Source of the DNA: Acidimicrobiaceae bacterium
GTDB lineage: Bacteria; Actinomycetota; Acidimicrobiia; Acidimicrobiales; RAAP-2
Direction: 5' to 3'
DNA length: 57,829 bases
Assembly (NCBI GenBank): GCA_027315005.1
Contig: DAHUZT010000018.1
Location: 1-57,829 of the forward strand
Shown here: positions 1 through 57,829 of the stretch, piece by piece
Layout: each line of letters opens with the position of its first letter
Numbering within the stretch: position 1 is the first letter of the stretch
The notes under the pieces: model-generated
Told to the model about the DNA's origin: nothing
Database searches by the model: none
What the model saw: the letters and a program-made list of their open reading frames with translations, nothing else
Position numbers and translations under genes: made by a program

Positions 1-628
1 CGGCCAGCGTCAGAACGCTCCCGAGCACCGGGCCGATGCAGGGTGTCCAGGCGAATGCGAACGCCATTCCCATGATCGGCGGCGCCCAGGCCCCAAGAAG
101 TGACGGCCGCACCACGAAGCGATGCTCCCCGGCCAGAGTCGACGGCAGACCCAGCCCCGCAGCCATTGCCACCAGGACGGAACCGAAGACCACGATGATG
201 ATCCCCGAAACTGTGGTGAGTGCCTGCTGATGGGTCACGAAGAGCCGCCCGAGCGCCGACGCGGACGCTCCCAGCACGGTGAAGACGACGGTGAACCCGG
301 CGATGAAGGCCAGCATGCCCGTAACCAGCCTGCTTCGGGCGGCACCGAGACCGGAAACGGTCGGAGCTCTCGAGCCGTCCACCACCGGTTCCGATCCGGA
401 TCCCACCGCGGGGCCGACCCCGACCAGCTGGTGCCGGGGGTCCTTCGTCGACGGCGTCCGTAGCCCCGACGACAGGGAACCCAGCTCGGCAGCTGACAGG
501 CCGGAGACCATCGACAGGTACCCCGGGACCAACGGGAGCACGCACGGAGACAGGAACGAGAGCATGCCGGCCCCGAAGGCGACGAGCAGCCCGAGCGGAT
601 CGGCCTGCACGGTGGCCGGATCGATCAT
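1..628 (-). CDS. ccdA: CcdA-type cytochrome c biogenesis / thiol-disulfide membrane protein, 3' end cut off
   Basis: This gene runs leftward off the window edge; about 209 residues are visible. CcdA/DsbD-type proteins carry reducing electrons across the membrane to periplasmic or extracytoplasmic thioredoxins, for instance for haem attachment. I see the first conserved cysteine motif, SFLSPCVLPLVPGYLS, near residue 24, and the second, FAWTPCIGPVLGS, near the visible end; these hold the paired redox cysteines. A hydrophilic insert of roughly 45 residues separates the first two membrane segments, longer than in compact CcdA proteins. The start is the ATG at 628. It lies 51 bp downstream of gmd on the same strand, with no recognised functional link. 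Confidence 0.9.
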   Translation of the reverse strand, partial: MIDPATVQADPLGLLVAFGAGMLSFLSPCVLPLVPGYLSMVSGLSAAELGSLSSGLRTPSTKDPRHQLVGVGPAVGSGSEPVVDGSRAPTVSGLGAARSRLVTGMLAFIAGFTVVFTVLGASASALGRLFVTHQQALTTVSGIIIVVFGSVLVAMAAGLGLPSTLAGEHRFVVRPSLLGAWAPPIMGMAFAFAWTPCIGPVLGSVLTLA

Positions 629-679
629 CGGCTGCCGGCCATGGGTGGAGCGGTGCAAACAGTCATCGACCCGCTCACG

Positions 680-1651
680 TCAGCCGAGCCGGCTCTTCAC
701 CAGTGCCATGTCGGCTTCGACCATCATGGCCACCAGTTGGGCAAAATCGACATCCCGCTCCCAGCCGAGGGTCGACTCGGCTTTCGACGGGTCGCCCACC
801 AGGAGGTCGACCTCGGCCGGACGGAGGAAACGATCGTCGATCACCACGTACCGCTCCCAATTGAGCCCGGCGGCAGCAAAGGCCAGCTCGACCAGCTCCT
901 TCACCGAATGGGTCTCTCCGGTGGCAACGACATAGTCGTCGGGCCGGTCCTGGCGGAGCATGAGCCACATCGCCCGGACGTAGTCGGCTGCGTACCCCCA
1001 GTCTCGTTGGGCGTCGAGATTCCCGAGTGCAAGCTTCTCGTCGATTCCGGCCGCTATCCGCGCAACCCCGTGGGTGACCTTCCGGGTCACGAACTCGAGA
1101 CCGCGACGGGGAGATTCGTGGTTGAAGAGGATGCCAGACGATGCATGGAGGTCGTAGCTCTCACGGTAGTTGACGGTGATCCAGTGGCCGTAGACCTTGG
1201 CCACGCCATAAGGACTCCGTGGGTAGAAGGGTGTCGACTCCTGCTGGGGGACCTCCTGCACCTTGCCGAACATCTCCGACGAGCTGGCCTGATAGAAGCG
1301 GATCTCCGGATCCACGATGCGGATGGCATCGAGCATCCTCGTCACTCCGAGGGCCGTCGTCTCACCGGTGAGCACGGGCTGGTTCCATGAGGTCTGCACG
1401 AAGGACTGTGCCGCCAGGTTGTAGACCTCTGCCGGCCGGCTCTCCCGGAGGATGTTGATCATCGACACCTCATCGAGGAGATCTCCAGCCACCAAGGTCA
1501 CCGCGTCCTGGATGTGGGCGATACGCTCGAAGTTGACGGTGCTCGAACGGCGGACCATACCGCACACCTCGTAGCCCTGACCGAGCAGGAATTCGGCCAG
1601 GTACGATCCGTCCTGGCCGGTGATGCCGGTGATCAGTGCACGCTTGGCCAT
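680..1651 (-). CDS. gmd: GDP-mannose 4,6-dehydratase
   Basis: The 323-residue product is a short-chain dehydrogenase of the extended type that converts GDP-mannose to GDP-4-keto-6-deoxymannose, the entry step to GDP-fucose, rhamnose or perosamine for cell-surface glycans. The NADP-binding motif GITGQDG is at residues 9-15. The active-site SSSEMFG is near 123-129, and the catalytic YGVAK has Tyr148 and Lys152. RRSS near 34-37 and the substrate-loop segment FNHESPRRG are typical of Gmd. The ATG at 1651 is preceded by a GAGGAG ribosome-binding site. Length is slightly shorter than the roughly 340-370 of enterobacterial Gmd, as is usual for actinobacterial forms. Confidence 0.95.
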
Positions 1652-1715
1652 GCGATGGCTCCTCGTCAGTAATTGGCTTCGTCGGTCCGCTTGCGCTGCT
1701 TCGGTAGATCTCGGT

Positions 1716-2573
1716 TCAGCGCGCCTCGAGGTCCACCTGCCAGGAAGGGGGCCTCTTGGCCGCGAATGCGGCGATTCCTTCCGCTGCCTCCGCAGTCTGG
1801 CTGGTGACCGTCAGCATGGCGTGCAGGTACGGAAGTGCCTCGGTGGCCGCGGAGTCGAGCACCGCGTAGAACGACTCGCGTCCCAACTTCATCACCCCCG
1901 GGGGCTTCGTCGCCAGCAGAGAGGCCATTTCGGCCACCGCTGCATCGAGATCGTCGGCGGGCACCACCTTGGTGGTGATGCCGATGCGGTCGGCCTCCGT
2001 CGCATCGACGACCCGGCTCGTAAGCATGAGCTCGAGCGCCTTCTTTGGTGGCATCGATCGAAGCATCGGGACGGTGACCATGTACGGCCAGAGCCCGACA
2101 TTGAGCTCGGGTGCACCGAATCGGGCACGCTCGGAGGCGATGACCATGTCGCAGGCGAGCGCCAGCCCGAATCCACCGGCCATCGCCCAACCCTGTACCC
2201 GAGCGATCGTCGGCTTCCCCAGGTGCCAGAGCTCCTCGAACAGCTCGGCCAGCCAGCCACGAGCGCGATGGTGCGCAGCGTAGCCATCGGCCTCTTCATC
2301 CGAATCGCGGGAGTCCGATGCCACCATGCCGCTCAGGTCTGCGCCGGCACAGAACGCCTGGTCCCCGGCTCCGGTGAGCACGACGACCCGGACGGTGGGA
2401 TCGACCTTGGCACGGGAGACCTCTCGGCGGAGCCCAGCGATCACCTCCCAGGTCAGGGCGTTGCGCCGCTCGGGTCGGTCGATGGTGAGGGTCAGAACGT
2501 ATCCGCGCTGGTGGACGGCGAGTTCGTAGCGCCGGGAGCGGTCCTCGCCGGCACGATCGGGCTCATCGGTCAC
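1716..2573 (-). CDS. Enoyl-CoA hydratase/isomerase family protein
   Basis: The 285-residue crotonase-fold protein probably hydrates or isomerises an enoyl-CoA in fatty-acid or aromatic-acid degradation. Typical features are [11 protein letters not shown] near residue 36, the oxyanion-hole segment [10 protein letters not shown], and the helix [17 protein letters not shown]. The usual position of the second catalytic Glu falls in [13 protein letters not shown], where a Glu is present. The substrate is not deducible. The GTG start at 2573 is supported by a TAGCGT -10 element 6 bp upstream, so the mRNA is probably leaderless. The 71-bp gap to the divergent glycosyltransferase holds both promoters. 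Confidence 0.9.
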
Positions 2574-2579
2574 GGGACG

Positions 2580-2585
2580 ACGCTA
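2580..2585 (-). promoter_or_regulatory. -10 element, leaderless enoyl-CoA hydratase gene
   Basis: Read on the minus strand this is TAGCGT, fitting the actinobacterial housekeeping -10 pattern TANNNT. Exactly 6 bp separate it from the GTG start at 2573, placing the transcription start at or within a base or two of the start codon. Confidence 0.55.
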
Positions 2586-2631
2586 TCGCCACCGGGGACA
2601 CCGTGGTGCCGAGACCACGGATATCAACGGG

Positions 2632-2637
2632 TACGGT
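2632..2637 (+). promoter_or_regulatory. -10 element, candidate leaderless glycosyltransferase gene
   Basis: TACGGT lies 6 bp before the ATC at 2644. The spacing matches the other leaderless genes in this window and is the main reason for proposing an ATC start for the glycosyltransferase. Confidence 0.45.
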
Positions 2638-2643
2638 GTCGTC

Positions 2644-3771
2644 ATCCCGACCGCCGCCCTGCTCTCGTTCCGTCTCGGTGGCACTGACGGCGTGGCCGTC
2701 GAAGCCGCCAAATGGCGGGACGCGCTGGGTCGCCTCGGCTACGCCACCGTCACCATCGCCGGTCGCGGACCGGTGGATCGGCTGCTCCCCGGGCTTGCCA
2801 TGGGCGCCCCCGAACCCCCTACCGACAGGGAATTGCAAGATGAACTGGTCGATGCCGATCTGGTGGTCGTGGAGAACCTCTGCTCGCTGCCCCTCAACGT
2901 GGCGGCGGCCGCGGCGGTCGCGAGAGTGCTGGTCGGCCGGCCTGCGATCCTCCACCACCACGATCTACCCTGGCAACGACCCGAATTTCTGGAGCATCCG
3001 CCTCCACCGACCGACCGTTGCTGGTCCCACGTCACCATCAACGAGCTGAGCCGACGCCAGCTGGCCGCTCGCGAGATCGCGGCCACCACGGTCTACAACT
3101 CGTTCCCCACCAAGTCGTGCACGGCGGGTTCGAGAGCGGATCAACCGTCGACCGCGGGGGATTCACCGGGGAGAGCCGGCACTCGTAGCCGCTCGCCATC
3201 GGTTCGAACCGATGGCCGTGGGGACCGCCGGAGGCTGGTTCGTGCTGCTCTCGGAGTGGGGCACGACTGCTGCCTGGTGTTGCAACCGACCCGGGCCATC
3301 CCCCGGAAGAACGTGGCGGGAGGCGTGGCCGCCGCAGTCGAACTGGACGCTACGTACTGGCTGCTCGGTCCGCCAGAGGACGGTTACGAGGCCGAGCTCC
3401 GCACGATCGTGGCCGAGGCTTCCTGCCCAGTCGTCCTCGGGCCGCCGCCCGATGTCCCGGGGTTCACCGTACGGGATGCCTACGCCGCCTGCGATGTCGT
3501 GACGCTCCCATCGACCTGGGAGGGGTTCGGCAATCCGTCGGTCGAATCCGCGGTATACCGCCGTCCATTGATCGTCGGGCCGTACCCGGTGGCGGCAGAA
3601 CTGGCCTCGTTCGGGTTCGAGTGGTTCCACCTCGACGAGGTCGCCCGGCTGAGAGAGTGGCGGAAGCACGCCGACGGGGGACTGCTCGACCGGAACGAGT
3701 CGGTGGCCGATACCCACTTCTCCATCGGCGATCTCCCCGGTCGCCTGGCAGCCGTTCTGCCCGAACGGTGA
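2644..3771 (+). CDS. GT4-like glycosyltransferase with probable non-canonical ATC start
   Basis: The product resembles GT-B fold glycosyltransferases acting on cell-envelope or soluble glycans; donor and acceptor are unknown. The C-terminal half is typical: LVLQPTRAIPRKNVAGG starts the nucleotide-binding domain, followed by YWLLGPPEDGY, DVVTLPSTWEGFGNPSVES (the EX7E-like region) and a short tail. The N-terminal LGGTDGVAVEAAKW motif of this family begins upstream of the first canonical start (GTG 2692). No ATG, GTG or TTG occurs in frame above it. An ATC at 2644 sits 6 bp after TACGGT, so a leaderless ATC start is proposed (375 aa). Residues around 150-195 look poorly conserved and might hide a local frame problem. 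Confidence 0.75.
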   Translation: MPTAALLSFRLGGTDGVAVEAAKWRDALGRLGYATVTIAGRGPVDRLLPGLAMGAPEPPTDRELQDELVDADLVVVENLCSLPLNVAAAAAVARVLVGRPAILHHHDLPWQRPEFLEHPPPPTDRCWSHVTINELSRRQLAAREIAATTVYNSFPTKSCTAGSRADQPSTAGDSPGRAGTRSRSPSVRTDGRGDRRRLVRAALGVGHDCCLVLQPTRAIPRKNVAGGVAAAVELDATYWLLGPPEDGYEAELRTIVAEASCPVVLGPPPDVPGFTVRDAYAACDVVTLPSTWEGFGNPSVESAVYRRPLIVGPYPVAAELASFGFEWFHLDEVARLREWRKHADGGLLDRNESVADTHFSIGDLPGRLAAVLPER

Positions 3772-3831
3772 GAATGCCCGGCTCCCGGTGGGGTCGGCAT
3801 GGATCGACCCGATCCCGCCGGTTGTCCCCGC

Positions 3832-3837
3832 TACCAT
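3832..3837 (+). promoter_or_regulatory. -10 element, leaderless tetR gene
   Basis: TACCAT is 7 bp before the ATG at 3845. This spacing favours the ATG at 3845 over the in-frame ATG at 3836, which lies inside the element itself. Confidence 0.5.
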
Positions 3838-3844
3838 GGATACC

Positions 3845-4519
3845 ATGACGGGCGGCGCCGGTATCGACACCGGTCCCGGCCGTGCGGCGGAGACGACGGA
3901 CGCGACCACCAACGGCCGCCGACTGACCGCAGAGGCCCGGCGGCGACAGCTCTTCGAGGTAGCGCTCGGCCTGTTCGCCGAGCACGGCTACGCCGCCACC
4001 ACGATGGACGACATCGCAGAACAGGCCGGGGTCACCAAACCTCTCGTCTACCAACACTTCGAATCCAAGCGTGCCCTGTACCTCGAGCTCATGGACGTGT
4101 TCTCCACCGCCCTCGTTTCCGACATCGTGAAGGCGACGGCCGATGCCGAAGGACCCCGCCAACAGGTCGAACGCGGGTTCGCCGCCTACTTCGACCTCAT
4201 GGTCGGAAACCAATCGGCCTTCCGGCTGCTCTATGGCCGGGACGCACCGGACGATCCTGAGTTGGGTGCCGCCCTGGCCCGAGTCGAGGACGCAATGGCC
4301 CAGGCCATCGACCCTCTGATCGACGCCGGGCTCGAGCCCGAGCACCGGCTACTGCTGGCCCACGCCGTCGTGGGGATGGCCGAAGCAGTCAGCCGGCACT
4401 GGTTGCAAGCCCGTCGCTTGGAGGTACCGAACGGTTCGGAGCGCAAGGAGGCCGACGGGCTCGCCATCCGGTTGGCCGACTTTGCCTGGGGCGGGCTCCG
4501 TCAGGTGCACCGGATCTGA
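3845..4519 (+). CDS. TetR/AcrR family transcriptional regulator
   Basis: A 224-residue one-component regulator. After about 25 flexible residues the DNA-binding domain runs RRRQLFEVALGLFAEHGY, then the helix-turn-helix MDDIAEQAGVTKPLVYQHF; the remaining helices form a ligand-binding dimer domain. It lies alone between the glycosyltransferase, 70 bp upstream on the same strand, and the convergent anti-sigma gene, with only 17 bp between stop codons, so its target is not evident. The start at 3845 is chosen because TACCAT lies 7 bp upstream with no ribosome-binding site. Ligand unknown. Confidence 0.88.
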   Translation: MTGGAGIDTGPGRAAETTDATTNGRRLTAEARRRQLFEVALGLFAEHGYAATTMDDIAEQAGVTKPLVYQHFESKRALYLELMDVFSTALVSDIVKATADAEGPRQQVERGFAAYFDLMVGNQSAFRLLYGRDAPDDPELGAALARVEDAMAQAIDPLIDAGLEPEHRLLLAHAVVGMAEAVSRHWLQARRLEVPNGSERKEADGLAIRLADFAWGGLRQVHRI

Positions 4520-4536
4520 TCGTCAGACATCGACGA

Positions 4537-5475
4537 TCAGGCGGGCACCTGTCCGGCGACCACCGGCCGGTTGACCGACTGCACGACCCCTCCCGAGCGC
4601 TCGTTGGTGATGGCGAAGGCCGAAACGGTGTGGACGCCTCCCACGCTGAAGGGTACGACCGTCGGATGGCGCCCCAGCAGGCCGAGCGAGATCGTCTTCT
4701 GATCGATCACACCCCAGAGCTGGTACGTCCGGCCGGCCGGCAGCGGCGTCAGATGCTCCGACACGACGAACCCGGTCCCGGTGCTGGTGAGCACGACCAG
4801 CACTTTGCTGATCGGGTTCGATCCAGTGGCGCCGACGGCTGACGTCAGCTGCACCTTCGCCGACGACGGCAGGGCCATGGCCGCCTGCTCGGCCGCGTTG
4901 AGCAACGGCATGGTCGGACCGACCGCATTCGGGTGATCCGAATGGACCGACCGAACCCCGAAGGCGATGGCCACGACGGCGGCGGCGGCCACCCCCACGG
5001 CCGCCACCCAGTGACCCAACCGGTGGCGCCGACGGGCAGCCAGGTCGACCGGCGGATTCAAGCCTCCGTCACTTCCCGTGCCAAGACGGCTCCCCCCGCG
5101 ACGGGAGGCGCTGTCACGAGAAATCGAATGGTGACCGGTGTCCTCCATATCGGCGCTCATATCGACTGCGCCGGTTCGTCCTTCCTCACCGGTGCCGAGA
5201 CGCTCGGCCAGACGACGCCAGGGCGGGGGGGCGTCCGCCTCCAGGCGGGCCGCAATTCCCTCCCACACCTGTGGAGGTGCTTCACCTCCGGAGTTGGCCA
5301 GGAGAGCGGCTACCTCATGATGGCCGGCGACCTCGAGCGCGCACCGAACACAACCCTCCAGGTGCCGCCCGACAAGGCTGGCCGCTTCGGGGTCACAGGC
5401 GTCGAGGGCATACACGCCGAGCAGCGATTCGATCTCCTCATGCTCGTTTCGGCTCAATGCCTCGCCGTCGTTCAT
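4537..5475 (-). CDS. Anti-sigma factor, RskA-like with zinc-anti-sigma domain
   Basis: The 312-residue single-pass membrane protein should bind and inhibit the sigma factor encoded just upstream. The N-terminal zinc-anti-sigma motif is His38-x3-Cys42-x2-Cys45 (GRHLEGCVRC). A long polar linker follows, then one membrane helix around residues 154-175 (WVAAVGVAAAAVVAIAFGV), then an extracytoplasmic domain resembling the RskA C-terminal fold with TYQLWGVID and FAITNERSGG. In characterised relatives, regulated intramembrane proteolysis releases the sigma factor. Its ATG overlaps the sigma stop codon as ATGA, indicating translational coupling. Confidence 0.9.
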   Translation of the reverse strand: MNDGEALSRNEHEEIESLLGVYALDACDPEAASLVGRHLEGCVRCALEVAGHHEVAALLANSGGEAPPQVWEGIAARLEADAPPPWRRLAERLGTGEEGRTGAVDMSADMEDTGHHSISRDSASRRGGSRLGTGSDGGLNPPVDLAARRRHRLGHWVAAVGVAAAAVVAIAFGVRSVHSDHPNAVGPTMPLLNAAEQAAMALPSSAKVQLTSAVGATGSNPISKVLVVLTSTGTGFVVSEHLTPLPAGRTYQLWGVIDQKTISLGLLGRHPTVVPFSVGGVHTVSAFAITNERSGGVVQSVNRPVVAGQVPA

Positions 5476-6056
5476 CGTTCCGCTCCTGCAGGCTCAACGC
5501 CCCGTCGGGCCAGATCCGCCCGGAGACGGCTCAGACCGGTTCGGATGCGGCTCTTCACCGTTCCCTCCGGCTCGTGCAACACCTGCGCGACCTCCCGGTA
5601 AGTCTGACCTCCGAAGTAGGCCAGTTCGATGGGCCGGCGCAGGTCGTCGGGCAGAGCGCGGAGCGCTTCTTGTACGAACTCGGCGACCGCTAGGTCCCAC
5701 ACTTCACGGTCGATGTCGTATCCCGCCGTCGCCGTCTCGAGTGAGATCCGGCCTTCCCGCTTACGACGGGCCTCCTCGGAGCGGACGAAATCGACAGATT
5801 TCCCGTGCGTGCAGGTGAGGAGGAAGGAGCGAAGCGTGCCCCGTTGTGCGTCGAACTTCTCCGGATGGTTCCACAGATCGAAGAACACCTCTTGGGTGAT
5901 CTCCTCGGCCGGAGGCTCACTCCGCAAAATGCGCCGGGAGAGCGCGTGGACCGCCCCACCGTGCCTGCGGTAGACCTCGGCCAGCGCCTGCTGCTGCCAG
6001 CGTCCGATCGCGACCACCAGGCTGGCATCGCTCTGCTGCTCCAATTCCACCGTCAC
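5472..6056 (-). CDS. ECF RNA polymerase sigma factor, SigK-like
   Basis: The 194-residue extracytoplasmic-function sigma factor has region 2 at about residues 20-95 (EITQEVFFDLWNHPEKFD is the core-binding/-10 segment) and region 4 at about 125-183 (TYREVAQVLHEPEGTVKSR, helix-turn-helix for the -35). Pairing with an RskA-like anti-sigma places it near SigK. The GTG start at 6056 is 7 bp after CCGAAT of a SigK-like promoter on the same strand, implying positive autoregulation from a leaderless mRNA. The cupredoxin/ferritin operon on the other strand carries the matching promoter and is the obvious target. Confidence 0.93.
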   Translation of the reverse strand: MTVELEQQSDASLVVAIGRWQQQALAEVYRRHGGAVHALSRRILRSEPPAEEITQEVFFDLWNHPEKFDAQRGTLRSFLLTCTHGKSVDFVRSEEARRKREGRISLETATAGYDIDREVWDLAVAEFVQEALRALPDDLRRPIELAYFGGQTYREVAQVLHEPEGTVKSRIRTGLSRLRADLARRGVEPAGAER

Positions 6057-6063
6057 CCACCCT

Positions 6064-6090
6064 ATTCGGAATCGTGAGGACTCTGGATGG
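6064..6090 (-). promoter_or_regulatory. SigK-like promoter of the sigma/anti-sigma operon
   Basis: On the minus strand the -35-like CCATCC (6090-6085) is followed by 15 bp and the -10-like CCGAAT (6069-6064). The hexamers equal the Mycobacterium tuberculosis SigK consensus as I recall it, where the spacer is about 15-17 bp. Seven bases separate CCGAAT from the GTG start at 6056. Confidence 0.72.
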
Positions 6091-6204
6091 ATCGATGACC
6101 GAGATCACGGGGCGGCACACTCCGGGACCCGGTGACCGTGGATCGTCGACGTGATGAAACCGCTCGCGGGACTCAACTGCTCTCCGGCGCCCGGAGTGTT
6201 TCTG

Positions 6205-6231
6205 TCATCCGGCATCGCGATGGCTCCGAAT
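6205..6231 (+). promoter_or_regulatory. SigK-like promoter of the cupredoxin/ferritin operon
   Basis: TCATCC (6205-6210), a 15-bp spacer and CCGAAT (6226-6231) repeat the layout of the divergent sigma promoter with a single mismatch. The ATG at 6238 follows after 6 bp. The longer in-frame reading from 6151 would begin upstream of this promoter and is therefore rejected as the start. Confidence 0.72.
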
Positions 6232-6237
6232 AGCCAC

Positions 6238-6681
6238 ATGATGAGCTACCCCCCCGATAACGCGCACCGAACCGGCCACACCGGCGAGCAACCTGGCAGG
6301 AAAGCCGCCAAGGCACCGTTCCGTGCCGCTCGACGTTCGATTGCCGTCGCGCTCGTCGTCGGGGTGGCGGTCGTGTCGAGCGCGTGCTCGTCGAGCACGG
6401 GTGCTTCCACGAAGTCAGCGTCGTCGTCGACCAAGTCGACCATCACCATCCACAACTTCGCCTACTCGCCGGATCGGGTCACCGTCGCACCGGGTGCCAC
6501 GGTCACGGTGGCCAATCATGACCAGTCGATCCACACGGTGACCTCCACCACCGGGAAGTTCAACACCAATTACATCCCTGCGGGACATACCGTCACCTTC
6601 ACAGCACCGAAGGCCCCCGGCTCGTACCCGTTCTTCTGCATGATCCATCAGTACATGACCGGAACGCTCGTCGTCTCGTGA
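6238..6681 (+). CDS. Exported cupredoxin (plastocyanin-like) lipoprotein
   Basis: The 147-residue protein has a basic N-region, a hydrophobic stretch and the lipobox VVSSAC, so it is probably a membrane-anchored extracytoplasmic lipoprotein. The mature domain is a small blue-copper fold: TITIHNFAYSPDRVTVAPG, then the first copper ligand His in DQSIHTVTS, then Cys, His and Met in FFCMIHQYMTG. It should shuttle single electrons or bind copper. The ATG ATG at 6238/6241 is set by the SigK-like promoter ending at 6231. The first gene of a three-gene unit, it is followed by two ferritin-like proteins, suggesting a shared iron/copper redox role. Confidence 0.9.
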   Translation: MMSYPPDNAHRTGHTGEQPGRKAAKAPFRAARRSIAVALVVGVAVVSSACSSSTGASTKSASSSTKSTITIHNFAYSPDRVTVAPGATVTVANHDQSIHTVTSTTGKFNTNYIPAGHTVTFTAPKAPGSYPFFCMIHQYMTGTLVVS

Positions 6682-6729
6682 CCTGACCGGCCGACAACCG
6701 CCTCGAAACACCGAACGACCGCAGTAGCT

Positions 6730-6766
6730 CACAGCAACCCACAGCAATCCCAACCCACAGCAATCC
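6730..6766 (+). repeat. Three short direct repeats before a ribosome-binding site
   Basis: CACAGCAACC (6730) is followed by two copies of CACAGCAATCC (6740 and 6756). They fill the 98-bp leader between the cupredoxin and ferritin-like genes, just before AAGGAG. They could be an RNA-level control site or simple slippage; function is unknown. Confidence 0.6.
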
Positions 6767-6779
6767 AAGGAGACCAATC

Positions 6780-7679
6780 ATGTTCGGACGTAGGCAGGGA
6801 TACCGGGAGGGAGCTGCTCCTCCCATCGGCATCGATCCAGGGGCCATGGACCAGCTCATCGAGCAGTCCCACGACATCCACAGTGACGCGATGGTCACCA
6901 CGACCGTCGCTCTCGACGAGCTCGTCGAGACCGGCCTCGAAGCCAGGGCCCATGGCGACATCGAGGAGGACGAGTCACGCCAGGTGGCCGAAGAGCGATC
7001 ACGATTGATCGGTGCCGCGACGTTCGGGGGTGGCCTGCTGGCCGCTGCCGGAGTGGCTGCGGCATTCGAGACGCTGACCGCCTCACCCGCCTTCGCCGCC
7101 TCTCCGACCGACATCCAGATTCTCCAGACGGCGTCTTCGATCGAAGTGCTCGCCGTCTCGACCTACAAGACCGCACTGACCCTCCCCTTCATCGGCGGAT
7201 CGTCGGCGAACCCGGTGGTGAAGACCTTCGCAACCACCACCATGGACCAGCACCAACAGCACCTTCAGGCCTTCAACGCGGCGATCACCGGTCTCGGGGG
7301 CCAGACCCAGACCAATCCGGACCCGGTGCTCGCCAAAGTGGTCCAGGCGGCCCTACCCGGACTGACCGGTCCCGGTCCGGTCGTCGCCCTCGCCCTCGAG
7401 CTCGAACAGGGGGCGGCCGAGACCTACGTCGCTGATGTGGCCGTTCTGTCCGACGCCAACGCCAAGAAGGTCACCGCCTCGATCATGGGGGTAGAGGCCC
7501 AGCACGCGTCGGTGCTTCTTGCGGTGCAGGCCCTGCTCAATGCCGGCGCACCCCAACTCATCACCCTCGCCCCGGGCAACCTGGCCAATCTCCCGGCAGC
7601 CGCCGGCTCGGTCGGTTTCCCGCAGGCGTTCTACCCCACCAACCAGGCCCGCCCATCGACTGAAGGAGCCCGCTCATGA
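6780..7679 (+). CDS. Exported ferritin-like domain protein 1
   Basis: The 299-residue protein has a long acidic/histidine-containing N-terminal extension (about 72 residues, including SHDIHSDAM and LDELVE), then a hydrophobic segment ending ASPAFA|A near residue 107 like a signal peptide. The mature part matches the ferritin-like family typed as Ferritin_2: repeated helices with Glu/His such as SSIEVLAVSTY, MDQHQQHLQAF, LALELEQGAAETY and GVEAQHASVL, suitable for a di-iron site. An AAGGAG site precedes the ATG. It overlaps the next gene by ATGA. Metal binding or ferroxidase activity is inferred, not shown. Confidence 0.85.
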   Translation: MFGRRQGYREGAAPPIGIDPGAMDQLIEQSHDIHSDAMVTTTVALDELVETGLEARAHGDIEEDESRQVAEERSRLIGAATFGGGLLAAAGVAAAFETLTASPAFAASPTDIQILQTASSIEVLAVSTYKTALTLPFIGGSSANPVVKTFATTTMDQHQQHLQAFNAAITGLGGQTQTNPDPVLAKVVQAALPGLTGPGPVVALALELEQGAAETYVADVAVLSDANAKKVTASIMGVEAQHASVLLAVQALLNAGAPQLITLAPGNLANLPAAAGSVGFPQAFYPTNQARPSTEGARS

Positions 7680-8452
7680 GACGCAACCGAACGACGGAAG
7701 TCATGGCCATTTCCGAGCACGAGCTCGACATCCACACCACTGAACTGGACGAACTCCATCACGATGTCGGTATGCCGGCCATGCGCGCCGCCGTCAGCCA
7801 ATGGACAGAGCGCAGCCGCACCAGCCGTAGAGGATTCCTCATCGGAGCCGGTGCACTGGCGGGAGGGGCGGTGCTCGCTGCTTGCTCCTCGGGGAGCTCG
7901 AGCCCGACATCCACCACCGGCGGTTCCGTTGCCTCGAAGTCGGCCAAGTTGACCGGTGACTTGGCGGTAGCCGCGATGGCTGCCAGCCTGGAGAACCTCG
8001 CCGTTGTCGCATACGGCGACGTCCTCGCTGCGGCTAACGCCGGAAAGCTCGGCACGGTTCCACCTGCCTTCGCCAACTTCGCCAACACGGTGAAGGCTCA
8101 GCACACCCAACACGCGCAAGCGTGGAACGGTGCCATCCAGGCTGCCGGTCATGCTCCGATCACCGGTCCAGACCAAGCGCTGGTGCCGACAGTCGACAAG
8201 CAGTTCGCCAAGGTCACCGATGTGACGGGGGCGGCCGAGCTCGCACTCGAACTCGAGGAGATCGCCGGCGCCACCTATCAGTCGGCCGTCTCGGCGGTCA
8301 AGGCCAGCTCGTCGATCAAAATCGCAGCAAGCATCGAGCCGGTCGAGCTGCAGCATGCGGCGATCCTGCTCTTCGTACTGGGGAAGTACCCGATACCCAA
8401 CGCCTTCAGCCCCTTGACCGGGGCCCGGCCGGTCAGCGACTACACCGGTTGA
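7676..8452 (+). CDS. Ferritin-like domain lipoprotein 2 (Tat-type signal)
   Basis: The 258-residue protein is a paralogue of the preceding gene. A 50-residue N-terminal extension (LDIHTTELDELHHDVG) precedes a twin-arginine motif, SRRGFLIGAG, and the lipobox VLAAC with Cys70, so it should be exported folded by Tat and lipid-anchored. The mature domain carries SLENLAVVAYGD, KAQHTQHAQAWNG, LALELEEIAGATY and PVELQHAAILLF, the repeated Glu/His helices of a ferritin-like bundle. Its ATG overlaps the previous stop. The unit ends at a strong hairpin at 8495-8538. Confidence 0.85.
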   Translation: MRRNRTTEVMAISEHELDIHTTELDELHHDVGMPAMRAAVSQWTERSRTSRRGFLIGAGALAGGAVLAACSSGSSSPTSTTGGSVASKSAKLTGDLAVAAMAASLENLAVVAYGDVLAAANAGKLGTVPPAFANFANTVKAQHTQHAQAWNGAIQAAGHAPITGPDQALVPTVDKQFAKVTDVTGAAELALELEEIAGATYQSAVSAVKASSSIKIAASIEPVELQHAAILLFVLGKYPIPNAFSPLTGARPVSDYTG

Positions 8453-8494
8453 CGAGCCCATCTGGACCGCCGGCAGAGTAGCCGATCCAAACGC

Positions 8495-8538
8495 ACAGAG
8501 CCCAGAGGGTCGACCGTGGTCGATCCTCTGGGCTCTGT
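8495..8538. terminator. Bidirectional hairpin terminator
   Basis: Two 20-bp arms (8495-8514 and 8519-8538) are reverse complements at 19 of 20 positions around a CGTG loop. The hairpin sits between the convergent ends of the ferritin-like operon (8452) and the DUF2516 gene (8538). No clear U-run follows on either side. Confidence 0.8.
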
Positions 8539-8789
8539 CATCTGTTGATCGGAATCTTCGGCCGAACTGCTAGCAGGTAGAACGCTCCGATCAGCCCACC
8601 TACCACTACGAAGAGCGCAAGTCCGATGATCGGAAGGGCGATCCACAGCGCCTTGTTCTGACCCGCGGCCCTGAATGACCGACCGGGACGGAGGAAGGCA
8701 TCGACGAGCGCCCACACCGCGATGACCAGGCACGCTATGCCAACGAGATAGGGGGTGAGGGAACCGCCAGATGCCACAGCGATGAGCAT
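8538..8789 (-). CDS. Small membrane protein, DUF2516-like
   Basis: The 83-residue protein has three hydrophobic segments: LTPYLVGIACLVIAVWALVD, ALWIALPIIGLALFVVVGG and IGAFYLLAVRP. The arrangement, with an AFLRPGRSFRAAGQNK loop, matches an actinobacterial family of unknown function (DUF2516). The start at 8789 is set by a GGGAGG ribosome-binding site; the longer upstream reading frame to 9164 has no protein-like character. The stop codon adjoins the terminator hairpin. Confidence 0.75.
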   Translation of the reverse strand: MLIAVASGGSLTPYLVGIACLVIAVWALVDAFLRPGRSFRAAGQNKALWIALPIIGLALFVVVGGLIGAFYLLAVRPKIPINR

Positions 8790-9053
8790 TCCTGCAACCT
8801 CCCACAATCTCGTACGACGCATGCGGGGATCTCGGGTGCTCGCCATTCCGACCGCGGATTGCGCCTGGCAGTCGTCCCAAGAGATAAGGCTTCCCCACGA
8901 ACCTACTCCGGCATCCGCCGTTCGACCACCGAGGCGGGGTGACTCACGCATGAAGCCGGTCATCGAAGGTGGTGATCCGCCACCTGATCGGACCCCGGTG
9001 AACCTCGAGCCCCTGGATCGGAACCGGCCGGCGCGGAAACCTGACCGAACCGG
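8790..9053. other. Divergent intergenic region
   Basis: About 260 bp between the DUF2516 gene and the DUF4395 gene. I see no gene here; it should hold both promoters. The only element I can place is the -10 of the DUF4395 gene at its right edge. Confidence 0.5.
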
Positions 9054-9059
9054 TAGACT
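9054..9059 (+). promoter_or_regulatory. -10 element, leaderless DUF4395 gene
   Basis: TAGACT is followed by 6 bp and the GTG at 9066, giving a leaderless start. Confidence 0.55.
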
Positions 9060-9065
9060 ATTGCC

Positions 9066-9566
9066 GTGTTCCGCTTCCCGAACCCGGTAGACGAGTACGC
9101 CGCTCGGACCGTGGCTTTCGGGGTGGCGATGACGGCCTCGTTGTCGGTCCTGACCGGCCAGCACTGGCTGCTCGTCCCGTTGACTTACGGCTTCGTGGCG
9201 CGCCTCCTCACCGGACCCACCCTCAGCCCCCTCGGACAGATCGCCACCCGACTGGTGGCTCCCCGTCTGCCCCGAGGCCCCAAGCCGGTGCCGGGGCCAC
9301 CCAAGCGCTTTGCCCAGGGGATCGGGGTCATCTTCGCCACTTCCGCCCTGGTGCTCTACTACGGATTCGGCCTGACCACTGCCTCTACGGTCGTCCTGCT
9401 CCTACTGTCCTGTGCTGCCGGGCTCGAAGCGCTGTTCGGGATCTGCTTGGGCTGCCTCGCCTTCGGTCTTTTCATGCGGGTCGGAGTGATCCCCGCCGAC
9501 GTGTGCGAGGCCTGTGCCGATCTCTCGCTCCATCACCCCGGCTTCAGCGTGGACCTTCCCGACTGA
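9066..9566 (+). CDS. DUF4395 family membrane protein
   Basis: The 166-residue protein begins FRFPNPVDEYAARTVAFGV, a hallmark of DUF4395, and has about four membrane helices: two in the N-terminal half and two after the polar loop PRLPRGPKPVPGPPKRFAQG. The conserved cysteines FGICLGC and DVCEACADL near the C-terminus suggest metal or redox chemistry. DUF4395 genes often neighbour thioredoxin or sulfur-transfer genes, but none is adjacent here. Start chosen from the leaderless -10 spacing. Function unknown. Confidence 0.8.
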   Translation: MFRFPNPVDEYAARTVAFGVAMTASLSVLTGQHWLLVPLTYGFVARLLTGPTLSPLGQIATRLVAPRLPRGPKPVPGPPKRFAQGIGVIFATSALVLYYGFGLTTASTVVLLLLSCAAGLEALFGICLGCLAFGLFMRVGVIPADVCEACADLSLHHPGFSVDLPD

Positions 9567-9608
9567 GCGTTCCCTCACTCTCGTGTCCCTCCGCCGGGAG
9601 GCCGGAAC

Positions 9609-10172
9609 TCATGTGAGTAGCGGGCCGAGTTGGACGCAGAGGTCGACCAGTTCCTTGGCACAGGTCAGGTAGGCGTCGGCCTCACCGCCGGCAGGGTCCT
9701 CGACGTCCTCCCACGGCTCGATCTCGACCGAAGCGAGTTCGAGGCGACGGACCCGCTCGGCAAGGTCGGGTGGCCCCGACGGGAGAAAGCGGCACAGGCG
9801 CTTGATCGAAGCCGTCCGGCCCGCGGCTGCCGGGTGTCTCCGGCGGACGTAGGCAACGTGATCTCCGGCCATCGCGAGGACCAGATCTGCGCGGTCGAGG
9901 TCGGAGCCAGTGAGCTGCCGGCTGCGGTGACCGCTGGCGGAATAGCCCACGGACCTGAGCGCTTCCCGGGTCCTCGGACCCATGGGCTGACCCTCGACAA
10001 CGTGGGTCCCGGCGGTCACCAGGTGCACCGGGGCCGCAGCCAGCATGGCGCCGGCCATCACCGAACGCGCCGCGTTGCCCGTACAGACGATGAGGACCGA
10101 CGGGAGATCTGCGGCATCCGAACAGTTGGCGATCCCAGCGGTGCTGGAGGCACCGGTCGCCGCCGACGTCAT
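9609..10172 (-). CDS. Low-molecular-weight protein-tyrosine-phosphatase-like protein
   Basis: The 187-residue protein contains the P-loop VLIVCTGNAARS (Cys30-x5-Arg36), which forms the phospho-cysteine intermediate in LMW tyrosine phosphatases and arsenate reductases. A candidate general acid is the Asp of VEDPAGG near the C-terminus. The first 25 residues look unstructured, so the true start may be internal. Substrates in actinobacteria are typically polysaccharide kinases or unknown. It converges on the DUF4395 gene 43 bp away. Confidence 0.85.
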   Translation of the reverse strand: MTSAATGASSTAGIANCSDAADLPSVLIVCTGNAARSVMAGAMLAAAPVHLVTAGTHVVEGQPMGPRTREALRSVGYSASGHRSRQLTGSDLDRADLVLAMAGDHVAYVRRRHPAAAGRTASIKRLCRFLPSGPPDLAERVRRLELASVEIEPWEDVEDPAGGEADAYLTCAKELVDLCVQLGPLLT

Positions 10173-10274
10173 CGGTCCCCGTCCAGAACCGTTCCGGTCA
10201 CCGGCGGCCGATCGATTGGCAATGCCCGGCTCTTCCTCCCCGCGATCCCGCCCCGCGACTCCTCCATCGCCGGG

Positions 10275-11489
10275 CTACTTGACGTGTACCCCGGAGATGG
10301 CCCGGGCGATGATCAGCCGCTGGATCTCCGAGGTCCCCTCGAAGATGGTGAAGATCTTCGAGTCGCGGTGCCAGCGTTCGACAGGATGCTCGCGGATATA
10401 GCCGTAGCCTCCCATGATCTGGATCGCCTCCTCGGTCACGTATACGGCAGTCTCACCGGCGTAGAGCTTGGACATCGAACCCTCCCCCGATGTGAATTCC
10501 TTTCCGTTCCGTCCCATCCACGAGGCCCGCCAGATCAGCAGCCGCGACGCGTCGATCCGGGTCTTCATGTCGGCCAGCTTGAAAGCGATCGACTGGTTTT
10601 CGATGATGGCCCTTCCGAACGCCTTGCGCTCCTTCGCGTATTCGAGGGCGTACTCGTAGGCAGCCCGGGCGATGCCGAGTGCCTGGGCACCGACCGTCGG
10701 GCGCGACGCCTCGAACGTCTTCATCGCCGCCTGGCTGCTCGATCGCCTTCCTTCCCTGGCCCTCGCCAGTCTCTCGTCGAGATGCTCCTTACCACCCAGC
10801 AGCAGATGACCGGGAACTCTCACGTCATCGAGGACGACTTCTGCAGTATGAGAGGCACGGATTCCCATCTTCTGGAACTTCTGCCCCTGGGAAAGCCCTT
10901 TGGTGCCGGGCGGAACGATGAAGCTGGCCTGGCCTCGAGCGCTGAGATCGGGGTCCACCGATGCCACCACCACGTGGACGTCGGCGATGCCACCGTTGGT
11001 GATCCAGGTCTTCGTCCCATTGATTACCCACTCGTCGGTAGCCTCGTCGTAGACGGCGCGGGTGCGCAGTGACGAGACGTCCGAACCTGCATCCGGTTCC
11101 GAAACGGCGAACGCCGCCAGCTGGATCTTGTCGGGAGTCCCGAAGCACTGGGGACCCCACTCCATCAGCTGCTCGGGCGTGCCGTTGGCGGCGATCCCGG
11201 CCAATCCGAGCGTGCTGCCGAGGATTGCCAGGGCGATTCCAGCGTCGCCCCAGGACATCTCCTCGGCGGCGATCGGCATCAACAGTCCGGACTCGTCGAA
11301 GAAGGCCTGGCTGATGAAATCGAACGAGTAGAGCCCGACTTTCGCCGCCTCCTCGATGATCGACCACGGAGTCTCTTCCCGCTCGTCCCACTCATGCCCA
11401 GCAGGGCGGATCACCGTCTCGGAGAAGTCGTGCACCCATTTCTGGATCTGCAGCTGATCCTCGTTCAAATCGAGGGAGAAACCGGACAT
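10275..11489 (-). CDS. Acyl-CoA dehydrogenase
   Basis: The 404-residue flavoprotein carries out alpha,beta-dehydrogenation of an acyl-CoA, passing electrons to ETF. It shows FAVSEPDAGSDVSSLRT, WVINGTKTWITNGGIAD (FAD and substrate binding), QALGIARAAYEYALEYAKER, and the C-terminal IMGGYGYIREHPVERWHRD with FEGTSEIQR, whose Glu is at the catalytic-base position. Length is typical. It may work with the enoyl-CoA hydratase at 1716-2573, but they are not adjacent. Substrate chain length cannot be read from sequence. Confidence 0.93.
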   Translation of the reverse strand: MSGFSLDLNEDQLQIQKWVHDFSETVIRPAGHEWDEREETPWSIIEEAAKVGLYSFDFISQAFFDESGLLMPIAAEEMSWGDAGIALAILGSTLGLAGIAANGTPEQLMEWGPQCFGTPDKIQLAAFAVSEPDAGSDVSSLRTRAVYDEATDEWVINGTKTWITNGGIADVHVVVASVDPDLSARGQASFIVPPGTKGLSQGQKFQKMGIRASHTAEVVLDDVRVPGHLLLGGKEHLDERLARAREGRRSSSQAAMKTFEASRPTVGAQALGIARAAYEYALEYAKERKAFGRAIIENQSIAFKLADMKTRIDASRLLIWRASWMGRNGKEFTSGEGSMSKLYAGETAVYVTEEAIQIMGGYGYIREHPVERWHRDSKIFTIFEGTSEIQRLIIARAISGVHVK

Positions 11490-11687
11490 CTTGCCTACTC
11501 CGTTCCGACCCCGAAAGGGCCTTTCACGTTGCCACCGCCCGTGGGAGCAACGGGGCCGGCGGTTGCCGGGGCCCCCGGTGTGGCGCAGCGAAGATCGTTG
11601 TACTTACTCTATGGTAACAACAATTCAACTGCACGGTTCGCGCTCCGGTTCGTTGCGCACCGACAGCTTCCCCGGCGGTGGGCGAAC
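11490..11687. other. Intergenic region
   Basis: About 200 bp between the acyl-CoA dehydrogenase start and the end of the cold-shock gene. It contains a relatively AT-rich stretch around 11595-11630 that may include the dehydrogenase promoter; no gene is seen. Confidence 0.4.
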
Positions 11688-11900
11688 TCAGGCGGGCTGG
11701 GCGCTACGGACGTCGACAGCCTGGAGGCCCTTTGGGCCCTCCTGCAGGTCGAAATCCACGGACTGACCTTCCTCGAGCGAGCGAAAGCCGCTCATCTGGA
11801 TGGCCGTGTGGTGCACGAAGACATCGGCACCCCCGTCCGGCTGGGAGATGAAGCCGAAACCCTTCTCGGCGTTGAACCACTTGACCGTTCCGGTAGCCAC
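11688..11900 (-). CDS. Cold-shock domain protein
   Basis: The 70-residue single OB-fold protein binds single-stranded nucleic acid and acts as an RNA chaperone. RNP1 (KGFGFI) and RNP2 (VFVHHTA) are intact, with the conserved start [12 protein letters not shown]. The GTG at 11900 follows a GAGGAAAGG site. About 200 bp of non-coding DNA upstream (to the cysS end at 12106) probably includes a long 5' leader, as is common for cold-shock genes. Confidence 0.95.
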
Positions 11901-12105
11901 GGTGGCTGACCCCTTTCCTCCACACTCTCTGGCGCACAGACGACCGCCTGGGGAGGAGTGCCGTGATCACCGCGCTAGCCGGGATCGCGGTCCGTCCGCC
12001 AACCAGGTGGACCTCTGCAGTCAAGACGCTAGCAGCCTCGCCCCCAATGCAGCTGGTACCGGAACGATCGCCCCCTTTCGAGTACACGGCTTTGAGGACG
12101 CGTGC

Positions 12106-13539
12106 TCAGCGCCGCCGCACGCGAGTCCCGTGAGGTCCGTCCTCCACCACCCATCCCCAAGCTTCGAGCTGCGCCCGGAGTTCATCGGATTCAGACCAGT
12201 TTCCGGCTGCCCGGGCGCGTTGGCGCCGATCCGCCAACTCGGCCGCGTCCGCATCGAGCTCGTCCGAGGGCTCCTTGGCCAAGGAAAGTCCCAGTGCGCC
12301 GCACAGCAGGCTCACCGTCTTCGCCAGCCGGTGTGCCAAGTCGTGGTCGCCGACGTCTCCAGCCCCGTTCGCCCGGCGCACCAGCTCAAAGATCCCGGCC
12401 AATGCAGCCGGAGTGTCGAGATCCTCGTCCATTCGCTCGCAGAACTTGGCCACCGAATCGGCGTCGACTCCTTCTCTGTCCACAGCGTCTGCAGCGGTAC
12501 GGCGAGAGGCGTATCCGGAAACGCCCGGGTCGACCATCTGGCCCTGCTCCAGCTCGTGAGCGAGCGAGAATCGCCGGGCCAGTTCGTCGAGGCGGGCGAG
12601 CCCAGCCTCCGCGTCGCGCACCGTCTCGGGAGTCACCTCCATGGGGGAGCGGTAGTGGGAGCGCAACACCAACAGTCGGTAGGCGCGGCCATCGGCACGT
12701 TCGAGCAGATCGACGAGCGAGCTGAAGTTGTCCAGTGACTTGGACATCTTCTCTCCGCCGACAGTAACGAAGCCGTTGTGAACCCAGTGTCGGGCGAACG
12801 CCCTTCCTGCGGCCACTGCCTGGGCCCGCTCGTTTTCGTTGTGGGGAAACGCCAGGTCGAGGCCCGCACCATGGAGATCGAAGCCATCGCCGAGAAGGTC
12901 GAGGGACATGACCACGCACTCGGTGTGCCAGCCGGGACGACCCGGACCCCAGGGGGACTCCCAGGTTGGCTCGCCCGCCTTGGCCTTCTTCCACAGCACG
13001 AAGTCGAGCGGCGATCGCTTCTCCTCGTCGACGTCGACCCGGGCCCCGGAGCGAAGTGAGTCGAGGGACTGATGGGCGAGAAGGCCGTATCCGTCCACGT
13101 CGGCCACCGAGAGATAGACCCCGTCGCCAGTCTCATACGCGAGCCCTCGACCCACCAGCTCGCCCACCAGCTCGACCATCTGGTCGACATAGGCGGTGGC
13201 GTGCGGGGTCTGGTCTGGCCGGAGCACGCCGAGAGCATCCATTGTCTCCCACCACATCGCCTCATAGGTGGCGGTGAGCTCTGATTCGGACGTGCCGCGC
13301 TCCGCCGCCCTGGCGATGATCTTGTCCTCGATATCGGTGATGTTCGACACGTAGGTGACCTGGAGCCCGCAGAATGTCAGATAGCGGCGCAGGACATCGA
13401 AGACGAGTGAGAACCGGCCATGGCCCAGATGAGGAACGTCGTAGACGGTCGGTCCGCACACGTACATCGAGACCTGGCCAGGGGTTCGCATGCGGAGCGG
13501 TACGACTTCTCCTGCCGCCGTGTCGTGGAGCGCGAGCAC
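12106..13539 (-). CDS. cysS: Cysteinyl-tRNA synthetase
   Basis: The 477-residue class I synthetase charges tRNA-Cys. The N-terminus VSMYVCGPTVYDVPHLGHGR includes the zinc-ligand Cys and the HIGH-type motif; GWHTECVVMS supplies another zinc Cys, and EKMSKS is the KMSKS loop. MFPHNENE-type zinc ligands appear as FPHNENERAQA, where the usual second His is Asn. The C-terminal helical part ends ELRAQLEAWGWVVEDGPHGT, typical of CysS rather than MshC. The GTG at 13539 lies 7 bp after TACCGT, so the message is probably leaderless, divergent from valS. Confidence 0.93.
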   Translation of the reverse strand: MLALHDTAAGEVVPLRMRTPGQVSMYVCGPTVYDVPHLGHGRFSLVFDVLRRYLTFCGLQVTYVSNITDIEDKIIARAAERGTSESELTATYEAMWWETMDALGVLRPDQTPHATAYVDQMVELVGELVGRGLAYETGDGVYLSVADVDGYGLLAHQSLDSLRSGARVDVDEEKRSPLDFVLWKKAKAGEPTWESPWGPGRPGWHTECVVMSLDLLGDGFDLHGAGLDLAFPHNENERAQAVAAGRAFARHWVHNGFVTVGGEKMSKSLDNFSSLVDLLERADGRAYRLLVLRSHYRSPMEVTPETVRDAEAGLARLDELARRFSLAHELEQGQMVDPGVSGYASRRTAADAVDREGVDADSVAKFCERMDEDLDTPAALAGIFELVRRANGAGDVGDHDLAHRLAKTVSLLCGALGLSLAKEPSDELDADAAELADRRQRARAAGNWSESDELRAQLEAWGWVVEDGPHGTRVRRR

Positions 13540-13545
13540 GCAGGG

Positions 13546-13552
13546 TACGGTA
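13546..13552. promoter_or_regulatory. Overlapping divergent -10 elements for cysS and valS
   Basis: The 7-bp string TACGGTA reads TACGGT on the plus strand (13546-13551, 9 bp before valS ATG) and TACCGT on the minus strand (13552-13547, 7 bp before cysS GTG). Both fit TANNNT and overlap by 5 bp, so the two tRNA synthetase genes appear to share one symmetric promoter core. Confidence 0.5.
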
Positions 13553-13560
13553 ACCCGATC

Positions 13561-16239
13561 ATGACAACTGAGGTGGCCGGTCGGAACCAGGGGGCTAAGA
13601 GGGTCGCCCGCATCCCCGAGAGGCCCTCCCTTGAAGGCCTGGAGGCCACCTGGTCAGCTCTCTGGGAGGAACGTGGCACCTATGCGTTCGACCGCACGGT
13701 CGAGCGTGAATCGGTCTTCTCGATCGACACGCCTCCGCCTACCGTCTCCGGTTCGCTCCATCTCGGCCACGTGTTCTCCTTCACCCATACCGACGCGATA
13801 GCCAGATACCAGCGAATGCGGGGTAGAGCCGTCTTCTACCCCATGGGATGGGACGACAACGGGCTCCCCACCGAACGACGCGTCCAGAACTACTTCGGGG
13901 TCCGCTGCGATCCGGGCCTCCCCTACGATCCCGGATTCGTTCCCCCGGACCGGCCACCGAATCCGGCCATCTCGGTCTCACGACCCAACTTCGTTGCGCT
14001 GTGCGATCAGCTGACCGCCGAGGACGAGCAGGCCTTCGAACCCCTCTGGCGCACCCTCGGCCTGTCGGTGGACTGGAGCCATACCTATGCCACCATCGAC
14101 GAGCGCTCCCGGCGCGCCTCCCAACGCGGATTCCTCCGTATGGCAGCGCGCGGCGACGTCGTGCAACGAACCGCCCCCACACTGTGGGACGTCGATTTCA
14201 GGACGGCAGTGTCACAGGCCGAGCTCGAGGACCGCGAGCGACCCGGTGCCTACCATCGCCTCAGGTTCGAGCGGCTGGGAGCCGGCGGTGGCCACGGGGG
14301 CACGGATGGGTGGGTGGAAATCGAGACCACCCGGCCCGAGCTGCTGCCTGCATGCGTTGCGCTGGTCGCCCATCCTGACGACGACCGCTACCGCTCACTG
14401 TTCGAGACAGAGGTCCGCACCCCGTTGTTCGAGGTGCGGGTCCCGGTTGTCGCCCACCCGCTCGCCGACCCCGCGAAGGGATCGGGAATCGCCATGATCT
14501 GCACATTCGGCGACACCACCGACGTGGTCTGGTGGCGCGAGCTCTCACTACCCACGCGGACCATCGTGGGACGCGACGGGCGTATGCTGCCGGTGACTTG
14601 GGGCGAAGCCGCCTGGCGATCCGACGATCCGATCCGGGCGACCTCCGTCTACTCCGAACTGGTCGGTCGCACGGTGTCGCAGTCCCAGAAGCGCATCGTC
14701 GAGCTGCTGGGGGCTTCCGGCAACCTGATCGGGGAACCGAAGCCCATCGTCCACCCGGTCAAGTTCTACGAACGGGGTGAGCATCCCCTCGAGATCGTCT
14801 CATCCCGCCAATGGTTTGTACTTACCCTGGCGCTGCGTGACCGCCTTCTCGCCCGGGGCGAGCAACTGGCATGGCACCCTCCGCACATGGCCCATCGCTT
14901 CCGGTCATGGGTGGAAGGGCTCAACGCCGATTGGAACATCAGTCGGCAGCGCTTCTTCGGCGTGCCCTTCCCAGTCTGGTACCCGGTGGACGAGGCGGGA
15001 GCGGTCGTCCACGACGAGCCGATCTTCGCGTCCGAGGAACGTCTCCCGGTCGATCCCTCCACCGACTGCCCCGCCGGCTTCAGTGAGGATCAACGTGGGA
15101 CTCCCGGCGGATTCGTCGGCGAACACGACATCATGGACACCTGGGCCACCTCCTCGCTCACTCCGCAGATCGCCGCGGGCTGGGAGGACGATCCGGACCT
15201 GTTCGCCCGTGTCTTCCCCATGAACCTGCGCCCGCAGGCCCATGAGATCATCCGGACCTGGCTGTTCTCCACCATCGTCCGGTCCGAGCTCGAACACGGA
15301 GAGCTGCCCTGGAGCGACGCTGCCATCTCGGGATGGGTGCTCGACCCGGACCGGAAGAAGATGTCGAAGTCGAAGGGCAACGTCGTGACCCCCTTGGCCC
15401 TGCTCGAGCAGCACGGTGCCGATGCTGTCCGGTACTGGGCGGCGAGTGGTCGGCCCGGCACCGACACCGCTGTCGACGACAGCCAGATGAAAGTTGGAAG
15501 GCGACTGGCCATCAAGGTGCTCAATGCCTCCCGTTTCGCCCTCGGGCGGATCACCGATGACGACGGGGTGGTTCCCGAGCTCGATCCGCGCAAGGTCACC
15601 GCACCCATCGACCTGGCGCTGCTGGCAAAGCTGGCCTCGGTGATCGGAGAGGCGACAGCCGCCTTCGACGGGTTCGACTACGCCCGAGCCCTCGAACGCA
15701 CCGAGGCGTTCTTCTGGTCGTTCTGCGACGATTATCTGGAGCTGGTCAAGACCCGTTCCTATGGAGACCGGCGCCAAGGCGGCCCCGCCTCGGCGCAGAC
15801 CTCCCTCGCCATCAGTCTGTCGGCCACGCTCCGGTTGCTTGCGCCCTTTCTCCCCTTCGTGACCGAGGAGGTCTGGTCGTGGTGGCAACCGGATTCCGTC
15901 CACACCGCATGTTGGCCGGACATATCCGAGCTGCCGAGGCGGCTTTCCGAGCGCGGCAACTCCGCGAACGGCATCGGCACCGGGCTTGCGAGCGATGGGG
16001 GGCTTTCGGTGCTCGAGGTGACCGCGGAGATCCTAGGGCAGATCCGGAAAGCCAAGACGACCGCAAAGCGATCGATGCGCTCCGAAGTGGCCGTGCTGGA
16101 AGTCGCCGATTCCCAAGGACGCATCGACGCACTGCTGGCCGCAGCCGACGACCTCCGCGATGCAGGGCGTGTCCACCACATGGTCACAGCGGTCTCCGAC
16201 GTACGATTCGTCCGGATCGAGTTGGCCGACGACGGCTGA
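13561..16239 (+). CDS. valS: Valyl-tRNA synthetase, alternative (archaeal-like) type
   Basis: The 892-residue class I synthetase charges tRNA-Val. The HIGH motif is SGSLHLGHVFSFTHTD and the KMSKS loop is DRKKMSKSKGN. The segment MGWDDNGLPTERRVQNYFGV, with a long insert DPGLPYDPGFVPPDRPP, is characteristic of the archaeal-like ValRS group rather than the common bacterial one. The editing domain and anticodon-binding helical domain follow, and the C-terminal coiled coil is absent or short. The start at 13561 is preferred over the longer frame from 13420, which would overlap cysS. Confidence 0.92.
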   Translation: MTTEVAGRNQGAKRVARIPERPSLEGLEATWSALWEERGTYAFDRTVERESVFSIDTPPPTVSGSLHLGHVFSFTHTDAIARYQRMRGRAVFYPMGWDDNGLPTERRVQNYFGVRCDPGLPYDPGFVPPDRPPNPAISVSRPNFVALCDQLTAEDEQAFEPLWRTLGLSVDWSHTYATIDERSRRASQRGFLRMAARGDVVQRTAPTLWDVDFRTAVSQAELEDRERPGAYHRLRFERLGAGGGHGGTDGWVEIETTRPELLPACVALVAHPDDDRYRSLFETEVRTPLFEVRVPVVAHPLADPAKGSGIAMICTFGDTTDVVWWRELSLPTRTIVGRDGRMLPVTWGEAAWRSDDPIRATSVYSELVGRTVSQSQKRIVELLGASGNLIGEPKPIVHPVKFYERGEHPLEIVSSRQWFVLTLALRDRLLARGEQLAWHPPHMAHRFRSWVEGLNADWNISRQRFFGVPFPVWYPVDEAGAVVHDEPIFASEERLPVDPSTDCPAGFSEDQRGTPGGFVGEHDIMDTWATSSLTPQIAAGWEDDPDLFARVFPMNLRPQAHEIIRTWLFSTIVRSELEHGELPWSDAAISGWVLDPDRKKMSKSKGNVVTPLALLEQHGADAVRYWAASGRPGTDTAVDDSQMKVGRRLAIKVLNASRFALGRITDDDGVVPELDPRKVTAPIDLALLAKLASVIGEATAAFDGFDYARALERTEAFFWSFCDDYLELVKTRSYGDRRQGGPASAQTSLAISLSATLRLLAPFLPFVTEEVWSWWQPDSVHTACWPDISELPRRLSERGNSANGIGTGLASDGGLSVLEVTAEILGQIRKAKTTAKRSMRSEVAVLEVADSQGRIDALLAAADDLRDAGRVHHMVTAVSDVRFVRIELADDG

Positions 16240-16257
16240 GGTCCACTCGGGCGGGGA

Positions 16258-17019
16258 TCAGCTCAAGTAGGCCCCGAAGGCTGCATCCGCCATCTGGCGG
16301 GGGGTGCCGACCCGGTCGATCCGGCCGTGGACCATGATGGCGGCGTGGCTGGCCACGTCAAGGGCGGTGGTCACGAACTGCTCGACGAGCAGCACGGTCA
16401 TCCCGTCGGATGCGAGGGTACCGACCAGGTCGTAGAGCTGGTCGACGATCAACGGCGCCAGACCCATCGACAGCTCGTCCAGGAGGAGCAATCGTGGCAT
16501 GGTCACGAGGGCACGGGAGATGGCCAACATCTGCTGCTCACCCCCAGACAGGGTGCCGGCCAACTGGGAGCGTCGTTCCCGCAAACGGGGGAACGCGGCG
16601 TAGGTCCGCTCCTCGACCTCCTTCAGGCTCGTGCCACCCCGGTAGGTCCAGATGCTCAGGTTCTCTCGGACAGTGAGATTGGGGAAGACACCGCGGCCCT
16701 CGGGTATGGCGCACATCCCGGCCCGGGCCAGCTTCTCGGTGGAGGTCCTGCCGATGGGGCCGCCTCCGACGAGGACACTCCCAGCCGTCGGACGGAGCCG
16801 CCCGCTCATCGCCTTGAGGAGGGTCGACTTCCCAGCCCCATTGGGGCCGAGCAGACAGAAGACGCTGCCAGGGGGGACCTCCAGATCGACCCCGTGCAGC
16901 ACCTCGATCCGCCCGTACGCGGCCCGGAGGCCGTTGACGATGACGCCCGGGGGGAGCTGATGGGTGACCCCCGAAGGCCGTGGTTCCTCCGGGGGGGCGG
17001 ATCTGGGAGCATCGGTCAT
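16258..17019 (-). CDS. livF: ABC transporter ATPase, LivF type
   Basis: The 253-residue ATPase belongs to the branched-chain amino acid/amide (HAAT) uptake family. It shows Walker A GPNGAGKST, signature LSGGEQQML and Walker B LLLLDELSMGLAP, with the LivF-specific IPEGRGVFPNLTVRENL. Its ATG at 17019 overlaps the livG stop (ATGA), the last gene of a four-gene operon. Partner of LivG in powering the fused permease. Actual substrate (branched-chain amino acid, amide, urea or other) is not determined. Confidence 0.93.
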   Translation of the reverse strand: MTDAPRSAPPEEPRPSGVTHQLPPGVIVNGLRAAYGRIEVLHGVDLEVPPGSVFCLLGPNGAGKSTLLKAMSGRLRPTAGSVLVGGGPIGRTSTEKLARAGMCAIPEGRGVFPNLTVRENLSIWTYRGGTSLKEVEERTYAAFPRLRERRSQLAGTLSGGEQQMLAISRALVTMPRLLLLDELSMGLAPLIVDQLYDLVGTLASDGMTVLLVEQFVTTALDVASHAAIMVHGRIDRVGTPRQMADAAFGAYLS

Positions 17020-17894
17020 CTGCCCCGCCCCTCTGGCCGGGTGGAGAGGTGCCCGAGGTCGGTTGACGTGGCGTCCGGCTCGGGGATCTGATGGACAGGC
17101 GTCGCGGAACCGTTCGATTCGCCTCGTGGGAGTGCGCCGCGTGAGGGTGCACCATCCCCGAGATATGCGGCCTGGACCCTCGGATCGCCCTTCACCTGGT
17201 CGGGTCCCCCCGAGCAGATGATGTCGCCGAAATCGAGCACGTAGATGTGATCGCAGATCCGCATGACCAGCTCCATGTCGTGCTCGACGAGCAGCACCGC
17301 CATGCCTTCGGCGGCGAGGGAGGTGAGCAGCGCACCGAGGGCCGCCGATTCCGACTCGTCGAGGCCCGACCCGGGCTCGTCCAGCAGGAGCAACCGTGGA
17401 CCGATGGCGAGCGCGCGGGCCAGCTCGACCATTCGGGCCAGACCGGTGGGCAGGTTCGAGGACTGCTCGGAGCCTGCCTCGGTCAGCCCGACCCGGTCGA
17501 GGAGGGACTCGATCGTGGATCCGAGCCCGGCCCGCCGGCCGATCCGCCCCCACCGACCTCCCGACGCCTCCAATCCCACCTGCACGTTTTCGCTGACCGT
17601 CAGAGACCCGAAGACCTCGAGGCGCTGGAAGGTGCGGGCCAGGCCGAGCCGGGCACGGAGATGGGGCCTCATCGAGGTCACGTCGGTGTCGAAAAGCGAG
17701 ACCGTGCCCCGGTCGGGGGATTGCAGGCCGCTGATGACGTTGAACAGGGTGGTCTTGCCGGCGCCGTTCGGTCCGATCAGCCCGGTGACCGTGCCGGAGT
17801 GGACGGTCAGGCTGGTTGCGTTGAGGGCGGCGACCCCGCCGAAACGGACCCCGACCTCGGACACGGTGAGGACCGCGGCATCATCCGGCGGCAC
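17016..17894 (-). CDS. livG: ABC transporter ATPase, LivG type
   Basis: The 292-residue ATPase has Walker A GPNGAGKTT and Walker B LLLLDEPGSGLDE. The signature position reads NLPTGLARMVELARAL instead of the usual SYGQQR, an atypical C-loop. LARTFQRLEVFGSLTV is the LivG Q-loop region. The GTG at 17894 is preferred because it follows GGAGGAG by about 7 bp; it overlaps the permease gene by 14 bp. A longer reading to 17939 lacks such a site. A 40-residue C-terminal extension is not conserved. Confidence 0.9.
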   Translation of the reverse strand: MPPDDAAVLTVSEVGVRFGGVAALNATSLTVHSGTVTGLIGPNGAGKTTLFNVISGLQSPDRGTVSLFDTDVTSMRPHLRARLGLARTFQRLEVFGSLTVSENVQVGLEASGGRWGRIGRRAGLGSTIESLLDRVGLTEAGSEQSSNLPTGLARMVELARALAIGPRLLLLDEPGSGLDESESAALGALLTSLAAEGMAVLLVEHDMELVMRICDHIYVLDFGDIICSGGPDQVKGDPRVQAAYLGDGAPSRGALPRGESNGSATPVHQIPEPDATSTDLGHLSTRPEGRGR

Positions 17895-19815
17895 GGGATT
17901 CTCCTCCGGTCCCAACCCCGAGCAGCGATGCGGGCTCACCCGACATCGTCTCCGACGTCGCTTTCGTCCAGGGGAGAGGAACCCGCAGCACCTCGATCCC
18001 GAGGATGCCGTTTGCCGCCCGACCGATCAGGATGATCCCCACCCCTGCGAAGAGACCGACCCAGTTGGGCGACACCTGGTTCAGCACCACGTAGGTCAAA
18101 GCCGCCAGAAAGGCCCCCGTCACGGTTCTCACGCTCCAGATGGTCACGAACAGGACGAACATCAGTCCGGAGAAGAAGTCGAAGTCGGTGGTGCCGACTA
18201 CGCCCTGAACGGTGCCGTAGAGGGCGCCGGCCAGCCCTGCCATGGCGGCGCCGACGGCGAAGACCACCACCTTGGTGGCCCCGATGTTGAGTCCGACGGT
18301 GGCGAAGGCCGCCGGTGAGTCGTTGAGTGCGACCAGTCGGCGTCCGAAGTAGCTGCGCCGGATCGCCAGCACCAACCAGGCGGAGAGCACGAAGAAGAAG
18401 GTGACCATCAGGAATTCGGATGCGTCGCCGCCGAAGGAGATGCCGGGCAGGACGATCCGGCCGATGCTCACGCCTCCACTTCCATAGACATGACTGTCGG
18501 GGAAGAAACCGGTGGCCACGGCGTCGGCGAAGGCGAACGTGGCGAGAGCCAGGTACAGGTCGCGCAGCCTGATGGTGGGCAGGGCGATCAGCCCTCCAAC
18601 CACCGCACAGAGGACCGTGGCCGCCAACAGTCCGAGAAGCGACCCGCCGCCGGCCGTCTTGCCCATCACGAAGGCCCCGATTCCCATGAACGCGAACTGG
18701 CACAACGTGATCTGCCCCGAGTAGCCGATGACCAGGACCAGCGAGAGCGCCACGATGCCCAGGCTCATCACCACGCCACCCAGTGACAGAATTGTGGTTC
18801 CGTCAAAAGGGGTGTTGTTGAACGCCGCCCCCAGGACGGCGGCGACAGCGAAGAAGGCGACTCCGGCGACCAGTGACTCACGACCACCGATCACCCGTGG
18901 AGCCCGTGCCGTCGTCAGCCGGCCGACTGCACGGAGCCGGACGGACGGTACGGTGACCAGGGCGATGAAGAGGAACACCATCGGCAGAGCCACGGTGATG
19001 TCGGGCTGGAGGTTCTGTGGGAGATGCGGCAGCAGGTAGTTGATCACGTAGTTCTCGGCAAGTCCGATCCCGATCGCTGCGGCGAAGGTGACCGGGATGT
19101 TGCGCAGGCGTCCCACGATGGCCGCGGCGTACCCGTTCACCACCAGCAGGGTCACCGCTTCGATGCTGATGCCGGTGGCCTGGGTCGGCGCCAGCAGAAC
19201 GCCGGAAAGAGCGGCCAGTGCCAGCCCGAGCATCCATCCGTACTGGCTCATCCGGTTGGGCGAAGCCCCGGCCATCGCCAACAGCTGCGGATCGTCGGTC
19301 ACAGCCCGCAGGCCGTGCCCCAGCCGCGTCGAGTGGAACAGGATGCGGAGCGCGACCGCCACCACCGCGGCCACCCCGATCAGCAGTACTTCCTGGTACT
19401 GGATGTTGATCCCGAACAGGCCGAATTGGCCCGACACCATGGATTCGACGGTGCGCTGGGTGCTCGGGCTCCAGACGATGGTGGCGAGACCAGTGAGGAT
19501 CACGGTGAGCCCGAGGGTCACCATGACCGGACGTTCGGCGGTGGAGCCGTGCAGCCGACGCATCAACACCCGTTCCACCACCAGGCCCGACAGTGGGGCA
19601 CCGACCAGGAGGATGACGGCCAGCGCGGCCAGCACCGGCAGCCCAGAGGCCACGACCAACTCCCAGTAGCAGAAGGCGGCGATCATGCCCACCGCACCCT
19701 GGGCGAAGTTGAACACCCCCGAGGTGGTGTAGGTGACGACGAGCCCGGTGGCGGCGATGGCGTAACCGGCACCGAGCATAATCCCGAACACCGTGTACTG
19801 CAGGAAGTTGCTCAC
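17881..19815 (-). CDS. Fused LivH-LivM permease
   Basis: One 644-residue protein combines both permeases of a HAAT importer. Residues about 1-290 are LivH-like (GAGYAIAATGLVVTYTTSGVF, RPVMVTLGLTVILTGLAT, TRLGHGLRAVTDDPQLLAMA). Residues about 320-620 are LivM-like (LSLVLVIGYSGQITLCQFAF, TIRLRDLYLALATFAFADA, RSYFGRRLVALNDSPAAFAT, in which the EAA-type loop lies). A short charged linker near 292-315 joins them. In most operons these are separate genes; natural fusions do occur. Roughly 16 or more membrane helices are expected. Confidence 0.92.
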   Translation of the reverse strand: MSNFLQYTVFGIMLGAGYAIAATGLVVTYTTSGVFNFAQGAVGMIAAFCYWELVVASGLPVLAALAVILLVGAPLSGLVVERVLMRRLHGSTAERPVMVTLGLTVILTGLATIVWSPSTQRTVESMVSGQFGLFGINIQYQEVLLIGVAAVVAVALRILFHSTRLGHGLRAVTDDPQLLAMAGASPNRMSQYGWMLGLALAALSGVLLAPTQATGISIEAVTLLVVNGYAAAIVGRLRNIPVTFAAAIGIGLAENYVINYLLPHLPQNLQPDITVALPMVFLFIALVTVPSVRLRAVGRLTTARAPRVIGGRESLVAGVAFFAVAAVLGAAFNNTPFDGTTILSLGGVVMSLGIVALSLVLVIGYSGQITLCQFAFMGIGAFVMGKTAGGGSLLGLLAATVLCAVVGGLIALPTIRLRDLYLALATFAFADAVATGFFPDSHVYGSGGVSIGRIVLPGISFGGDASEFLMVTFFFVLSAWLVLAIRRSYFGRRLVALNDSPAAFATVGLNIGATKVVVFAVGAAMAGLAGALYGTVQGVVGTTDFDFFSGLMFVLFVTIWSVRTVTGAFLAALTYVVLNQVSPNWVGLFAGVGIILIGRAANGILGIEVLRVPLPWTKATSETMSGEPASLLGVGTGGESRAAG

Positions 19816-19870
19816 CGGCTCATCCCCCCCTTCCGGTTGCGTAAGGGGCCATCTACGCCTGCCGGGGCGC

Positions 19871-21199
19871 TCAGGTCCCGGGAGTTCCGGGCGGAGTCAG
19901 GTAGGCGCCGTTGCAACGGTATCCGTGGGTCGGACCACTCACCGACGGATCGGCGCTGGTGCGAACGAACTGGCCGTTGACAACCTCGCCGATGAGGTAG
20001 CAGTTGCCTACCTTCTTCGCTGCCGGATCGTTGGGTGCGATGATGTGATTGCCGTCGAAACTGGTGATCTTGGAGAGGGCCTGGAGAAGCGATCCCCGGC
20101 TGGGGTTGGTCCCGGCGCTCTGCAACGCCTGGGTGAACAGTTCGGCGGACAGCCATCCGTAGAGCGTGAACAGGTCGGGCTGGAAGCCCGGGCTCGTCTT
20201 CGACACCCAGTGGAGGAAGGTGGACACCGCGGGAATGACGGCGGCGTCGCCACCGAGGTACAGCGAGTAGTTCTGGTCGAGGTAGGAACCGTTCACGGCG
20301 GAAGCTCCACCGGACTCCGCCACCAGGGCGTTCGAATAGGTGGCCGCTCCCAGGACCACCTTGGGATGGAAGTTCTGCTGGACAAGTGCCTTGAGCAGGG
20401 CCGAAGCGTAGCTCGCCGGCATCTGGTCGATGAAGAGGATCTTCACCCCGAGGTTCTTCATCTGGATGACGTTCTGGGTGAAGTCGGTCTGGGTCACCGG
20501 GTAGACCGGGTCGTAGACGACCTTGAACCCGACCTTCTCCAGGGCGTACTTCTCTCCGGCCCAGTCGGTCTGGGAAGACGGCGTGTCGGCCACGAGCGTT
20601 GCCGCCTTGTCCACGGTGCTCGGGAACTGCTGCTTGAAATACTCGAGCGGCCCGGTCAGCCAGCCGCCGAGTGCGGGCACGGCGCTGAAGACGTTGGGCA
20701 GCTGGTTCGTCTTCAGGTCGAGGGCCACAGAGACGTCGGGCATTCCCGGGTTCTGGGCGAGCAACGCCCCGCCGTAACTGTCCTGGAGCGAGAAGCTTCC
20801 AACCAGGGCGAAATCGTTCTCGATGGCGCTCTGGGTGGCCTGTCGGTTGCCCGCCCCCGAGAACTTGTCATCGGCAGGCTGGACGACGATCTTGCGGCCG
20901 TGGACGCCCCCGGTCGAGTTGACGTACGCCGCGTAGGCCTCGGTCCCCACCACCGCGCCCTTGAACAGGCCGGGAACGACCGAAAGCGTCGACACGTTGC
21001 CGACGTCGACCGCGGTGGGCGTCACCCCGGTATGGTCGCTGAAGGCGCTGGAGGGGATCTTCGAAGTCCCATTGGTCGAACTCGAGCCGGTGGTCGCTGT
21101 GGCCGTCGAGTTGGTCGAGCTACAGGCGACCGCGCCGACAGCCACCAGAACGACGATGCCGAGTGCTGTGAAGCGCGTCTTCCACGATGCAGAGCGCAA
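19871..21199 (-). CDS. ABC transporter substrate-binding lipoprotein, LivK/HAAT type
   Basis: The 442-residue lipoprotein has a signal ending in VAVGAVAC (Cys26), then a Ser/Thr-rich tether and a type I periplasmic-binding fold (AYAAYVNSTGGVHGRKI, FTQNVIQMKNLGVKILFIDQ, LFTLYGWLSAELFTQAL). It captures the substrate for the downstream LivHM/G/F components, 56 bp away. The TTG at 21199 follows AAGGGGGAG. The spacing to LivHM allows one operon. Upstream, GAGACCAAG is repeated twice in 12 bp; significance unknown. Confidence 0.9.
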   Translation of the reverse strand: MRSASWKTRFTALGIVVLVAVGAVACSSTNSTATATTGSSSTNGTSKIPSSAFSDHTGVTPTAVDVGNVSTLSVVPGLFKGAVVGTEAYAAYVNSTGGVHGRKIVVQPADDKFSGAGNRQATQSAIENDFALVGSFSLQDSYGGALLAQNPGMPDVSVALDLKTNQLPNVFSAVPALGGWLTGPLEYFKQQFPSTVDKAATLVADTPSSQTDWAGEKYALEKVGFKVVYDPVYPVTQTDFTQNVIQMKNLGVKILFIDQMPASYASALLKALVQQNFHPKVVLGAATYSNALVAESGGASAVNGSYLDQNYSLYLGGDAAVIPAVSTFLHWVSKTSPGFQPDLFTLYGWLSAELFTQALQSAGTNPSRGSLLQALSKITSFDGNHIIAPNDPAAKKVGNCYLIGEVVNGQFVRTSADPSVSGPTHGYRCNGAYLTPPGTPGT

Positions 21200-21349
21200 G
21201 GCTCCCCCTTGGTCTCACTTGGTCTCCGGACAGCGCACGGGACAGTGGTGCCGTCCCTGCGCCACGATCATGTGACTCTACGTCAGAAACTTTGTCGAGT
21301 GTCTACCACTGCGGCGTCCCTCGTTCACAGTGCTGTGAAGGAGCGCAGT

Positions 21350-22603
21350 TCAGGGCCCAGAATGCCCCGGCCGGGCACGCATCCGTTCGAGGAAGACCAC
21401 CGCTCCCATCACGGCGTGACGGCAACGTATGGAGGCGAGCACATCGAAGGCATGCTGGGCGCGTGGGAACTCGACGTAGACGACCGGGCTCGCCGATCGC
21501 TCTCGGAGGCGTTCGACGAACCTGCGAGCCACAATCGGTGCCACCAACGTGTCGTTCGATCCCTGGAAGACCAGCATCGGGGGCGCCATAGAGGTGATCC
21601 GTCGGTCCGGGGACGCCGATTCGAACAGCCCGGGATCGTTGGCGTAGGTGGCCTGCATCACTGAGCGCTCCAACAACTCGAGTGCTCCGGTACCGTACGC
21701 GCCGAATCCCGAGCGTTCGCCGGTCATGTCGTAGACGCCGTAGGAGGTCACACAGGCATCCACCGAGGTGTCGAGGTCCTCGAAGCCGGGCTGCCACCCG
21801 GCGTCTCCCGCGGTCAAGGCGGCGAGGCTGGCCAGTTGACCCCCGGCCGAACCCCCCGACACGGCAATGAAGCCCACATCGCCGCCGTACTCGGCGATGT
21901 GTTCTCGCACCCAGGCCAGGGCCCGCTTGCAATCGACGATCTGGGCCGGCCAGGCTGCTCTTGGGGCCAACCGATAGTTGATGGCCACGCAAACCCAGCC
22001 CCGCCGGGCGAGTTCGTGCATGAGGGGGATGCCCTGCTGACGCTTGTCCCCGATCACCCAGGCTCCGCCGTGGACGTACACGAAGACCGGAGCCCGTTGG
22101 GCCGCTACGCGCCTCCGGACCAAGATGTCCAGCTCGTGACGGTCGTGGCCGTCACCCCAGTAGTCGATGTTCCTGAACCTCCGGATTCCGTAGAACCGGA
22201 AGGGTACGACGACGAGGAGGCGCCACCACCGGTTCCACGCCGGCACGCCTTCGTCTCCCTCGAGGGTGATCGCACCCCCGGTAGCCTGCGCCAGCGCCTC
22301 CTCCACGACACGACCGGATCGGTGGGCGACGACGGTCAGACCGACGAGGCCGGCCCAGGACGGTACCGAAATGGCCAGGCCCAGCCACCCCGGCCAGCTC
22401 CGAGAGGAGCTCGACACCGCTCCCGATGCGACAAGTCCGGTGACGACAGCACCTTCGACAGCAAGCACATGGAGCGGAAGCTCACCGGGGATCCACCCCA
22501 GCACGAAGCTGACCACGCTTGCCGGCTCACGGCGGACCGGCCTGTAGGCGTTGACCGCGAGGACGGCGAAGACCATGCTGGCGGCAAGCAATCCCCAGGC
22601 CAC
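21350..22603 (-). CDS. Membrane-anchored alpha/beta hydrolase (HSL/BD-FAE-type esterase)
   Basis: The 417-residue protein has three N-terminal hydrophobic helices over about 110 residues, then an esterase domain. YVHGGAWVIGD is the oxyanion-hole motif, VSGGSAGGQLA holds the nucleophile Ser, the acid is probably in GSNDTLV, and the His is in RAQHAFD. Such proteins hydrolyse lipid or acyl esters. Start GTG 22603 is preceded by AGGAGA. Divergent from the WS/DGAT gene, which may indicate shared lipid metabolism. Confidence 0.88.
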   Translation of the reverse strand: MAWGLLAASMVFAVLAVNAYRPVRREPASVVSFVLGWIPGELPLHVLAVEGAVVTGLVASGAVSSSSRSWPGWLGLAISVPSWAGLVGLTVVAHRSGRVVEEALAQATGGAITLEGDEGVPAWNRWWRLLVVVPFRFYGIRRFRNIDYWGDGHDRHELDILVRRRVAAQRAPVFVYVHGGAWVIGDKRQQGIPLMHELARRGWVCVAINYRLAPRAAWPAQIVDCKRALAWVREHIAEYGGDVGFIAVSGGSAGGQLASLAALTAGDAGWQPGFEDLDTSVDACVTSYGVYDMTGERSGFGAYGTGALELLERSVMQATYANDPGLFESASPDRRITSMAPPMLVFQGSNDTLVAPIVARRFVERLRERSASPVVYVEFPRAQHAFDVLASIRCRHAVMGAVVFLERMRARPGHSGP

Positions 22604-22690
22604 GTTCTCCTGTCTACCGCACGTACCAGTGGCGAGGACGGTGACGAGAACGTTTGGGCTCCCTGGCCCAGTCCTACGGAAGGAGCAGGT

Positions 22691-24223
22691 GTGGAGCGAC
22701 TCAGCGGGCTGGACGCCAGCTTCCTGTACCTGGAAACACCCAGCCTGCACATGCACGTGGCTCTGGCGATGGTATTCGATCCGAAGACGGTTCCCGGGGG
22801 GTACTCGTTCGACAGCATCAAGGCGGCGATCGGTCATCGCATCCCCGAAGCTCCCGTCTTCCGCCGCCGACTGGTGGAGGTTCCTCTTGCGTTGGATCAT
22901 CCGGTGTGGATCGACGACCCCGACTTCGACATCGATTACCACATCCGGCTGACGGCCGTGCCCCGACCGGGTGGCCTGCACCAGTTGGCCGACCTTGCCG
23001 GCGACATAGCCGGACACCAGCTCGACCGATCCCGACCGCTGTGGGAGCTGTGGTTCGTCGAAGGTCTGGACGCCGAGCAGATCGGACTGGTGGCAAAGAT
23101 GCACCACTCCACGGTTGACGGCGTATCGGGAGCGGCCCTCCTCTCCGTCCTATTCGACCTCGAACCGGATCCAGCTGCCACAACGGGTCCAGGTCCGACC
23201 CCGGACACGGACCCCGCGCCGGGTAGGTCATCCCCATCCCCGGGCACGACCCCGACGGCGGAGCCGATTCCGTCCTCGATCGAGCTGGTGACCCAGGCCC
23301 TGTTCTCCAGGGCCATGCGACAGGTCGATCTGACTCGTGAGGTCCTCCGTACCGGACGGCGTCTGCTCGACGTCAGGAAAGTCCGCCTGAGCGGACCCCC
23401 GCGGTCGAATCGGACCAAGGCGGCACTCCCCCTCTCGGCTCCCCGAACATCGTTCAACGCGGCGGTGACCCGGCGGCGGAGCGTGGCGATGTGCTCCACC
23501 CCGCTCAACGACGTCAAGCGCCTGAAGAACCACACCGGCACCACGGTGAACGACGTCATCCTGGCCGTCTGCACTGGTGCCCTTCGTTCGTTCCTCGACC
23601 GGCAGAACGAGCTTCCCGACAAACCACTGGTTGCCGTGGTACCGGTATCGGTGCATACCGACGTCGCCACCCGAAGCTCCAACCGGGTGTCGTCGATGTT
23701 CGTCCAGCTCCCGGTGGACCTGGCCGATCCGATCGAACGACTAGAGGCGATCCACGAAGGAACCAAGGGGGCCAAAGAGGAGCACAACGCCCTCGGTGCC
23801 GACATGCTCCTCAACTGGGCCGAGCACGCCACGCCCACTGTGTTCGCCAACGCCGCACGGCTCTACTCGCGCATGCGGCTGGCCGATCGGCATCGGCCCA
23901 TCGCCAACCTGGTCATCTCCAACGTCCCCGGACCCGACTCCCCCCTCTACCTGTGCGGTGCCGAGCTCACGGCCGGGTTCCCTCTCGGACCGGTGATGGA
24001 CGGGATGGGACTGAACATCACGATCATGAGCTACAGGGGGACGCTCCACTGGGGGCTGATGGCCTGCCCCGAGTCGATCCCCCAACTGTGGAGGCTGGTG
24101 GCCGACATCCCCCTTGCCGTCGACGAGCTGCTCTATCACACCGGGCTGGCTACCGCGGTCGATCGCCGGGCCGAGGACGAGGACGCCGTCCCACGCTCCG
24201 ATTTCGACGTACCGAACCGCTGA
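22691..24223 (+). CDS. WS/DGAT family acyltransferase (wax ester/triacylglycerol synthase)
   Basis: The 510-residue protein starts VERLSGLDASFLYLETPSLH, the usual WS/DGAT N-terminus, and contains the catalytic MHHSTVDG (HHxxxDG). Further marks are NDVILAVCTGALR, NRVSSMFVQLPVDL and ISNVPGPDSPLYLCGA. It transfers acyl-CoA to diacylglycerol or alcohols to make storage lipid. A proline-rich stretch of about 30 residues follows the catalytic motif. The GTG at 22691 follows GGAGCAGGT; the upstream open frame is a shadow of the divergent hydrolase. Confidence 0.93.
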   Translation: MERLSGLDASFLYLETPSLHMHVALAMVFDPKTVPGGYSFDSIKAAIGHRIPEAPVFRRRLVEVPLALDHPVWIDDPDFDIDYHIRLTAVPRPGGLHQLADLAGDIAGHQLDRSRPLWELWFVEGLDAEQIGLVAKMHHSTVDGVSGAALLSVLFDLEPDPAATTGPGPTPDTDPAPGRSSPSPGTTPTAEPIPSSIELVTQALFSRAMRQVDLTREVLRTGRRLLDVRKVRLSGPPRSNRTKAALPLSAPRTSFNAAVTRRRSVAMCSTPLNDVKRLKNHTGTTVNDVILAVCTGALRSFLDRQNELPDKPLVAVVPVSVHTDVATRSSNRVSSMFVQLPVDLADPIERLEAIHEGTKGAKEEHNALGADMLLNWAEHATPTVFANAARLYSRMRLADRHRPIANLVISNVPGPDSPLYLCGAELTAGFPLGPVMDGMGLNITIMSYRGTLHWGLMACPESIPQLWRLVADIPLAVDELLYHTGLATAVDRRAEDEDAVPRSDFDVPNR

Positions 24224-24271
24224 GGGCGAGGAGTCGCTGTTCCCATCGGTCTCGCTCTGACGAGATGCTCA

Positions 24272-24303
24272 TGCCGCAGGTCGCACCGGATGTGCATGCG
24301 GCA
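24272..24303. terminator. Hairpin between convergent genes
   Basis: TGCCGCA (24272) pairs with TGCGGCA (24297-24303), with an inner GCAC/GTGC pair. It lies between the WS/DGAT stop and the end of the convergent propeller gene, a plausible bidirectional terminator without a U-tract. Confidence 0.45.
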
Positions 24304-24309
24304 GGTGAG

Positions 24310-25539
24310 TCACGGGGACGGCGCCACCGTCATCGATGACGCCCCGTCGCACACCGGAATCGCCGCTCCAAAGCTGGCGGTGGCCGGCTCGAATGGCACG
24401 ACCGAGTCGAACCCGACCACGATGAACATGCCAGTGCTGCCCGGGCCAGCGACGATGTCGGTGGGATGGCGGGTACCACCGATGGGAATGGTGGTCGTAC
24501 GTGCAGGGAGCGGCACTGGATCGGGCGGATTGAGATAGGACGACAGAACGACTGGGTTCACCCAGTCGTTGGCCGCATCGACGACGTCGAGGGATGCGCC
24601 ACCAGGGACGATTGCCAAGGCGGCCGGGTCACCGATGCCGAATCGGTCGAAACTGGTTGCGGGAAGTACGGTACCCGCAGTGGTGATCGGGACGACTCGG
24701 CCGCCGTAGTTCGGTCCGCCCTGTCCGACCACGTAGATCATCGTTCCCTGAGCGTTGACCACGATGCCGTGGGGTGAATAGACAGACGACGGGGACAATC
24801 CGGTGGGGATCTCTTGCCCTGGTGCGTCATTGCCGGTGTTCACTGGAACGACGCCCCCGCTCACCAGCACGTACAGCGTGCCTCCTCCGGGCCGCAGGGC
24901 CATTCCGAACACAGTCCTCCCCGCACCGAAGTCGATCGGCTTTCCCACTGTTCGGTTGGCCACGTCGACGGGCACGATTGAGCTGCCGCTTGATGCGAAC
25001 ACGGTCCTTCCTCCCGGGAGCACCACGATGGCGCGCGTCGGACCATCTCCGGGGATCGCGATGGGCCGGCCGGATCGCTGAGTGACGAGATTGACAGGAA
25101 TGACAACGTTGGCGAAACCGAAACGTGCGGAAGGGACCGAACGATGCTCCGAGGCCGCACCGAATGACGCCATCGCCGAGCGTCCGACGGTCCCGTCACC
25201 GGTGACCACGTACGCCCAGCGCCCGTTCGCGGTGGCGGTGACCGCGAAGTCGCCGCTGGGAGGGCCACCGGTGATCGGGAGATCAATCGGCGGTTCGGAG
25301 ATGTCGGTGGCCAACTCGATCGGCGTCAGGGCATCGGGGCAGACCACGTACCCCATGGATCCGGCAGGAGCGAGAGAGGCCGAATCAGCCGGCAGGGTGC
25401 CAGGGGTGGCCAGCGAAGAGCATCCCGAGACACTCACGCCCGCGAGGAGCACCACCGACACGGCCAAGGAGACGAGCCTCCTACGGCGCGGAGCGGTCAA
25501 CCCCGGGCCACCGCGGGGGCTGAAATGGGGCGAGATCAT
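24310..25539 (-). CDS. YVTN-type beta-propeller lipoprotein
   Basis: The 409-residue protein has a basic N-region, a hydrophobic segment and the lipobox SVSGC, so it is probably surface anchored. The rest is repeated blades of about 45 residues with patterns such as RWAYVVTGDGTV, GRTVFASSGSSIVPVD and GGTLYVLVSGGVVPVN and GTMIYVVGQGG, the YVTN/NHL-like propeller. Each blade ends with 'IPVxxxxxxxGxPI'-type sequence. Function unknown; such proteins may bind ligands or aid adhesion. The ATG at 25539 is the best start before the signal. Confidence 0.82.
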   Translation of the reverse strand: MISPHFSPRGGPGLTAPRRRRLVSLAVSVVLLAGVSVSGCSSLATPGTLPADSASLAPAGSMGYVVCPDALTPIELATDISEPPIDLPITGGPPSGDFAVTATANGRWAYVVTGDGTVGRSAMASFGAASEHRSVPSARFGFANVVIPVNLVTQRSGRPIAIPGDGPTRAIVVLPGGRTVFASSGSSIVPVDVANRTVGKPIDFGAGRTVFGMALRPGGGTLYVLVSGGVVPVNTGNDAPGQEIPTGLSPSSVYSPHGIVVNAQGTMIYVVGQGGPNYGGRVVPITTAGTVLPATSFDRFGIGDPAALAIVPGGASLDVVDAANDWVNPVVLSSYLNPPDPVPLPARTTTIPIGGTRHPTDIVAGPGSTGMFIVVGFDSVVPFEPATASFGAAIPVCDGASSMTVAPSP

Positions 25540-25628
25540 GGGCGTTTCCGACCCTACAGGCGGCACCCTGGGTACCAAGGGCAGGTTTGTCGGAAGATCC
25601 ATCCGGCCCGGTCAGCCTCCCGGCCCGG

Positions 25629-26543
25629 TCACGTGGTATCCGCCCGTCCGACTGCGATGGCCAACAAGCGTCTGGCGGGTGCGGTGAGCGCATGGTCCCT
25701 GCGCCAGATGGCACGGAGGGTGCGGTCCAACCGGAGACCAGCGACTGGTACGGTCACCAGTTGCCCGGTCTCCAGCTCGGACTCCACCGCCAAGCGTGAC
25801 AACACCGACGGACCGGTACCCGCCGCAACCGCCGACTTGATGGCCGTGGTCGACCCGAGCTCCATCAGGGTCTGTACCGACAATCCCTGATCGGCCATGG
25901 CCGCGGTCAGGGTGTCCCGGGTTCCCGAACCTTGCTCCCTGAGCAAGATCGGGGCGGCAGCAAGCTCCGTAGGAGTGAGCGGGTGGCGACGGCGCGCCCA
26001 GGGATGCCGGTTGCCGACCACGATGACCAGCTCATCGTCGACGATGTCCCGGGAACGGACTGAAGCCGGTGGACGGGCCCCTTCGATGAAACCGAAATCC
26101 ACCGCCGCATCGAGGACACGCCGGTTGACGGTCGCCGTGTTTCCCACCACCAACGAGACGGTGACATCAGGAGCGACTGATGCCAGCTGCTGCAACCACG
26201 CGGGGACCAGGTACTCGGCCACCGTGAAGCTCGAGGCGACACGGAGGTTGGAACGTTCATCGCTCCTGAGCGCGGTGGTCCCAGCAATGAGCGTACGCAT
26301 GTCCCCGAGTACGGTTGCCGCCCACTCAGCGGTCGCCTCACCTGCCGAGGTCAGGCGCGCTCCGGCATGGGCGCGCTCGAGCAGCTGGAGACCGAGCAAG
26401 CCCTCGAGACTCCGGAGCCGCATGCTGGCCGCCGGCTGGCTGACCTGGTGGGCCCTGGCGGCGGCGCTGATGGAACCGAGCTCGCCCACGCTCACCAGGA
26501 TGTCGAGAGCGGTGAGATCGGGGCATGGTTCGGGAAGGGGCAC
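25629..26543 (-). CDS. LysR family transcriptional regulator
   Basis: A 304-residue LysR protein: helix-turn-helix SISAAARAHQVSQPAASMRL at about residues 24-43, then the effector domain beginning LRVASSFTVAEYLVPAWLQQ. The GTG at 26543 has TAATCT 6 bp upstream, so it is probably leaderless. An 11-bp perfect palindrome, AATCTGAGATT (26544-26554), overlaps this -10 and could serve as an autoregulatory site. It is divergent from the LLM oxidoreductase, its likely target. Confidence 0.9.
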   Translation of the reverse strand: MPLPEPCPDLTALDILVSVGELGSISAAARAHQVSQPAASMRLRSLEGLLGLQLLERAHAGARLTSAGEATAEWAATVLGDMRTLIAGTTALRSDERSNLRVASSFTVAEYLVPAWLQQLASVAPDVTVSLVVGNTATVNRRVLDAAVDFGFIEGARPPASVRSRDIVDDELVIVVGNRHPWARRRHPLTPTELAAAPILLREQGSGTRDTLTAAMADQGLSVQTLMELGSTTAIKSAVAAGTGPSVLSRLAVESELETGQLVTVPVAGLRLDRTLRAIWRRDHALTAPARRLLAIAVGRADTT

Positions 26544-26555
26544 AATCTGAGATTA
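26544..26555 (-). promoter_or_regulatory. lysR -10 element and overlapping palindrome
   Basis: On the minus strand TAATCT (26555-26550) lies 6 bp before the GTG start. The odd-centred palindrome AATCT-G-AGATT (26544-26554) spans nearly the whole interval. Confidence 0.5.
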
Positions 26556-26632
26556 GGGTGAGGCGAGGGCACGCACCGACACTGGTCGCGTCCGTGACGA
26601 CGGCGTCAGCTGGAGGTGATCAACTGGGTGTC

Positions 26633-27697
26633 ATGAAACCGGAGATCTCCTGGTTCGCCGCTCTCTGCGATGACGACTACGTTCGGCTCGGCGTTCCAGA
26701 TCCCGTACTGGTGAGCAGCTTTGCCCACTGCGCCGCCATCGTCCGAGAGGCGGAACGTGTCGGTTTCGACAACATCCTCTGCCCGTCTGGATATGCGCTG
26801 GGCATCGATTCGGTGGCCTTCGCCTCGGCAGTTGCCCCGCTATTGAAACGGATCCGCCTGCTGGTCGCAGTCCGATGCGGTGAACTGTGGCCCCCGCAAC
26901 TGGCCCGTCAGCTGGCGACCCTGGACAACTTGCTCCAAGGCCGGCTCACCGTGAACATCATCTCGAGCGACCTTCCCGGGACCGCACTCGAATCGGAAAC
27001 ACGATATGGCCGCACCCTCGAGGTGATGCAGATCGTGCGGTCCCTCCTCGAAGGCGAACCTGTTGACCAACCAGGCCCCTACTATCCGCTTCGGGTGGAC
27101 CCACCGAGGATCACCACTGTCTCCGGCCGGTGCCCGCCGTTCTACTTCGGCGGACTCTCGGAACCGGCCCGCGAGGTCGCCGCCAGAGCTGCCGACGTGT
27201 ATCTCATGTGGCCAGACACCGAAACGGCGGTGGCGCGACTGTTGGCTGACCTCAGCGAACGTGCTTCACGGTACGGCCGTGTGCTCCGGTTCGGTTACCG
27301 ATCCCATGTCGTGGTGCGCGAAACCGAGTCCAAAGCTCGCCAGGCCGCCCGCGACCTGATCAGCGATCTCGATGTCGATGTGGGAGCAAAGATCCGTGGG
27401 CGTTCACTCGACGCTTCCTCGCAAGGAGTGAACCGCCAGGCGGAACTGCGCGATCAGGCCGATGATGAGGGATACGTGGAGCCCCACTTGTGGACCGGGG
27501 TCGGACGTGGTCGCTCAGGATGCGGCGCGGCCATCGTCGGGGACCCCGAGCAGGTGGCGGCCAAACTCGAGCGGTACCGACAGATGGGTATCGACGCATT
27601 CATCCTCTCGGGCTATCCCCACCTGGATGAGTGCAGGCGTTTCGGCGAGTTGGTGCTCCCTTTGCTCGACCATGCGCCGATGGTCGTCACCGACTGA
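26633..27697 (+). CDS. LLM-class flavin-dependent monooxygenase (alkanesulfonate monooxygenase-like)
   Basis: The 354-residue TIM-barrel protein resembles SsuD-type enzymes that use FMNH2 to oxidise organosulfonates. Marks are ISWFAALCDDDY, RVGFDNILCPSGYALGIDS, GRLTVNIISSDLPG, ETRYGRTLEVMQIVRSLLEG, PPFYFGGLSEPAREVAARAADVY and VGDPEQVAAKLERYRQMGID. GGAGGTG lies before the ATG at 26633. Its stop overlaps the convergent oxidoreductase by 11 bp. Divergence from lysR suggests regulation by a CysB/Cbl-like logic, but the actual substrate is unknown and F420 use cannot be excluded. Confidence 0.88.
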   Translation: MKPEISWFAALCDDDYVRLGVPDPVLVSSFAHCAAIVREAERVGFDNILCPSGYALGIDSVAFASAVAPLLKRIRLLVAVRCGELWPPQLARQLATLDNLLQGRLTVNIISSDLPGTALESETRYGRTLEVMQIVRSLLEGEPVDQPGPYYPLRVDPPRITTVSGRCPPFYFGGLSEPAREVAARAADVYLMWPDTETAVARLLADLSERASRYGRVLRFGYRSHVVVRETESKARQAARDLISDLDVDVGAKIRGRSLDASSQGVNRQAELRDQADDEGYVEPHLWTGVGRGRSGCGAAIVGDPEQVAAKLERYRQMGIDAFILSGYPHLDECRRFGELVLPLLDHAPMVVTD

Positions 27698-28763
27698 ACA
27701 CCTCGTCCATGGTCACTACCCTCGCCTCGTCGATGGACCGGTGGGCGGCCACTCCCATCGCCACGCTCAGCACCCCGTCACGGAGTCCCACCTCCACCGG
27801 AGTACCGTTGACGACGGCGTCGCGGAATCCGAGGTGCTCGAGGTAGCTGGCGCCATGATGGAACCCCTGGTGCCGGATCCGCGAATCTTCCACGATCTCT
27901 TCGTCCACGCCACCGATTCCGTTGTTGCGGAGTCCTCGCCGGAACGTGCCGGAAGGTAGCGCCGCCTCCACCTTCCCGGCGTCCCCGACCACGCTGAGCT
28001 CCTCCCAGTTGGTCGTACCCTCGGCGAACATGCACAGATCGAGGGCGGCCCGGGTGCCGTTGGCATAGTCGACGATCACGAAGGCGTTGTCCAGGATGTC
28101 GGGAGGCTCGCCGTCATAGCGCTCGTCGAGGTGATTGACGTCCTGGGCACCTGAGGCGAAGACCCTGACCGGGATCGCCTCAGTCAAGACGTTCATGAGG
28201 TCGAAGAAGTGGCAGCACTTCTCCACCAACGTGCCACCGGTGTTCCGGTTGAAACGGTTCCAATCACCGACCTTGGAAAGAAACGGATACCGATGCTCGC
28301 GAATGGCCACCATTCGCACTGCTCCCACGTCACCCTGCTGAACACTGCTGATCAGGCGTGCCACCGGAGGCATGTAGCGATACTCGAGTCCTACCCACAG
28401 CGGCCTCGGGTAGTCCTCCAGTGCACCTGAGAGCCGTAGACAGTCGGCCATGGTGGTACAGAGGGGCTTTTCGACCAGGACGGGGACTCCTGCATCGCAG
28501 ACGTCGAGGAGGATGTCCGCGTGGGTCATGTTGGGACTCGCAATCACAACCGCGTCGCACAACCCTGATTCAAGAAGGGAGCGATGATCGTCGAAGCACT
28601 CGATGGGACTGTCCCCCATGGTGGTTCGTGCCCGAACCAGCGACTCCGGTTGAGGGTCGGCAGCCGCCACCACCGCGGTGCCCGGCACCTCCAGCAGATT
28701 CCGCAGATGCTCGAGCCCCATCATGCCCACACCGATGATTCCGTAGCGCAGTTGGCCGTTCAC
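27687..28763 (-). CDS. Gfo/Idh/MocA family oxidoreductase
   Basis: The 358-residue NAD(P)-dependent dehydrogenase acts on sugars or cyclitols in this family. The Rossmann motif is GIIGVGMMGLEHL, followed by ASPNMTHADI and VLVEKPLCTTMADC, whose EKP is the family signature. GTLVEKCCHFFDLMNVLT carries the catalytic His-Asp region. The GTG at 28763 lies 7 bp after TACGCT, a leaderless start; the long upstream open frame is not coding. It is divergent from the tetR/MFS unit with the 16-bp repeats between them. Confidence 0.9.
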   Translation of the reverse strand: MNGQLRYGIIGVGMMGLEHLRNLLEVPGTAVVAAADPQPESLVRARTTMGDSPIECFDDHRSLLESGLCDAVVIASPNMTHADILLDVCDAGVPVLVEKPLCTTMADCLRLSGALEDYPRPLWVGLEYRYMPPVARLISSVQQGDVGAVRMVAIREHRYPFLSKVGDWNRFNRNTGGTLVEKCCHFFDLMNVLTEAIPVRVFASGAQDVNHLDERYDGEPPDILDNAFVIVDYANGTRAALDLCMFAEGTTNWEELSVVGDAGKVEAALPSGTFRRGLRNNGIGGVDEEIVEDSRIRHQGFHHGASYLEHLGFRDAVVNGTPVEVGLRDGVLSVAMGVAAHRSIDEARVVTMDEVFSR

Positions 28764-28770
28764 CGTGCCG

Positions 28771-28776
28771 AGCGTA
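28771..28776 (-). promoter_or_regulatory. -10 element, leaderless Gfo/Idh/MocA gene
   Basis: TACGCT on the minus strand, 7 bp before the GTG at 28763. Confidence 0.5.
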
Positions 28777-28900
28777 GGGGTGAGGAAATCGTTGGACAAT
28801 GCCGCTTGCGCGGTTGGGTGGACGGGTCGGCTCACCGAGGAACGAGGCATCCAGGGGTCGGCAGCGAGGGAGGCCGACCGAGGCGTACGGCGAGCTCCTG

Positions 28901-28964
28901 TATCGGTACGTGATCGTATCGGTACGTGATAGTATCGGTACGTGATAGTATCGGTATTCACCGG
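28901..28964 (+). repeat. Four-unit 16-bp tandem operator-like array
   Basis: The units are TATCGGTACGTGATCG, two copies of TATCGGTACGTGATAG, and a degenerate TATCGGTATTCACCGG. Each good unit holds TATC-N7-GATA/C, an imperfect palindrome of the size bound by TetR dimers. The array lies 61 bp upstream of the tetR start and 124 bp from the divergent oxidoreductase promoter. It is best read as clustered binding sites for the adjacent TetR regulator. Confidence 0.65.
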
Positions 28965-29025
28965 TATGGCTCGTCGATAGAGCGAGCAGTCTCGCTCTGG
29001 ACGAGATGAGGGAAGGAGGGCGACG

Positions 29026-29739
29026 ATCACTAGGGCTGCGGAATCCCCGGCAACTGAACCGACGACCGTCGGCCATGGCGGCCGCGCCCTTGACGCCAGT
29101 CGGGATGTGGCCATCCGTGAGGCGGTGCTGGAGCTCCTGGCAGAGAGCGGATACGACCGACTGACGATCGACGCCGTAGCCGCCCGTGCCCGGGCCGGCA
29201 AGACAACGATCTACCGGCGCTGGGCGGGCAAACCCGAGCTCGTAGTCGATGCACTCGAATGCCGGGCAGTCCATGATCCGGTGCCCGATACCGGGTCGCT
29301 GCGAGGCGATCTGTACGCCATGATCGGACGAACAACGAGCAGGAACTCCCGTTTCGACGGCCAGCTGGTACTCGGCGTGGTCTCCGCACTCGGACGCGAC
29401 GCCGAGCTACGCACGGTTTTTCGCGAACACTTCATCGCCGGCAAGCTGGACCTCTTCCGGGAGATCTTCGAAAGGGCGGTGGGGCGCGGCGAAGTCACCA
29501 CTGACCGCGATGTCGATCTACTTGCGTCCTTGGTACCGGCCCTGATGCTGCAACATCTGCTCGTCCATGGCGAACTGCCCGAACCGACGTTGGCGAAGCG
29601 AATCGTCGACGAGATCATCCTCCCGTTGGCGTTGGAAACCACCACCGCGACCCCGACGGGTTTGGCCTGCAACGCTGACGATGCATACGTCGACCACGAG
29701 CACGACGAGGTACGAAGGAGCCCCCTTGAAGAGCGTTGA
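29026..29739 (+). CDS. TetR/AcrR regulator of the adjacent MFS pump; probable ATC start
   Basis: The helix-turn-helix domain is complete (AIREAVLELLAESGYDRLTI, then DAVAARARAGKTTIYRRWAG), and a C-terminal TetR_C-type domain follows. The family-typical lead-in GRALDASRDVAIREAV extends upstream of the first canonical start (GTG 29107), and no ATG, GTG or TTG lies in frame there. AAGGAGG at 29013-29019 is followed after 6 bp by ATC at 29026, the apparent start (237 aa). It overlaps the MFS gene by 14 bp. Four 16-bp repeats upstream are the likely operators. Confidence 0.85.
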   Translation: MTRAAESPATEPTTVGHGGRALDASRDVAIREAVLELLAESGYDRLTIDAVAARARAGKTTIYRRWAGKPELVVDALECRAVHDPVPDTGSLRGDLYAMIGRTTSRNSRFDGQLVLGVVSALGRDAELRTVFREHFIAGKLDLFREIFERAVGRGEVTTDRDVDLLASLVPALMLQHLLVHGELPEPTLAKRIVDEIILPLALETTTATPTGLACNADDAYVDHEHDEVRRSPLEER

Positions 29740-31234
29740 TCCGGTCGGCGCGGCGGGTGCCGACACAGCAGGGAAACACCTGGGCCTCGCCCTGGCCGTG
29801 ATCTCGGCGGCTCAGCTGATGATCGTGCTCGACGCCACGGTCGTCAACGTGGCGCTGCCCACCATCCACACCGACCTGCACTTCTCATCGGCCAACCTCG
29901 AGTGGCTGATCACGGCCTACGCGCTGACCTTCGGAGGTCTTCTCCTCTTTGGTGGGCGCACCGGCGACCTCTTCGGCAAGCGGCGGATGTTCATGTTGGG
30001 GATCGCCACATTCGCGGTCTCGTCTCTGCTCGGAGGTCTGGCCCAGAGCGACGTCTGGCTGATCATTACCCGGGGTCTCCAGGGCATCGGCGCTGCCATC
30101 GCAGCCCCCACCGCGCTTTCCCTCATCGCCACCAACTTCCCTGAGGGGCATCGACGAAATCGTGCTATGGGGGTCTACGCGGCCATGTCCGGCGGGGGCG
30201 GTGCCCTCGGGCTCCTCCTCGGTGGAATCTTCACCGACCTGGTGTCCTGGAGGTGGATCTTCTTCGTGAACGTACCGATCGGAGCGCTCGTGCTCCTGCT
30301 CGCCCCGAGAGCCCTAAACGAGTCCGAAACCACCTCGGGGCACCTCGACGTCCCAGGTGCGGTGACCGCTACCGGAGGCATGCTCGCCCTTGTCTACGGG
30401 CTCTCCAATGCAGCCAGCCACAGCTGGTCGAGTCTGGGCACCCTGCTTCCCCTTGGGGCTGCGCTCCTCCTCCTCGCGGCGTTCGGCCTCGTCGAAGCCC
30501 ACAGTGCCGAGCCGCTCATGCCCTTCTCCATCTTCAACAACCGGAATCGTTCAGCGGCGTACGGGCTCATGTTCTGCTTGGGAACCGCGGTGTTCTCGAT
30601 GTTCTTCTTCCTCACCCAATTCCTCCAGGACGTTCTTGGTTGGAGCCCGCTCAAGGCGGGCGTCGGCTTCCTCCCGATGACCGCCGGAATCGTGCTAGCC
30701 GCCGGATTCACCTCCCGGCTGGTGGGAAGGGTCGGGGTCCGGGTCCCCCTACTCGTCGGACCAGCGGGGACGGTGGCCGGGCTGGCGTGGATCAGCCGAC
30801 TGACTCCCAACAGCACCTATCCCGAGATCCTCGGTCCCCTGGTCCTCATCGCCCTGGGAATGGGCATGTCGTTCGTCCCTCTCACGTTGACCGCGGTATC
30901 GGGTGTCAGACCTACCGACGCCGGTCTCGCTTCGGCGCTGCTGAACACTGCTCAGCAGGTGGGCGGCGCACTGGGTCTCGCGGTGTTGGCAACGGTGGCG
31001 ATCAACGCCTCGAGGAGCAAAGCGGAGAGCTTGGCAGTAGCCTCTCACGGGCACCTGTCCGGGTCAGCCGCGGCGATAGCTACCACTCACGGATACACAA
31101 CGGCGTTCACCGCCGCTTCCGGCCTCGCCTTGATCGGGTTCCTCATCTCCGCCCTGGCCATCCGTTCAACCCGTCGCGAATCGGGGAGCGGATCCTCCGT
31201 TGCCACTCGGGGGATGGAGACGGCGGTCCCGTAA
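29726..31234 (+). CDS. MFS drug efflux transporter, DHA2 (EmrB/QacA) family
   Basis: The 502-residue protein should be a 14-helix proton/drug antiporter. Conserved segments are MIVLDATVVNVALPTIHTDL (motif D1), WLITAYALTFGGLLLFGGRTGDLFG-type motif A with GKRRMF, and SWRWIFFVNVPIGAL (motif C region with GGIFTDL). GVRPTDAGLASALLNTAQQV is typical of the second half. The TTG at 29726 follows GAAGGAG and lies inside the end of tetR, indicating co-transcription and TetR control of export. Confidence 0.92.
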   Translation: MKSVDPVGAAGADTAGKHLGLALAVISAAQLMIVLDATVVNVALPTIHTDLHFSSANLEWLITAYALTFGGLLLFGGRTGDLFGKRRMFMLGIATFAVSSLLGGLAQSDVWLIITRGLQGIGAAIAAPTALSLIATNFPEGHRRNRAMGVYAAMSGGGGALGLLLGGIFTDLVSWRWIFFVNVPIGALVLLLAPRALNESETTSGHLDVPGAVTATGGMLALVYGLSNAASHSWSSLGTLLPLGAALLLLAAFGLVEAHSAEPLMPFSIFNNRNRSAAYGLMFCLGTAVFSMFFFLTQFLQDVLGWSPLKAGVGFLPMTAGIVLAAGFTSRLVGRVGVRVPLLVGPAGTVAGLAWISRLTPNSTYPEILGPLVLIALGMGMSFVPLTLTAVSGVRPTDAGLASALLNTAQQVGGALGLAVLATVAINASRSKAESLAVASHGHLSGSAAAIATTHGYTTAFTAASGLALIGFLISALAIRSTRRESGSGSSVATRGMETAVP

Positions 31235-31281
31235 TCCCAGATCCCGCGGTCTGGGCCGGAAACACCCGCGGACGGCTGACG

Positions 31282-31743
31282 CTACGGAGAGCAGTCTGCA
31301 CAACGTCCCGGCATTGCGAAGTGATGGGGATTGATGGTGAAGCCGAACCGCGATCTGATCGAACGGGCCAGGTCCGCGAACAGCTCATCGGGTGCTTCGA
31401 TCATGGCGCCACACTCCTCGCACATGAGGTGGGTGTGAGCCAGTGTGGCCAGCTGATAAGTGGCAGGTCCGTGGCCGAGGTGGGCATGGACGATCACTCC
31501 GAGTCGCTGGAGGTCCTCCAGATTGCGGTAGATCGTGGAGATGTGCACATCGGGGACCCTGGCCTGGACCGTCTCGGTCAGGTCTTCCGCACTCAGATGG
31601 CCCTCGGCTTCGAACAGCGCTTCGAGCAACACGCGCCGTGACGAGGTGGCGCGGCCTCCTCTGGATCGCACCAGCGCCAGCACATCGTCCACGCAATCGA
31701 CGTCGACCACCGCGAGGTCGCGCGGTCTGAGCGGCTTGCTCAC
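31282..31743 (-). CDS. Fur family metalloregulator
   Basis: The 153-residue protein has the winged-helix recognition segment DVHISTIYRNLEDLQRLGV, the metal-ligand region HGPATYQLATLAHTHLMCEEC, and a second cysteine pair CADC at the end, giving a structural four-Cys zinc site. Fur, Zur and PerR cannot be told apart by eye; the histidine-rich middle fits Fur or Zur. GTG 31743 is supported by TATGCT 6 bp upstream (leaderless). Divergent from the YeiH-type permease, 63 bp away. No consensus Fur box was recognised between them. Confidence 0.88.
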   Translation of the reverse strand: MSKPLRPRDLAVVDVDCVDDVLALVRSRGGRATSSRRVLLEALFEAEGHLSAEDLTETVQARVPDVHISTIYRNLEDLQRLGVIVHAHLGHGPATYQLATLAHTHLMCEECGAMIEAPDELFADLARSIRSRFGFTINPHHFAMPGRCADCSP

Positions 31744-31749
31744 GTCACC

Positions 31750-31755
31750 AGCATA
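31750..31755 (-). promoter_or_regulatory. -10 element, leaderless fur-family gene
   Basis: TATGCT on the minus strand, 6 bp before the GTG at 31743. This decides the start against the longer frame from 31767. Confidence 0.5.
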
Positions 31756-31806
31756 CGGCGAGGGCATCGAGGGGATCTCTGAGCCGTCGCACCATAACGC
31801 TCACTT

Positions 31807-32961
31807 ATGGAATGCCTGGGGGAGGCGGACTTCCCGATTGCGATCGCTTGCCCGACACTTGCTGATGTGGACCATGTGCCGAGCCCTGTCGGTGAGAGGA
31901 CCGATCCACATGCCGGTCATCCGGCCGAACCTGGCGGGCGGAACCAGTTGGTCAAGGTCATTCCCGGAGTGGGAGCGGCGGTGGCCGTGGCTCTGGCGGC
32001 AACCGTACTCGGACGTCTCGCACCGGTCGTGGGAGCTCCAGTCATCGCCATCGTAGGTGGCATCGTCCTGTCGATCTTCGCCCCAACATCCGGTGCCCTC
32101 CGGCCCGGCCTGGCATTTTCGGCCAAGTTCGTCCTCCAGGCCTCCATCGTCGTGCTCGGCACCGGGCTCTCCTTCGAGCAGGTGCTGTCGACGGGATCGT
32201 CCTCGCTTCCGGTACTGCTGGGAACCCTGACCGTCGCGCTGGTCGGGGCGGGTGTGATCGGGCGATTCCTCTCGATCGATCGTGACCTGCGAACCTTGAT
32301 CGGCGTCGGTACGGGGATCTGCGGTGCTTCGGCAGTCGCTGCCGTCGACGCCGTCATCTCGGCGTCTGAAGCCGACGTGTCCTATGCGATCGCGACCATC
32401 TTCACATTCAATGTCTTGGCCGTACTCACCTTCCCCACAATCGGACATCTGATCGGTCTGTCCCCCCATTCCTTCGGACTGTGGGCAGGTACGGCGGTGA
32501 ACGACATGTCATCGGTTGTCGCCGCTTCATCGATCTTCGGCCATGGAGCGACGTCGACGGCCATAGTGGTGAAGCTCACCCGGACCTTGATGATCATCCC
32601 CATCTCCGTCGGAATAGCGCTCTGGCGTGCCCGTATCCGTCGGCGGTCCGGGACCACCGACTCGATCATTTCATCGCTCGGTCACATCCGAAACATCCTT
32701 CCGATCTTCATCGGCTGGTTCCTCGTCGCAGTGAGTATCAACACGGTCGGCCTGATTCCACGTGAATGGCATCACTGGCTTTCCTACGCCGCCCAGCTGA
32801 TGATCACCATCGCCCTCGCAGCCATCGGGCTCTCGACCAGGATGCGCGACATCCGTCGGGCAGGGCTCCGGCCGCTGGCGCTCGGAGCAGTTCTCTGGAC
32901 GCTGGTCGGAGTGTCGAGCCTGGTTCTCCAGCTTGCAACGGGTAGACTGCACCATACGTGA
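31807..32961 (+). CDS. YeiH/UPF0324-type putative sulfate exporter family membrane protein
   Basis: The 384-residue protein has about ten hydrophobic helices starting at residue 50. LRPGLAFSAKFVLQASIVVLG-type sequence, GTGICGASAVAAVDAVI, YAIATIFTFNVLAVLTFPTI and GLWAGTAVNDMSSVVAASSI are hallmarks of the Cons_hypoth698/YeiH family, often assigned to sulfate or organosulfonate export without firm proof. The first 45 residues are not membrane-like, and the true start may be internal. TAACGC lies 6 bp before the ATG used, a near match to the leaderless pattern. Confidence 0.85.
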   Translation: MECLGEADFPIAIACPTLADVDHVPSPVGERTDPHAGHPAEPGGRNQLVKVIPGVGAAVAVALAATVLGRLAPVVGAPVIAIVGGIVLSIFAPTSGALRPGLAFSAKFVLQASIVVLGTGLSFEQVLSTGSSSLPVLLGTLTVALVGAGVIGRFLSIDRDLRTLIGVGTGICGASAVAAVDAVISASEADVSYAIATIFTFNVLAVLTFPTIGHLIGLSPHSFGLWAGTAVNDMSSVVAASSIFGHGATSTAIVVKLTRTLMIIPISVGIALWRARIRRRSGTTDSIISSLGHIRNILPIFIGWFLVAVSINTVGLIPREWHHWLSYAAQLMITIALAAIGLSTRMRDIRRAGLRPLALGAVLWTLVGVSSLVLQLATGRLHHT

Positions 32962-32995
32962 GCTCTCCACCAGCGTCACCAAGGGAACGACCCAC

Positions 32996-33613
32996 GTGTT
33001 GAAGGTCGCCGCTCGGCTCTACGACCGGATCATGTCTGGGGTGGAGGAAGGTGGCCTGGCCGAATGGCGTCGATCTCTCCTCGATCCCCTGTCCGGCCGC
33101 GTGCTCGAGATCGGTGCCGGAACCGGAGCCAACCTCGATCGCTACCCGGAACAAGTGACGGAGTTGGTGCTGGCGGAACCGGACCGGCACATGAGGTCGC
33201 AATTGCTCCGGAGGGTCGCAGGTTCTGAGCACACGGTCGAAGTCATCGGGTCCGCAGGTGAAGACATCCCCTTTCCCGAGGCATCCTTCGACGCGGTCGT
33301 CGCCACTCTCGTTCTGTGCTCGGTCGCTGACCAAGGTGCCGTACTCAGAGAGATCCGTCGGGTGTTGCGTCCGGGAGGAGTATTTGTCTTCCTCGAGCAC
33401 GTAGCATGCGTGAACGACCCCGACACCCTTCGCTGGCAGCGGCGGATCGAGCCACTTTGGCGACTGGTCAGTGGAAACTGCCACCTGACCCGATCGACAG
33501 AAGTGGCCATAACCGCCACCGGGTTCGTCTTCGACTCCATCGAACATGAAGGCATGAGTCGGGCTCCAGCCATCGTCCGGAGTACCATCAGGGGCACGGC
33601 AATCCGACAGTGA
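32996..33613 (+). CDS. Class I SAM-dependent methyltransferase
   Basis: The 205-residue protein has the AdoMet motif VLEIGAGTGANLDRYP, the acidic residue AEPDRHM, motif II DAVVATLVLCSV and motif III VLRPGGVFVFLEH. It resembles the methyltransferase type 11/UbiE-like group, with small-molecule or lipid substrates. GTG 32996 (or TTG 32999) follows AAGGGA. TAGACT at about 32943-32948 could be its promoter -10, inside the end of the permease gene. Its stop codon lies in the first unit of a 14-bp tandem repeat. Confidence 0.88.
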   Translation: MLKVAARLYDRIMSGVEEGGLAEWRRSLLDPLSGRVLEIGAGTGANLDRYPEQVTELVLAEPDRHMRSQLLRRVAGSEHTVEVIGSAGEDIPFPEASFDAVVATLVLCSVADQGAVLREIRRVLRPGGVFVFLEHVACVNDPDTLRWQRRIEPLWRLVSGNCHLTRSTEVAITATGFVFDSIEHEGMSRAPAIVRSTIRGTAIRQ

Positions 33614-33659
33614 CAGACCGACAGTGGCAGACCGGCAGTGGCAGACCGGCAGTGAGCAG
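33605..33659 (+). repeat. 14-bp tandem repeat, nearly four units
   Basis: Units begin CGACAGTGACAGAC, CGACAGTGGCAGAC, CGGCAGTGGCAGAC and CGGCAGTGAGCAG at 33605, 33619, 33633 and 33647. The array starts within the last codons of the methyltransferase gene and continues into the intergenic region, so copy-number change could alter its 3' end. Confidence 0.7.
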
Positions 33660-33903
33660 TATGTGCCCCGCCTCCCGTCTGGTCGGTTTGTGACCCGACG
33701 TCGGGCTGGTTCCATGCCGGCCTCACGAAGAGACACCGCACCTCGCAGGGTGTGGCGGTTGACCCTCTTCGTGGCGTCCATCGGTCACAGCGCGCAAGCG
33801 GCAGATCGCAGATGGGGTGCCTCGCACCTTGAACCCCTATGAGGAACACGGACGTGGCACCGACCCGGTGCGGGCTACGAGGGTGACTCGCACTGGCCGA
33901 CCG
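33660..33903. other. Intergenic region after methyltransferase
   Basis: About 240 bp with no protein-like frame. Only the tandem repeat at its left edge stands out. The nitrobindin-like gene may start up to 87 bp earlier than annotated. Confidence 0.4.
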
Positions 33904-34464
33904 ATGGACGTCCCGCTCCACCCACTGGTCCTCCCGGTCGCATTTCTTGTCGGGTCCTGGGAGGGTGAAGGGCGAGGCCTTTGGACGGACGATCCGGTCT
34001 TCCGTTACCGCGAGCGGGTCGAGTTCACACAAAGTGGAGGCCCGTTCATCACCTATCACCAGTGGACGTCCACACTTGAAGGCAGTCGCCCCTTGCACAC
34101 CGAATCGGGCTATCTCCGGGCCGGCCCCGATCACCGAATCGAACTGGTGGTCACCCAGCCGACCGGGATCGTCGAGATCCACGCGGGACGGTTGACCGGA
34201 CAGCTCGTCGAGCTGCACTCGACGGTGGTGGCCCGGACGCCGACTGCCCTCAATGTCACCGGGGTCAGTCGTACCTTCGAGGTGGACGGTGGGGTCCTCA
34301 CCTACCGTCTGCACCTTTCGATGAACCACGAAGCATCGGCACCGCACCTCGAAGCCAGGCTCGAACGCGCCATGCAACCGTCCGGCTCGTGGCCGGAGGC
34401 GCCGCCAGACAACCCTTCGCAGCCCACGACCGATCGCCCTCCGATGGACCCCCCGGACCTTTGA
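33904..34464 (+). CDS. Nitrobindin-like (THAP4/DUF1794) beta-barrel protein
   Basis: The core begins LHPLVLPVAFLVGSWEGEGR, the GxWxGxG-type signature of nitrobindins, ten-stranded barrels that bind ferric haem and react with nitric oxide or peroxynitrite. Further matches are GGPFITYHQWTSTLEG, HTESGYLRAGPDHRIELVV and YRLHLSMNHEASAPHLEARLER. The last part should carry the haem-binding His; candidates are His141 and His147 of the 186-residue form. A proline-rich tail of about 30 residues is extra. The start at 33904 is uncertain. Followed by the DoxX-like gene. Confidence 0.8.
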   Translation: MDVPLHPLVLPVAFLVGSWEGEGRGLWTDDPVFRYRERVEFTQSGGPFITYHQWTSTLEGSRPLHTESGYLRAGPDHRIELVVTQPTGIVEIHAGRLTGQLVELHSTVVARTPTALNVTGVSRTFEVDGGVLTYRLHLSMNHEASAPHLEARLERAMQPSGSWPEAPPDNPSQPTTDRPPMDPPDL

Positions 34465-34535
34465 TCGGGAAGTGGAGTCCGGATCAAGAGGCATCCATCC
34501 CCCCGGCCGGCATCGAACCACCAGCGGTACCGGCG

Positions 34536-35663
34536 ATGGAGGACGCTTCGATCGAGCAACATCTGTGGGAAGGACGCCGCCTGATCGGACGGCTCGGGCT
34601 GCAACGGGCTCTGGGCGTGATCTGGCTGATCGACGCCGGCCTGCAAGCGGAACCTGCGAAATTCGCCCACGCCTATCCCCTCGGCACACTGGCCCAATCG
34701 GTGATGGGAGAGCCGAACTGGATCAATCGGTCGATCTTCGCCGGAATCCATCCCTTCGTCGCCTACTGGCCGTTGTGGAACCTGGGCGCCGTCCTCATCC
34801 AACTCGTCATCGGTATCTGCCTCGTCACAGGTCGGTTCACCAAAGGTGCACTCGGGGTCTCGATCATCTGGGCCCTTGTCGTCTGGTGGTTGGGTGAGGG
34901 ATTCGGCACTCTGCTGAGTGGGTTCGGTCTGATGGCGGCAGGTGCGCCAGGCCCAGCCCTCCTCTACGTGTTGCTCGCCGTGATGGCCTGGCCACGTGCA
35001 GGTCGACCAGATGTCGACCATCGGACATGGACGGTCACCTGGGTCACCCTTTGGGTGAGCGCCGCCATTCTCGAGTATCCCTTTTCCCATCCGGTCGGCC
35101 AGGTGCTTCAGGCCAATCTGGAGGAGAACTTGAGCACCACCAGACTGCTGGCGAGTACCAGCACCTGGTTCGGCCATGTCGCGTCCGGACATGCCGTGAC
35201 CGTGGCTGTCGCTCTGGCCGTCCTCCAGGTGACGATCGGCCTGGGAGCGCTCTTCGCCAACGGCTGGCCACGGCTCTGGCCCGCATTGGGAATCTTCCTG
35301 TCGTTGTTCTTCTGGGTCGTGGTCCAGCAGCTAGGAGGTCTCCCCGGTACAGGCGCCACCGACCCCGACCTGGGTCCCCTGATGGTGGTCCTGGGTCTGG
35401 CGGCCTGGCCCGCGCTCCGCACCGGAGCTGGGCAACGTCAAAAGCCGAAGGACCCCGGAGCGAGGCGTGCGCCGCAGGTGGCGGAACGTGGAACCAGGCG
35501 ATCCCAGAGGGGCGGGTTCGGTCCGGGTTCAGCCTGGCTATCAGGAGCTCACCCTCGAATGTCCGGACGGAAAGCATCGAGAGAGCTGGCAGCCCAAAAT
35601 GAGCTGGTCGCCGCCCCGGCGGTCAGGGCCAGGACGAGCCATCGCCGTGCCGGGTGGAGGTGA
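34536..35663 (+). CDS. DoxX/MauE-like multi-spanning membrane protein
   Basis: The 375-residue protein has about eight hydrophobic segments. LQRALGVIWLIDAGLQAEPA and IHPFVAYWPLWNLGAVLIQLV resemble the DoxX-like family. The last 85 residues are arginine- and proline-rich and run 115 bp across the convergent DUF4267 gene, so only the membrane part is surely selected. Role unknown; DoxX-like proteins are tied to membrane redox or quinone handling. The start is uncertain: the ATG at 34536 is used, but the frame is open to 34389. Confidence 0.7.
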   Translation: MEDASIEQHLWEGRRLIGRLGLQRALGVIWLIDAGLQAEPAKFAHAYPLGTLAQSVMGEPNWINRSIFAGIHPFVAYWPLWNLGAVLIQLVIGICLVTGRFTKGALGVSIIWALVVWWLGEGFGTLLSGFGLMAAGAPGPALLYVLLAVMAWPRAGRPDVDHRTWTVTWVTLWVSAAILEYPFSHPVGQVLQANLEENLSTTRLLASTSTWFGHVASGHAVTVAVALAVLQVTIGLGALFANGWPRLWPALGIFLSLFFWVVVQQLGGLPGTGATDPDLGPLMVVLGLAAWPALRTGAGQRQKPKDPGARRAPQVAERGTRRSQRGGFGPGSAWLSGAHPRMSGRKASRELAAQNELVAAPAVRARTSHRRAGWR

Positions 35664-35953
35664 CCCAACGCCATGAGCGTGGCGACTGTGTCAACAGCGT
35701 CGGCCATGCCCCCGAGCGCGACCCACGAAAGCGCCTCCTCGTCCGACCGGATCAGTGCCCGAAGACAACCCACACCGATGGCGAGATCGCGTCCGCCCAT
35801 GGCCCGGGACAAAACCCGCGCCGACGGAGATCGGGCAAGCTCCCCCACCCAGGGCTCGGCCATCCTCTCCGGAGTGAGGAGAGCCATCACGCCGATGCCA
35901 ATCCGGCCCCAGGCGATCAGACGGACCAGTCGTCGCGCGGTATGGGGCAACAT
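35549..35953 (-). CDS. DUF4267-like small membrane protein
   Basis: The 134-residue protein shows RRLVRLIAWGRIGIGVMALL, SRAMGGRDLAIGVG and GMADAVDTVATLMAL, followed by a final hydrophobic helix, the pattern of DUF4267. TAGGCT 6 bp before the ATG supports the start and a leaderless mRNA. Its last 115 bp are antisense to the tail of the DoxX-like gene. Confidence 0.78.
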   Translation of the reverse strand: MLPHTARRLVRLIAWGRIGIGVMALLTPERMAEPWVGELARSPSARVLSRAMGGRDLAIGVGCLRALIRSDEEALSWVALGGMADAVDTVATLMALGHLHPARRWLVLALTAGAATSSFWAASSLDAFRPDIRG

Positions 35954-35959
35954 CTGATC

Positions 35960-35965
35960 AGCCTA
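35960..35965 (-). promoter_or_regulatory. -10 element, leaderless DUF4267 gene
   Basis: TAGGCT on the minus strand, 6 bp before the ATG at 35953. Confidence 0.5.
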
Positions 35966-36159
35966 CGTCGCCGACGGGATCGCTACAGAAGTGAAAACCC
36001 TGGCATCAGGTCGGACGTACGGGCGACCCGGCAAACGCAGATGTTGCCGGTCTTCGGACGCAGCCAGGTGGTCTTCGGATTCAGCCAAATAGATAGAACG
36101 TCGAAGTCCGGGACGATACGCCGCCGAGAGCGTCGCCGCGAACGTCTGCGATCACCGTG
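35966..36159. other. Intergenic region with an imperfect 18-bp direct repeat
   Basis: No gene is seen. Two copies of GGTCTTCGGANNCAGCCA occur around 36050-36090, about 22 bp apart. Nothing else is recognisable. Confidence 0.4.
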
Positions 36160-36369
36160 TCAGGAGATCGAGAAATCCCATCGTTCGAAGGCGAGCATGC
36201 GATCGCCCGACGACAGCTCGGCGAACCTGACGAGCGTGACCAGACTCCAGTTCCCATCGACCGGACAGTGTTGAATCCTCCCCCACCCGAGGTGGACGGC
36301 CTTCAGCGACACTCCCGGGATCCACAAAGTCGTGTACAGGTGCAGTCCATCAGCGAGCGTTCGGTCCAC
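36160..36369 (-). CDS. Small hypothetical protein, possible remnant
   Basis: The 69-residue frame ends with HLGWGRIQHCPVDGNWSLVT followed by LVRFAELSSGDRMLAFERW. This resembles the C-terminal tail of a small actinobacterial membrane-protein family (LGR-R-QxCPVGxHWSLVTPV-like), but the hydrophobic N-terminal part expected there is missing. It may therefore be a decayed fragment. The GTG at 36369 overlaps the upstream gene by 20 bp. Confidence 0.4.
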   Translation of the reverse strand: MDRTLADGLHLYTTLWIPGVSLKAVHLGWGRIQHCPVDGNWSLVTLVRFAELSSGDRMLAFERWDFSIS

Positions 36370-36736
36370 TACGCCCGGGCGGTTGGATCCCCGAGTTCAC
36401 TGTGGCGGCGACCGCTTCCGGATCAGCGCAGCCCACCACCCACTCGTCCTGGTCCGCACTCTCCAATTTGACCCGTACGCCACGAGGAGTGTCACGGTGG
36501 ACAGCCGCAAAGACCTTCTTGTGGCTCCCCCAGATCGTTCCCACCTCGACGGTCCCAGAGATCCGAGTGCCGGCCTTGAACCCGACGAAGTCCGCCGCCT
36601 GGTGGGCATCGTCAAGCACCTCGGCGCAGCTGACAGTCGAAAGCGGAGTTCTGAGGTCGCCACGAATGGCCTCGACCTTTTCCGCTCGGCTCAGGTGGAG
36701 CACCAGCTCATCGCCGTCGATCACCAGATCCGCCAT
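36350..36736 (-). CDS. Conserved hypothetical actinobacterial protein
   Basis: The 128-residue soluble protein begins LVIDGDELVLHLSRAEKVEA and contains RTPLSTVSCAEVLDD, GFKAGTRISGTVEVG and FAAVHRDTPRGVRVKLESAD, ending with a DPEAVAATV segment. I recognise this as a widespread actinobacterial family of unknown function with a probable small beta-rich fold. The ATG at 36736 follows GAGGAGG. The long upstream extension of the frame, with HWHWQWQWQW, is translated simple sequence and not part of the gene. Confidence 0.72.
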   Translation of the reverse strand: MADLVIDGDELVLHLSRAEKVEAIRGDLRTPLSTVSCAEVLDDAHQAADFVGFKAGTRISGTVEVGTIWGSHKKVFAAVHRDTPRGVRVKLESADQDEWVVGCADPEAVAATVNSGIQPPGRSGPNAR

Positions 36737-37106
36737 CTCGGCCTCCTCGCTACCGACCGACAGGTAGTGATCGCCACGAGCCTCGCGTCCACCAAGTTCG
36801 CCGGTCCATGTTCCATCTCGCCACTGCCACTGCCACTGCCAATGCCAATGCCGGCCAATCGCTACTATTGTATCCCGCGGGCAGCCTGTCGCCACCCGTA
36901 TCGGGAGCCGACCGCTGTCGCGGTCACCGTCGAGCAATCCTTCCTGCCTTGGATGGCAACGCGCGAACTCGATGCTCCGAACGCGGTCAGTTGTTCGGGC
37001 CAAACGGCATCTCGGCATCACCGACACTCTCATCACCGACACTCCCCTGGAGATGGAGGCCACACACAACACCTCCGAAGAAGGCCCCCGCAGATCGACC
37101 TGACGT
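36737..37106. other. Intergenic region with short simple repeats
   Basis: About 370 bp without a gene. It contains a CTGCCA/ATGCCA hexamer run near 36826-36856 and two copies of ATCACCGACACTC near 37016-37044. The region probably holds the promoter of the 128-residue hypothetical protein. Confidence 0.4.
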
Positions 37107-37385
37107 CTACTCGGTCCCAGCGAGGAGGCGGAGCACTTCACCAATGGCCCCTTCTTCCTCAGGCGCTTCCGGAAGTGGCAGATGGTGCTGGATCTCATAG
37201 CGATTGCGACGACCGTCGCGTTCCTTCACGACGTACCCGCCTTGGACGAGGTCATTGACAATCGCGTAGGCGCTCCGCTCCGTCACGCCAAGTTCGGCCG
37301 CAAGCTCTCGCAGACGCACGTCTGGTTCCCGAGCGATACTCAGTAGGGCTCGACCGTGGTTGCTCAAGAACGTCCATCCGGGCAC
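37107..37385 (-). CDS. Winged helix-turn-helix regulator (MarR/ArsR-like)
   Basis: A compact 92-residue DNA-binding protein: LSNHGRALLSIAREPDVRLR, then the HTH ELAAELGVTERSAYAIVNDL, then the wing GYVVKERDGRRNRYEIQ. It resembles a family of short MarR/IclR-like regulators. GTG 37385 lies 6 bp after TAGCGT on the minus strand (leaderless). Divergent from the surface-protein/sortase pair; an inverted repeat CTAGT-N8-ACTAG at 37419-37436 lies between and may be its operator. Confidence 0.82.
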   Translation of the reverse strand: MPGWTFLSNHGRALLSIAREPDVRLRELAAELGVTERSAYAIVNDLVQGGYVVKERDGRRNRYEIQHHLPLPEAPEEEGAIGEVLRLLAGTE

Positions 37386-37391
37386 ACGGAA

Positions 37392-37397
37392 ACGCTA
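37392..37397 (-). promoter_or_regulatory. -10 element, leaderless wHTH gene
   Basis: TAGCGT on the minus strand, 6 bp before the GTG at 37385. Confidence 0.5.
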
Positions 37398-37418
37398 CCA
37401 GATCAAAGAAATCTATTG

Positions 37419-37436
37419 CTAGTTTTCTGATACTAG
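37419..37436. promoter_or_regulatory. Inverted repeat between the wHTH gene and the surface-protein operon
   Basis: CTAGT-N8-ACTAG within the most AT-rich stretch of the divergent region. Its position near both promoters suggests an operator; binding by the adjacent wHTH protein is inference. Confidence 0.4.
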
Positions 37437-37511
37437 AGTACTGTTGCGGTGCAGGCCCGAACGTCCGTCGCCGACGGTTGTCTATTTCGGGAGTGCACGA
37501 AGGAGTTCGCC

Positions 37512-38708
37512 ATGCCGTCGGCCTGGTTCTCGTCCGTTCACATCTTCGTCGACTCGCGCGCTCGCGGTAACCGACAACCGGCCGACCGGTATTCGCGGTC
37601 GCATCATCGGCGGTGGCCAGGACTGGCTGTGGTGACCAGCCTGCTGTTAGTGCCGCTCCTGGCCAGTACCTTCTTCGCTCCCTCAGCTTCTGCAGCCCAG
37701 ACCGTGCAGTTGGGGGCAGCGGCTCCTTTCGCGGTGTTGGCCGGTACCGCGGTCACAGACGTTCCCACCTCATCCATCACGGGTGACGTCGGCCTGAGCC
37801 CTGCTTCAGGTACCAACTACGCCGGCCTTACCCAGGCGCAGGTGACAGGAACCATCTATTCCACCGACGGCACCGGGCCTACGGGAACCGTCAACGATCC
37901 GGCTCTCCTCACCACAGCACAGAACGACCTCACCACCGCGTATGTGGCTGCAGCAGGACAGCCTCCGACCACCACATTCGTCACCACTGACAACCAGCTT
38001 GGAGGGCAAACCCTGACTCCTGGCGTCTACGCCTTCGGACATGCGGCCACCGCCAACATCACGGCGTCCAGCCCACTCGTACTCAACGGTCAGGGCAACA
38101 CCGATGCGGTCTTCGTGTTCCAGGCTTCGTCCGATCTCGTTACTGCATCGAACAGCGTCGTCCAACTGGAGAACGGTGCTCAGGCATGCAACGTGTTCTG
38201 GCAGGTCGGTAGCTCTGCCACCTTGAATTCCGGCAGTACCTTCGTCGGCACCATCATGGCGCTCACGTCAGCCACACTGGATTCGGGCGCGACCGTACAG
38301 GGACGCGTGCTGGCCAGGAACGGCGCCGTCACTCTCGACGCCAACACCATCACCACCCCATCCACCTGCGCCGCCTCCAGCTCCACCACAACCACGACCA
38401 GTACCCCGACAACGCCTACCGCCTCGACAGGTACGGGTAGCGGTTCGACCGCGGCCACGGGGAGTCCGACAACCGGTGCGGGAGCCAATGGGACCAATGC
38501 TGCTGGCAGCACCGGCGTCGGCTCCGGTGCCACGAGCGTTCCCCTGGGCTTCCCCCACACTGGCTACGGAGGAGCAGCCCATGCGCGAGACCGAAACCTC
38601 ATCGCGTTCGGTGGCTTGGCCATCGCGGGTTCGATCGGAGCCTTCATCGTTGCTCTTCGACGCCGCCCAGGTTTGCGAAGAAGAGGGGCTCCGGGTGCAG
38701 TGTCGTGA
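37512..38708 (+). CDS. Ice-binding-like (DUF3494) surface protein with LPXTG-like anchor
   Basis: The 398-residue protein has a signal ending SASAA near residue 65, then a DUF3494/ice-binding-like beta-solenoid domain (PFAVLAGTAVTDVPTSSITG, GDVGLSPASG, TPGVYAFGHAA, DAVFVFQASSDLVTA, GSTFVGTIMALTSATLDSGA). A Thr/Ser/Gly-rich stalk follows, then FPHTG, a hydrophobic helix and an Arg-rich tail, the layout of a sortase substrate. AAGGAG precedes the ATG. Many DUF3494 proteins act as adhesins, and ice binding is not implied. GTGA overlap couples it to the sortase. Confidence 0.87.
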   Translation: MPSAWFSSVHIFVDSRARGNRQPADRYSRSHHRRWPGLAVVTSLLLVPLLASTFFAPSASAAQTVQLGAAAPFAVLAGTAVTDVPTSSITGDVGLSPASGTNYAGLTQAQVTGTIYSTDGTGPTGTVNDPALLTTAQNDLTTAYVAAAGQPPTTTFVTTDNQLGGQTLTPGVYAFGHAATANITASSPLVLNGQGNTDAVFVFQASSDLVTASNSVVQLENGAQACNVFWQVGSSATLNSGSTFVGTIMALTSATLDSGATVQGRVLARNGAVTLDANTITTPSTCAASSSTTTTTSTPTTPTASTGTGSGSTAATGSPTTGAGANGTNAAGSTGVGSGATSVPLGFPHTGYGGAAHARDRNLIAFGGLAIAGSIGAFIVALRRRPGLRRRGAPGAVS

Positions 38709-39391
38709 CACGCACGGTTCCATTTGAGGCCACGCGAGGTTCACATTCCTGGTGGTTGGCAGCACTGGTGTTGATGATGGTGGGAGCGACCTCACTCACG
38801 CTTGGCTTTCGGGGAAGTGACCACCCGCTTCCAGCGCCCCGCCCGTCACCCGTTGCCTTGAAAGCGGCGGTCGTCCCTCGCGGCGCGACCTCGCTCTTGC
38901 AGACGGCTCGATCCGTGCCTCAGACACTGAGGATTCCCGCGATAGGGGTCTCCGTAACGGTAGGTACCCTCGCTCTGAATGCTGATGGCACGGTTCAAGT
39001 GCCCAACGGCACCAAGCATCCAGGTTGGTTCCGGCTCGGCCCGACCCCGGGTGAGATCGGTTCGGCGGTGATTCTCGGACACGTGGACAGCTACCTCGGG
39101 CCCGGGGTCTTCTTCCTTCTGCGCACCCTGGCCGCCGGGGATCAGGTGGATGTGGAGTTGAGCGATGGCATCACGGCCCAGTTCACCGTCAACTCCGTGG
39201 CGATGTACTCGAAGCAGCAGTTTCCCGCCCAACGGGTCTACGGGTCCCATGGGGTCAGTGCTCTACAACTGGTCACCTGCGGAGGAGTCTTCGATCACCA
39301 GACAGGGAGCTACCTCTCCAACATCGTCGTCTACACCTCTCTGACTGCTGTCCTACCGGCAACTGTTCGGAGTGTTCCGCCCTCAGGTTGA
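38705..39391 (+). CDS. Class F-like sortase, catalytic Arg position substituted
   Basis: The 228-residue transpeptidase has an N-terminal membrane helix, then TLRIPAIGVSVTVG, HPGWFRLGPTPGEIGSAVIL, the catalytic His in LGHVDSYLGPGVFFLL and the catalytic Cys in LQLVTCGGVFD. In class F relatives the third residue, Arg, lies in a GxYRDN-like motif; here the matching stretch reads GSYLSNIVVY, with Leu. It should attach the preceding FPHTG protein to the cell wall if active. The GTG start at 38705 overlaps the upstream stop. Confidence 0.88.
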   Translation: MTRTVPFEATRGSHSWWLAALVLMMVGATSLTLGFRGSDHPLPAPRPSPVALKAAVVPRGATSLLQTARSVPQTLRIPAIGVSVTVGTLALNADGTVQVPNGTKHPGWFRLGPTPGEIGSAVILGHVDSYLGPGVFFLLRTLAAGDQVDVELSDGITAQFTVNSVAMYSKQQFPAQRVYGSHGVSALQLVTCGGVFDHQTGSYLSNIVVYTSLTAVLPATVRSVPPSG

Positions 39392-39657
39392 TCCGCGACC
39401 AGGGCAACGGTGTGCTGGCCTTCCTGCGACGGGTCCACCGGCATACTCTCGAGTCACTGGGGCGGTCACCCGCCACAATCCGAAACGACGCGTGCCTGTG
39501 CATGTGTCCATCAACGTCAGCCGCATGCCTTCTCCTGGCATGGGGCTGAGAACGCTTCCGGGTTCTGCATATCCGCACCGCGCCGGCGCCCTGATCAGAC
39601 AAGCCATCCCTCGTCTTCACCATTTCATCATTGAGAATCTGGCGCCCGGGCAGACAT
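39392..39657. other. Intergenic region between convergent genes
   Basis: About 265 bp with no credible gene on either strand and no clear hairpin. Possible decayed sequence at the edge of the accessory zone. Confidence 0.4.
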
Positions 39658-40056
39658 TCACTTCATTTCGAAGTGGGACCACTCGAATGCCGGTGACACC
39701 GTGCAGCCCATCAAGCTGTAGTCGCCCAGCGTGCGCGCGCGTTGCCATGCACCTGGAGGCACAACACCTTGCGGTCGTTGACCGGACCTCACATCTGGCC
39801 CGATCAGGTGAGCGGACTCGGTACCATCTGGGAGGGTGAAGGTCAGCTCTACAACGGCACCGGTGTAGTAGTGCCAGACCTCCGTTGCGTCGATCCGGTG
39901 AGGCTGCGCGTCGCTTTCTCGGGTCAGGAGAAAGTAGATCGCGCTGCCAGACGGATGTTTGCCATCTTCGGAGGATCCACGCCATGTTTCGACGAACCAC
40001 CCACCTTCGGGGTGAGGTCGCAAATTCAGTGCTTCGATGATGTCCTGCGGTTCCAT
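39658..40056 (-). CDS. Cupin family protein (DUF985-like)
   Basis: The 132-residue single-domain cupin begins IIEALNLRPHPEGGWFVETW and shows GSAIYFLLTRES, the cupin motif region ATEVWHYYTGAVVELTF, GVVPPGAWQRA and CTVSPAFEWSHFEM. This is the DUF985 (cupin_5) family, often loosely linked to sugar epimerases, with no established reaction here. The ATG at 40056 is used. Confidence 0.85.
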   Translation of the reverse strand: MEPQDIIEALNLRPHPEGGWFVETWRGSSEDGKHPSGSAIYFLLTRESDAQPHRIDATEVWHYYTGAVVELTFTLPDGTESAHLIGPDVRSGQRPQGVVPPGAWQRARTLGDYSLMGCTVSPAFEWSHFEMK

Positions 40057-40520
40057 GGCCCATTGTCTTACACCATGATGACAACGGGACCCCTCGGCAA
40101 TATAGACGTGTTGCTGGCATGAGAAGTACGAAGCCGATGGTCATCTGGCAAAGCACGCGCAGCTTCGTCTCGACCGTTCTCGAGCAAATGCATTCGACAC
40201 ATCGTCCTGGAAATGCAGCGCGGTACCCGTAAATGGCGCCAATGGCGAAATCGGTCGGACACTGGTCGACATTCTGTCGAGAAGTGCACAGCCCGGGAAG
40301 ATCCCGAAGCGCTCCGTCCGTGAAGCGCCGCTGCGTCAGCCACAAGTGCACAATCGACACCGAACGCTGCCCGAAGCCGGACTTACGGCTCTAGGTGGCT
40401 GGCCAGATCGGTTCTCACACTGCTGCCACCGGACAGCGGCCCATACTGATCAGCGCAGGTAACGAGGGCGCGATCGCCGCCTACGATCTCCCGGTGCACT
40501 CCCAGCGCTGAGATGGGGTT
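40057..40520. other. Long intergenic region
   Basis: About 460 bp with no convincing gene or repeat. Codon structure differs from neighbouring genes in all frames. It may be decayed accessory DNA. Confidence 0.4.
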
Positions 40521-40556
40521 GCGTGGTTCCTGACGGCGACCACTCTCGTCCTAGCG

Positions 40557-41197
40557 TTGCCTGACTGCCCCGCTCCATCAGCTGAGCCGAGAAAGCCCCC
40601 CACGGCGCGAGGTGCCGCTTCAGTGCCGGCGGAAGTCCCGGTGCACTTCGCCTCTCCGATGAGCGGCTTCAAAATCGGGGCTGACATCTCTCCGATCGAC
40701 TTTCTCACTGGCCAGCCTGACTCTCCCAGCGGCCGGGATCTTGTCTCGCTGCTGGTCGCCGATCCCATCCGTCTGGTTCGACTGGAGGCCTACGCCGGTA
40801 CGCCGTTCCCCGCCCTAGCCGAGCGGCTGCACGAGGGCGGTTGGCGAACCGTCTTTTCGGAGCTTGAGCGGGCCGGCATCGGGGCGGTCCTGCTGATCGG
40901 CGGCGAAGCCGGTCCCGACGGCTACTTCCGTTGGGGGAACTGGCCCGCCGAGCCACCGACGCCCGGCTTCCCCAGGCCTGGTCAGGTGGTGGAGTCGACA
41001 GCTCGGTGGGTAGCTAACGAGGCCGCCATCCTCGCCGACATCAAGGCCAAATGCGGGGGCTGCCGCCGTCCCTGACCGGGTTGGAAGTCGCCAACGAGCC
41101 CCTGCTCACGAGCACGACCCTGCCTATGCTGGCCAAAGCCCTTACCGCTGCCCGGCGCAAGGTGCCGGGCGTTCCGGTGACCGTGGGCGCACGTTGA
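40557..41197 (+). pseudogene. Frameshifted, truncated glycoside-hydrolase-like gene
   Basis: The first frame reads FKIGADISPIDFLTGQ, then LVRLEAYAGTPFPALAERLH and ILADIKAKCGG and stops at 41073. Restoring one G in the GGGGG run near 41058 continues it as LPPSLTGLEVANEPLLTSTT and PMLAKALTAARRKVPGVPVT to the stop at 41195. 'LEVANEP' is typical of cellulase-like TIM-barrel hydrolases. Another shift would extend coding (VDELLPAVAESAARSVTGY) to about 41285, after which nothing continues. An exported N-terminus (AWFLTATTLVLAL) lies upstream of the first usable start. Confidence 0.65.
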
Positions 41198-41515
41198 TGA
41201 GCTCCTTCCGGCCGTGGCCGAGTCTGCAGCACGATCGGTCACCGGGTATCAGCCAAGCCATCGTCGCCGCATCCGGGTACCGTGGTGACGTGGACTGACG
41301 GACCGAGACGCAGGGCATCGAGAGTGAAGCCGATCCCGATGCCGTCGTGGCTCTGCTTGCCCAGCCGAGCCGCATTCCCGAGTGGGCGCGGCTTTCGCCG
41401 ATGTGTCACCGGAGATAACCGCACAGACTGCCGAGCGACGAAGGACGGCCCGTGGGGTCCCCACCATCGTCGCAAGGAACCGCTCTGCGGACCGCTTCTG
41501 TCTTACGTATTGTGT
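41198..41515. other. Decayed region before mazEF
   Basis: About 320 bp. The left part seems to continue the hydrolase remnant in another frame; the rest shows no gene. The mazE promoter lies at its right edge. Confidence 0.4.
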
Positions 41516-41521
41516 TACAGT
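41516..41521 (+). promoter_or_regulatory. -10 element, leaderless antitoxin gene
   Basis: TACAGT is 7 bp before the GTG at 41529. Two TTAC elements (in CTTACGTATTGTGTTACAGT, 41501-41521 region) flank it and could form an antitoxin-binding operator. Confidence 0.5.
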
Positions 41522-41528
41522 GGTCGGT

Positions 41529-41762
41529 GTGGCTGACACGATCACCTTTCGTCCCGATGACGACGCAGCTCGCGCTCTTGCGGTGTTGACCCGTGATGGC
41601 ACGCCGGTGTCGACCGCAGTGCGAGCAGCGCTGATCGACGCGGCTCGCGAGCGTGCCCGCTCGGCCCTACGTGCCGAGGCCGAGGCGTTAGCCACTGACG
41701 AGCAGGATCGGGCCGAGGCAGCACAGGTCCTGCGGGACATGGAGTGCCTGCGTGCGTGGTGA
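41529..41762 (+). CDS. Antitoxin of a MazEF-like module
   Basis: The 77-residue protein starts TITFRPDDDAARALAVLTR and TPVSTAVRAALIDAA, a ribbon-helix-helix type N-terminus, then a charged helical tail for toxin binding. It overlaps the toxin gene by 11 bp, as in type II modules. The leaderless -10 at 41516 decides the start; the longer frame from 41382 is not coding. It likely represses its own promoter. Confidence 0.82.
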   Translation: MADTITFRPDDDAARALAVLTRDGTPVSTAVRAALIDAARERARSALRAEAEALATDEQDRAEAAQVLRDMECLRAW

Positions 41763-42063
41763 GATCTACCGGCTGCGTGCACCTCGGGACCCCCGGGGTC
41801 ATGAGCAGGAGAACCCCCGATACGCCGTGGTTGTCCAGTCTGACCAGCTCCCACTCTCGACCTGGCTGGTTGCTCCGACGTCCACCTCGGCACGTCGAGC
41901 AAGCTTTCGACCCGAGGTCGAGATCGACGGGCGGACGACCCGCGTGCTGGCCGAGCAAACGACGGCAGCAGATCCCAGCCGTCTCGGAGACAGCTTCGGC
42001 CACCTCACCTCTCACGAACTTCGACACGTCGAGGCAGCCCTACGAATCGTCCTCGACCTCTGA
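41752..42063 (+). CDS. MazF/PemK-type endoribonuclease toxin
   Basis: The 103-residue protein begins RGEIYRLRAPRDPRGHEQ, followed by ENPRYAVVVQSDQLPLSTW and VAPTSTSARRASFRPEVEID, and VLAEQTTAADPSRLG, the standard MazF order. The Arg of the 'RYAVVVQSD' strand and the Thr of 'APTSTS' correspond to active-site positions. It cleaves RNA when the antitoxin is lost. GTG start within the antitoxin end. Confidence 0.9.
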   Translation: MRGEIYRLRAPRDPRGHEQENPRYAVVVQSDQLPLSTWLVAPTSTSARRASFRPEVEIDGRTTRVLAEQTTAADPSRLGDSFGHLTSHELRHVEAALRIVLDL

Positions 42064-42344
42064 GTCGTTCGGCCGTGGCCCCGCAAGCCGATCCAGTCGG
42101 TGCCGGGATTCCATCTTCCCAGCTCAGGCGACCATCCGGTACGCGGGATGAGGACGCCCAGCGGATCGCTTCTTCGTATTCCTGGCGAGATCGACGTCGC
42201 TGAAGTGCGCCGGAGCGGTGTCGAGCGCGGACGGCGAACGCTGGCTGAGAGACCGATGGGGTCGGTGCTCCGCAGCTACGCGGTGGTCCTATGCCACGTC
42301 ACGCGACAGGTCCGGGACCCCATGAGAAGGTCGGTGTCGGTTGT
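42064..42344. other. Intergenic region after mazEF
   Basis: About 280 bp. No gene is recognised; composition suggests decayed mobile-element DNA continuous with the IS30 remnant to the right. Confidence 0.35.
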
Positions 42345-42502
42345 AGTGGCCCCCTTCCGCCATTCGCCATCACCTCCCGCGTGACCGTCGTCGGGTGACG
42401 TCCGACTCTGCGGGCGATCACCGCCCATGGCGTGGTGCAGTCCTCGGTCAGCGCAACGCCGATCTCCTCGCGTTCGGGCAACGACAGCGGCGCGCCTGGC
42501 AT
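42345..42502 (-). pseudogene. IS30-family transposase N-terminal remnant
   Basis: The frame reads PGAPLSLPEREEIGVALTED, then TPWAVIARRVGRHPTTVTRE and VMANGGRG, the helix-turn-helix end of IS30-like transposases. After NGGRG the expected aromatic continuation appears only in another frame (HYNRHRPSH), one G out in a GGGGG run near 42354. The catalytic DDE part is absent. Non-functional fragment. Confidence 0.6.
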
Positions 42503-42632
42503 CCTGGGCAGTGCGTATGCAGCGACGCATCCTCCAGCCGATCTAGTGCGAACGGCCAGCGTGTCACCCCCCAATGCTCCGGGCACTACGAACGCGGTCC
42601 GTCCGCCAGCCACCCCGTCACCACCTGCGCAA

Positions 42633-43226
42633 TCACCGTCCCTTGGACTCGGGATGAGTCACGTGGCCCTGAGCGAGCGTGTCGACCAGCCGCTCGATTC
42701 GCCGCGCGCGGGTATCAGGACGCCGGGCGGTTGTGACCCGGTAGAGGACGGAGTAGCGGTTCGCCGTGTCGAGCCCTGCAAAGGCTTTCGAGGCCCGGGG
42801 GTTGGCGGAGAGCGCCCTTTCCAGGTCGTCGGGGACCTCGATGCTAGCGGCACCGCCATAGGCGGCGTCCCAGCTCCCATCGGCCTTTGCGCGCTCCACC
42901 GCACGAAGCCCGGCTGGACGCATCCGACCTTCAGCGGTCAGTCGTTCGATGATCGCGATGTTGCGCTTTGACCAGGCGCTGCCTGCACGACGAGGGGTGA
43001 ATCGTCGCCGGAAGGTGCCATCATCGCGGCGGGCGAGCTGCCCGTCGACCCAGCCGCAGCAGAGGGCTTCCTCGAGGGCCTGGTCGTAGCTGAGCGAAGT
43101 TGGGCGCGCTGTGCCCTTCTTGGCGAGAACCAGCCAGACGCCCTCTGAGTCCGAAGGGCGCTTTGCCAACCATCGCCGCCAGGCAGCGACGTTCGAGACG
43201 ATCAGCTCCGCTGAATCGAGTGTCAT
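42633..43226 (-). CDS. YdeI/OmpD-associated family protein
   Basis: The 197-residue protein begins IVSNVAAWRRWLAKRPSDSE, then GVWLVLAKKGT, SLSYDQALEEALCCGWVDGQ, FTPRRAGSAWSKRNIAIIER and RMRPAGLRAVERAKADGSWD, the standard order of the YdeI/OmpD-associated family. It is a cytoplasmic protein of unclear role, sometimes called bacteriocin-protection protein. It lies 33 bp downstream of the marR-like gene on the same strand, so the two may be co-transcribed. Confidence 0.85.
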   Translation of the reverse strand: MTLDSAELIVSNVAAWRRWLAKRPSDSEGVWLVLAKKGTARPTSLSYDQALEEALCCGWVDGQLARRDDGTFRRRFTPRRAGSAWSKRNIAIIERLTAEGRMRPAGLRAVERAKADGSWDAAYGGAASIEVPDDLERALSANPRASKAFAGLDTANRYSVLYRVTTARRPDTRARRIERLVDTLAQGHVTHPESKGR

Positions 43227-43259
43227 GAGAGAGATTCCAACGTGTCGTGCCTTGGCCGA

Positions 43260-43868
43260 TCAATTGCGTGTCTGCGTCTTGGCGCTCATCGACCCTTCAA
43301 GTTGACGCTCCACAGCCAGCTCGCTGAGGTTAGCGACCGGACAGGCGCCCTCGTCACGACCGCATGCGGAGAAGTCGCAGAGCCTGCAGAGCCATCCGCC
43401 CGGCGGAGTCTTGGAGCTTGCCCGTTCGCCGAGTCGTGCTGCGGTCAATGCATGGAGAAGGCGTTCCAGTAGTGGTACGAGGCTCTCGCGCTCACTGGTG
43501 CTCAGCCCCGCCAAGAGTGTCTCGGTCACTACTCGGCGGGCAGCCAAGACCCGCCGTGCTGCGTCGCTGCCACGACGGGTGAGCGTCACTGCGCGAGATC
43601 GCCCGTCGGGTCCAGGGCCACGCTTGACGAGACCAGATTCGCTGAGCTTGTCGATCAGACGTACCGCACCTGATGGGGTGAGCCCGACGACTCGTCGGAG
43701 CTGGTCGATCGAAGCGCCACCCAGGAACTCGTGCAGCGCCACCAACGCCGCCGGGGCGGCTGATCCGTGACCGGCCGCCGTCTCCTCGGCGTCGCGGACG
43801 CGGTCGTTGAGCCCCACCGCCAGAGTGGCGAGCAGATTCACCTGTCGCGCCCCGGTTGACTCATCCAT
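43260..43868 (-). CDS. MarR family regulator with C-terminal cysteine motif
   Basis: The 202-residue protein has a MarR winged-helix core: SIDQLRRVVGLTPSGAVRLI, then DKLSESGLVKRGPGPDGRSR and AVTLTRRG. Near the C-terminus is CRLCDFSACGRDEGACPVAN, four cysteines spaced C-x2-C-x5-C-x6-C, suitable for zinc or redox sensing. The ATG at 43868 lies 7 bp after TAGACT (leaderless). Divergent from the VOC protein gene. Confidence 0.85.
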   Translation of the reverse strand: MDESTGARQVNLLATLAVGLNDRVRDAEETAAGHGSAAPAALVALHEFLGGASIDQLRRVVGLTPSGAVRLIDKLSESGLVKRGPGPDGRSRAVTLTRRGSDAARRVLAARRVVTETLLAGLSTSERESLVPLLERLLHALTAARLGERASSKTPPGGWLCRLCDFSACGRDEGACPVANLSELAVERQLEGSMSAKTQTRN

Positions 43869-43875
43869 AGAGGAC

Positions 43876-43881
43876 AGTCTA
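43876..43881 (-). promoter_or_regulatory. -10 element, leaderless marR-like gene
   Basis: TAGACT on the minus strand, 7 bp before the ATG at 43868; decides against the longer frame from 43901. Confidence 0.5.
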
Positions 43882-43948
43882 GATTCATATGTGTGACGCA
43901 CTCAATAATAAGGCTGCGAGGGAAGATGTGTGCCTCGGGAGGTGCGCG

Positions 43949-44329
43949 ATGAGCTCCGAGCGGTTGGCGAGCCTGTACATGGTCAATCTGGACTGCGCTG
44001 ATCCCCGGGCGATGGCCGGCTTCTACTCAGCGCTCCTGGGCTGGGAGATGCCCTACTGCGAGGACGAATACTCGATGGTCTCGGATGGAACGACCTCCAT
44101 CGGGTTCGGCCGGATCGACGGCTACACCCCGCCGAGATGGCCCGACGACGAGCACGCCAAGCAGTACCACCTCGATTTGCGAGTGTCCGATGTCGCAATG
44201 GCGGAGGTCGCGTCCATGAAGCTGGGAGCAACGGTGCCCGAGTTCCAGCCCGGAGGTGACCGCTGGCGCGTGATGCTGGATCCCGAAGGCCGCCCCTTCT
44301 GCCTCTTGCCCGATGCTGCTGGGTCTTGA
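43949..44329 (+). CDS. VOC (glyoxalase/bleomycin-resistance) superfamily protein
   Basis: The 126-residue protein shows MVNLDCADPRAMAGFYSALL, GWEMPYCEDEYSMV, QYHLDLRVSDVAMAEVASMK and WRVMLDPEGRPFCLLP, two beta-alpha-beta-beta-beta repeats. A His in HLDLRV and a Glu in DPEGRPF are at usual metal-ligand positions. Substrate unknown. The ATG at 43949 follows GGGAGGTG. Confidence 0.87.
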   Translation: MSSERLASLYMVNLDCADPRAMAGFYSALLGWEMPYCEDEYSMVSDGTTSIGFGRIDGYTPPRWPDDEHAKQYHLDLRVSDVAMAEVASMKLGATVPEFQPGGDRWRVMLDPEGRPFCLLPDAAGS

Positions 44330-44344
44330 GCACCATTTGGGAAC

Positions 44345-44611
44345 GTGGCCGAGAGGACGCAGCCGTCGCGAATGAGTCGCCGGCGCGCGCCGGGCCCTGC
44401 GCGTGTCTGCCTGGAGTTGAGCTCGACCTGGGTGTTCGCGACGGCGTTCGACTGGCCCGGGTGGTGTCGTCGGGCTCGTAGCGAGGAGGAAGCACTGGAA
44501 TGCCTCCTTGGCCACAACGACCGTTATCGCATCGTGGTCGGCAAGGAGTTCGACCCCGGACCGATCGAGATGGTCGGGCGCAGCGATGGAAACCGTCAAG
44601 CCTGTCCCTGA
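44345..44611 (+). pseudogene. Truncated hypothetical gene
   Basis: The 88-residue frame holds VFATAFDWPGWCRRARSEEE and ALECLLGHNDRYRIVV, which resembles the first third of an actinobacterial hypothetical family of roughly 200-230 residues (DWPGWCR motif). The remainder is missing, replaced by unrelated residues before the stop. Likely a remnant. Confidence 0.45.
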
Positions 44612-44623
44612 CGGGTTGACGCA

Positions 44624-44663
44624 GCTAACGGCGTTAGCTATCTTGCTGACTAACGGCATTAGC
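44624..44663. promoter_or_regulatory. Two TetR-type operators before the nitroreductase gene
   Basis: GCTAACGGCGTTAGC (44624-44638) and ACTAACGGCATTAGC (44649-44663) are near-palindromes with TAA/TTA half-sites, centred 25 bp apart. They precede a nitroreductase-tetR pair and are the probable autoregulatory operators for that TetR protein. Confidence 0.68.
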
Positions 44664-44683
44664 CACTTCCACTCGGAGGCCAA

Positions 44684-45148
44684 ATGAACGAAGCCAGTCC
44701 TATCCGGTACCGCAAGCCGGGCTGGTTCACCCGGCGCATTCTCAACACGGCGGTCTCCCTACTCACCCGGGCCGGGGTCAGCATCTGGGGCAGCCGGGTG
44801 CTTGAAGTGGTCGGGCGCAACTCTGGCGACCCACGGCGGGTGCCGGTGAACCTGCTCTCGCTCGACGGAAACCAGTACCTCGTCTCGGCGCGAGGCACCG
44901 GCCTGTGGGTCCGCAATGTTCGGGCCGCCGGCGGCCGACTTGACCTGCTCCTCGGCCGCACCCGCCAGCGCTGGGTAGCCACTGAGCTGACCGACGCCGA
45001 GAAGCCCCCGGTGCTGCGCGCCTACCTGAGACGGTGGAAAGCAGAGGTCGGCGTGTTCTTCGAAGGGGTCTCCGCTGACTCCTCCGACGACGAGCTTCGA
45101 GCAGCGGGACCCAACCACCCGGTCTTCCTCCTCCGCCCGCCGTCGTGA
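44684..45148 (+). CDS. Deazaflavin (F420)-dependent nitroreductase family protein
   Basis: The 154-residue protein has the Ddn-like features RAGVSIWGSRVLEVVGRNSG, PRRVPVNLLSLDGNQYLVSA and GLWVRNVRAAGGRLDLLLG, the split beta-barrel fold of F420H2-dependent reductases. Substrate unknown; the family reduces quinones or nitro-compounds. GGAGGC precedes the ATG. It shares GTGA with the next gene, tetR, implying an operon that encodes its own regulator. Confidence 0.88.
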   Translation: MNEASPIRYRKPGWFTRRILNTAVSLLTRAGVSIWGSRVLEVVGRNSGDPRRVPVNLLSLDGNQYLVSARGTGLWVRNVRAAGGRLDLLLGRTRQRWVATELTDAEKPPVLRAYLRRWKAEVGVFFEGVSADSSDDELRAAGPNHPVFLLRPPS

Positions 45149-45735
45149 CCAAAGGCGCGCCCGCCGCCTCACCTCGACCGACACCTCGGGAACGCACCCC
45201 CCGGGCCCGCCAGATCATCGACACCGCCCGGGGGCTGCTCGAGGCGGTCGGCCCCAACGGCTTGACGATGCGACGGCTGGCCGACGAGCTCGGGATTCGG
45301 GCGCCGTCGCTGTACAAGCACATCAATGGACGCCCAGCGCTGGAACTGGCCCTGGTTGAGACCGGCCTCGACGAGAGCGGGCTGGCCCTGCACGTCGCGG
45401 TGGAACGCTCGAACGGCGATCCGGTCACTGACCTGCTCGGCGCCTACCGGGCCATGGGACTAGCCAATCCCGAGCTGTACCGGCTGATCACCGCCAACTC
45501 GTATCCGCGTTCCGAGCTGCTCCCCGGTCTGGAGGCGTGGGCCGGTGAGCCGTTCTACTTGGCGGTGGGCGAGCCGTACCTGGCCCAAGCGCTGTGGTCC
45601 TTCTCCCACGGAACGCTCATCCTCGAACTCGACCGGCGGTTCCTCGACGGATCGAACCTCGACCGGACCTGGCACGCCGGCACCGACGCATTCACCACCG
45701 CCCGACTCGCCACGCCCAGCTCACCCAGAGCGTGA
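45145..45735 (+). CDS. TetR/AcrR family regulator of the nitroreductase operon
   Basis: The 196-residue protein has RQIIDTARGLLEAVGPNGLT, the HTH RRLADELGIRAPSLYKHING and a C-terminal TetR_C_33-like domain (YRLITANSYPRSELLPGLE, QALWSFSHGTLILELDRRF). GTG overlaps the upstream stop. The paired operators at 44624-44663 probably bind it. Confidence 0.87.
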   Translation: MTKGAPAASPRPTPRERTPRARQIIDTARGLLEAVGPNGLTMRRLADELGIRAPSLYKHINGRPALELALVETGLDESGLALHVAVERSNGDPVTDLLGAYRAMGLANPELYRLITANSYPRSELLPGLEAWAGEPFYLAVGEPYLAQALWSFSHGTLILELDRRFLDGSNLDRTWHAGTDAFTTARLATPSSPRA

Positions 45736-45783
45736 ACCCGCTCCGGGTCCGAGGGTTTTGAGCAACGGATCGCAGGCTGGTCA

Positions 45784-46290
45784 ATGGACGCCCAGGCAAG
45801 TCGCCAGGTACTCGCCGGCTGGCGGGCGCCGCACAGCGGGAACGGCACCTGTCCTCGACGGGTGGGCGACGGCGACGAGCGGTCGGAGGAGCTGAGGCGG
45901 GTACTTGACCGGGGACCGGCCCCGGTCACCGTTGTGATCGCCGACGCCGACCCGACCCGGCAGGCGCAGTATGAAGCCTACGCCGCCGGCTGGGACCTGC
46001 GGGTCCGAGAGCCCGGCCACCGACGCCTGCGCGCCGAGCCCGACGCCCCCCGTCCGGTCGGGGAGCCAGTGCTTCCCGCCAACCTCCACTGCTACCAGCC
46101 GACCAGTCCGGAGAGCGGCCAGTATCCGTGTCTGCGGAACCGGCTACGGGCCGACCCCGCCGCCCGTGCCCACTACGCAGAGTTGAAGCGGTCGCTCGCC
46201 GCCCGGGAGTGGCCGGACATGAACCTCTATGCCGACACCAAGGTTCCCCTGGTCCGCGAGCTTCTTGGAGGACCGTCCAGAGGGAGCTGA
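45784..46290 (+). pseudogene. GrpB-like (UPF0157) gene with internal loss
   Basis: The C-terminal part NRLRADPAARAHYAELKRSL and EWPDMNLYADTKVPLVRELL matches the GrpB/UPF0157 family, and DLRVREPGHRRLR matches its middle. The stretch between the opening PVTVVIADADPTRQAQYE and 'REPGHR' is only a few residues, whereas intact members have about 60 containing the nucleotidyl-transfer-like motif with conserved Ser/Asp. The segment LHCYQPTSPESGQYPCLRN also looks shifted. Probably inactive. Confidence 0.5.
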
Positions 46291-46610
46291 CAGCCCGGAC
46301 CCGTCCGATCCTGACACCCCCTATCGGCCCGGAGACCTACGCCGCTGTCCCTATGTGTCACCAGCATGGCGGCGTTGTCCTGTCGTCACTTGCCCAACCT
46401 CCTGCAGCGACGCCGCAGGTCCGAGAAGCGCCATCTCGGTCGCCCCCCTCTGAGAGACGATTGCCGCAGGACCCGTTATTCCGATGTCGACATAACGGAC
46501 TTCGTCGTGAATGATGACCCCAGTGGTGAACGTCGACCACCGCTGTTGCGCCCGAACGAATCGATCGGCTCCGCTGGCGGGGAACCGCGCTTCTTCGCCC
46601 AGCCGACGAG
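46291..46610. other. Intergenic region, possible small frame
   Basis: About 320 bp. A minus-strand 88-codon frame (46351-46617) starts inside the neighbouring Fic-like remnant, but its protein shows no recognisable family and I leave it uncalled. No repeats seen. Confidence 0.35.
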
Positions 46611-46976
46611 TCAGCAACGACGAGGAACGGTCCGCACGGACTCGCTCGTGCGAGTGTCGCCTTCGGGACTGGAAAGCTGTCCCTCCAGAGCCGTGAACGC
46701 AGCGATGACCTCGGGTGCTTCGAACGCCTTGTTTCGCTGTCCGACGTCTACCTGTCGGAGAGTCCCAGCGTCGACGAGCCGCTCAATCGCAGCGGCTGCC
46801 GGTTTGTAGGTCCGTCCGAGAAGCGTTGCAGCGCTGTCAGCAGTCAGGATTAGAGCACCGGGAAGGAGCCGAAGGAGGATGTCCGTTCCAGATTTGGCCC
46901 GAACGGACCCCAGTCGTTCACGCCACTCCAGCCCCAGTTCCGCCACCCACTCCTCGTACGTCGTAGCGTCAGCCAC
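46611..46976 (-). pseudogene. C-terminal Fic-family-like fragment
   Basis: The 121-residue product has EEWVAELGLEWRERLGSVRA, SGTDILLRLLPGALILTADS and LLGRTYKPAAAAIERLVDAG, resembling the winged-helix end of Fic/DOC-type AMP-transferases. The catalytic HPFxxGNGR core is not present upstream. Reading the same frame upstream passes through an in-frame TGA straight into the Gln-rich gene. Either a small regulator or a remnant; remnant seems likelier beside the broken integrase. Confidence 0.45.
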
Positions 46977-47072
46977 CGACCTCGTGCAGGCACTTGCAAA
47001 ACGACCATTCCACGTGCTGAGACGAGCGATGGGGACGAGGATGCGCTTGCCGATGTGGATGCAGTGGATCTC

Positions 47073-47414
47073 TCAAAGGGCGACGGCTGCTACTTCGACG
47101 AACATCGTCAGGCGCTGTTCGGGCTGGTCCTTGATGACCGGCCCGACCGTGCGACGCTCGACGTGCAGCTCTTCCCAGGAGAGGACGGCTTCGGCTTCAC
47201 TGAGGGCATCTCGATGATCCAGCCACCAGTCCTGCTGGATCATCGAGATGACGCCGACCGTCACTTCGAAGGGACCTGCAACCTCATCATCATTGGCTTC
47301 ACCATGTTCGACATCATTGTCATGCTCATGCTCGTCCTCATGCTGTTGCTGTTGCTGTTGCTGTTGTTGACGTTGTTGCTGTCGCTGCTGCTCTTGCTGC
47401 TCGTGCTCGGTCAT
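47073..47414 (-). CDS. Gln/His/acidic-rich hypothetical protein
   Basis: The 113-residue protein opens with nearly 30 residues dominated by glutamine and histidine, encoded by CAG/CAA simple repeats at about 47340-47400, then an acidic stretch (HEDEHEHDNDVEHGEANDDE). The rest looks globular: FEVTVGVISMIQQDWWLDHR, DALSEAEAVLSWEELHVERR. It overlaps the integrase stop (ATGA), as accessory genes of integrative elements often do. No family recognised. Confidence 0.5.
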   Translation of the reverse strand: MTEHEQQEQQRQQQRQQQQQQQQQHEDEHEHDNDVEHGEANDDEVAGPFEVTVGVISMIQQDWWLDHRDALSEAEAVLSWEELHVERRTVGPVIKDQPEQRLTMFVEVAAVAL

Positions 47415-48533
47415 CCTGCAGCCGCCTTGGGCAGTTGCTTCTTCGGACCAAGGACGCCTCCAATGATGGCGGCGGCTGCCCGGTCCCGTTCTTCGATGAG
47501 GTGGCTGTACACCCGAAGGATGAGGGATGGGTCGGAATGGCCAAGCCAGTCGGCCACGGTCCGGACGTCCACCCAGCTCCGATGAGCTGGGTGGCGGTGA
47601 AGTGCCGAAGATCATGGAACCGAACGTCTGGAGCACCGACCTCATCCCGGACACGGATGAAGAACGACGTCACGTTGTCGGGACGGAAGGAAGTCTCGGC
47701 ATCGACGAAGGGGGTGAAGACGTACGCATCCGAGGCGAGCGTTGCCCCTGCGGCGGTGACCCATTCGTCAACTCTCACCCGGTGTTCCGTGAGCAACGCA
47801 ATACCGAACGGGTCGAGAGCAACCTTCCGGGAGCGCCCCGTCTTGGTGGTTTTCTCGGCTAGCCCACCGGGGACAACGACCACGAACGGAAGACGCTCAC
47901 GATCCCGAGTTGTAGATCGACATCGGACCAGCGACGGGCACAGAGTTCCCCTCGGCGCATCCCCGTCTGAGCGGCGAGCATCAGGAGAGGAGCAAGCCGA
48001 GGGTCCCGCTGCTCTGCGGCATCGATGACCGTGTGGACGACGTCAACGGAGGGTGCCTGTACTCGGCGATGCTCCACACGGGGAGGCTTCGCCCGCTCAG
48101 CGAAGTTGTACCGAACCGACCCCCACCGGACGCCTTGGTGGAGAGCGGCGGCGATGATGGCGTGGTGGTTCCGGATGGTCTTCGGAGAGGCTCCGGCGTC
48201 CTTCATGGCGCCATACAGCTCCTCGAGATTCCTGGCAGAGAGACGGCTCGGGAGCACCTTGCCGAGTCGTGGCCGGATGGTCTGCTTGATCTGTGCTCGG
48301 TAGGTCCGAAGGGTGGTTGGCGAGAGGTCGAGACGCTCGCACTCTTCGAGCCACTGGACTAGGAGCTGACCGAAGGTCGCTCCGATCCCGTCCGAGCGGG
48401 AAGAAGCCCGCTGGTCGATGAGGTCCCGGGGTGCTTCGTCAGTGGCCCTGGCGGACCCGTGGAAGGTCTCCGAGCGCACCTTGTACTCCTCGGTGACCGG
48501 GTCCTTCCCAAGGGAGACCCGCAGCTCCCACAC
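47411..48533 (-). pseudogene. Tyrosine recombinase/phage-type integrase, frameshifted
   Basis: The N-terminal part (GKDPVTEEYK, then LSPTTLRTYRAQIKQTIRPR core-binding domain, and LLMLAAQTGMRRGELCARRW with the first catalytic Arg) ends at 47859 by a one-base loss near 47888. The next part (GRSRKVALD, FHDLRHFTATQLIGAG with HxxR) is lost by a second one-base loss near 47582. The third frame restores DVRTVADWLGHSDPSLILRV and YSHLIEERDRAAAAI, the final His and Tyr box, to a stop at 47411. An upstream frame with RGSKREIKRG lacks any normal start. Two frameshifts make it inactive unless they are sequencing errors. Confidence 0.8.
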
Positions 48534-48585
48534 CCCACGCTTGATCTCGCGCTTCGATCCACGTACGAGAGCAAGCGTTTCCAGA

Positions 48586-48608
48586 TTTTGGGATTCGTTT
48601 TGGGATTC
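48586..48608. repeat. Paired 11-bp direct repeat upstream of the integrase
   Basis: TTTTGGGATTC occurs at 48586-48596 and 48598-48608, a 12-bp period. Position just upstream of the integrase coding region fits arm-type integrase binding sites, but the att site itself could not be located. Confidence 0.45.
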
Positions 48609-48879
48609 TCAAGGGGGCAGCAGACGGGCCGGTCCTTGCGGATCGGCCCTGACCCGCACTTTTCCTGGTGGCGGGGGTTAAGGAGCATCGTGCGACCAGA
48701 GGGTTAGCGACCCGATGAAACCGCAGGTCACGGTGTCGTGCATATGCGCTGCCCAGGCAGGCTGCCCTACGCAATCTCGGTCCGGCGGCCGGGTTCCCCG
48801 AGAAGTCGCCAAACCCGCTCGGCCCGTCCCGCCGCTTCCCGACCCGGAAACTACGGGTGGGAACGGCAAGAAGACGAGG
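48609..48879. other. Intergenic region, candidate element end
   Basis: About 270 bp with no gene. I looked for a tRNA or a tRNA 3' end as an integration target and found none on either strand. Confidence 0.4.
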
Positions 48880-49146
48880 TCACTCTGGGCGGTAGGCGTC
48901 GGCAAGAGACCCTACACGCACCACCGTGGCCGCCTGCTGTTCGTCGTTGATCTCGTACAGCACCCGATAGCTACCCGGACGAGCGCCGTGCAACCCGGCC
49001 AGATCACCGCGAAGCGGCTTACCCACCCGGTGCGGATCCTCGGCGAGGGTGCCGAAGACGAACTCGATGACCGCCGGAACCACTCGGGCGGGCAGTCGGT
49101 CGAGGGAGCGGACGGCAGCGGAGGACAGGCCGGCAGTCCAGCTCAC
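48880..49146 (-). CDS. RelE/ParE-type toxin
   Basis: The 88-residue protein shows SSAAVRSLDRLPARVVPAVI, RVGKPLRGDLAGLHGARPGS and YRVLYEINDEQQAATVVRVG, the RelE fold with the conserved 'GSYRVLYEI' strand. RelE toxins cut mRNA on the ribosome. The GTG start overlaps the antitoxin stop (GTGA). Forms a type II module with the gene before it. Confidence 0.88.
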   Translation of the reverse strand: MSWTAGLSSAAVRSLDRLPARVVPAVIEFVFGTLAEDPHRVGKPLRGDLAGLHGARPGSYRVLYEINDEQQAATVVRVGSLADAYRPE

Positions 49147-49427
49147 CGGGGGGTTCCGACTCCGTAGCGTCGGCGGACCGCCGCCTCGTCATACAGCTTG
49201 GCGGCGCGCGCTTCCTCGCGTGCGGCGGCGATGTCCTCACGGACTGCCGGCTGCCCCTGCCAGAACAGAGTCTCTTCCAGGGCCTCCAAGTCCTCCACCG
49301 ACGGCAGCACGACCGCCGGCCGGCCGTGGCGGGTGATGGTCACTCGCTCGTGCGTTGCTACCATCTCCTCGACCAGCTCGTTGAGCTTCGCTTTGGCCTC
49401 AGTCAACGGCAGAGTCGTCACCCACAC
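49143..49427 (-). CDS. Phd/YefM-type antitoxin
   Basis: The 94-residue protein begins WVTTLPLTEAKAKLNELVEE, then THERVTITRHGRPAVVLPSV, the Phd/YefM DNA-binding fold, followed by a helical toxin-binding tail (REDIAAAREEARAAKLYDEA). Start GTG 49427 (or 49421); the longer frame to 49667 is not coding. It likely autorepresses with its partner toxin. Confidence 0.85.
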   Translation of the reverse strand: MWVTTLPLTEAKAKLNELVEEMVATHERVTITRHGRPAVVLPSVEDLEALEETLFWQGQPAVREDIAAAREEARAAKLYDEAAVRRRYGVGTPR

Positions 49428-49598
49428 GGGGTACGGCACTGATTTCGGACCTGTCAAGAATCGAATTCGAACCCTAACCTGTCGATCCGATGAGCCTGAA
49501 GGGTCCAACGACACGATGGCCCCTTGACCTGCCACAATGAGCACGGGCAGGCTCGCTCGCCGTGTGACGTTCTTTCCCCTACCGTCGTTCGGCGCATC

Positions 49599-49772
49599 AT
49601 GGAAGCGCTTCGCGTCCACAGGATGGACTCGACCGCTAAGGACACGGAGATCCTGGTTCTCCGCCAACAGCTGGCCGTGCTGCGCCGCCAGGTTGGTCGT
49701 CCCCGCTTCACCTGGTCGGATCGGGCGATTACGGCCGGCGAGGACTTCGATTGGCGCCGGAGCGATCGGTGA
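49599..49772 (+). pseudogene. Transposase/integrase-core N-terminal remnant
   Basis: KDTEILVLRQQLAVLRRQVG followed by RPRFTWSDRAIT matches the N-terminal segment of an integrase-core (DDE) transposase family with HQLAVLRRQVxRPRF motifs. The frame degenerates after about 45 recognisable residues, and the catalytic domain is absent. Confidence 0.6.
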
Positions 49773-50195
49773 TCAGGCCTCGCACCGGCTCTTGAGCCCC
49801 TCCGCCTCCATCGCCAGGTACTTGGCGGTGAGCTTCGACGTGAAGAGGCCGACGATTCCGGCCATGGGGCCGCGCTGGTCGATGGACAAGACGACTGAGG
49901 TGGTGCCGTCCTCGTTGGCCCGGAGCTGGTGACGGGCCGTGGTGGTCACCCCTCCCCGGCTGGTGCGCCAGGTGAACGACGACTCCGACTCGAGCTCGGT
50001 GACCTCCCAGACCATGGTCGCCAACCGAGGCTGCTTGAGCCGCACCTTGGCGCCGACGGCGAACTCCTCTCCGCCCATGCGCTCCGCCTTGCTCACCGAC
50101 TCCGTCCACGTCGGCATCCGCTCGACGTCGATGAGCACTCTCCATACGTCGGCGGGTGTGGCGTCGATGTCGACTGGCGTCTCGGCGTGCACCAT
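49773..50195 (-). CDS. SRPBCC (START/polyketide cyclase-like) family protein
   Basis: The 140-residue protein shows ETPVDIDATPADVWRVLIDV, ERMPTWTESVSKAERMGGEE, VTELESESSFTWRTSRGGVT and a long C-terminal helix (LFTSKLTAKYLAMEAEGLKS), the helix-grip fold that binds lipid-like ligands. GGGAGA precedes the ATG at 50195. Divergent from the TetR-PAS regulator and therefore its probable target. Confidence 0.87.
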   Translation of the reverse strand: MVHAETPVDIDATPADVWRVLIDVERMPTWTESVSKAERMGGEEFAVGAKVRLKQPRLATMVWEVTELESESSFTWRTSRGGVTTTARHQLRANEDGTTSVVLSIDQRGPMAGIVGLFTSKLTAKYLAMEAEGLKSRCEA

Positions 50196-50266
50196 CTGTC
50201 TCCCTGCTCGTGGTTCCCGGGGTGCCGTCGACCGGTAGACCAGCGGCACCCGTGTGCTCCCAAGAT

Positions 50267-50284
50267 ATGTACCATCTGGTACAT
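50267..50284. promoter_or_regulatory. Palindromic operator overlapping the tetR-PAS -10 and start codon
   Basis: ATGTACCA-TC-TGGTACAT has two perfect 8-bp arms. It contains the -10 TACCAT (50270-50275), which lies 7 bp before the ATG at 50283, and ends inside that ATG. Bound repressor would block both promoter and start site; the palindrome also lies 72 bp from the divergent SRPBCC start. Confidence 0.75.
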
Positions 50285-51299
50285 GCCAGCGCAATCCGAC
50301 AGCCCGCCTGTCAGCCCGGATAGCAGCCCAGCTGTCAGCCAGCGCGAACTGCTCCTGGAGCGGGCGATCGAGCACTTCGCCGGCCATGGTCTGGGTGACA
50401 CCAGCCTTCGCCAGCTCGCCGACGCCCTCTCCACCAGCCACCGGATGCTCATCTACCACTTCGGGTCGAAGGAGGGTCTCCTTGTCGCCGTGGTGCGAGC
50501 CGTCGAGAACCGCCAGCGAGCAGTACTGGCCGAGATCGTTGGACACGGGGACACCGACGGCTCCGCCGACGAAGTCTCAGGGGGCACGGACGCAGACATC
50601 CTGCGGCGGTTCTGGCACCAGCTGGCCGATCCTGTGCTCTGGCCCCACGAGCGGCTCTTCTTCGAGCTCTACGGCCAGGCGCTCCAAAACCGGCCCCATG
50701 CCGTGCCGTTGCTCGACGGGATCGTCGACGACTGGGTCACCCCGGCGGCAGAGCGCGCTCGGCGCCATGGGGCAGAGGAACGTTCCGCCCGGGCCGAGGC
50801 TCGCCTCGGGCTCGCCGTCATCCGCGGGCTGCTGCTGGACCTGCTCGCCACCGGGGACCGCCAGGGGGTGGACGACGCCATGGAGCGCCACGTCGCTGCC
50901 GTCGCTGCCCGCTCGCAGACGCTCCGGCCTCGCCGCGGCAAGACTGACCGGGTGGATGACCACGCCATCGTCACCGTCGACACCCAAGGAGTGATCCGCT
51001 CCTGGGACAACGGGGCGGAGACCCTCTTCGGCTACATGTCCGCCGAGGCGGTCGGACAAAGCCTGGATCTCATCGTGCCCGCCGAGCTGGCCGAAGCGCA
51101 CTGGGCTGGGTTTACCCGGGCAATGGCCGAACCCAGGCTGGCCGACCTGGCCGCCGACCTACCCGTGCACTGCGCTGACGGCGAGGTCCGCCACTTCGCC
51201 GGACGCCTGGTAGTGCTCCTCGACGGGATTGGCGAGGCTGTCGGGGCCAGCGCCATCTTCGCCGCCACCGGCACGACCGGCGTCCGCCCTTTCGGATAG
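50283..51299 (+). CDS. TetR regulator fused to a C-terminal PAS domain
   Basis: The 338-residue protein has an N-terminal TetR domain (LLLERAIEHFAGHGLGDTSL, HTH LRQLADALSTSHRMLIYHFG), a normal helical effector domain to about residue 210, then a PAS domain: DDHAIVTVDTQGVIRSWDNG, AETLFGYMSAEAVGQSLDLI and PAELAEAHWAGFTRAMAEP. PAS domains sense ligands, redox or cofactors; TetR proteins usually lack one. The ATG at 50283 is set by TACCAT at 7 bp. A palindrome covers the promoter. Signal unknown. Confidence 0.88.
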   Translation: MPAQSDSPPVSPDSSPAVSQRELLLERAIEHFAGHGLGDTSLRQLADALSTSHRMLIYHFGSKEGLLVAVVRAVENRQRAVLAEIVGHGDTDGSADEVSGGTDADILRRFWHQLADPVLWPHERLFFELYGQALQNRPHAVPLLDGIVDDWVTPAAERARRHGAEERSARAEARLGLAVIRGLLLDLLATGDRQGVDDAMERHVAAVAARSQTLRPRRGKTDRVDDHAIVTVDTQGVIRSWDNGAETLFGYMSAEAVGQSLDLIVPAELAEAHWAGFTRAMAEPRLADLAADLPVHCADGEVRHFAGRLVVLLDGIGEAVGASAIFAATGTTGVRPFG

Positions 51300-51319
51300 C
51301 GGATAGGAGAACGCGACCA

Positions 51320-51649
51320 ATGGCTGCAGTTCGGCAGAGCAAGGGCGAGGTGGGGCGGGGGTCCGAGGCGCCCGGGGGTCGGCGACGACAGAGCAGATGG
51401 ACCTCCTTCGTGGCGGAGGCGGCCGAAGACGACCGGGCTGTCCGGAGCCTGCACGAGGAAGGCAACCCCAGCCACCGCCTCCGGGTCGAGCACGACCGGG
51501 CAACCCTCCTCATTCACCTGAGCGGCGAAGAGGGAGAAGGATGGACCACCATCGCCGTCGAACGGGCCACGAGGCGCTTCTCGGTCGCCCAGGGCGCCCG
51601 CCAGGCCGACACTGCACGTGCCGCCTACGACGAGCTCCACCGCCGATGA
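51320..51649 (+). CDS. Small hypothetical protein downstream of tetR-PAS
   Basis: The 109-residue protein has a basic, Gly-rich beginning and a possible beta-rich part, HRLRVEHDRATLLIHLSGEE, GWTTIAVERATRRFSVAQGA, ending in a short helix. The frame has normal third-position GC bias and AGGAGAA about 10 bp before the ATG, so it is likely real. It is 20 bp after tetR-PAS. No family recognised. Confidence 0.6.
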   Translation: MAAVRQSKGEVGRGSEAPGGRRRQSRWTSFVAEAAEDDRAVRSLHEEGNPSHRLRVEHDRATLLIHLSGEEGEGWTTIAVERATRRFSVAQGARQADTARAAYDELHRR

Positions 51650-51731
51650 TCCCTGGTTCGAAGGCGCCGGGGACTCACATCACAGGGTCCCCGGGCGACC
51701 CGGCACGATGGGCCGAAACGACAGGAGTCCG

Positions 51732-52180
51732 ATGACAACCACCCGGATCGACGAGGTCGCGGAGGGCATCTACCGGATCTCCACTCTGGTGCCCGAGATC
51801 GGGCCGGACGGGTTCAGCTACAACCAGTTCTTCATCGACGCCGAGGAGCCACTGTTGTCCTATACGGGCACCGCTCGATCGTTCAATACCGGGCACCGCT
51901 CGATGTTCGCCTCGGTCGCAGCCGATCGATCGCCACGGCGCGCTCGGCTGCCAGGTGTCGCTCGACGAGATGGCTGACCGCCTGTTGGGCCCACTCGCCG
52001 ACGGCGAGGTGCTCGACCTCGGTGGCAAGCGGGTCCGCCATCTCGACACCCCCCACATCCCCCACGGCTGGGAGGCACGGGTCATCTTCGAGAAGACGAC
52101 GGTCACGCTGCTCTGCGGTGATCTGTTCACCCACATGGGCTCCGGCCCGGCTCTGGTCGGGACCGACCTCGTCGTTCACC
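51732..52180 (+). pseudogene. Metallo-beta-lactamase-fold hydrolase, internally deleted and frameshifted
   Basis: The first frame gives DEVAEGIYRISTLVPEIGPD and GFSYNQFFIDAEEPLLSYTG, a typical MBL-fold beginning. It then loses about 45 residues, including the HxHxDH metal motif, and resumes in another frame as HGALGCQVSLDEMADR, VLDLGGKRVRHLDTPHIPHG and TLLCGDLFTHMGSGPALVG. Since the metal-binding core is gone, it should be inactive. AGGAG precedes the ATG. A minisatellite follows. Confidence 0.7.
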
Positions 52181-52258
52181 GGCGACGCCCAGGGCCAGCT
52201 ACGATCCCTGGCCGCCAACTCCGACCGGCGTCTCCGCCCAGGCCCGCCCCCGAGACAA

Positions 52259-52386
52259 CGGTGCAGCGGTGCCAACGGTGCAGCGGTGCCAACGGTGCTC
52301 AGCGGTGCTCAGCGGTGCCAACGGTGCTCAGCGGTGCTCAGCGGTGCTCAGCGGTGCTCAGCGGTGCTCAGCGGTGCAACGGTACC
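52259..52386 (+). repeat. Minisatellite, 10-bp unit GCTCAGCGGT and variants
   Basis: Five exact copies of GCTCAGCGGT occupy 52326-52375. Before them are related units (GTGCCAACGGTGCAGCG-type, 7-bp and 10-bp steps) from 52259. It is followed by 140 bp with no gene. The array sits in non-coding DNA after the MBL remnant. Confidence 0.8.
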
Positions 52387-52525
52387 AACAGGGTCCGACC
52401 GGCCACCCCTGGACCGGTGTCCCTCGGGCTCGCCGGTGGGATCGGCAATGCCGCTCGACATGACCTGCCTGTCCGATCGGCCCACTGTGGTCTCGACGTT
52501 CTGGGGGCTCAGCCGTTCTACGGCA

Positions 52526-53293
52526 TCAGCGTTCCGCGTTGCCGGTGTTGGCGCAGATGGCGTCGTGGACGTACTGGGCCAGGCCGGGCGCGACATCTTC
52601 GAAGGTGGCGGTGAACCTCGGGTCGGTGACGTACAGCTCGGCCAGGCCCCGGTGCATCTCGGGGCTGCAGTCGTAGAACCAGCGAGAGATTTGGCTGCGG
52701 TGGGCCTCGACGAGGAATGCCGTCACCGGGCCGGTGGTCGACTCGCCGAAAGAGAGCGCGTCGGCGAAGCCCGCCAGGTTGGCATCGGCCTCGGACTTGA
52801 TGGCGGTCCAGTGCTCCTTGGTGTAGGCAGCCGTCCGGCGGCGAGACTGTGCCCACGATTCGGTGTCGCCCCAGCGCTGCTCGGCCTCCTCGGAATACGC
52901 GCCGCCGAGACTGTCGGTGCCGAAGATCTCGAACTGCTCGGCGGGGGTGAGTGCAATGCCCATCTGTCGTGCCTCCATCTCTTTCTCGATGGCGCTGAGT
53001 AGCGCCTGGGTCTGGACCTGTCGGTCGCGGAGCATTCGGTGCTGGCGACGCAGGTGGTCGTCGGCGCGGGCGTCGGGGTCGGCCAGGATCTCTGCGATCT
53101 CCTCCAAAGAGAAGCCCAGCTCCCGGTAGGAGAGGACCTGGCGCAGGCGCCCCAGGTCCTCTGCGGAGTACAAGCGGTAGCCCGCAGCACTGCGTCCGCT
53201 CGGGACGACCAGCTCGATGGCGTCGTAGTGGTGCAGCGTGCGCACCGAGGTGTGCGACAGCCGTGCCACCTCTCCGATCGTGTGCTCCTCCAT
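52526..53293 (-). CDS. MerR family regulator with TipAS-like antibiotic-recognition domain
   Basis: The 255-residue protein has a MerR DNA-binding domain (HTIGEVARLSHTSVRTLHHY, GYRLYSAEDLGRLRQVLSYR), a coiled-coil dimer helix to about residue 110, and a C-terminal TipAS-type domain (FEIFGTDSLGGAYSEEAEQR, HRSQISRWFYDCSPEMHRGL, YVTDPRFTATFEDVAPGLAQ). TipAL-like proteins bind thiopeptides or other drugs and activate stress genes. The ATG at 53293 is the best start. No adjacent target is obvious. Confidence 0.9.
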   Translation of the reverse strand: MEEHTIGEVARLSHTSVRTLHHYDAIELVVPSGRSAAGYRLYSAEDLGRLRQVLSYRELGFSLEEIAEILADPDARADDHLRRQHRMLRDRQVQTQALLSAIEKEMEARQMGIALTPAEQFEIFGTDSLGGAYSEEAEQRWGDTESWAQSRRRTAAYTKEHWTAIKSEADANLAGFADALSFGESTTGPVTAFLVEAHRSQISRWFYDCSPEMHRGLAELYVTDPRFTATFEDVAPGLAQYVHDAICANTGNAER

Positions 53294-53444
53294 GTCCACC
53301 ACTGTGAACCATGACGCGACGTGAGGGTCAAGGCCCTCTCGCCAGATTTCTCCGCTCGAGCGCGCGTGGCGAGCCGATGCCCGGTCGCGGTCAGCGGTTG
53401 ACCTGAGTCGCAAGACTGGCGAGGAGTCCGGCAGGTGCTCAACG

Positions 53445-54140
53445 TCAAACGAGGCCGTGCTGGTAGGCGTAGGTGACGGCCTGTGCGCGGTCGCGGGCGT
53501 CGATCTTGGCGAACAGGTGGTTGATGTGGCTCTTGACGGTGCCTTCGCTGACCACGAGGTGTGCGGCGATCTCTGCGTTCGACAGTCCCGTCGCGATGAG
53601 GCAGAGCACTTCGGCTTCCCGGGGCGTGAGCCCGTCCGGGAGCCGGGAGGCCGATGGTCGGCTCTGTGCCGATGCCGATGCTGATGCCGGTGCCGGTGCC
53701 GGTGCCGGTGCCGCGGTGACGATGGCGTCGACGAGGTGGTGCTGCACAGCAGGATCGATCACCGCATCGTCGTCGAGGACGCGACGCAAGGCTTGGCGGA
53801 TCTCTGCTCCGCCGGCGTCCTTGGTGAGATACCCGCGGGCGCCGGCGCGAAACGCCTCGATCACCGATTGGTCATCCGCATAGGTGGTGAGGACCACGAC
53901 CTTGGTCGCGGGCACGCGTTCACGCAGCTGTCGGGTGGCCTCGATTCCGTCGCAGCGGGGCATCCTAAGGTCCATGAGCACGACGTCGGGGCGCAGATCC
54001 CCAGCGAGGGCGACGGCCTCGGTGCCGTCTGCGGCGGCGCCCACCACCTCGACGCCATCGAGGAGCCCGAGCACCATGGCGAGACCCTCGCGGACAACTC
54101 GCTGGTCGTCTGCGATGAGGACGCGGATCGCTTCGCTCAT
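53445..54140 (-). CDS. NarL/LuxR-type response regulator
   Basis: The 231-residue protein has a receiver domain with the phosphoacceptor Asp in DVVLMDLRMP and the Lys in YLTKDAGG, then an Ala/Pro/Ser-rich linker (VTAAPAPAPAPASASASA) and the LuxR helix-turn-helix LTPREAEVLCLIATGLSNAE. It pairs with the histidine kinase directly upstream (ATGA overlap). Likely controls the divergent ABC exporter. Confidence 0.93.
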   Translation of the reverse strand: MSEAIRVLIADDQRVVREGLAMVLGLLDGVEVVGAAADGTEAVALAGDLRPDVVLMDLRMPRCDGIEATRQLRERVPATKVVVLTTYADDQSVIEAFRAGARGYLTKDAGGAEIRQALRRVLDDDAVIDPAVQHHLVDAIVTAAPAPAPAPASASASAQSRPSASRLPDGLTPREAEVLCLIATGLSNAEIAAHLVVSEGTVKSHINHLFAKIDARDRAQAVTYAYQHGLV

Positions 54141-55324
54141 GCCGGCACGTCCAGCTCGACACGAAATCCGCTGGAGGTGGTATCCGTGGTGAGGGTGCCG
54201 CCGAGCAGCTCGGCGCGTTCGCGCATGCCGGTGAGGCCGTAGCCGCCGTCTCCGGTCGGGGGCGGACGGGTGCCGTTCGCCGTGGCGAAGTCCTCGACGA
54301 CGAGCCGGGTGATTGACGGCTCGTAGGCGAGGCGAAGGTCGACCCGCTCCGGGCGGGCGTGCTTGGCGATGTTGGTCAGAGCCTCCTGCGCGACGCGGTA
54401 GAGCGCGAAACGAACCTCCGAGGAAAGCTTCCTCTCTTCGCCAAAGACGGTGAACTGGCAGGGGATGCCTCGGATCTCTTGGAACTCCGCGGCCAACCCG
54501 GCCAGGCGTTCGGGTCCGGGGAGCTCGTCATCGCGCAGCATCCCGATCGCCCGCCGAGCCTCTTCGAGGCCGGACTTCCCCAAGTGGTGGGCCCGGTCGA
54601 TGACGTCTGTGAGCCGGGGATCACCCGGGCGCTCCGCGGCGAGCATCCGGGCACCTTCGAGCTGGAGCATGAGCCCCGAAAGGGAGTGGGCGAGCACGTC
54701 GTGCATCTCCCGGGCGAGCCGCTGGCGCTCGGCCAGCCCGGCGGCGCGTGCCTCGGCAGCCCGGGTCTGCTCCAGCTCGACCAGCAGCTGCTCTGCCTGC
54801 TCGTTTGCCTCACCCAGGCGGTTCGCCAGGAACGCCATCCCGACGAAGCCGCCGAGGACGCCGAGCAGGGGGAGGCCGGGACCCCGACCGCCGATCCCCG
54901 CGATAACCGCCAGGACGACGAAGGCGACCATCGACACGCCTACCCCTGCCCGCCTTGGCAGCAGCCGGGCGACGAAGAGCACACCCACGAGAACACCCAC
55001 CGCGCCCGGCCCGCTCGGCTGCGCCCACATGAGTGCCACCGAGCCGGCAACGAGGACGGCGGCAAAGATGGCGTGGACAGCGCCCGGACGTCGGAGCGTC
55101 CAGCGGGCACCCAAGATGCCGATCACGAACCCAGCGAGTCCGACCGACACGACAAGGCCCCGGCCGGCCAGCGAAGGAGCCGGACGGGCGTGAAAGCCGG
55201 AGGCCACGACGAGGATGAGCAGGGCCGGGAAGAGCAGGCGGAGCCATCGTCTGATCGCGACTTGCTGCACGCGCGCCTGGCGCAGCCCGGCCAAGGTCGG
55301 CATGGTCTCTCGCTCGACGCGCAC
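54137..55324 (-). CDS. Histidine kinase, HisKA_3 (NarX/DesK-like) type
   Basis: The 395-residue sensor kinase has about six membrane helices in the first 170 residues, then the phosphoacceptor box LAREMHDVLAHSLSGLMLQL with its His, and an HATPase domain (ALYRVAQEALTNIAKHARPE, GGYGLTGMRERAELLGGTL). Membrane-embedded sensing of envelope or drug stress is typical. GTG 55324 lies 7 bp after TATCGT (leaderless); the ATG at 55303 is an alternative. Operon with the response regulator. Confidence 0.92.
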   Translation of the reverse strand: MRVERETMPTLAGLRQARVQQVAIRRWLRLLFPALLILVVASGFHARPAPSLAGRGLVVSVGLAGFVIGILGARWTLRRPGAVHAIFAAVLVAGSVALMWAQPSGPGAVGVLVGVLFVARLLPRRAGVGVSMVAFVVLAVIAGIGGRGPGLPLLGVLGGFVGMAFLANRLGEANEQAEQLLVELEQTRAAEARAAGLAERQRLAREMHDVLAHSLSGLMLQLEGARMLAAERPGDPRLTDVIDRAHHLGKSGLEEARRAIGMLRDDELPGPERLAGLAAEFQEIRGIPCQFTVFGEERKLSSEVRFALYRVAQEALTNIAKHARPERVDLRLAYEPSITRLVVEDFATANGTRPPPTGDGGYGLTGMRERAELLGGTLTTDTTSSGFRVELDVPA

Positions 55325-55331
55325 AGTGGAA

Positions 55332-55337
55332 ACGATA
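55332..55337 (-). promoter_or_regulatory. -10 element, leaderless kinase gene
   Basis: TATCGT on the minus strand, 7 bp before the GTG at 55324. Confidence 0.5.
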
Positions 55338-55532
55338 CGACTGGCGGGCATCATCCACATCGCCCCGAGGGTGGAGAGCGAGCGTCGAGCCCCGTATAAC
55401 CCCGGGTGGAGGTCGCTCTACCCAGGGTTGGGGCCTGCGAACCCGGCGAAGTTCTACCCCTGCGCCGATGCGTGTTCGGCCGTGCTGGCACACGCTTGGA
55501 GTACCGGTTGGACAACCCGAGGAGGCTCAGTC

Positions 55533-55727
55533 ATGTTCTCAAACTCCCTCTACCGCAAAGGGCTTCTCAAGATCCCCATCGGAGTAGCGCTCGTGGTCTA
55601 CGGGCTCGTCGGCGGGCCCGATAGCCGTGTGTCCCTACTCGTCGGCGCCGCGCTCGTCGTGTGGGGTGCCCTCCGCTTGCGTGGCAGGGTCACTGGCGAC
55701 ATCCGAGAAGGATCCCAATGGCGATGA
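55533..55727 (+). CDS. Small two-helix membrane protein
   Basis: The 64-residue protein has two hydrophobic segments (KIPIGVALVVYGLVGGPDS and VSLLVGAALVVWGALRLRG) and a short polar tail. GAGGAGG precedes the ATG at 55533. Its stop overlaps the start of the ABC ATPase by 10 bp, so it belongs to the exporter operon and may be an accessory subunit. No family recognised. Confidence 0.7.
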   Translation: MFSNSLYRKGLLKIPIGVALVVYGLVGGPDSRVSLLVGAALVVWGALRLRGRVTGDIREGSQWR

Positions 55728-56650
55728 CCCCGGTCGTGGTCGATCACCTGGTGAAGCAGTACGGAGACCTCGCTGCGGTCGACGACGTGAGCTTCGAGGT
55801 CCTCGACGGCCAGCTTCTGGCGGTGCTCGGGCCGAACGGGGCCGGCAAGACCACCACCTTGGAGATCCTCGAAGGCTTCAGCGCCCCGACCGCCGGCACC
55901 GTCCGGGTCCTCGGCACCGACCCGCACCGCGGTGATCGCGCCTGGCGGGCACGCATCGGCCTGGTGCTCCAGTCGACCAGCCTGGACGCCGAGCTCACCG
56001 TCGCCGACACGCTCGGCCTGTTCGCCGGGCTCTACCCAGTACCGCTGCGGGTCGGCGAGGTGCTCGAGCTGGTCGACCTCATCGACGACGCGCAGACCCG
56101 CGTCGGGGCCCTCTCGGGCGGCCAGCGACGTCGGGTCGACCTCGCCATCGGCATCGTCGGTCGACCCGAGGTCTTGTTCTTGGACGAGCCGACCACCGGG
56201 CTCGACCCCGAGGCGCGCCGGCGGACCTGGGCGGGCGTCGAGCACCTGACCTCGGCGGGGACCACCGTGGTGCTCACCACCCACTACATCGACGAGGCCG
56301 ACCAACTTGCCGACCGAGTGATCGTGCTCGCCGGGGGCCGCATCGTCGCCGACACCACCCCGGGCGAGCTGCGCAGGAGAGGTGGCCCGAGCACTATCCG
56401 CTACCGGCTCCCCGACCACATCACAGGAGCCGACCTGCCCGCCGGGCTCGCCCGGCACCTCGATACGAAGGGCCGCAGCCTCGTCATCCGTAACACCGAC
56501 GTGGCCGCATCCCTGCGCGGGCTCATCAGCTGGGCCGACCGTCGGCACCTCGACCTGGCCGGGCTCGAGGTCGGCCCCCCCAGCCTCGAAGACGCGTACC
56601 TGACCACCATCGGCGAGCCGCTCACCTCGGAGGTCCACTCCCATGACTGA
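55718..56650 (+). CDS. ABC-type exporter ATPase (DrrA-like)
   Basis: The 310-residue ATPase has Walker A GPNGAGKTTT, Q-loop VLQSTSLDAELTV, signature LSGGQRRRVDLA, Walker B VLFLDEPTTGLDPEARR and an H-loop in VVLTTHYIDEADQL. The C-terminal regulatory part (PSLEDAYLTTIGEPL) is typical of the DrrA/CcmA-like group. It overlaps the permease gene by 8 bp. Controlled perhaps by the divergent two-component system. Substrate could be a drug, antibiotic or lipid. Confidence 0.93.
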   Translation: MAMTPVVVDHLVKQYGDLAAVDDVSFEVLDGQLLAVLGPNGAGKTTTLEILEGFSAPTAGTVRVLGTDPHRGDRAWRARIGLVLQSTSLDAELTVADTLGLFAGLYPVPLRVGEVLELVDLIDDAQTRVGALSGGQRRRVDLAIGIVGRPEVLFLDEPTTGLDPEARRRTWAGVEHLTSAGTTVVLTTHYIDEADQLADRVIVLAGGRIVADTTPGELRRRGGPSTIRYRLPDHITGADLPAGLARHLDTKGRSLVIRNTDVAASLRGLISWADRRHLDLAGLEVGPPSLEDAYLTTIGEPLTSEVHSHD

Positions 56651-57512
56651 CACCGCTACCACCGCGGCGAGTGCCGTCGCCGACGCTACCAACCTCGTCC
56701 CGAGCACCAAGGCGGTCCGGCTCCCAGGCGCTGGCAAGCTCTTGCTCGCCCAGATCCGCTACCAGGTCCGCCTGCTCATCTCCTCCGGGCGGGCGATCGC
56801 CGTCGGTGCCGGGCTGCCGGTCATCTTGCTGGTGGCCTCCAAGGGCAAGGACACCCGACCCGATGTCGCTGGCTACGCGGTCTTCGGCCTCACCATCACC
56901 GCCTGGAGCACCTACGGCGTGCGCCTCGTCGCCGCCAGAGAAGATGGGGTCTTGAAGCGCTGGCGGGCCACACCACTGCCCAGGTGGTGCTACTTCCTCG
57001 GCCGGATCCTCGCCACCGCGCTGGTCGCCGTCCTGGCCGGAGCGGTCACCGTCGCTGCCGCCCTCGTCTTCTACGGAAGCCACTTCGGCGACGGCCCGGA
57101 CACGCAGCTAACCGTCACCGCAGCCCTCGCCATCGTGGCCGTCCTCCTCGTCGGCGCGTTCGCCTGGGCGGCGACCGCCACCGCGCTCACCAGTGCTATC
57201 CCCACCGTCGAGGCCGCCTTCCCGACGCTCATCTTCATCTACTTCCCGGTGATCATCGTCTCGGGCGTGCTGTTCACCAACTTGAGCGAGCCACACTGGC
57301 TGTCCACGCTCGCCACCTACCTGCCCGCCCAGCCCCTGATCGACGCCGTGACGCACGCCGTCCGCCACACCTCGGGCGCCCCGTTCCTCCCGGTACGCGA
57401 CGTGATCGTCCTGGCCTGCTGGGCCGCAGGCGGCCTGCTCGGCGCGATCGTCCTCTTCCGTTGGGAGCCACACCGCTCCACCCAGCGGCGAGCAGCTCGA
57501 ATCCAGCAATGA
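56643..57512 (+). CDS. ABC-2 type exporter permease (DrrB-like)
   Basis: The 289-residue permease has six hydrophobic segments, including YFLGRILATALVAVLAGAVT, ATALTSAIPTVEAAFPTLIF and FPVIIVSGVLFTNLSEPHWL, and the motif YLPAQPLIDAVTHAVRH typical of ABC-2 permeases. About 30 N-terminal polar residues precede the first helix. Forms the membrane channel with the preceding ATPase. Confidence 0.9.
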   Translation: MTDTATTAASAVADATNLVPSTKAVRLPGAGKLLLAQIRYQVRLLISSGRAIAVGAGLPVILLVASKGKDTRPDVAGYAVFGLTITAWSTYGVRLVAAREDGVLKRWRATPLPRWCYFLGRILATALVAVLAGAVTVAAALVFYGSHFGDGPDTQLTVTAALAIVAVLLVGAFAWAATATALTSAIPTVEAAFPTLIFIYFPVIIVSGVLFTNLSEPHWLSTLATYLPAQPLIDAVTHAVRHTSGAPFLPVRDVIVLACWAAGGLLGAIVLFRWEPHRSTQRRAARIQQ

Positions 57513-57559
57513 CCCGGCATCTTGAGCGGGACCGGTCCGGCGCGCGAAGGAGACCTGTC

Positions 57560-57829
57560 ATGACTCCCTCTCTCTTCCGCATTCGCCTTGGGATCGTCAT
57601 TGGCGTCATCGTCACAGCGCTCCTGCTGGCAACCGGCTGTGCTCCCGCTGCCCCGGCGACCGCAACGAGTAGCCACGGGCTACCAGGGACTCGCGATGAG
57701 CTCAAGTTGAGCGGCACCAAGTGGGTGCGCAGGCCCCCGTGTGCATGGCCTACGGCGGTCAACTCCGACACGATTCCCAAGGAGGTGGTCGACGATCTCG
57801 TCGGGCGTCTCGGTCATCCGAAGCGTCTT
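57560..57829 (+). CDS. Lipoprotein of unknown function, 3' end outside window
   Basis: About 90 residues are visible before the window ends. The start MTPSLFRIRLGIVIGVIVTA is followed by the lipobox LLATGC, so it should be lipid-anchored outside the membrane. The visible mature part (LPGTRDELKLSGTKWVRRPP) is not recognised. AAGGAGA precedes the ATG, 47 bp after the ABC permease, so it may belong to that operon. Confidence 0.7.
   Translation, partial: MTPSLFRIRLGIVIGVIVTALLLATGCAPAAPATATSSHGLPGTRDELKLSGTKWVRRPPCAWPTAVNSDTIPKEVVDDLVGRLGHPKRL

Follow-up and report, generated by a model that had tools for sequence, protein, structure and literature searches.

Among described systems, the one closest to the locus reported here is the SigK-RskA pair of mycobacteria, whose promoter consensus, CCATCC...CCGAAT, reportedly goes back to Veyrier in 2008. 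According to PMC7509140, the two mycobacterial genes are co-transcribed and autoregulated, the Cys133-Cys183 pair is a switch in SigK and occurs in 94% of ECF18 and 56% of ECF19 proteins, and SigK sites are conserved across Actinobacteria, a result that is thus already in print. In M. tuberculosis, RskA is described as being released by regulated proteolysis via Rip1 (PMC7509140; PMC10449499). The second of these sources also describes SigK as making no contribution to iron homeostasis in M. tuberculosis, which calls for caution in transferring a metal role by name. M. tuberculosis SigK is placed in ECF18 by PMC7509140 and is paired with AS19-1 by PMC7406223, so that the ECF19 label used below is itself in dispute. 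Leaderless messages are put at about a quarter of mycobacterial transcripts in PMC6448022.

The window, i.e., the whole stretch of 57,829 nucleotides that was analysed, is contig C81 of a draft genome of 3.06 Mb (130 contigs, 93% complete). Its minus strand codes for a short protein of 194 residues (5472..6056, GTG start) that contains sigma-70 regions 2 and 4 (Pfam Sigma70_r2, 1.7e-15; Sigma70_r4_2, 2.8e-12) and is thus an ECF sigma factor. The gene overlaps by 4 bp that of an RskA-type membrane anti-sigma factor (4537..5475, minus strand), whose product matches RskA_C (7.6e-15; 55.8 bits against a cut-off of 29.4) and, at its cut-off, zf-HC2 (1.5e-4). The preliminary description had called the two a SigK/RskA-type pair, and this designation stands in part. 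The adjacent protein carries the RskA_C domain expected of such a pair, SigK (PRK09646) is the best for the sigma factor among the NCBIfam models listed, and the best PDB match is SigK (4nqw, 5.5e-27); however, the NCBIfam score of 151.8 bits lies under the curated cut-off of 226, outside the SigK subfamily as that model delimits it, and the cysteine pair is lacking. The sole cysteine of the window sigma factor is Cys82, and all 15 rows of the alignment have at most one, so that a switch of the SigK Cys133-Cys183 type cannot form in the window protein. The anti-sigma factor contains an HxxxCxxC motif in its N-terminal part. When 65 relatives were scored, 48 proved to keep it; of the 17 without it, at least one (L160) was read in a wrong frame picked by the script. 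A loose YALDA-like pattern, compared by pattern only, was found in the anti-sigma factors of 50 of these 65 relatives.

On the plus strand, divergently from the sigma gene, lie the genes of a cupredoxin of 147 residues (6238..6681; Pfam Cupredoxin_1, 2.2e-16), predicted to be a lipoprotein from a lipobox recognized by eye, and of two ferritin-like proteins of the Ferritin_2 family, one of 299 residues (ferritin-like 1, 6780..7679; 1.2e-17) and one of 258 residues (ferritin-like 2, 7676..8452; 2.1e-15), which overlap by 4 bp. All three had been described as exported; of these, export is well signalled for ferritin-like 2 alone, which shows by eye a twin-arginine signal and a lipobox, whereas ferritin-like 1 has a single arginine where most of its aligned relatives have two. 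In an alignment of 15 ferritin-like 1 sequences, E122, H158, H161, E209 and H242 are invariant and E239 nearly so, and these residues could plausibly form a di-metal set in which HxxH replaces one ExxH. A PDB sequence search with ferritin-like 1 gave no match below E 0.2. Ahead of its membrane/Tat segment, the same protein also has a conserved stretch some 60 residues long (window 6780-7000), presumably cytoplasmic, in which D19, L26, S30 and D32 are invariant in the 15 rows.

The gap of 181 bp between the sigma and cupredoxin genes holds two SigK-like candidate promoters. The minus-strand site (6064..6090) consists of CCATCC (6085-6090) and CCGAAT (6064-6069) separated by N15, and ends 7 bp (6057-6063) from the GTG of the sigma gene at 6056; the plus-strand site (6205..6231) consists of TCATCC (6205-6210), again N15, and CCGAAT (6226-6231), and ends 6 bp (6232-6237) from the ATG of the cupredoxin gene at 6238. 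Re-reading of the sequence reproduced exactly the hexamers, spacers and distances first described. The genome-wide scan that had been proposed as a check went against the motif: YCATCC-N14-17-CCGAAT occurs five times in the draft genome (none for the reversed-pattern control), while about 4.6 copies of the exact hexamer pair per genome are expected under a first-order Markov model of the window. Two of the remaining three copies are intragenic (C58 and C93), and the third (C77) overlaps a stop codon, with the next gene about 100 nt further on. As a genome-wide detector of the regulon the exact pair was therefore rejected. A relaxed pattern gave 19 matches in the genome compared to 5 for its reversed control; sites scoring at least 14 (matrix described below) near these and further matches fall nearly all within ORFs of a crude gene caller, which also placed the cupredoxin site inside an ORF. 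The near-chance frequency of the exact pair, and the position of the other three copies within genes or at a gene's end, would fit a reading in which both sites are chance matches and the true promoters lie elsewhere in the gap. At the rate of those three copies, two within one 181-bp gap have a P of about 1.6e-8, but the region was picked post hoc, which weakens this value, and conservation was examined as the more powerful test. The case for the two predicted sites is thus built on their joint occurrence in one gap and on their conservation.

A search of 148 genomes from the order, that of the window included, gave a match to the sigma factor at E ≤1e-20 in 83, and 60 sigma loci were drawn from these, with the sigma gene placed by tblastn. 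In the 70 nt before the gene, 39 of the 60 relatives match CATCC-N15/16-CCGAA at 9 or more of its 10 positions, compared to 0.38 expected from dinucleotide shuffles, as do 36 of the 44 loci with a sigma identity of at least 55%. The relatives share the consensus YCATCC[GA]-N16-CCG[AT]A, and a matrix derived from the 39 sites, with the window outside the training set, extends it to YCATCC[GA]...GGC[TG]-CCG[AT]A[GC]A. This matrix was applied with score thresholds of 17 for sigma loci, 15 for divergent genes, closest orthologues and the phylum-wide search, and 16 for cupredoxin, ferritin-like 1, membrane-protein and Tat-protein loci; expectations for matrix-scored sets come from single-base shuffles. 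It was run on the best 80 loci of another, named collection, in which the closest sigma relatives come from metagenome-assembled genomes whose titles read Acidimicrobiales, Acidimicrobiaceae or Actinomycetes, and from which 13 loci with 40-mers in common with the training set were removed. Of the 67 independent loci that were left, 57 have the site ahead of the sigma gene (0.015 expected) and 10 lack it, while the controls gave 7 for the antisense strand of the same region and 0 and 3 for two intragenic stretches. All 18 of the closest orthologues (L160-L177, 69-79% identity) carry it. An Acidiferrimicrobium sp. record that bears no MAG label (L186) also has the sigma gene, with a site 9 nt ahead of the ATG. 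Four of the ten loci without it (L182, L189, L195 and L225) show a site on the opposite strand 65-90 nt upstream. Three sigma-bearing records in the collection (L192, L235 and L238) are titled Acidobacteriota, Acidobacteria or Saccharibacteria, where misbinning or mislabelling is likely.

The comparison of the intergenic region among relatives, which had also been proposed as a check, thus bears out the site and, with the 57 independent loci, lends comparative support to the positive autoregulation first predicted. That both window sites are chance matches appears extremely improbable in light of this conservation, most of it at a fixed distance to the start codon, and of the occurrence of the site before ferritin-like genes on other contigs (see below). 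The identical N15 spacers, exact in the window, do not generalize: N16 is found in 35 of the 39 matching sites (N15 in 4) and in 40 of the 57 matrix-scored loci. The two window sites differ in quality. The plus-strand site scores 27.7 and has GGCT directly before CCGAAT, as in the consensus of the relatives, whereas the minus-strand site scores 18.4, higher than only 3 of the 39 training sites, and has A three bases before CCGAA where 38 of the 39 have G, which counts against the reading favoured here. In a phylum-wide search of 30 loci, the site was present in six (0.02 expected for the 30): two of the eight from the order (the window's own and L241), these eight being mostly distant paralogues, and four of the 22 from outside it. 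This mostly negative outcome indicates that the promoter code is largely restricted to this orthologous group; variants (CAATCC) occur at a few loci further away from it.

The element may be genuine and yet be read by another regulator, either a different ECF sigma factor or an activator, since the genome codes for at least two further ECF paralogues and binding of the site by this sigma factor is itself a prediction. A pair of boxes held 15-16 nt apart looks sigma-like, however, and the element precedes this sigma gene at most loci, whereas neither of two ECF paralogues examined in the genome of the window has it within 300 nt. Moreover, ferritin-like 1 (E ≤1e-15) occurs in 29 of the 148 genomes, all 29 of which also have a sigma match (P 3.7e-9), and 27 of them hold one of the 53 strong sigma matches. 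We therefore consider a different regulator very unlikely, and the co-conservation suggests that this very sigma factor would read the site.

The distance between site and gene bears on the form of the transcripts. Among the independent sigma genes, 49 of 57 have their first in-frame start 6-11 nt past CCGAAN (2-4 nt in four others; in the last four a stop codon is reached first), and in 14 of the 18 cupredoxin genes with a site it lies 6-8 nt past it (2 or 8 nt in L164; three have none by this rule). Most of these starts thus leave no space for a Shine-Dalgarno sequence. Indeed, a Shine-Dalgarno tetramer precedes only 11 of 53 sigma starts as opposed to 32 of 65 anti-sigma starts, and in the window the sigma and cupredoxin genes lack one, while the anti-sigma (CAGGAG), ferritin-like 1 (AAGGAG) and ferritin-like 2 (AAGGAG) genes each possess one. 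Because transcription from ECF promoters usually begins a few bases past the -10 element, a transcript start at or near the start codon would follow, and the first genes of both operons are predicted from this spacing to be leaderless, as originally proposed. Alternatively, the promoters may be correct and the mRNAs may have short leaders or a later start codon. For some targets the site-to-start distance is indeed about 25-47 nt, i.e., 37 nt with a visible Shine-Dalgarno sequence for the small Tat-signal protein of the same genome and 25-47 nt for several ferritin-like 1 genes, and in the window ATG 6241, 9 nt past the site, could also serve the cupredoxin. Considering the tight spacing at sigma and cupredoxin genes and the scarcity of Shine-Dalgarno tetramers at sigma starts, we judge short leaders unlikely at the two window operons, for which leaderless transcripts remain the preferred reading. 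The same spacing favours the proposed shift of the cupredoxin start from 6151 to 6238. The plus-strand site is contained within the ORF 6151-6681, and a start at 6151 would turn the promoter into coding sequence; an ORF caller reads the candidate promoter as part of the cupredoxin N-terminus.

Of the 60 loci, 16 have a cupredoxin or Ferritin_2 gene in divergent orientation at most about 1.2 kb from the sigma gene, as do 18 of the 80 named loci. A site (score ≥15) was found in the scanned stretch of 13 of these 18, and L164 and L239 show one besides. Among the 18 closest orthologues, the cupredoxin/ferritin-like operon is present in seven, all with both promoters. When the genes were taken irrespective of the sigma locus, a site was found at 18 of 34 distinct cupredoxin genes (window included, identical copies dropped), with none at the other 16. 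Of 30 ferritin-like 1 genes (own included), 15 have one before the gene or its operon, up to about 700 nt upstream (0.1 expected), and 15 have none. Ferritin-like 1 genes with a site on contigs other than that of the sigma gene occur in G009, G005, G066, G067, G135 and G136, among others. The control of one dedicated operon, as first envisaged, is thus supported by comparison for the cupredoxin/ferritin-like genes, but the regulon appears to be wider, as a unit of a small Tat-signal protein and a DUF4331 protein also carries the site. Of 11 loci of the Tat-protein gene, including that of the window's own genome (C25), eight have a site (0.0 expected), although for three of these eight (L365, L366 and L369) the alignment is partial and the site 230-325 nt distant, and L368 is just at the threshold; in six of the 11, a DUF4331-like start follows the gene. 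In the genome of the window, the site (G000:C25:32129-32153) lies 37 nt before the Tat-protein gene (L108, 1564-1869), which has the Shine-Dalgarno sequence GGGAGG and is followed by DUF4331.

Among the 120 distinct proteins encoded after a site scoring at least 17 in the sigma loci, 77 are sigma factors, 10 cupredoxins, 4 ferritin-like 1 proteins and 29 others. The last group includes a family of about 260 residues, a lipoprotein family (6 sequences) and a two-member family, which we would guess by eye to be a molybdopterin oxidoreductase and which had no Pfam match above the cut-off in its first 110 residues. The same promoter precedes 13 sequences of the 260-residue family (RCLRYMHDVE..EEFWHGEA; e.g., L160, minus strand near 4435), whose first 110 residues have no Pfam match either; no member was found in the genome of the window, in a search that lacked a positive control. 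In one relative (L093), a fasciclin-like lipoprotein, recognized by eye, follows a site.

Elsewhere in the genome of the window, ACATCC-N15-CCGAAT occurs 7 nt before the GTG of a membrane protein of 160 residues (L138, 1007-1489, minus strand; G000:C113), which is a possible target. A site was found in 3 of its 28 homologues scored (own included; two of the 30 loci were dropped); a protein that resembles it by eye (L238) has a site 7 nt upstream, and homologues adjoin ferritin-like 1 in G124 and G091. In the window, GCATCC-N16-TCGAAC (34491-34519), 17 nt before the ATG at 34536 of another membrane protein (34536-35663), was considered as a target and is not claimed, because a site was found at just 2 of 30 homologues (own included).

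Taken together, the genomic comparisons make it highly probable that an autoregulated SigK/RskA-like (ECF19-type) pair drives its own expression and that of an envelope cupredoxin/ferritin-like operon via leaderless transcripts; that is, the sigma factor very probably switches on itself and the neighbouring metal-protein genes. By analogy with its family, the membrane anti-sigma factor would retain the sigma factor until an envelope signal frees it, conceivably through proteolytic release of the Rip1 type. The freed sigma factor would then take RNA polymerase to the two divergent copies of YCATCC[GA]-N15/16-CCG[AT]A, of which the minus-strand copy would raise the sigma/anti-sigma operon, thereby closing a positive autoregulatory loop, and the plus-strand copy, judging from promoter conservation, would drive the cupredoxin and the two ferritin-like envelope proteins. 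Transcription would begin at the start codons or no more than a few bases from them, such that the first genes are read without a leader and the later ones by means of their Shine-Dalgarno sequences. The Tat-protein/DUF4331 unit elsewhere in the genome is probably also driven. Given the nature of the target proteins, the task of the system is likely to be envelope metal or redox homeostasis. A broader and more tentative proposal, which we hold to be possible though doubtful as a whole, is that a SigK-like regulon governs, throughout this order of Acidimicrobiia, a metal-redox module of the envelope (the cupredoxin lipoprotein, the ferritin-like proteins of HxxH type and the Tat/DUF4331 unit) mainly by leaderless mRNAs, and that redox or metal sensing has moved from the sigma cysteine pair to the zinc-type HxxxCxxC of the anti-sigma factor. 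The analysis supplies a promoter code, derived by computation, together with a predicted regulon, for an ECF group of Acidimicrobiia that is represented here mainly by metagenome-assembled genomes, and ties poorly characterised proteins (Ferritin_2, DUF4331 and cupredoxins) to one putative switch.

Like mycobacterial SigK-RskA (PDB 4NQW), the locus comprises a sigma factor and an adjacent membrane anti-sigma factor of the RskA type, but where the mycobacterial SigK has its pair of cysteines the window protein has Cys82 only. The anti-sigma stretch LLGVYALDAC resembles, in a comparison of patterns only, the helix 1 consensus of AS19-1 (HTLAGAYALDAL) as given in PMC7406223; in the account of the same source, M. 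tuberculosis RskA is independent of a zinc motif, whereas the window protein has HxxxCxxC. The predicted targets also differ: cupredoxin, Ferritin_2 and DUF4331 genes here, as opposed to mpt70, mpt83 and dipZ for mycobacterial SigK according to PMC3078919, and neither mpt70/mpt83 (fasciclin) nor dipZ is found among the five genes of the locus. Among the literature matches listed, none connects cupredoxin, Ferritin_2 or DUF4331 genes with a SigK/RskA system, and a single cancer review contains both of the words "cupredoxin" and "sigk". As in the mycobacterial leaderless genes described in PMC6448022, the start codon coincides with or adjoins the predicted transcription start and has no Shine-Dalgarno sequence; unlike those genes, the leaderless arrangement predicted here is tied to one type of ECF promoter. 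The type of mechanism is thus already known, and what is new is the target set, the order-wide conservation and the different arrangement of cysteines.
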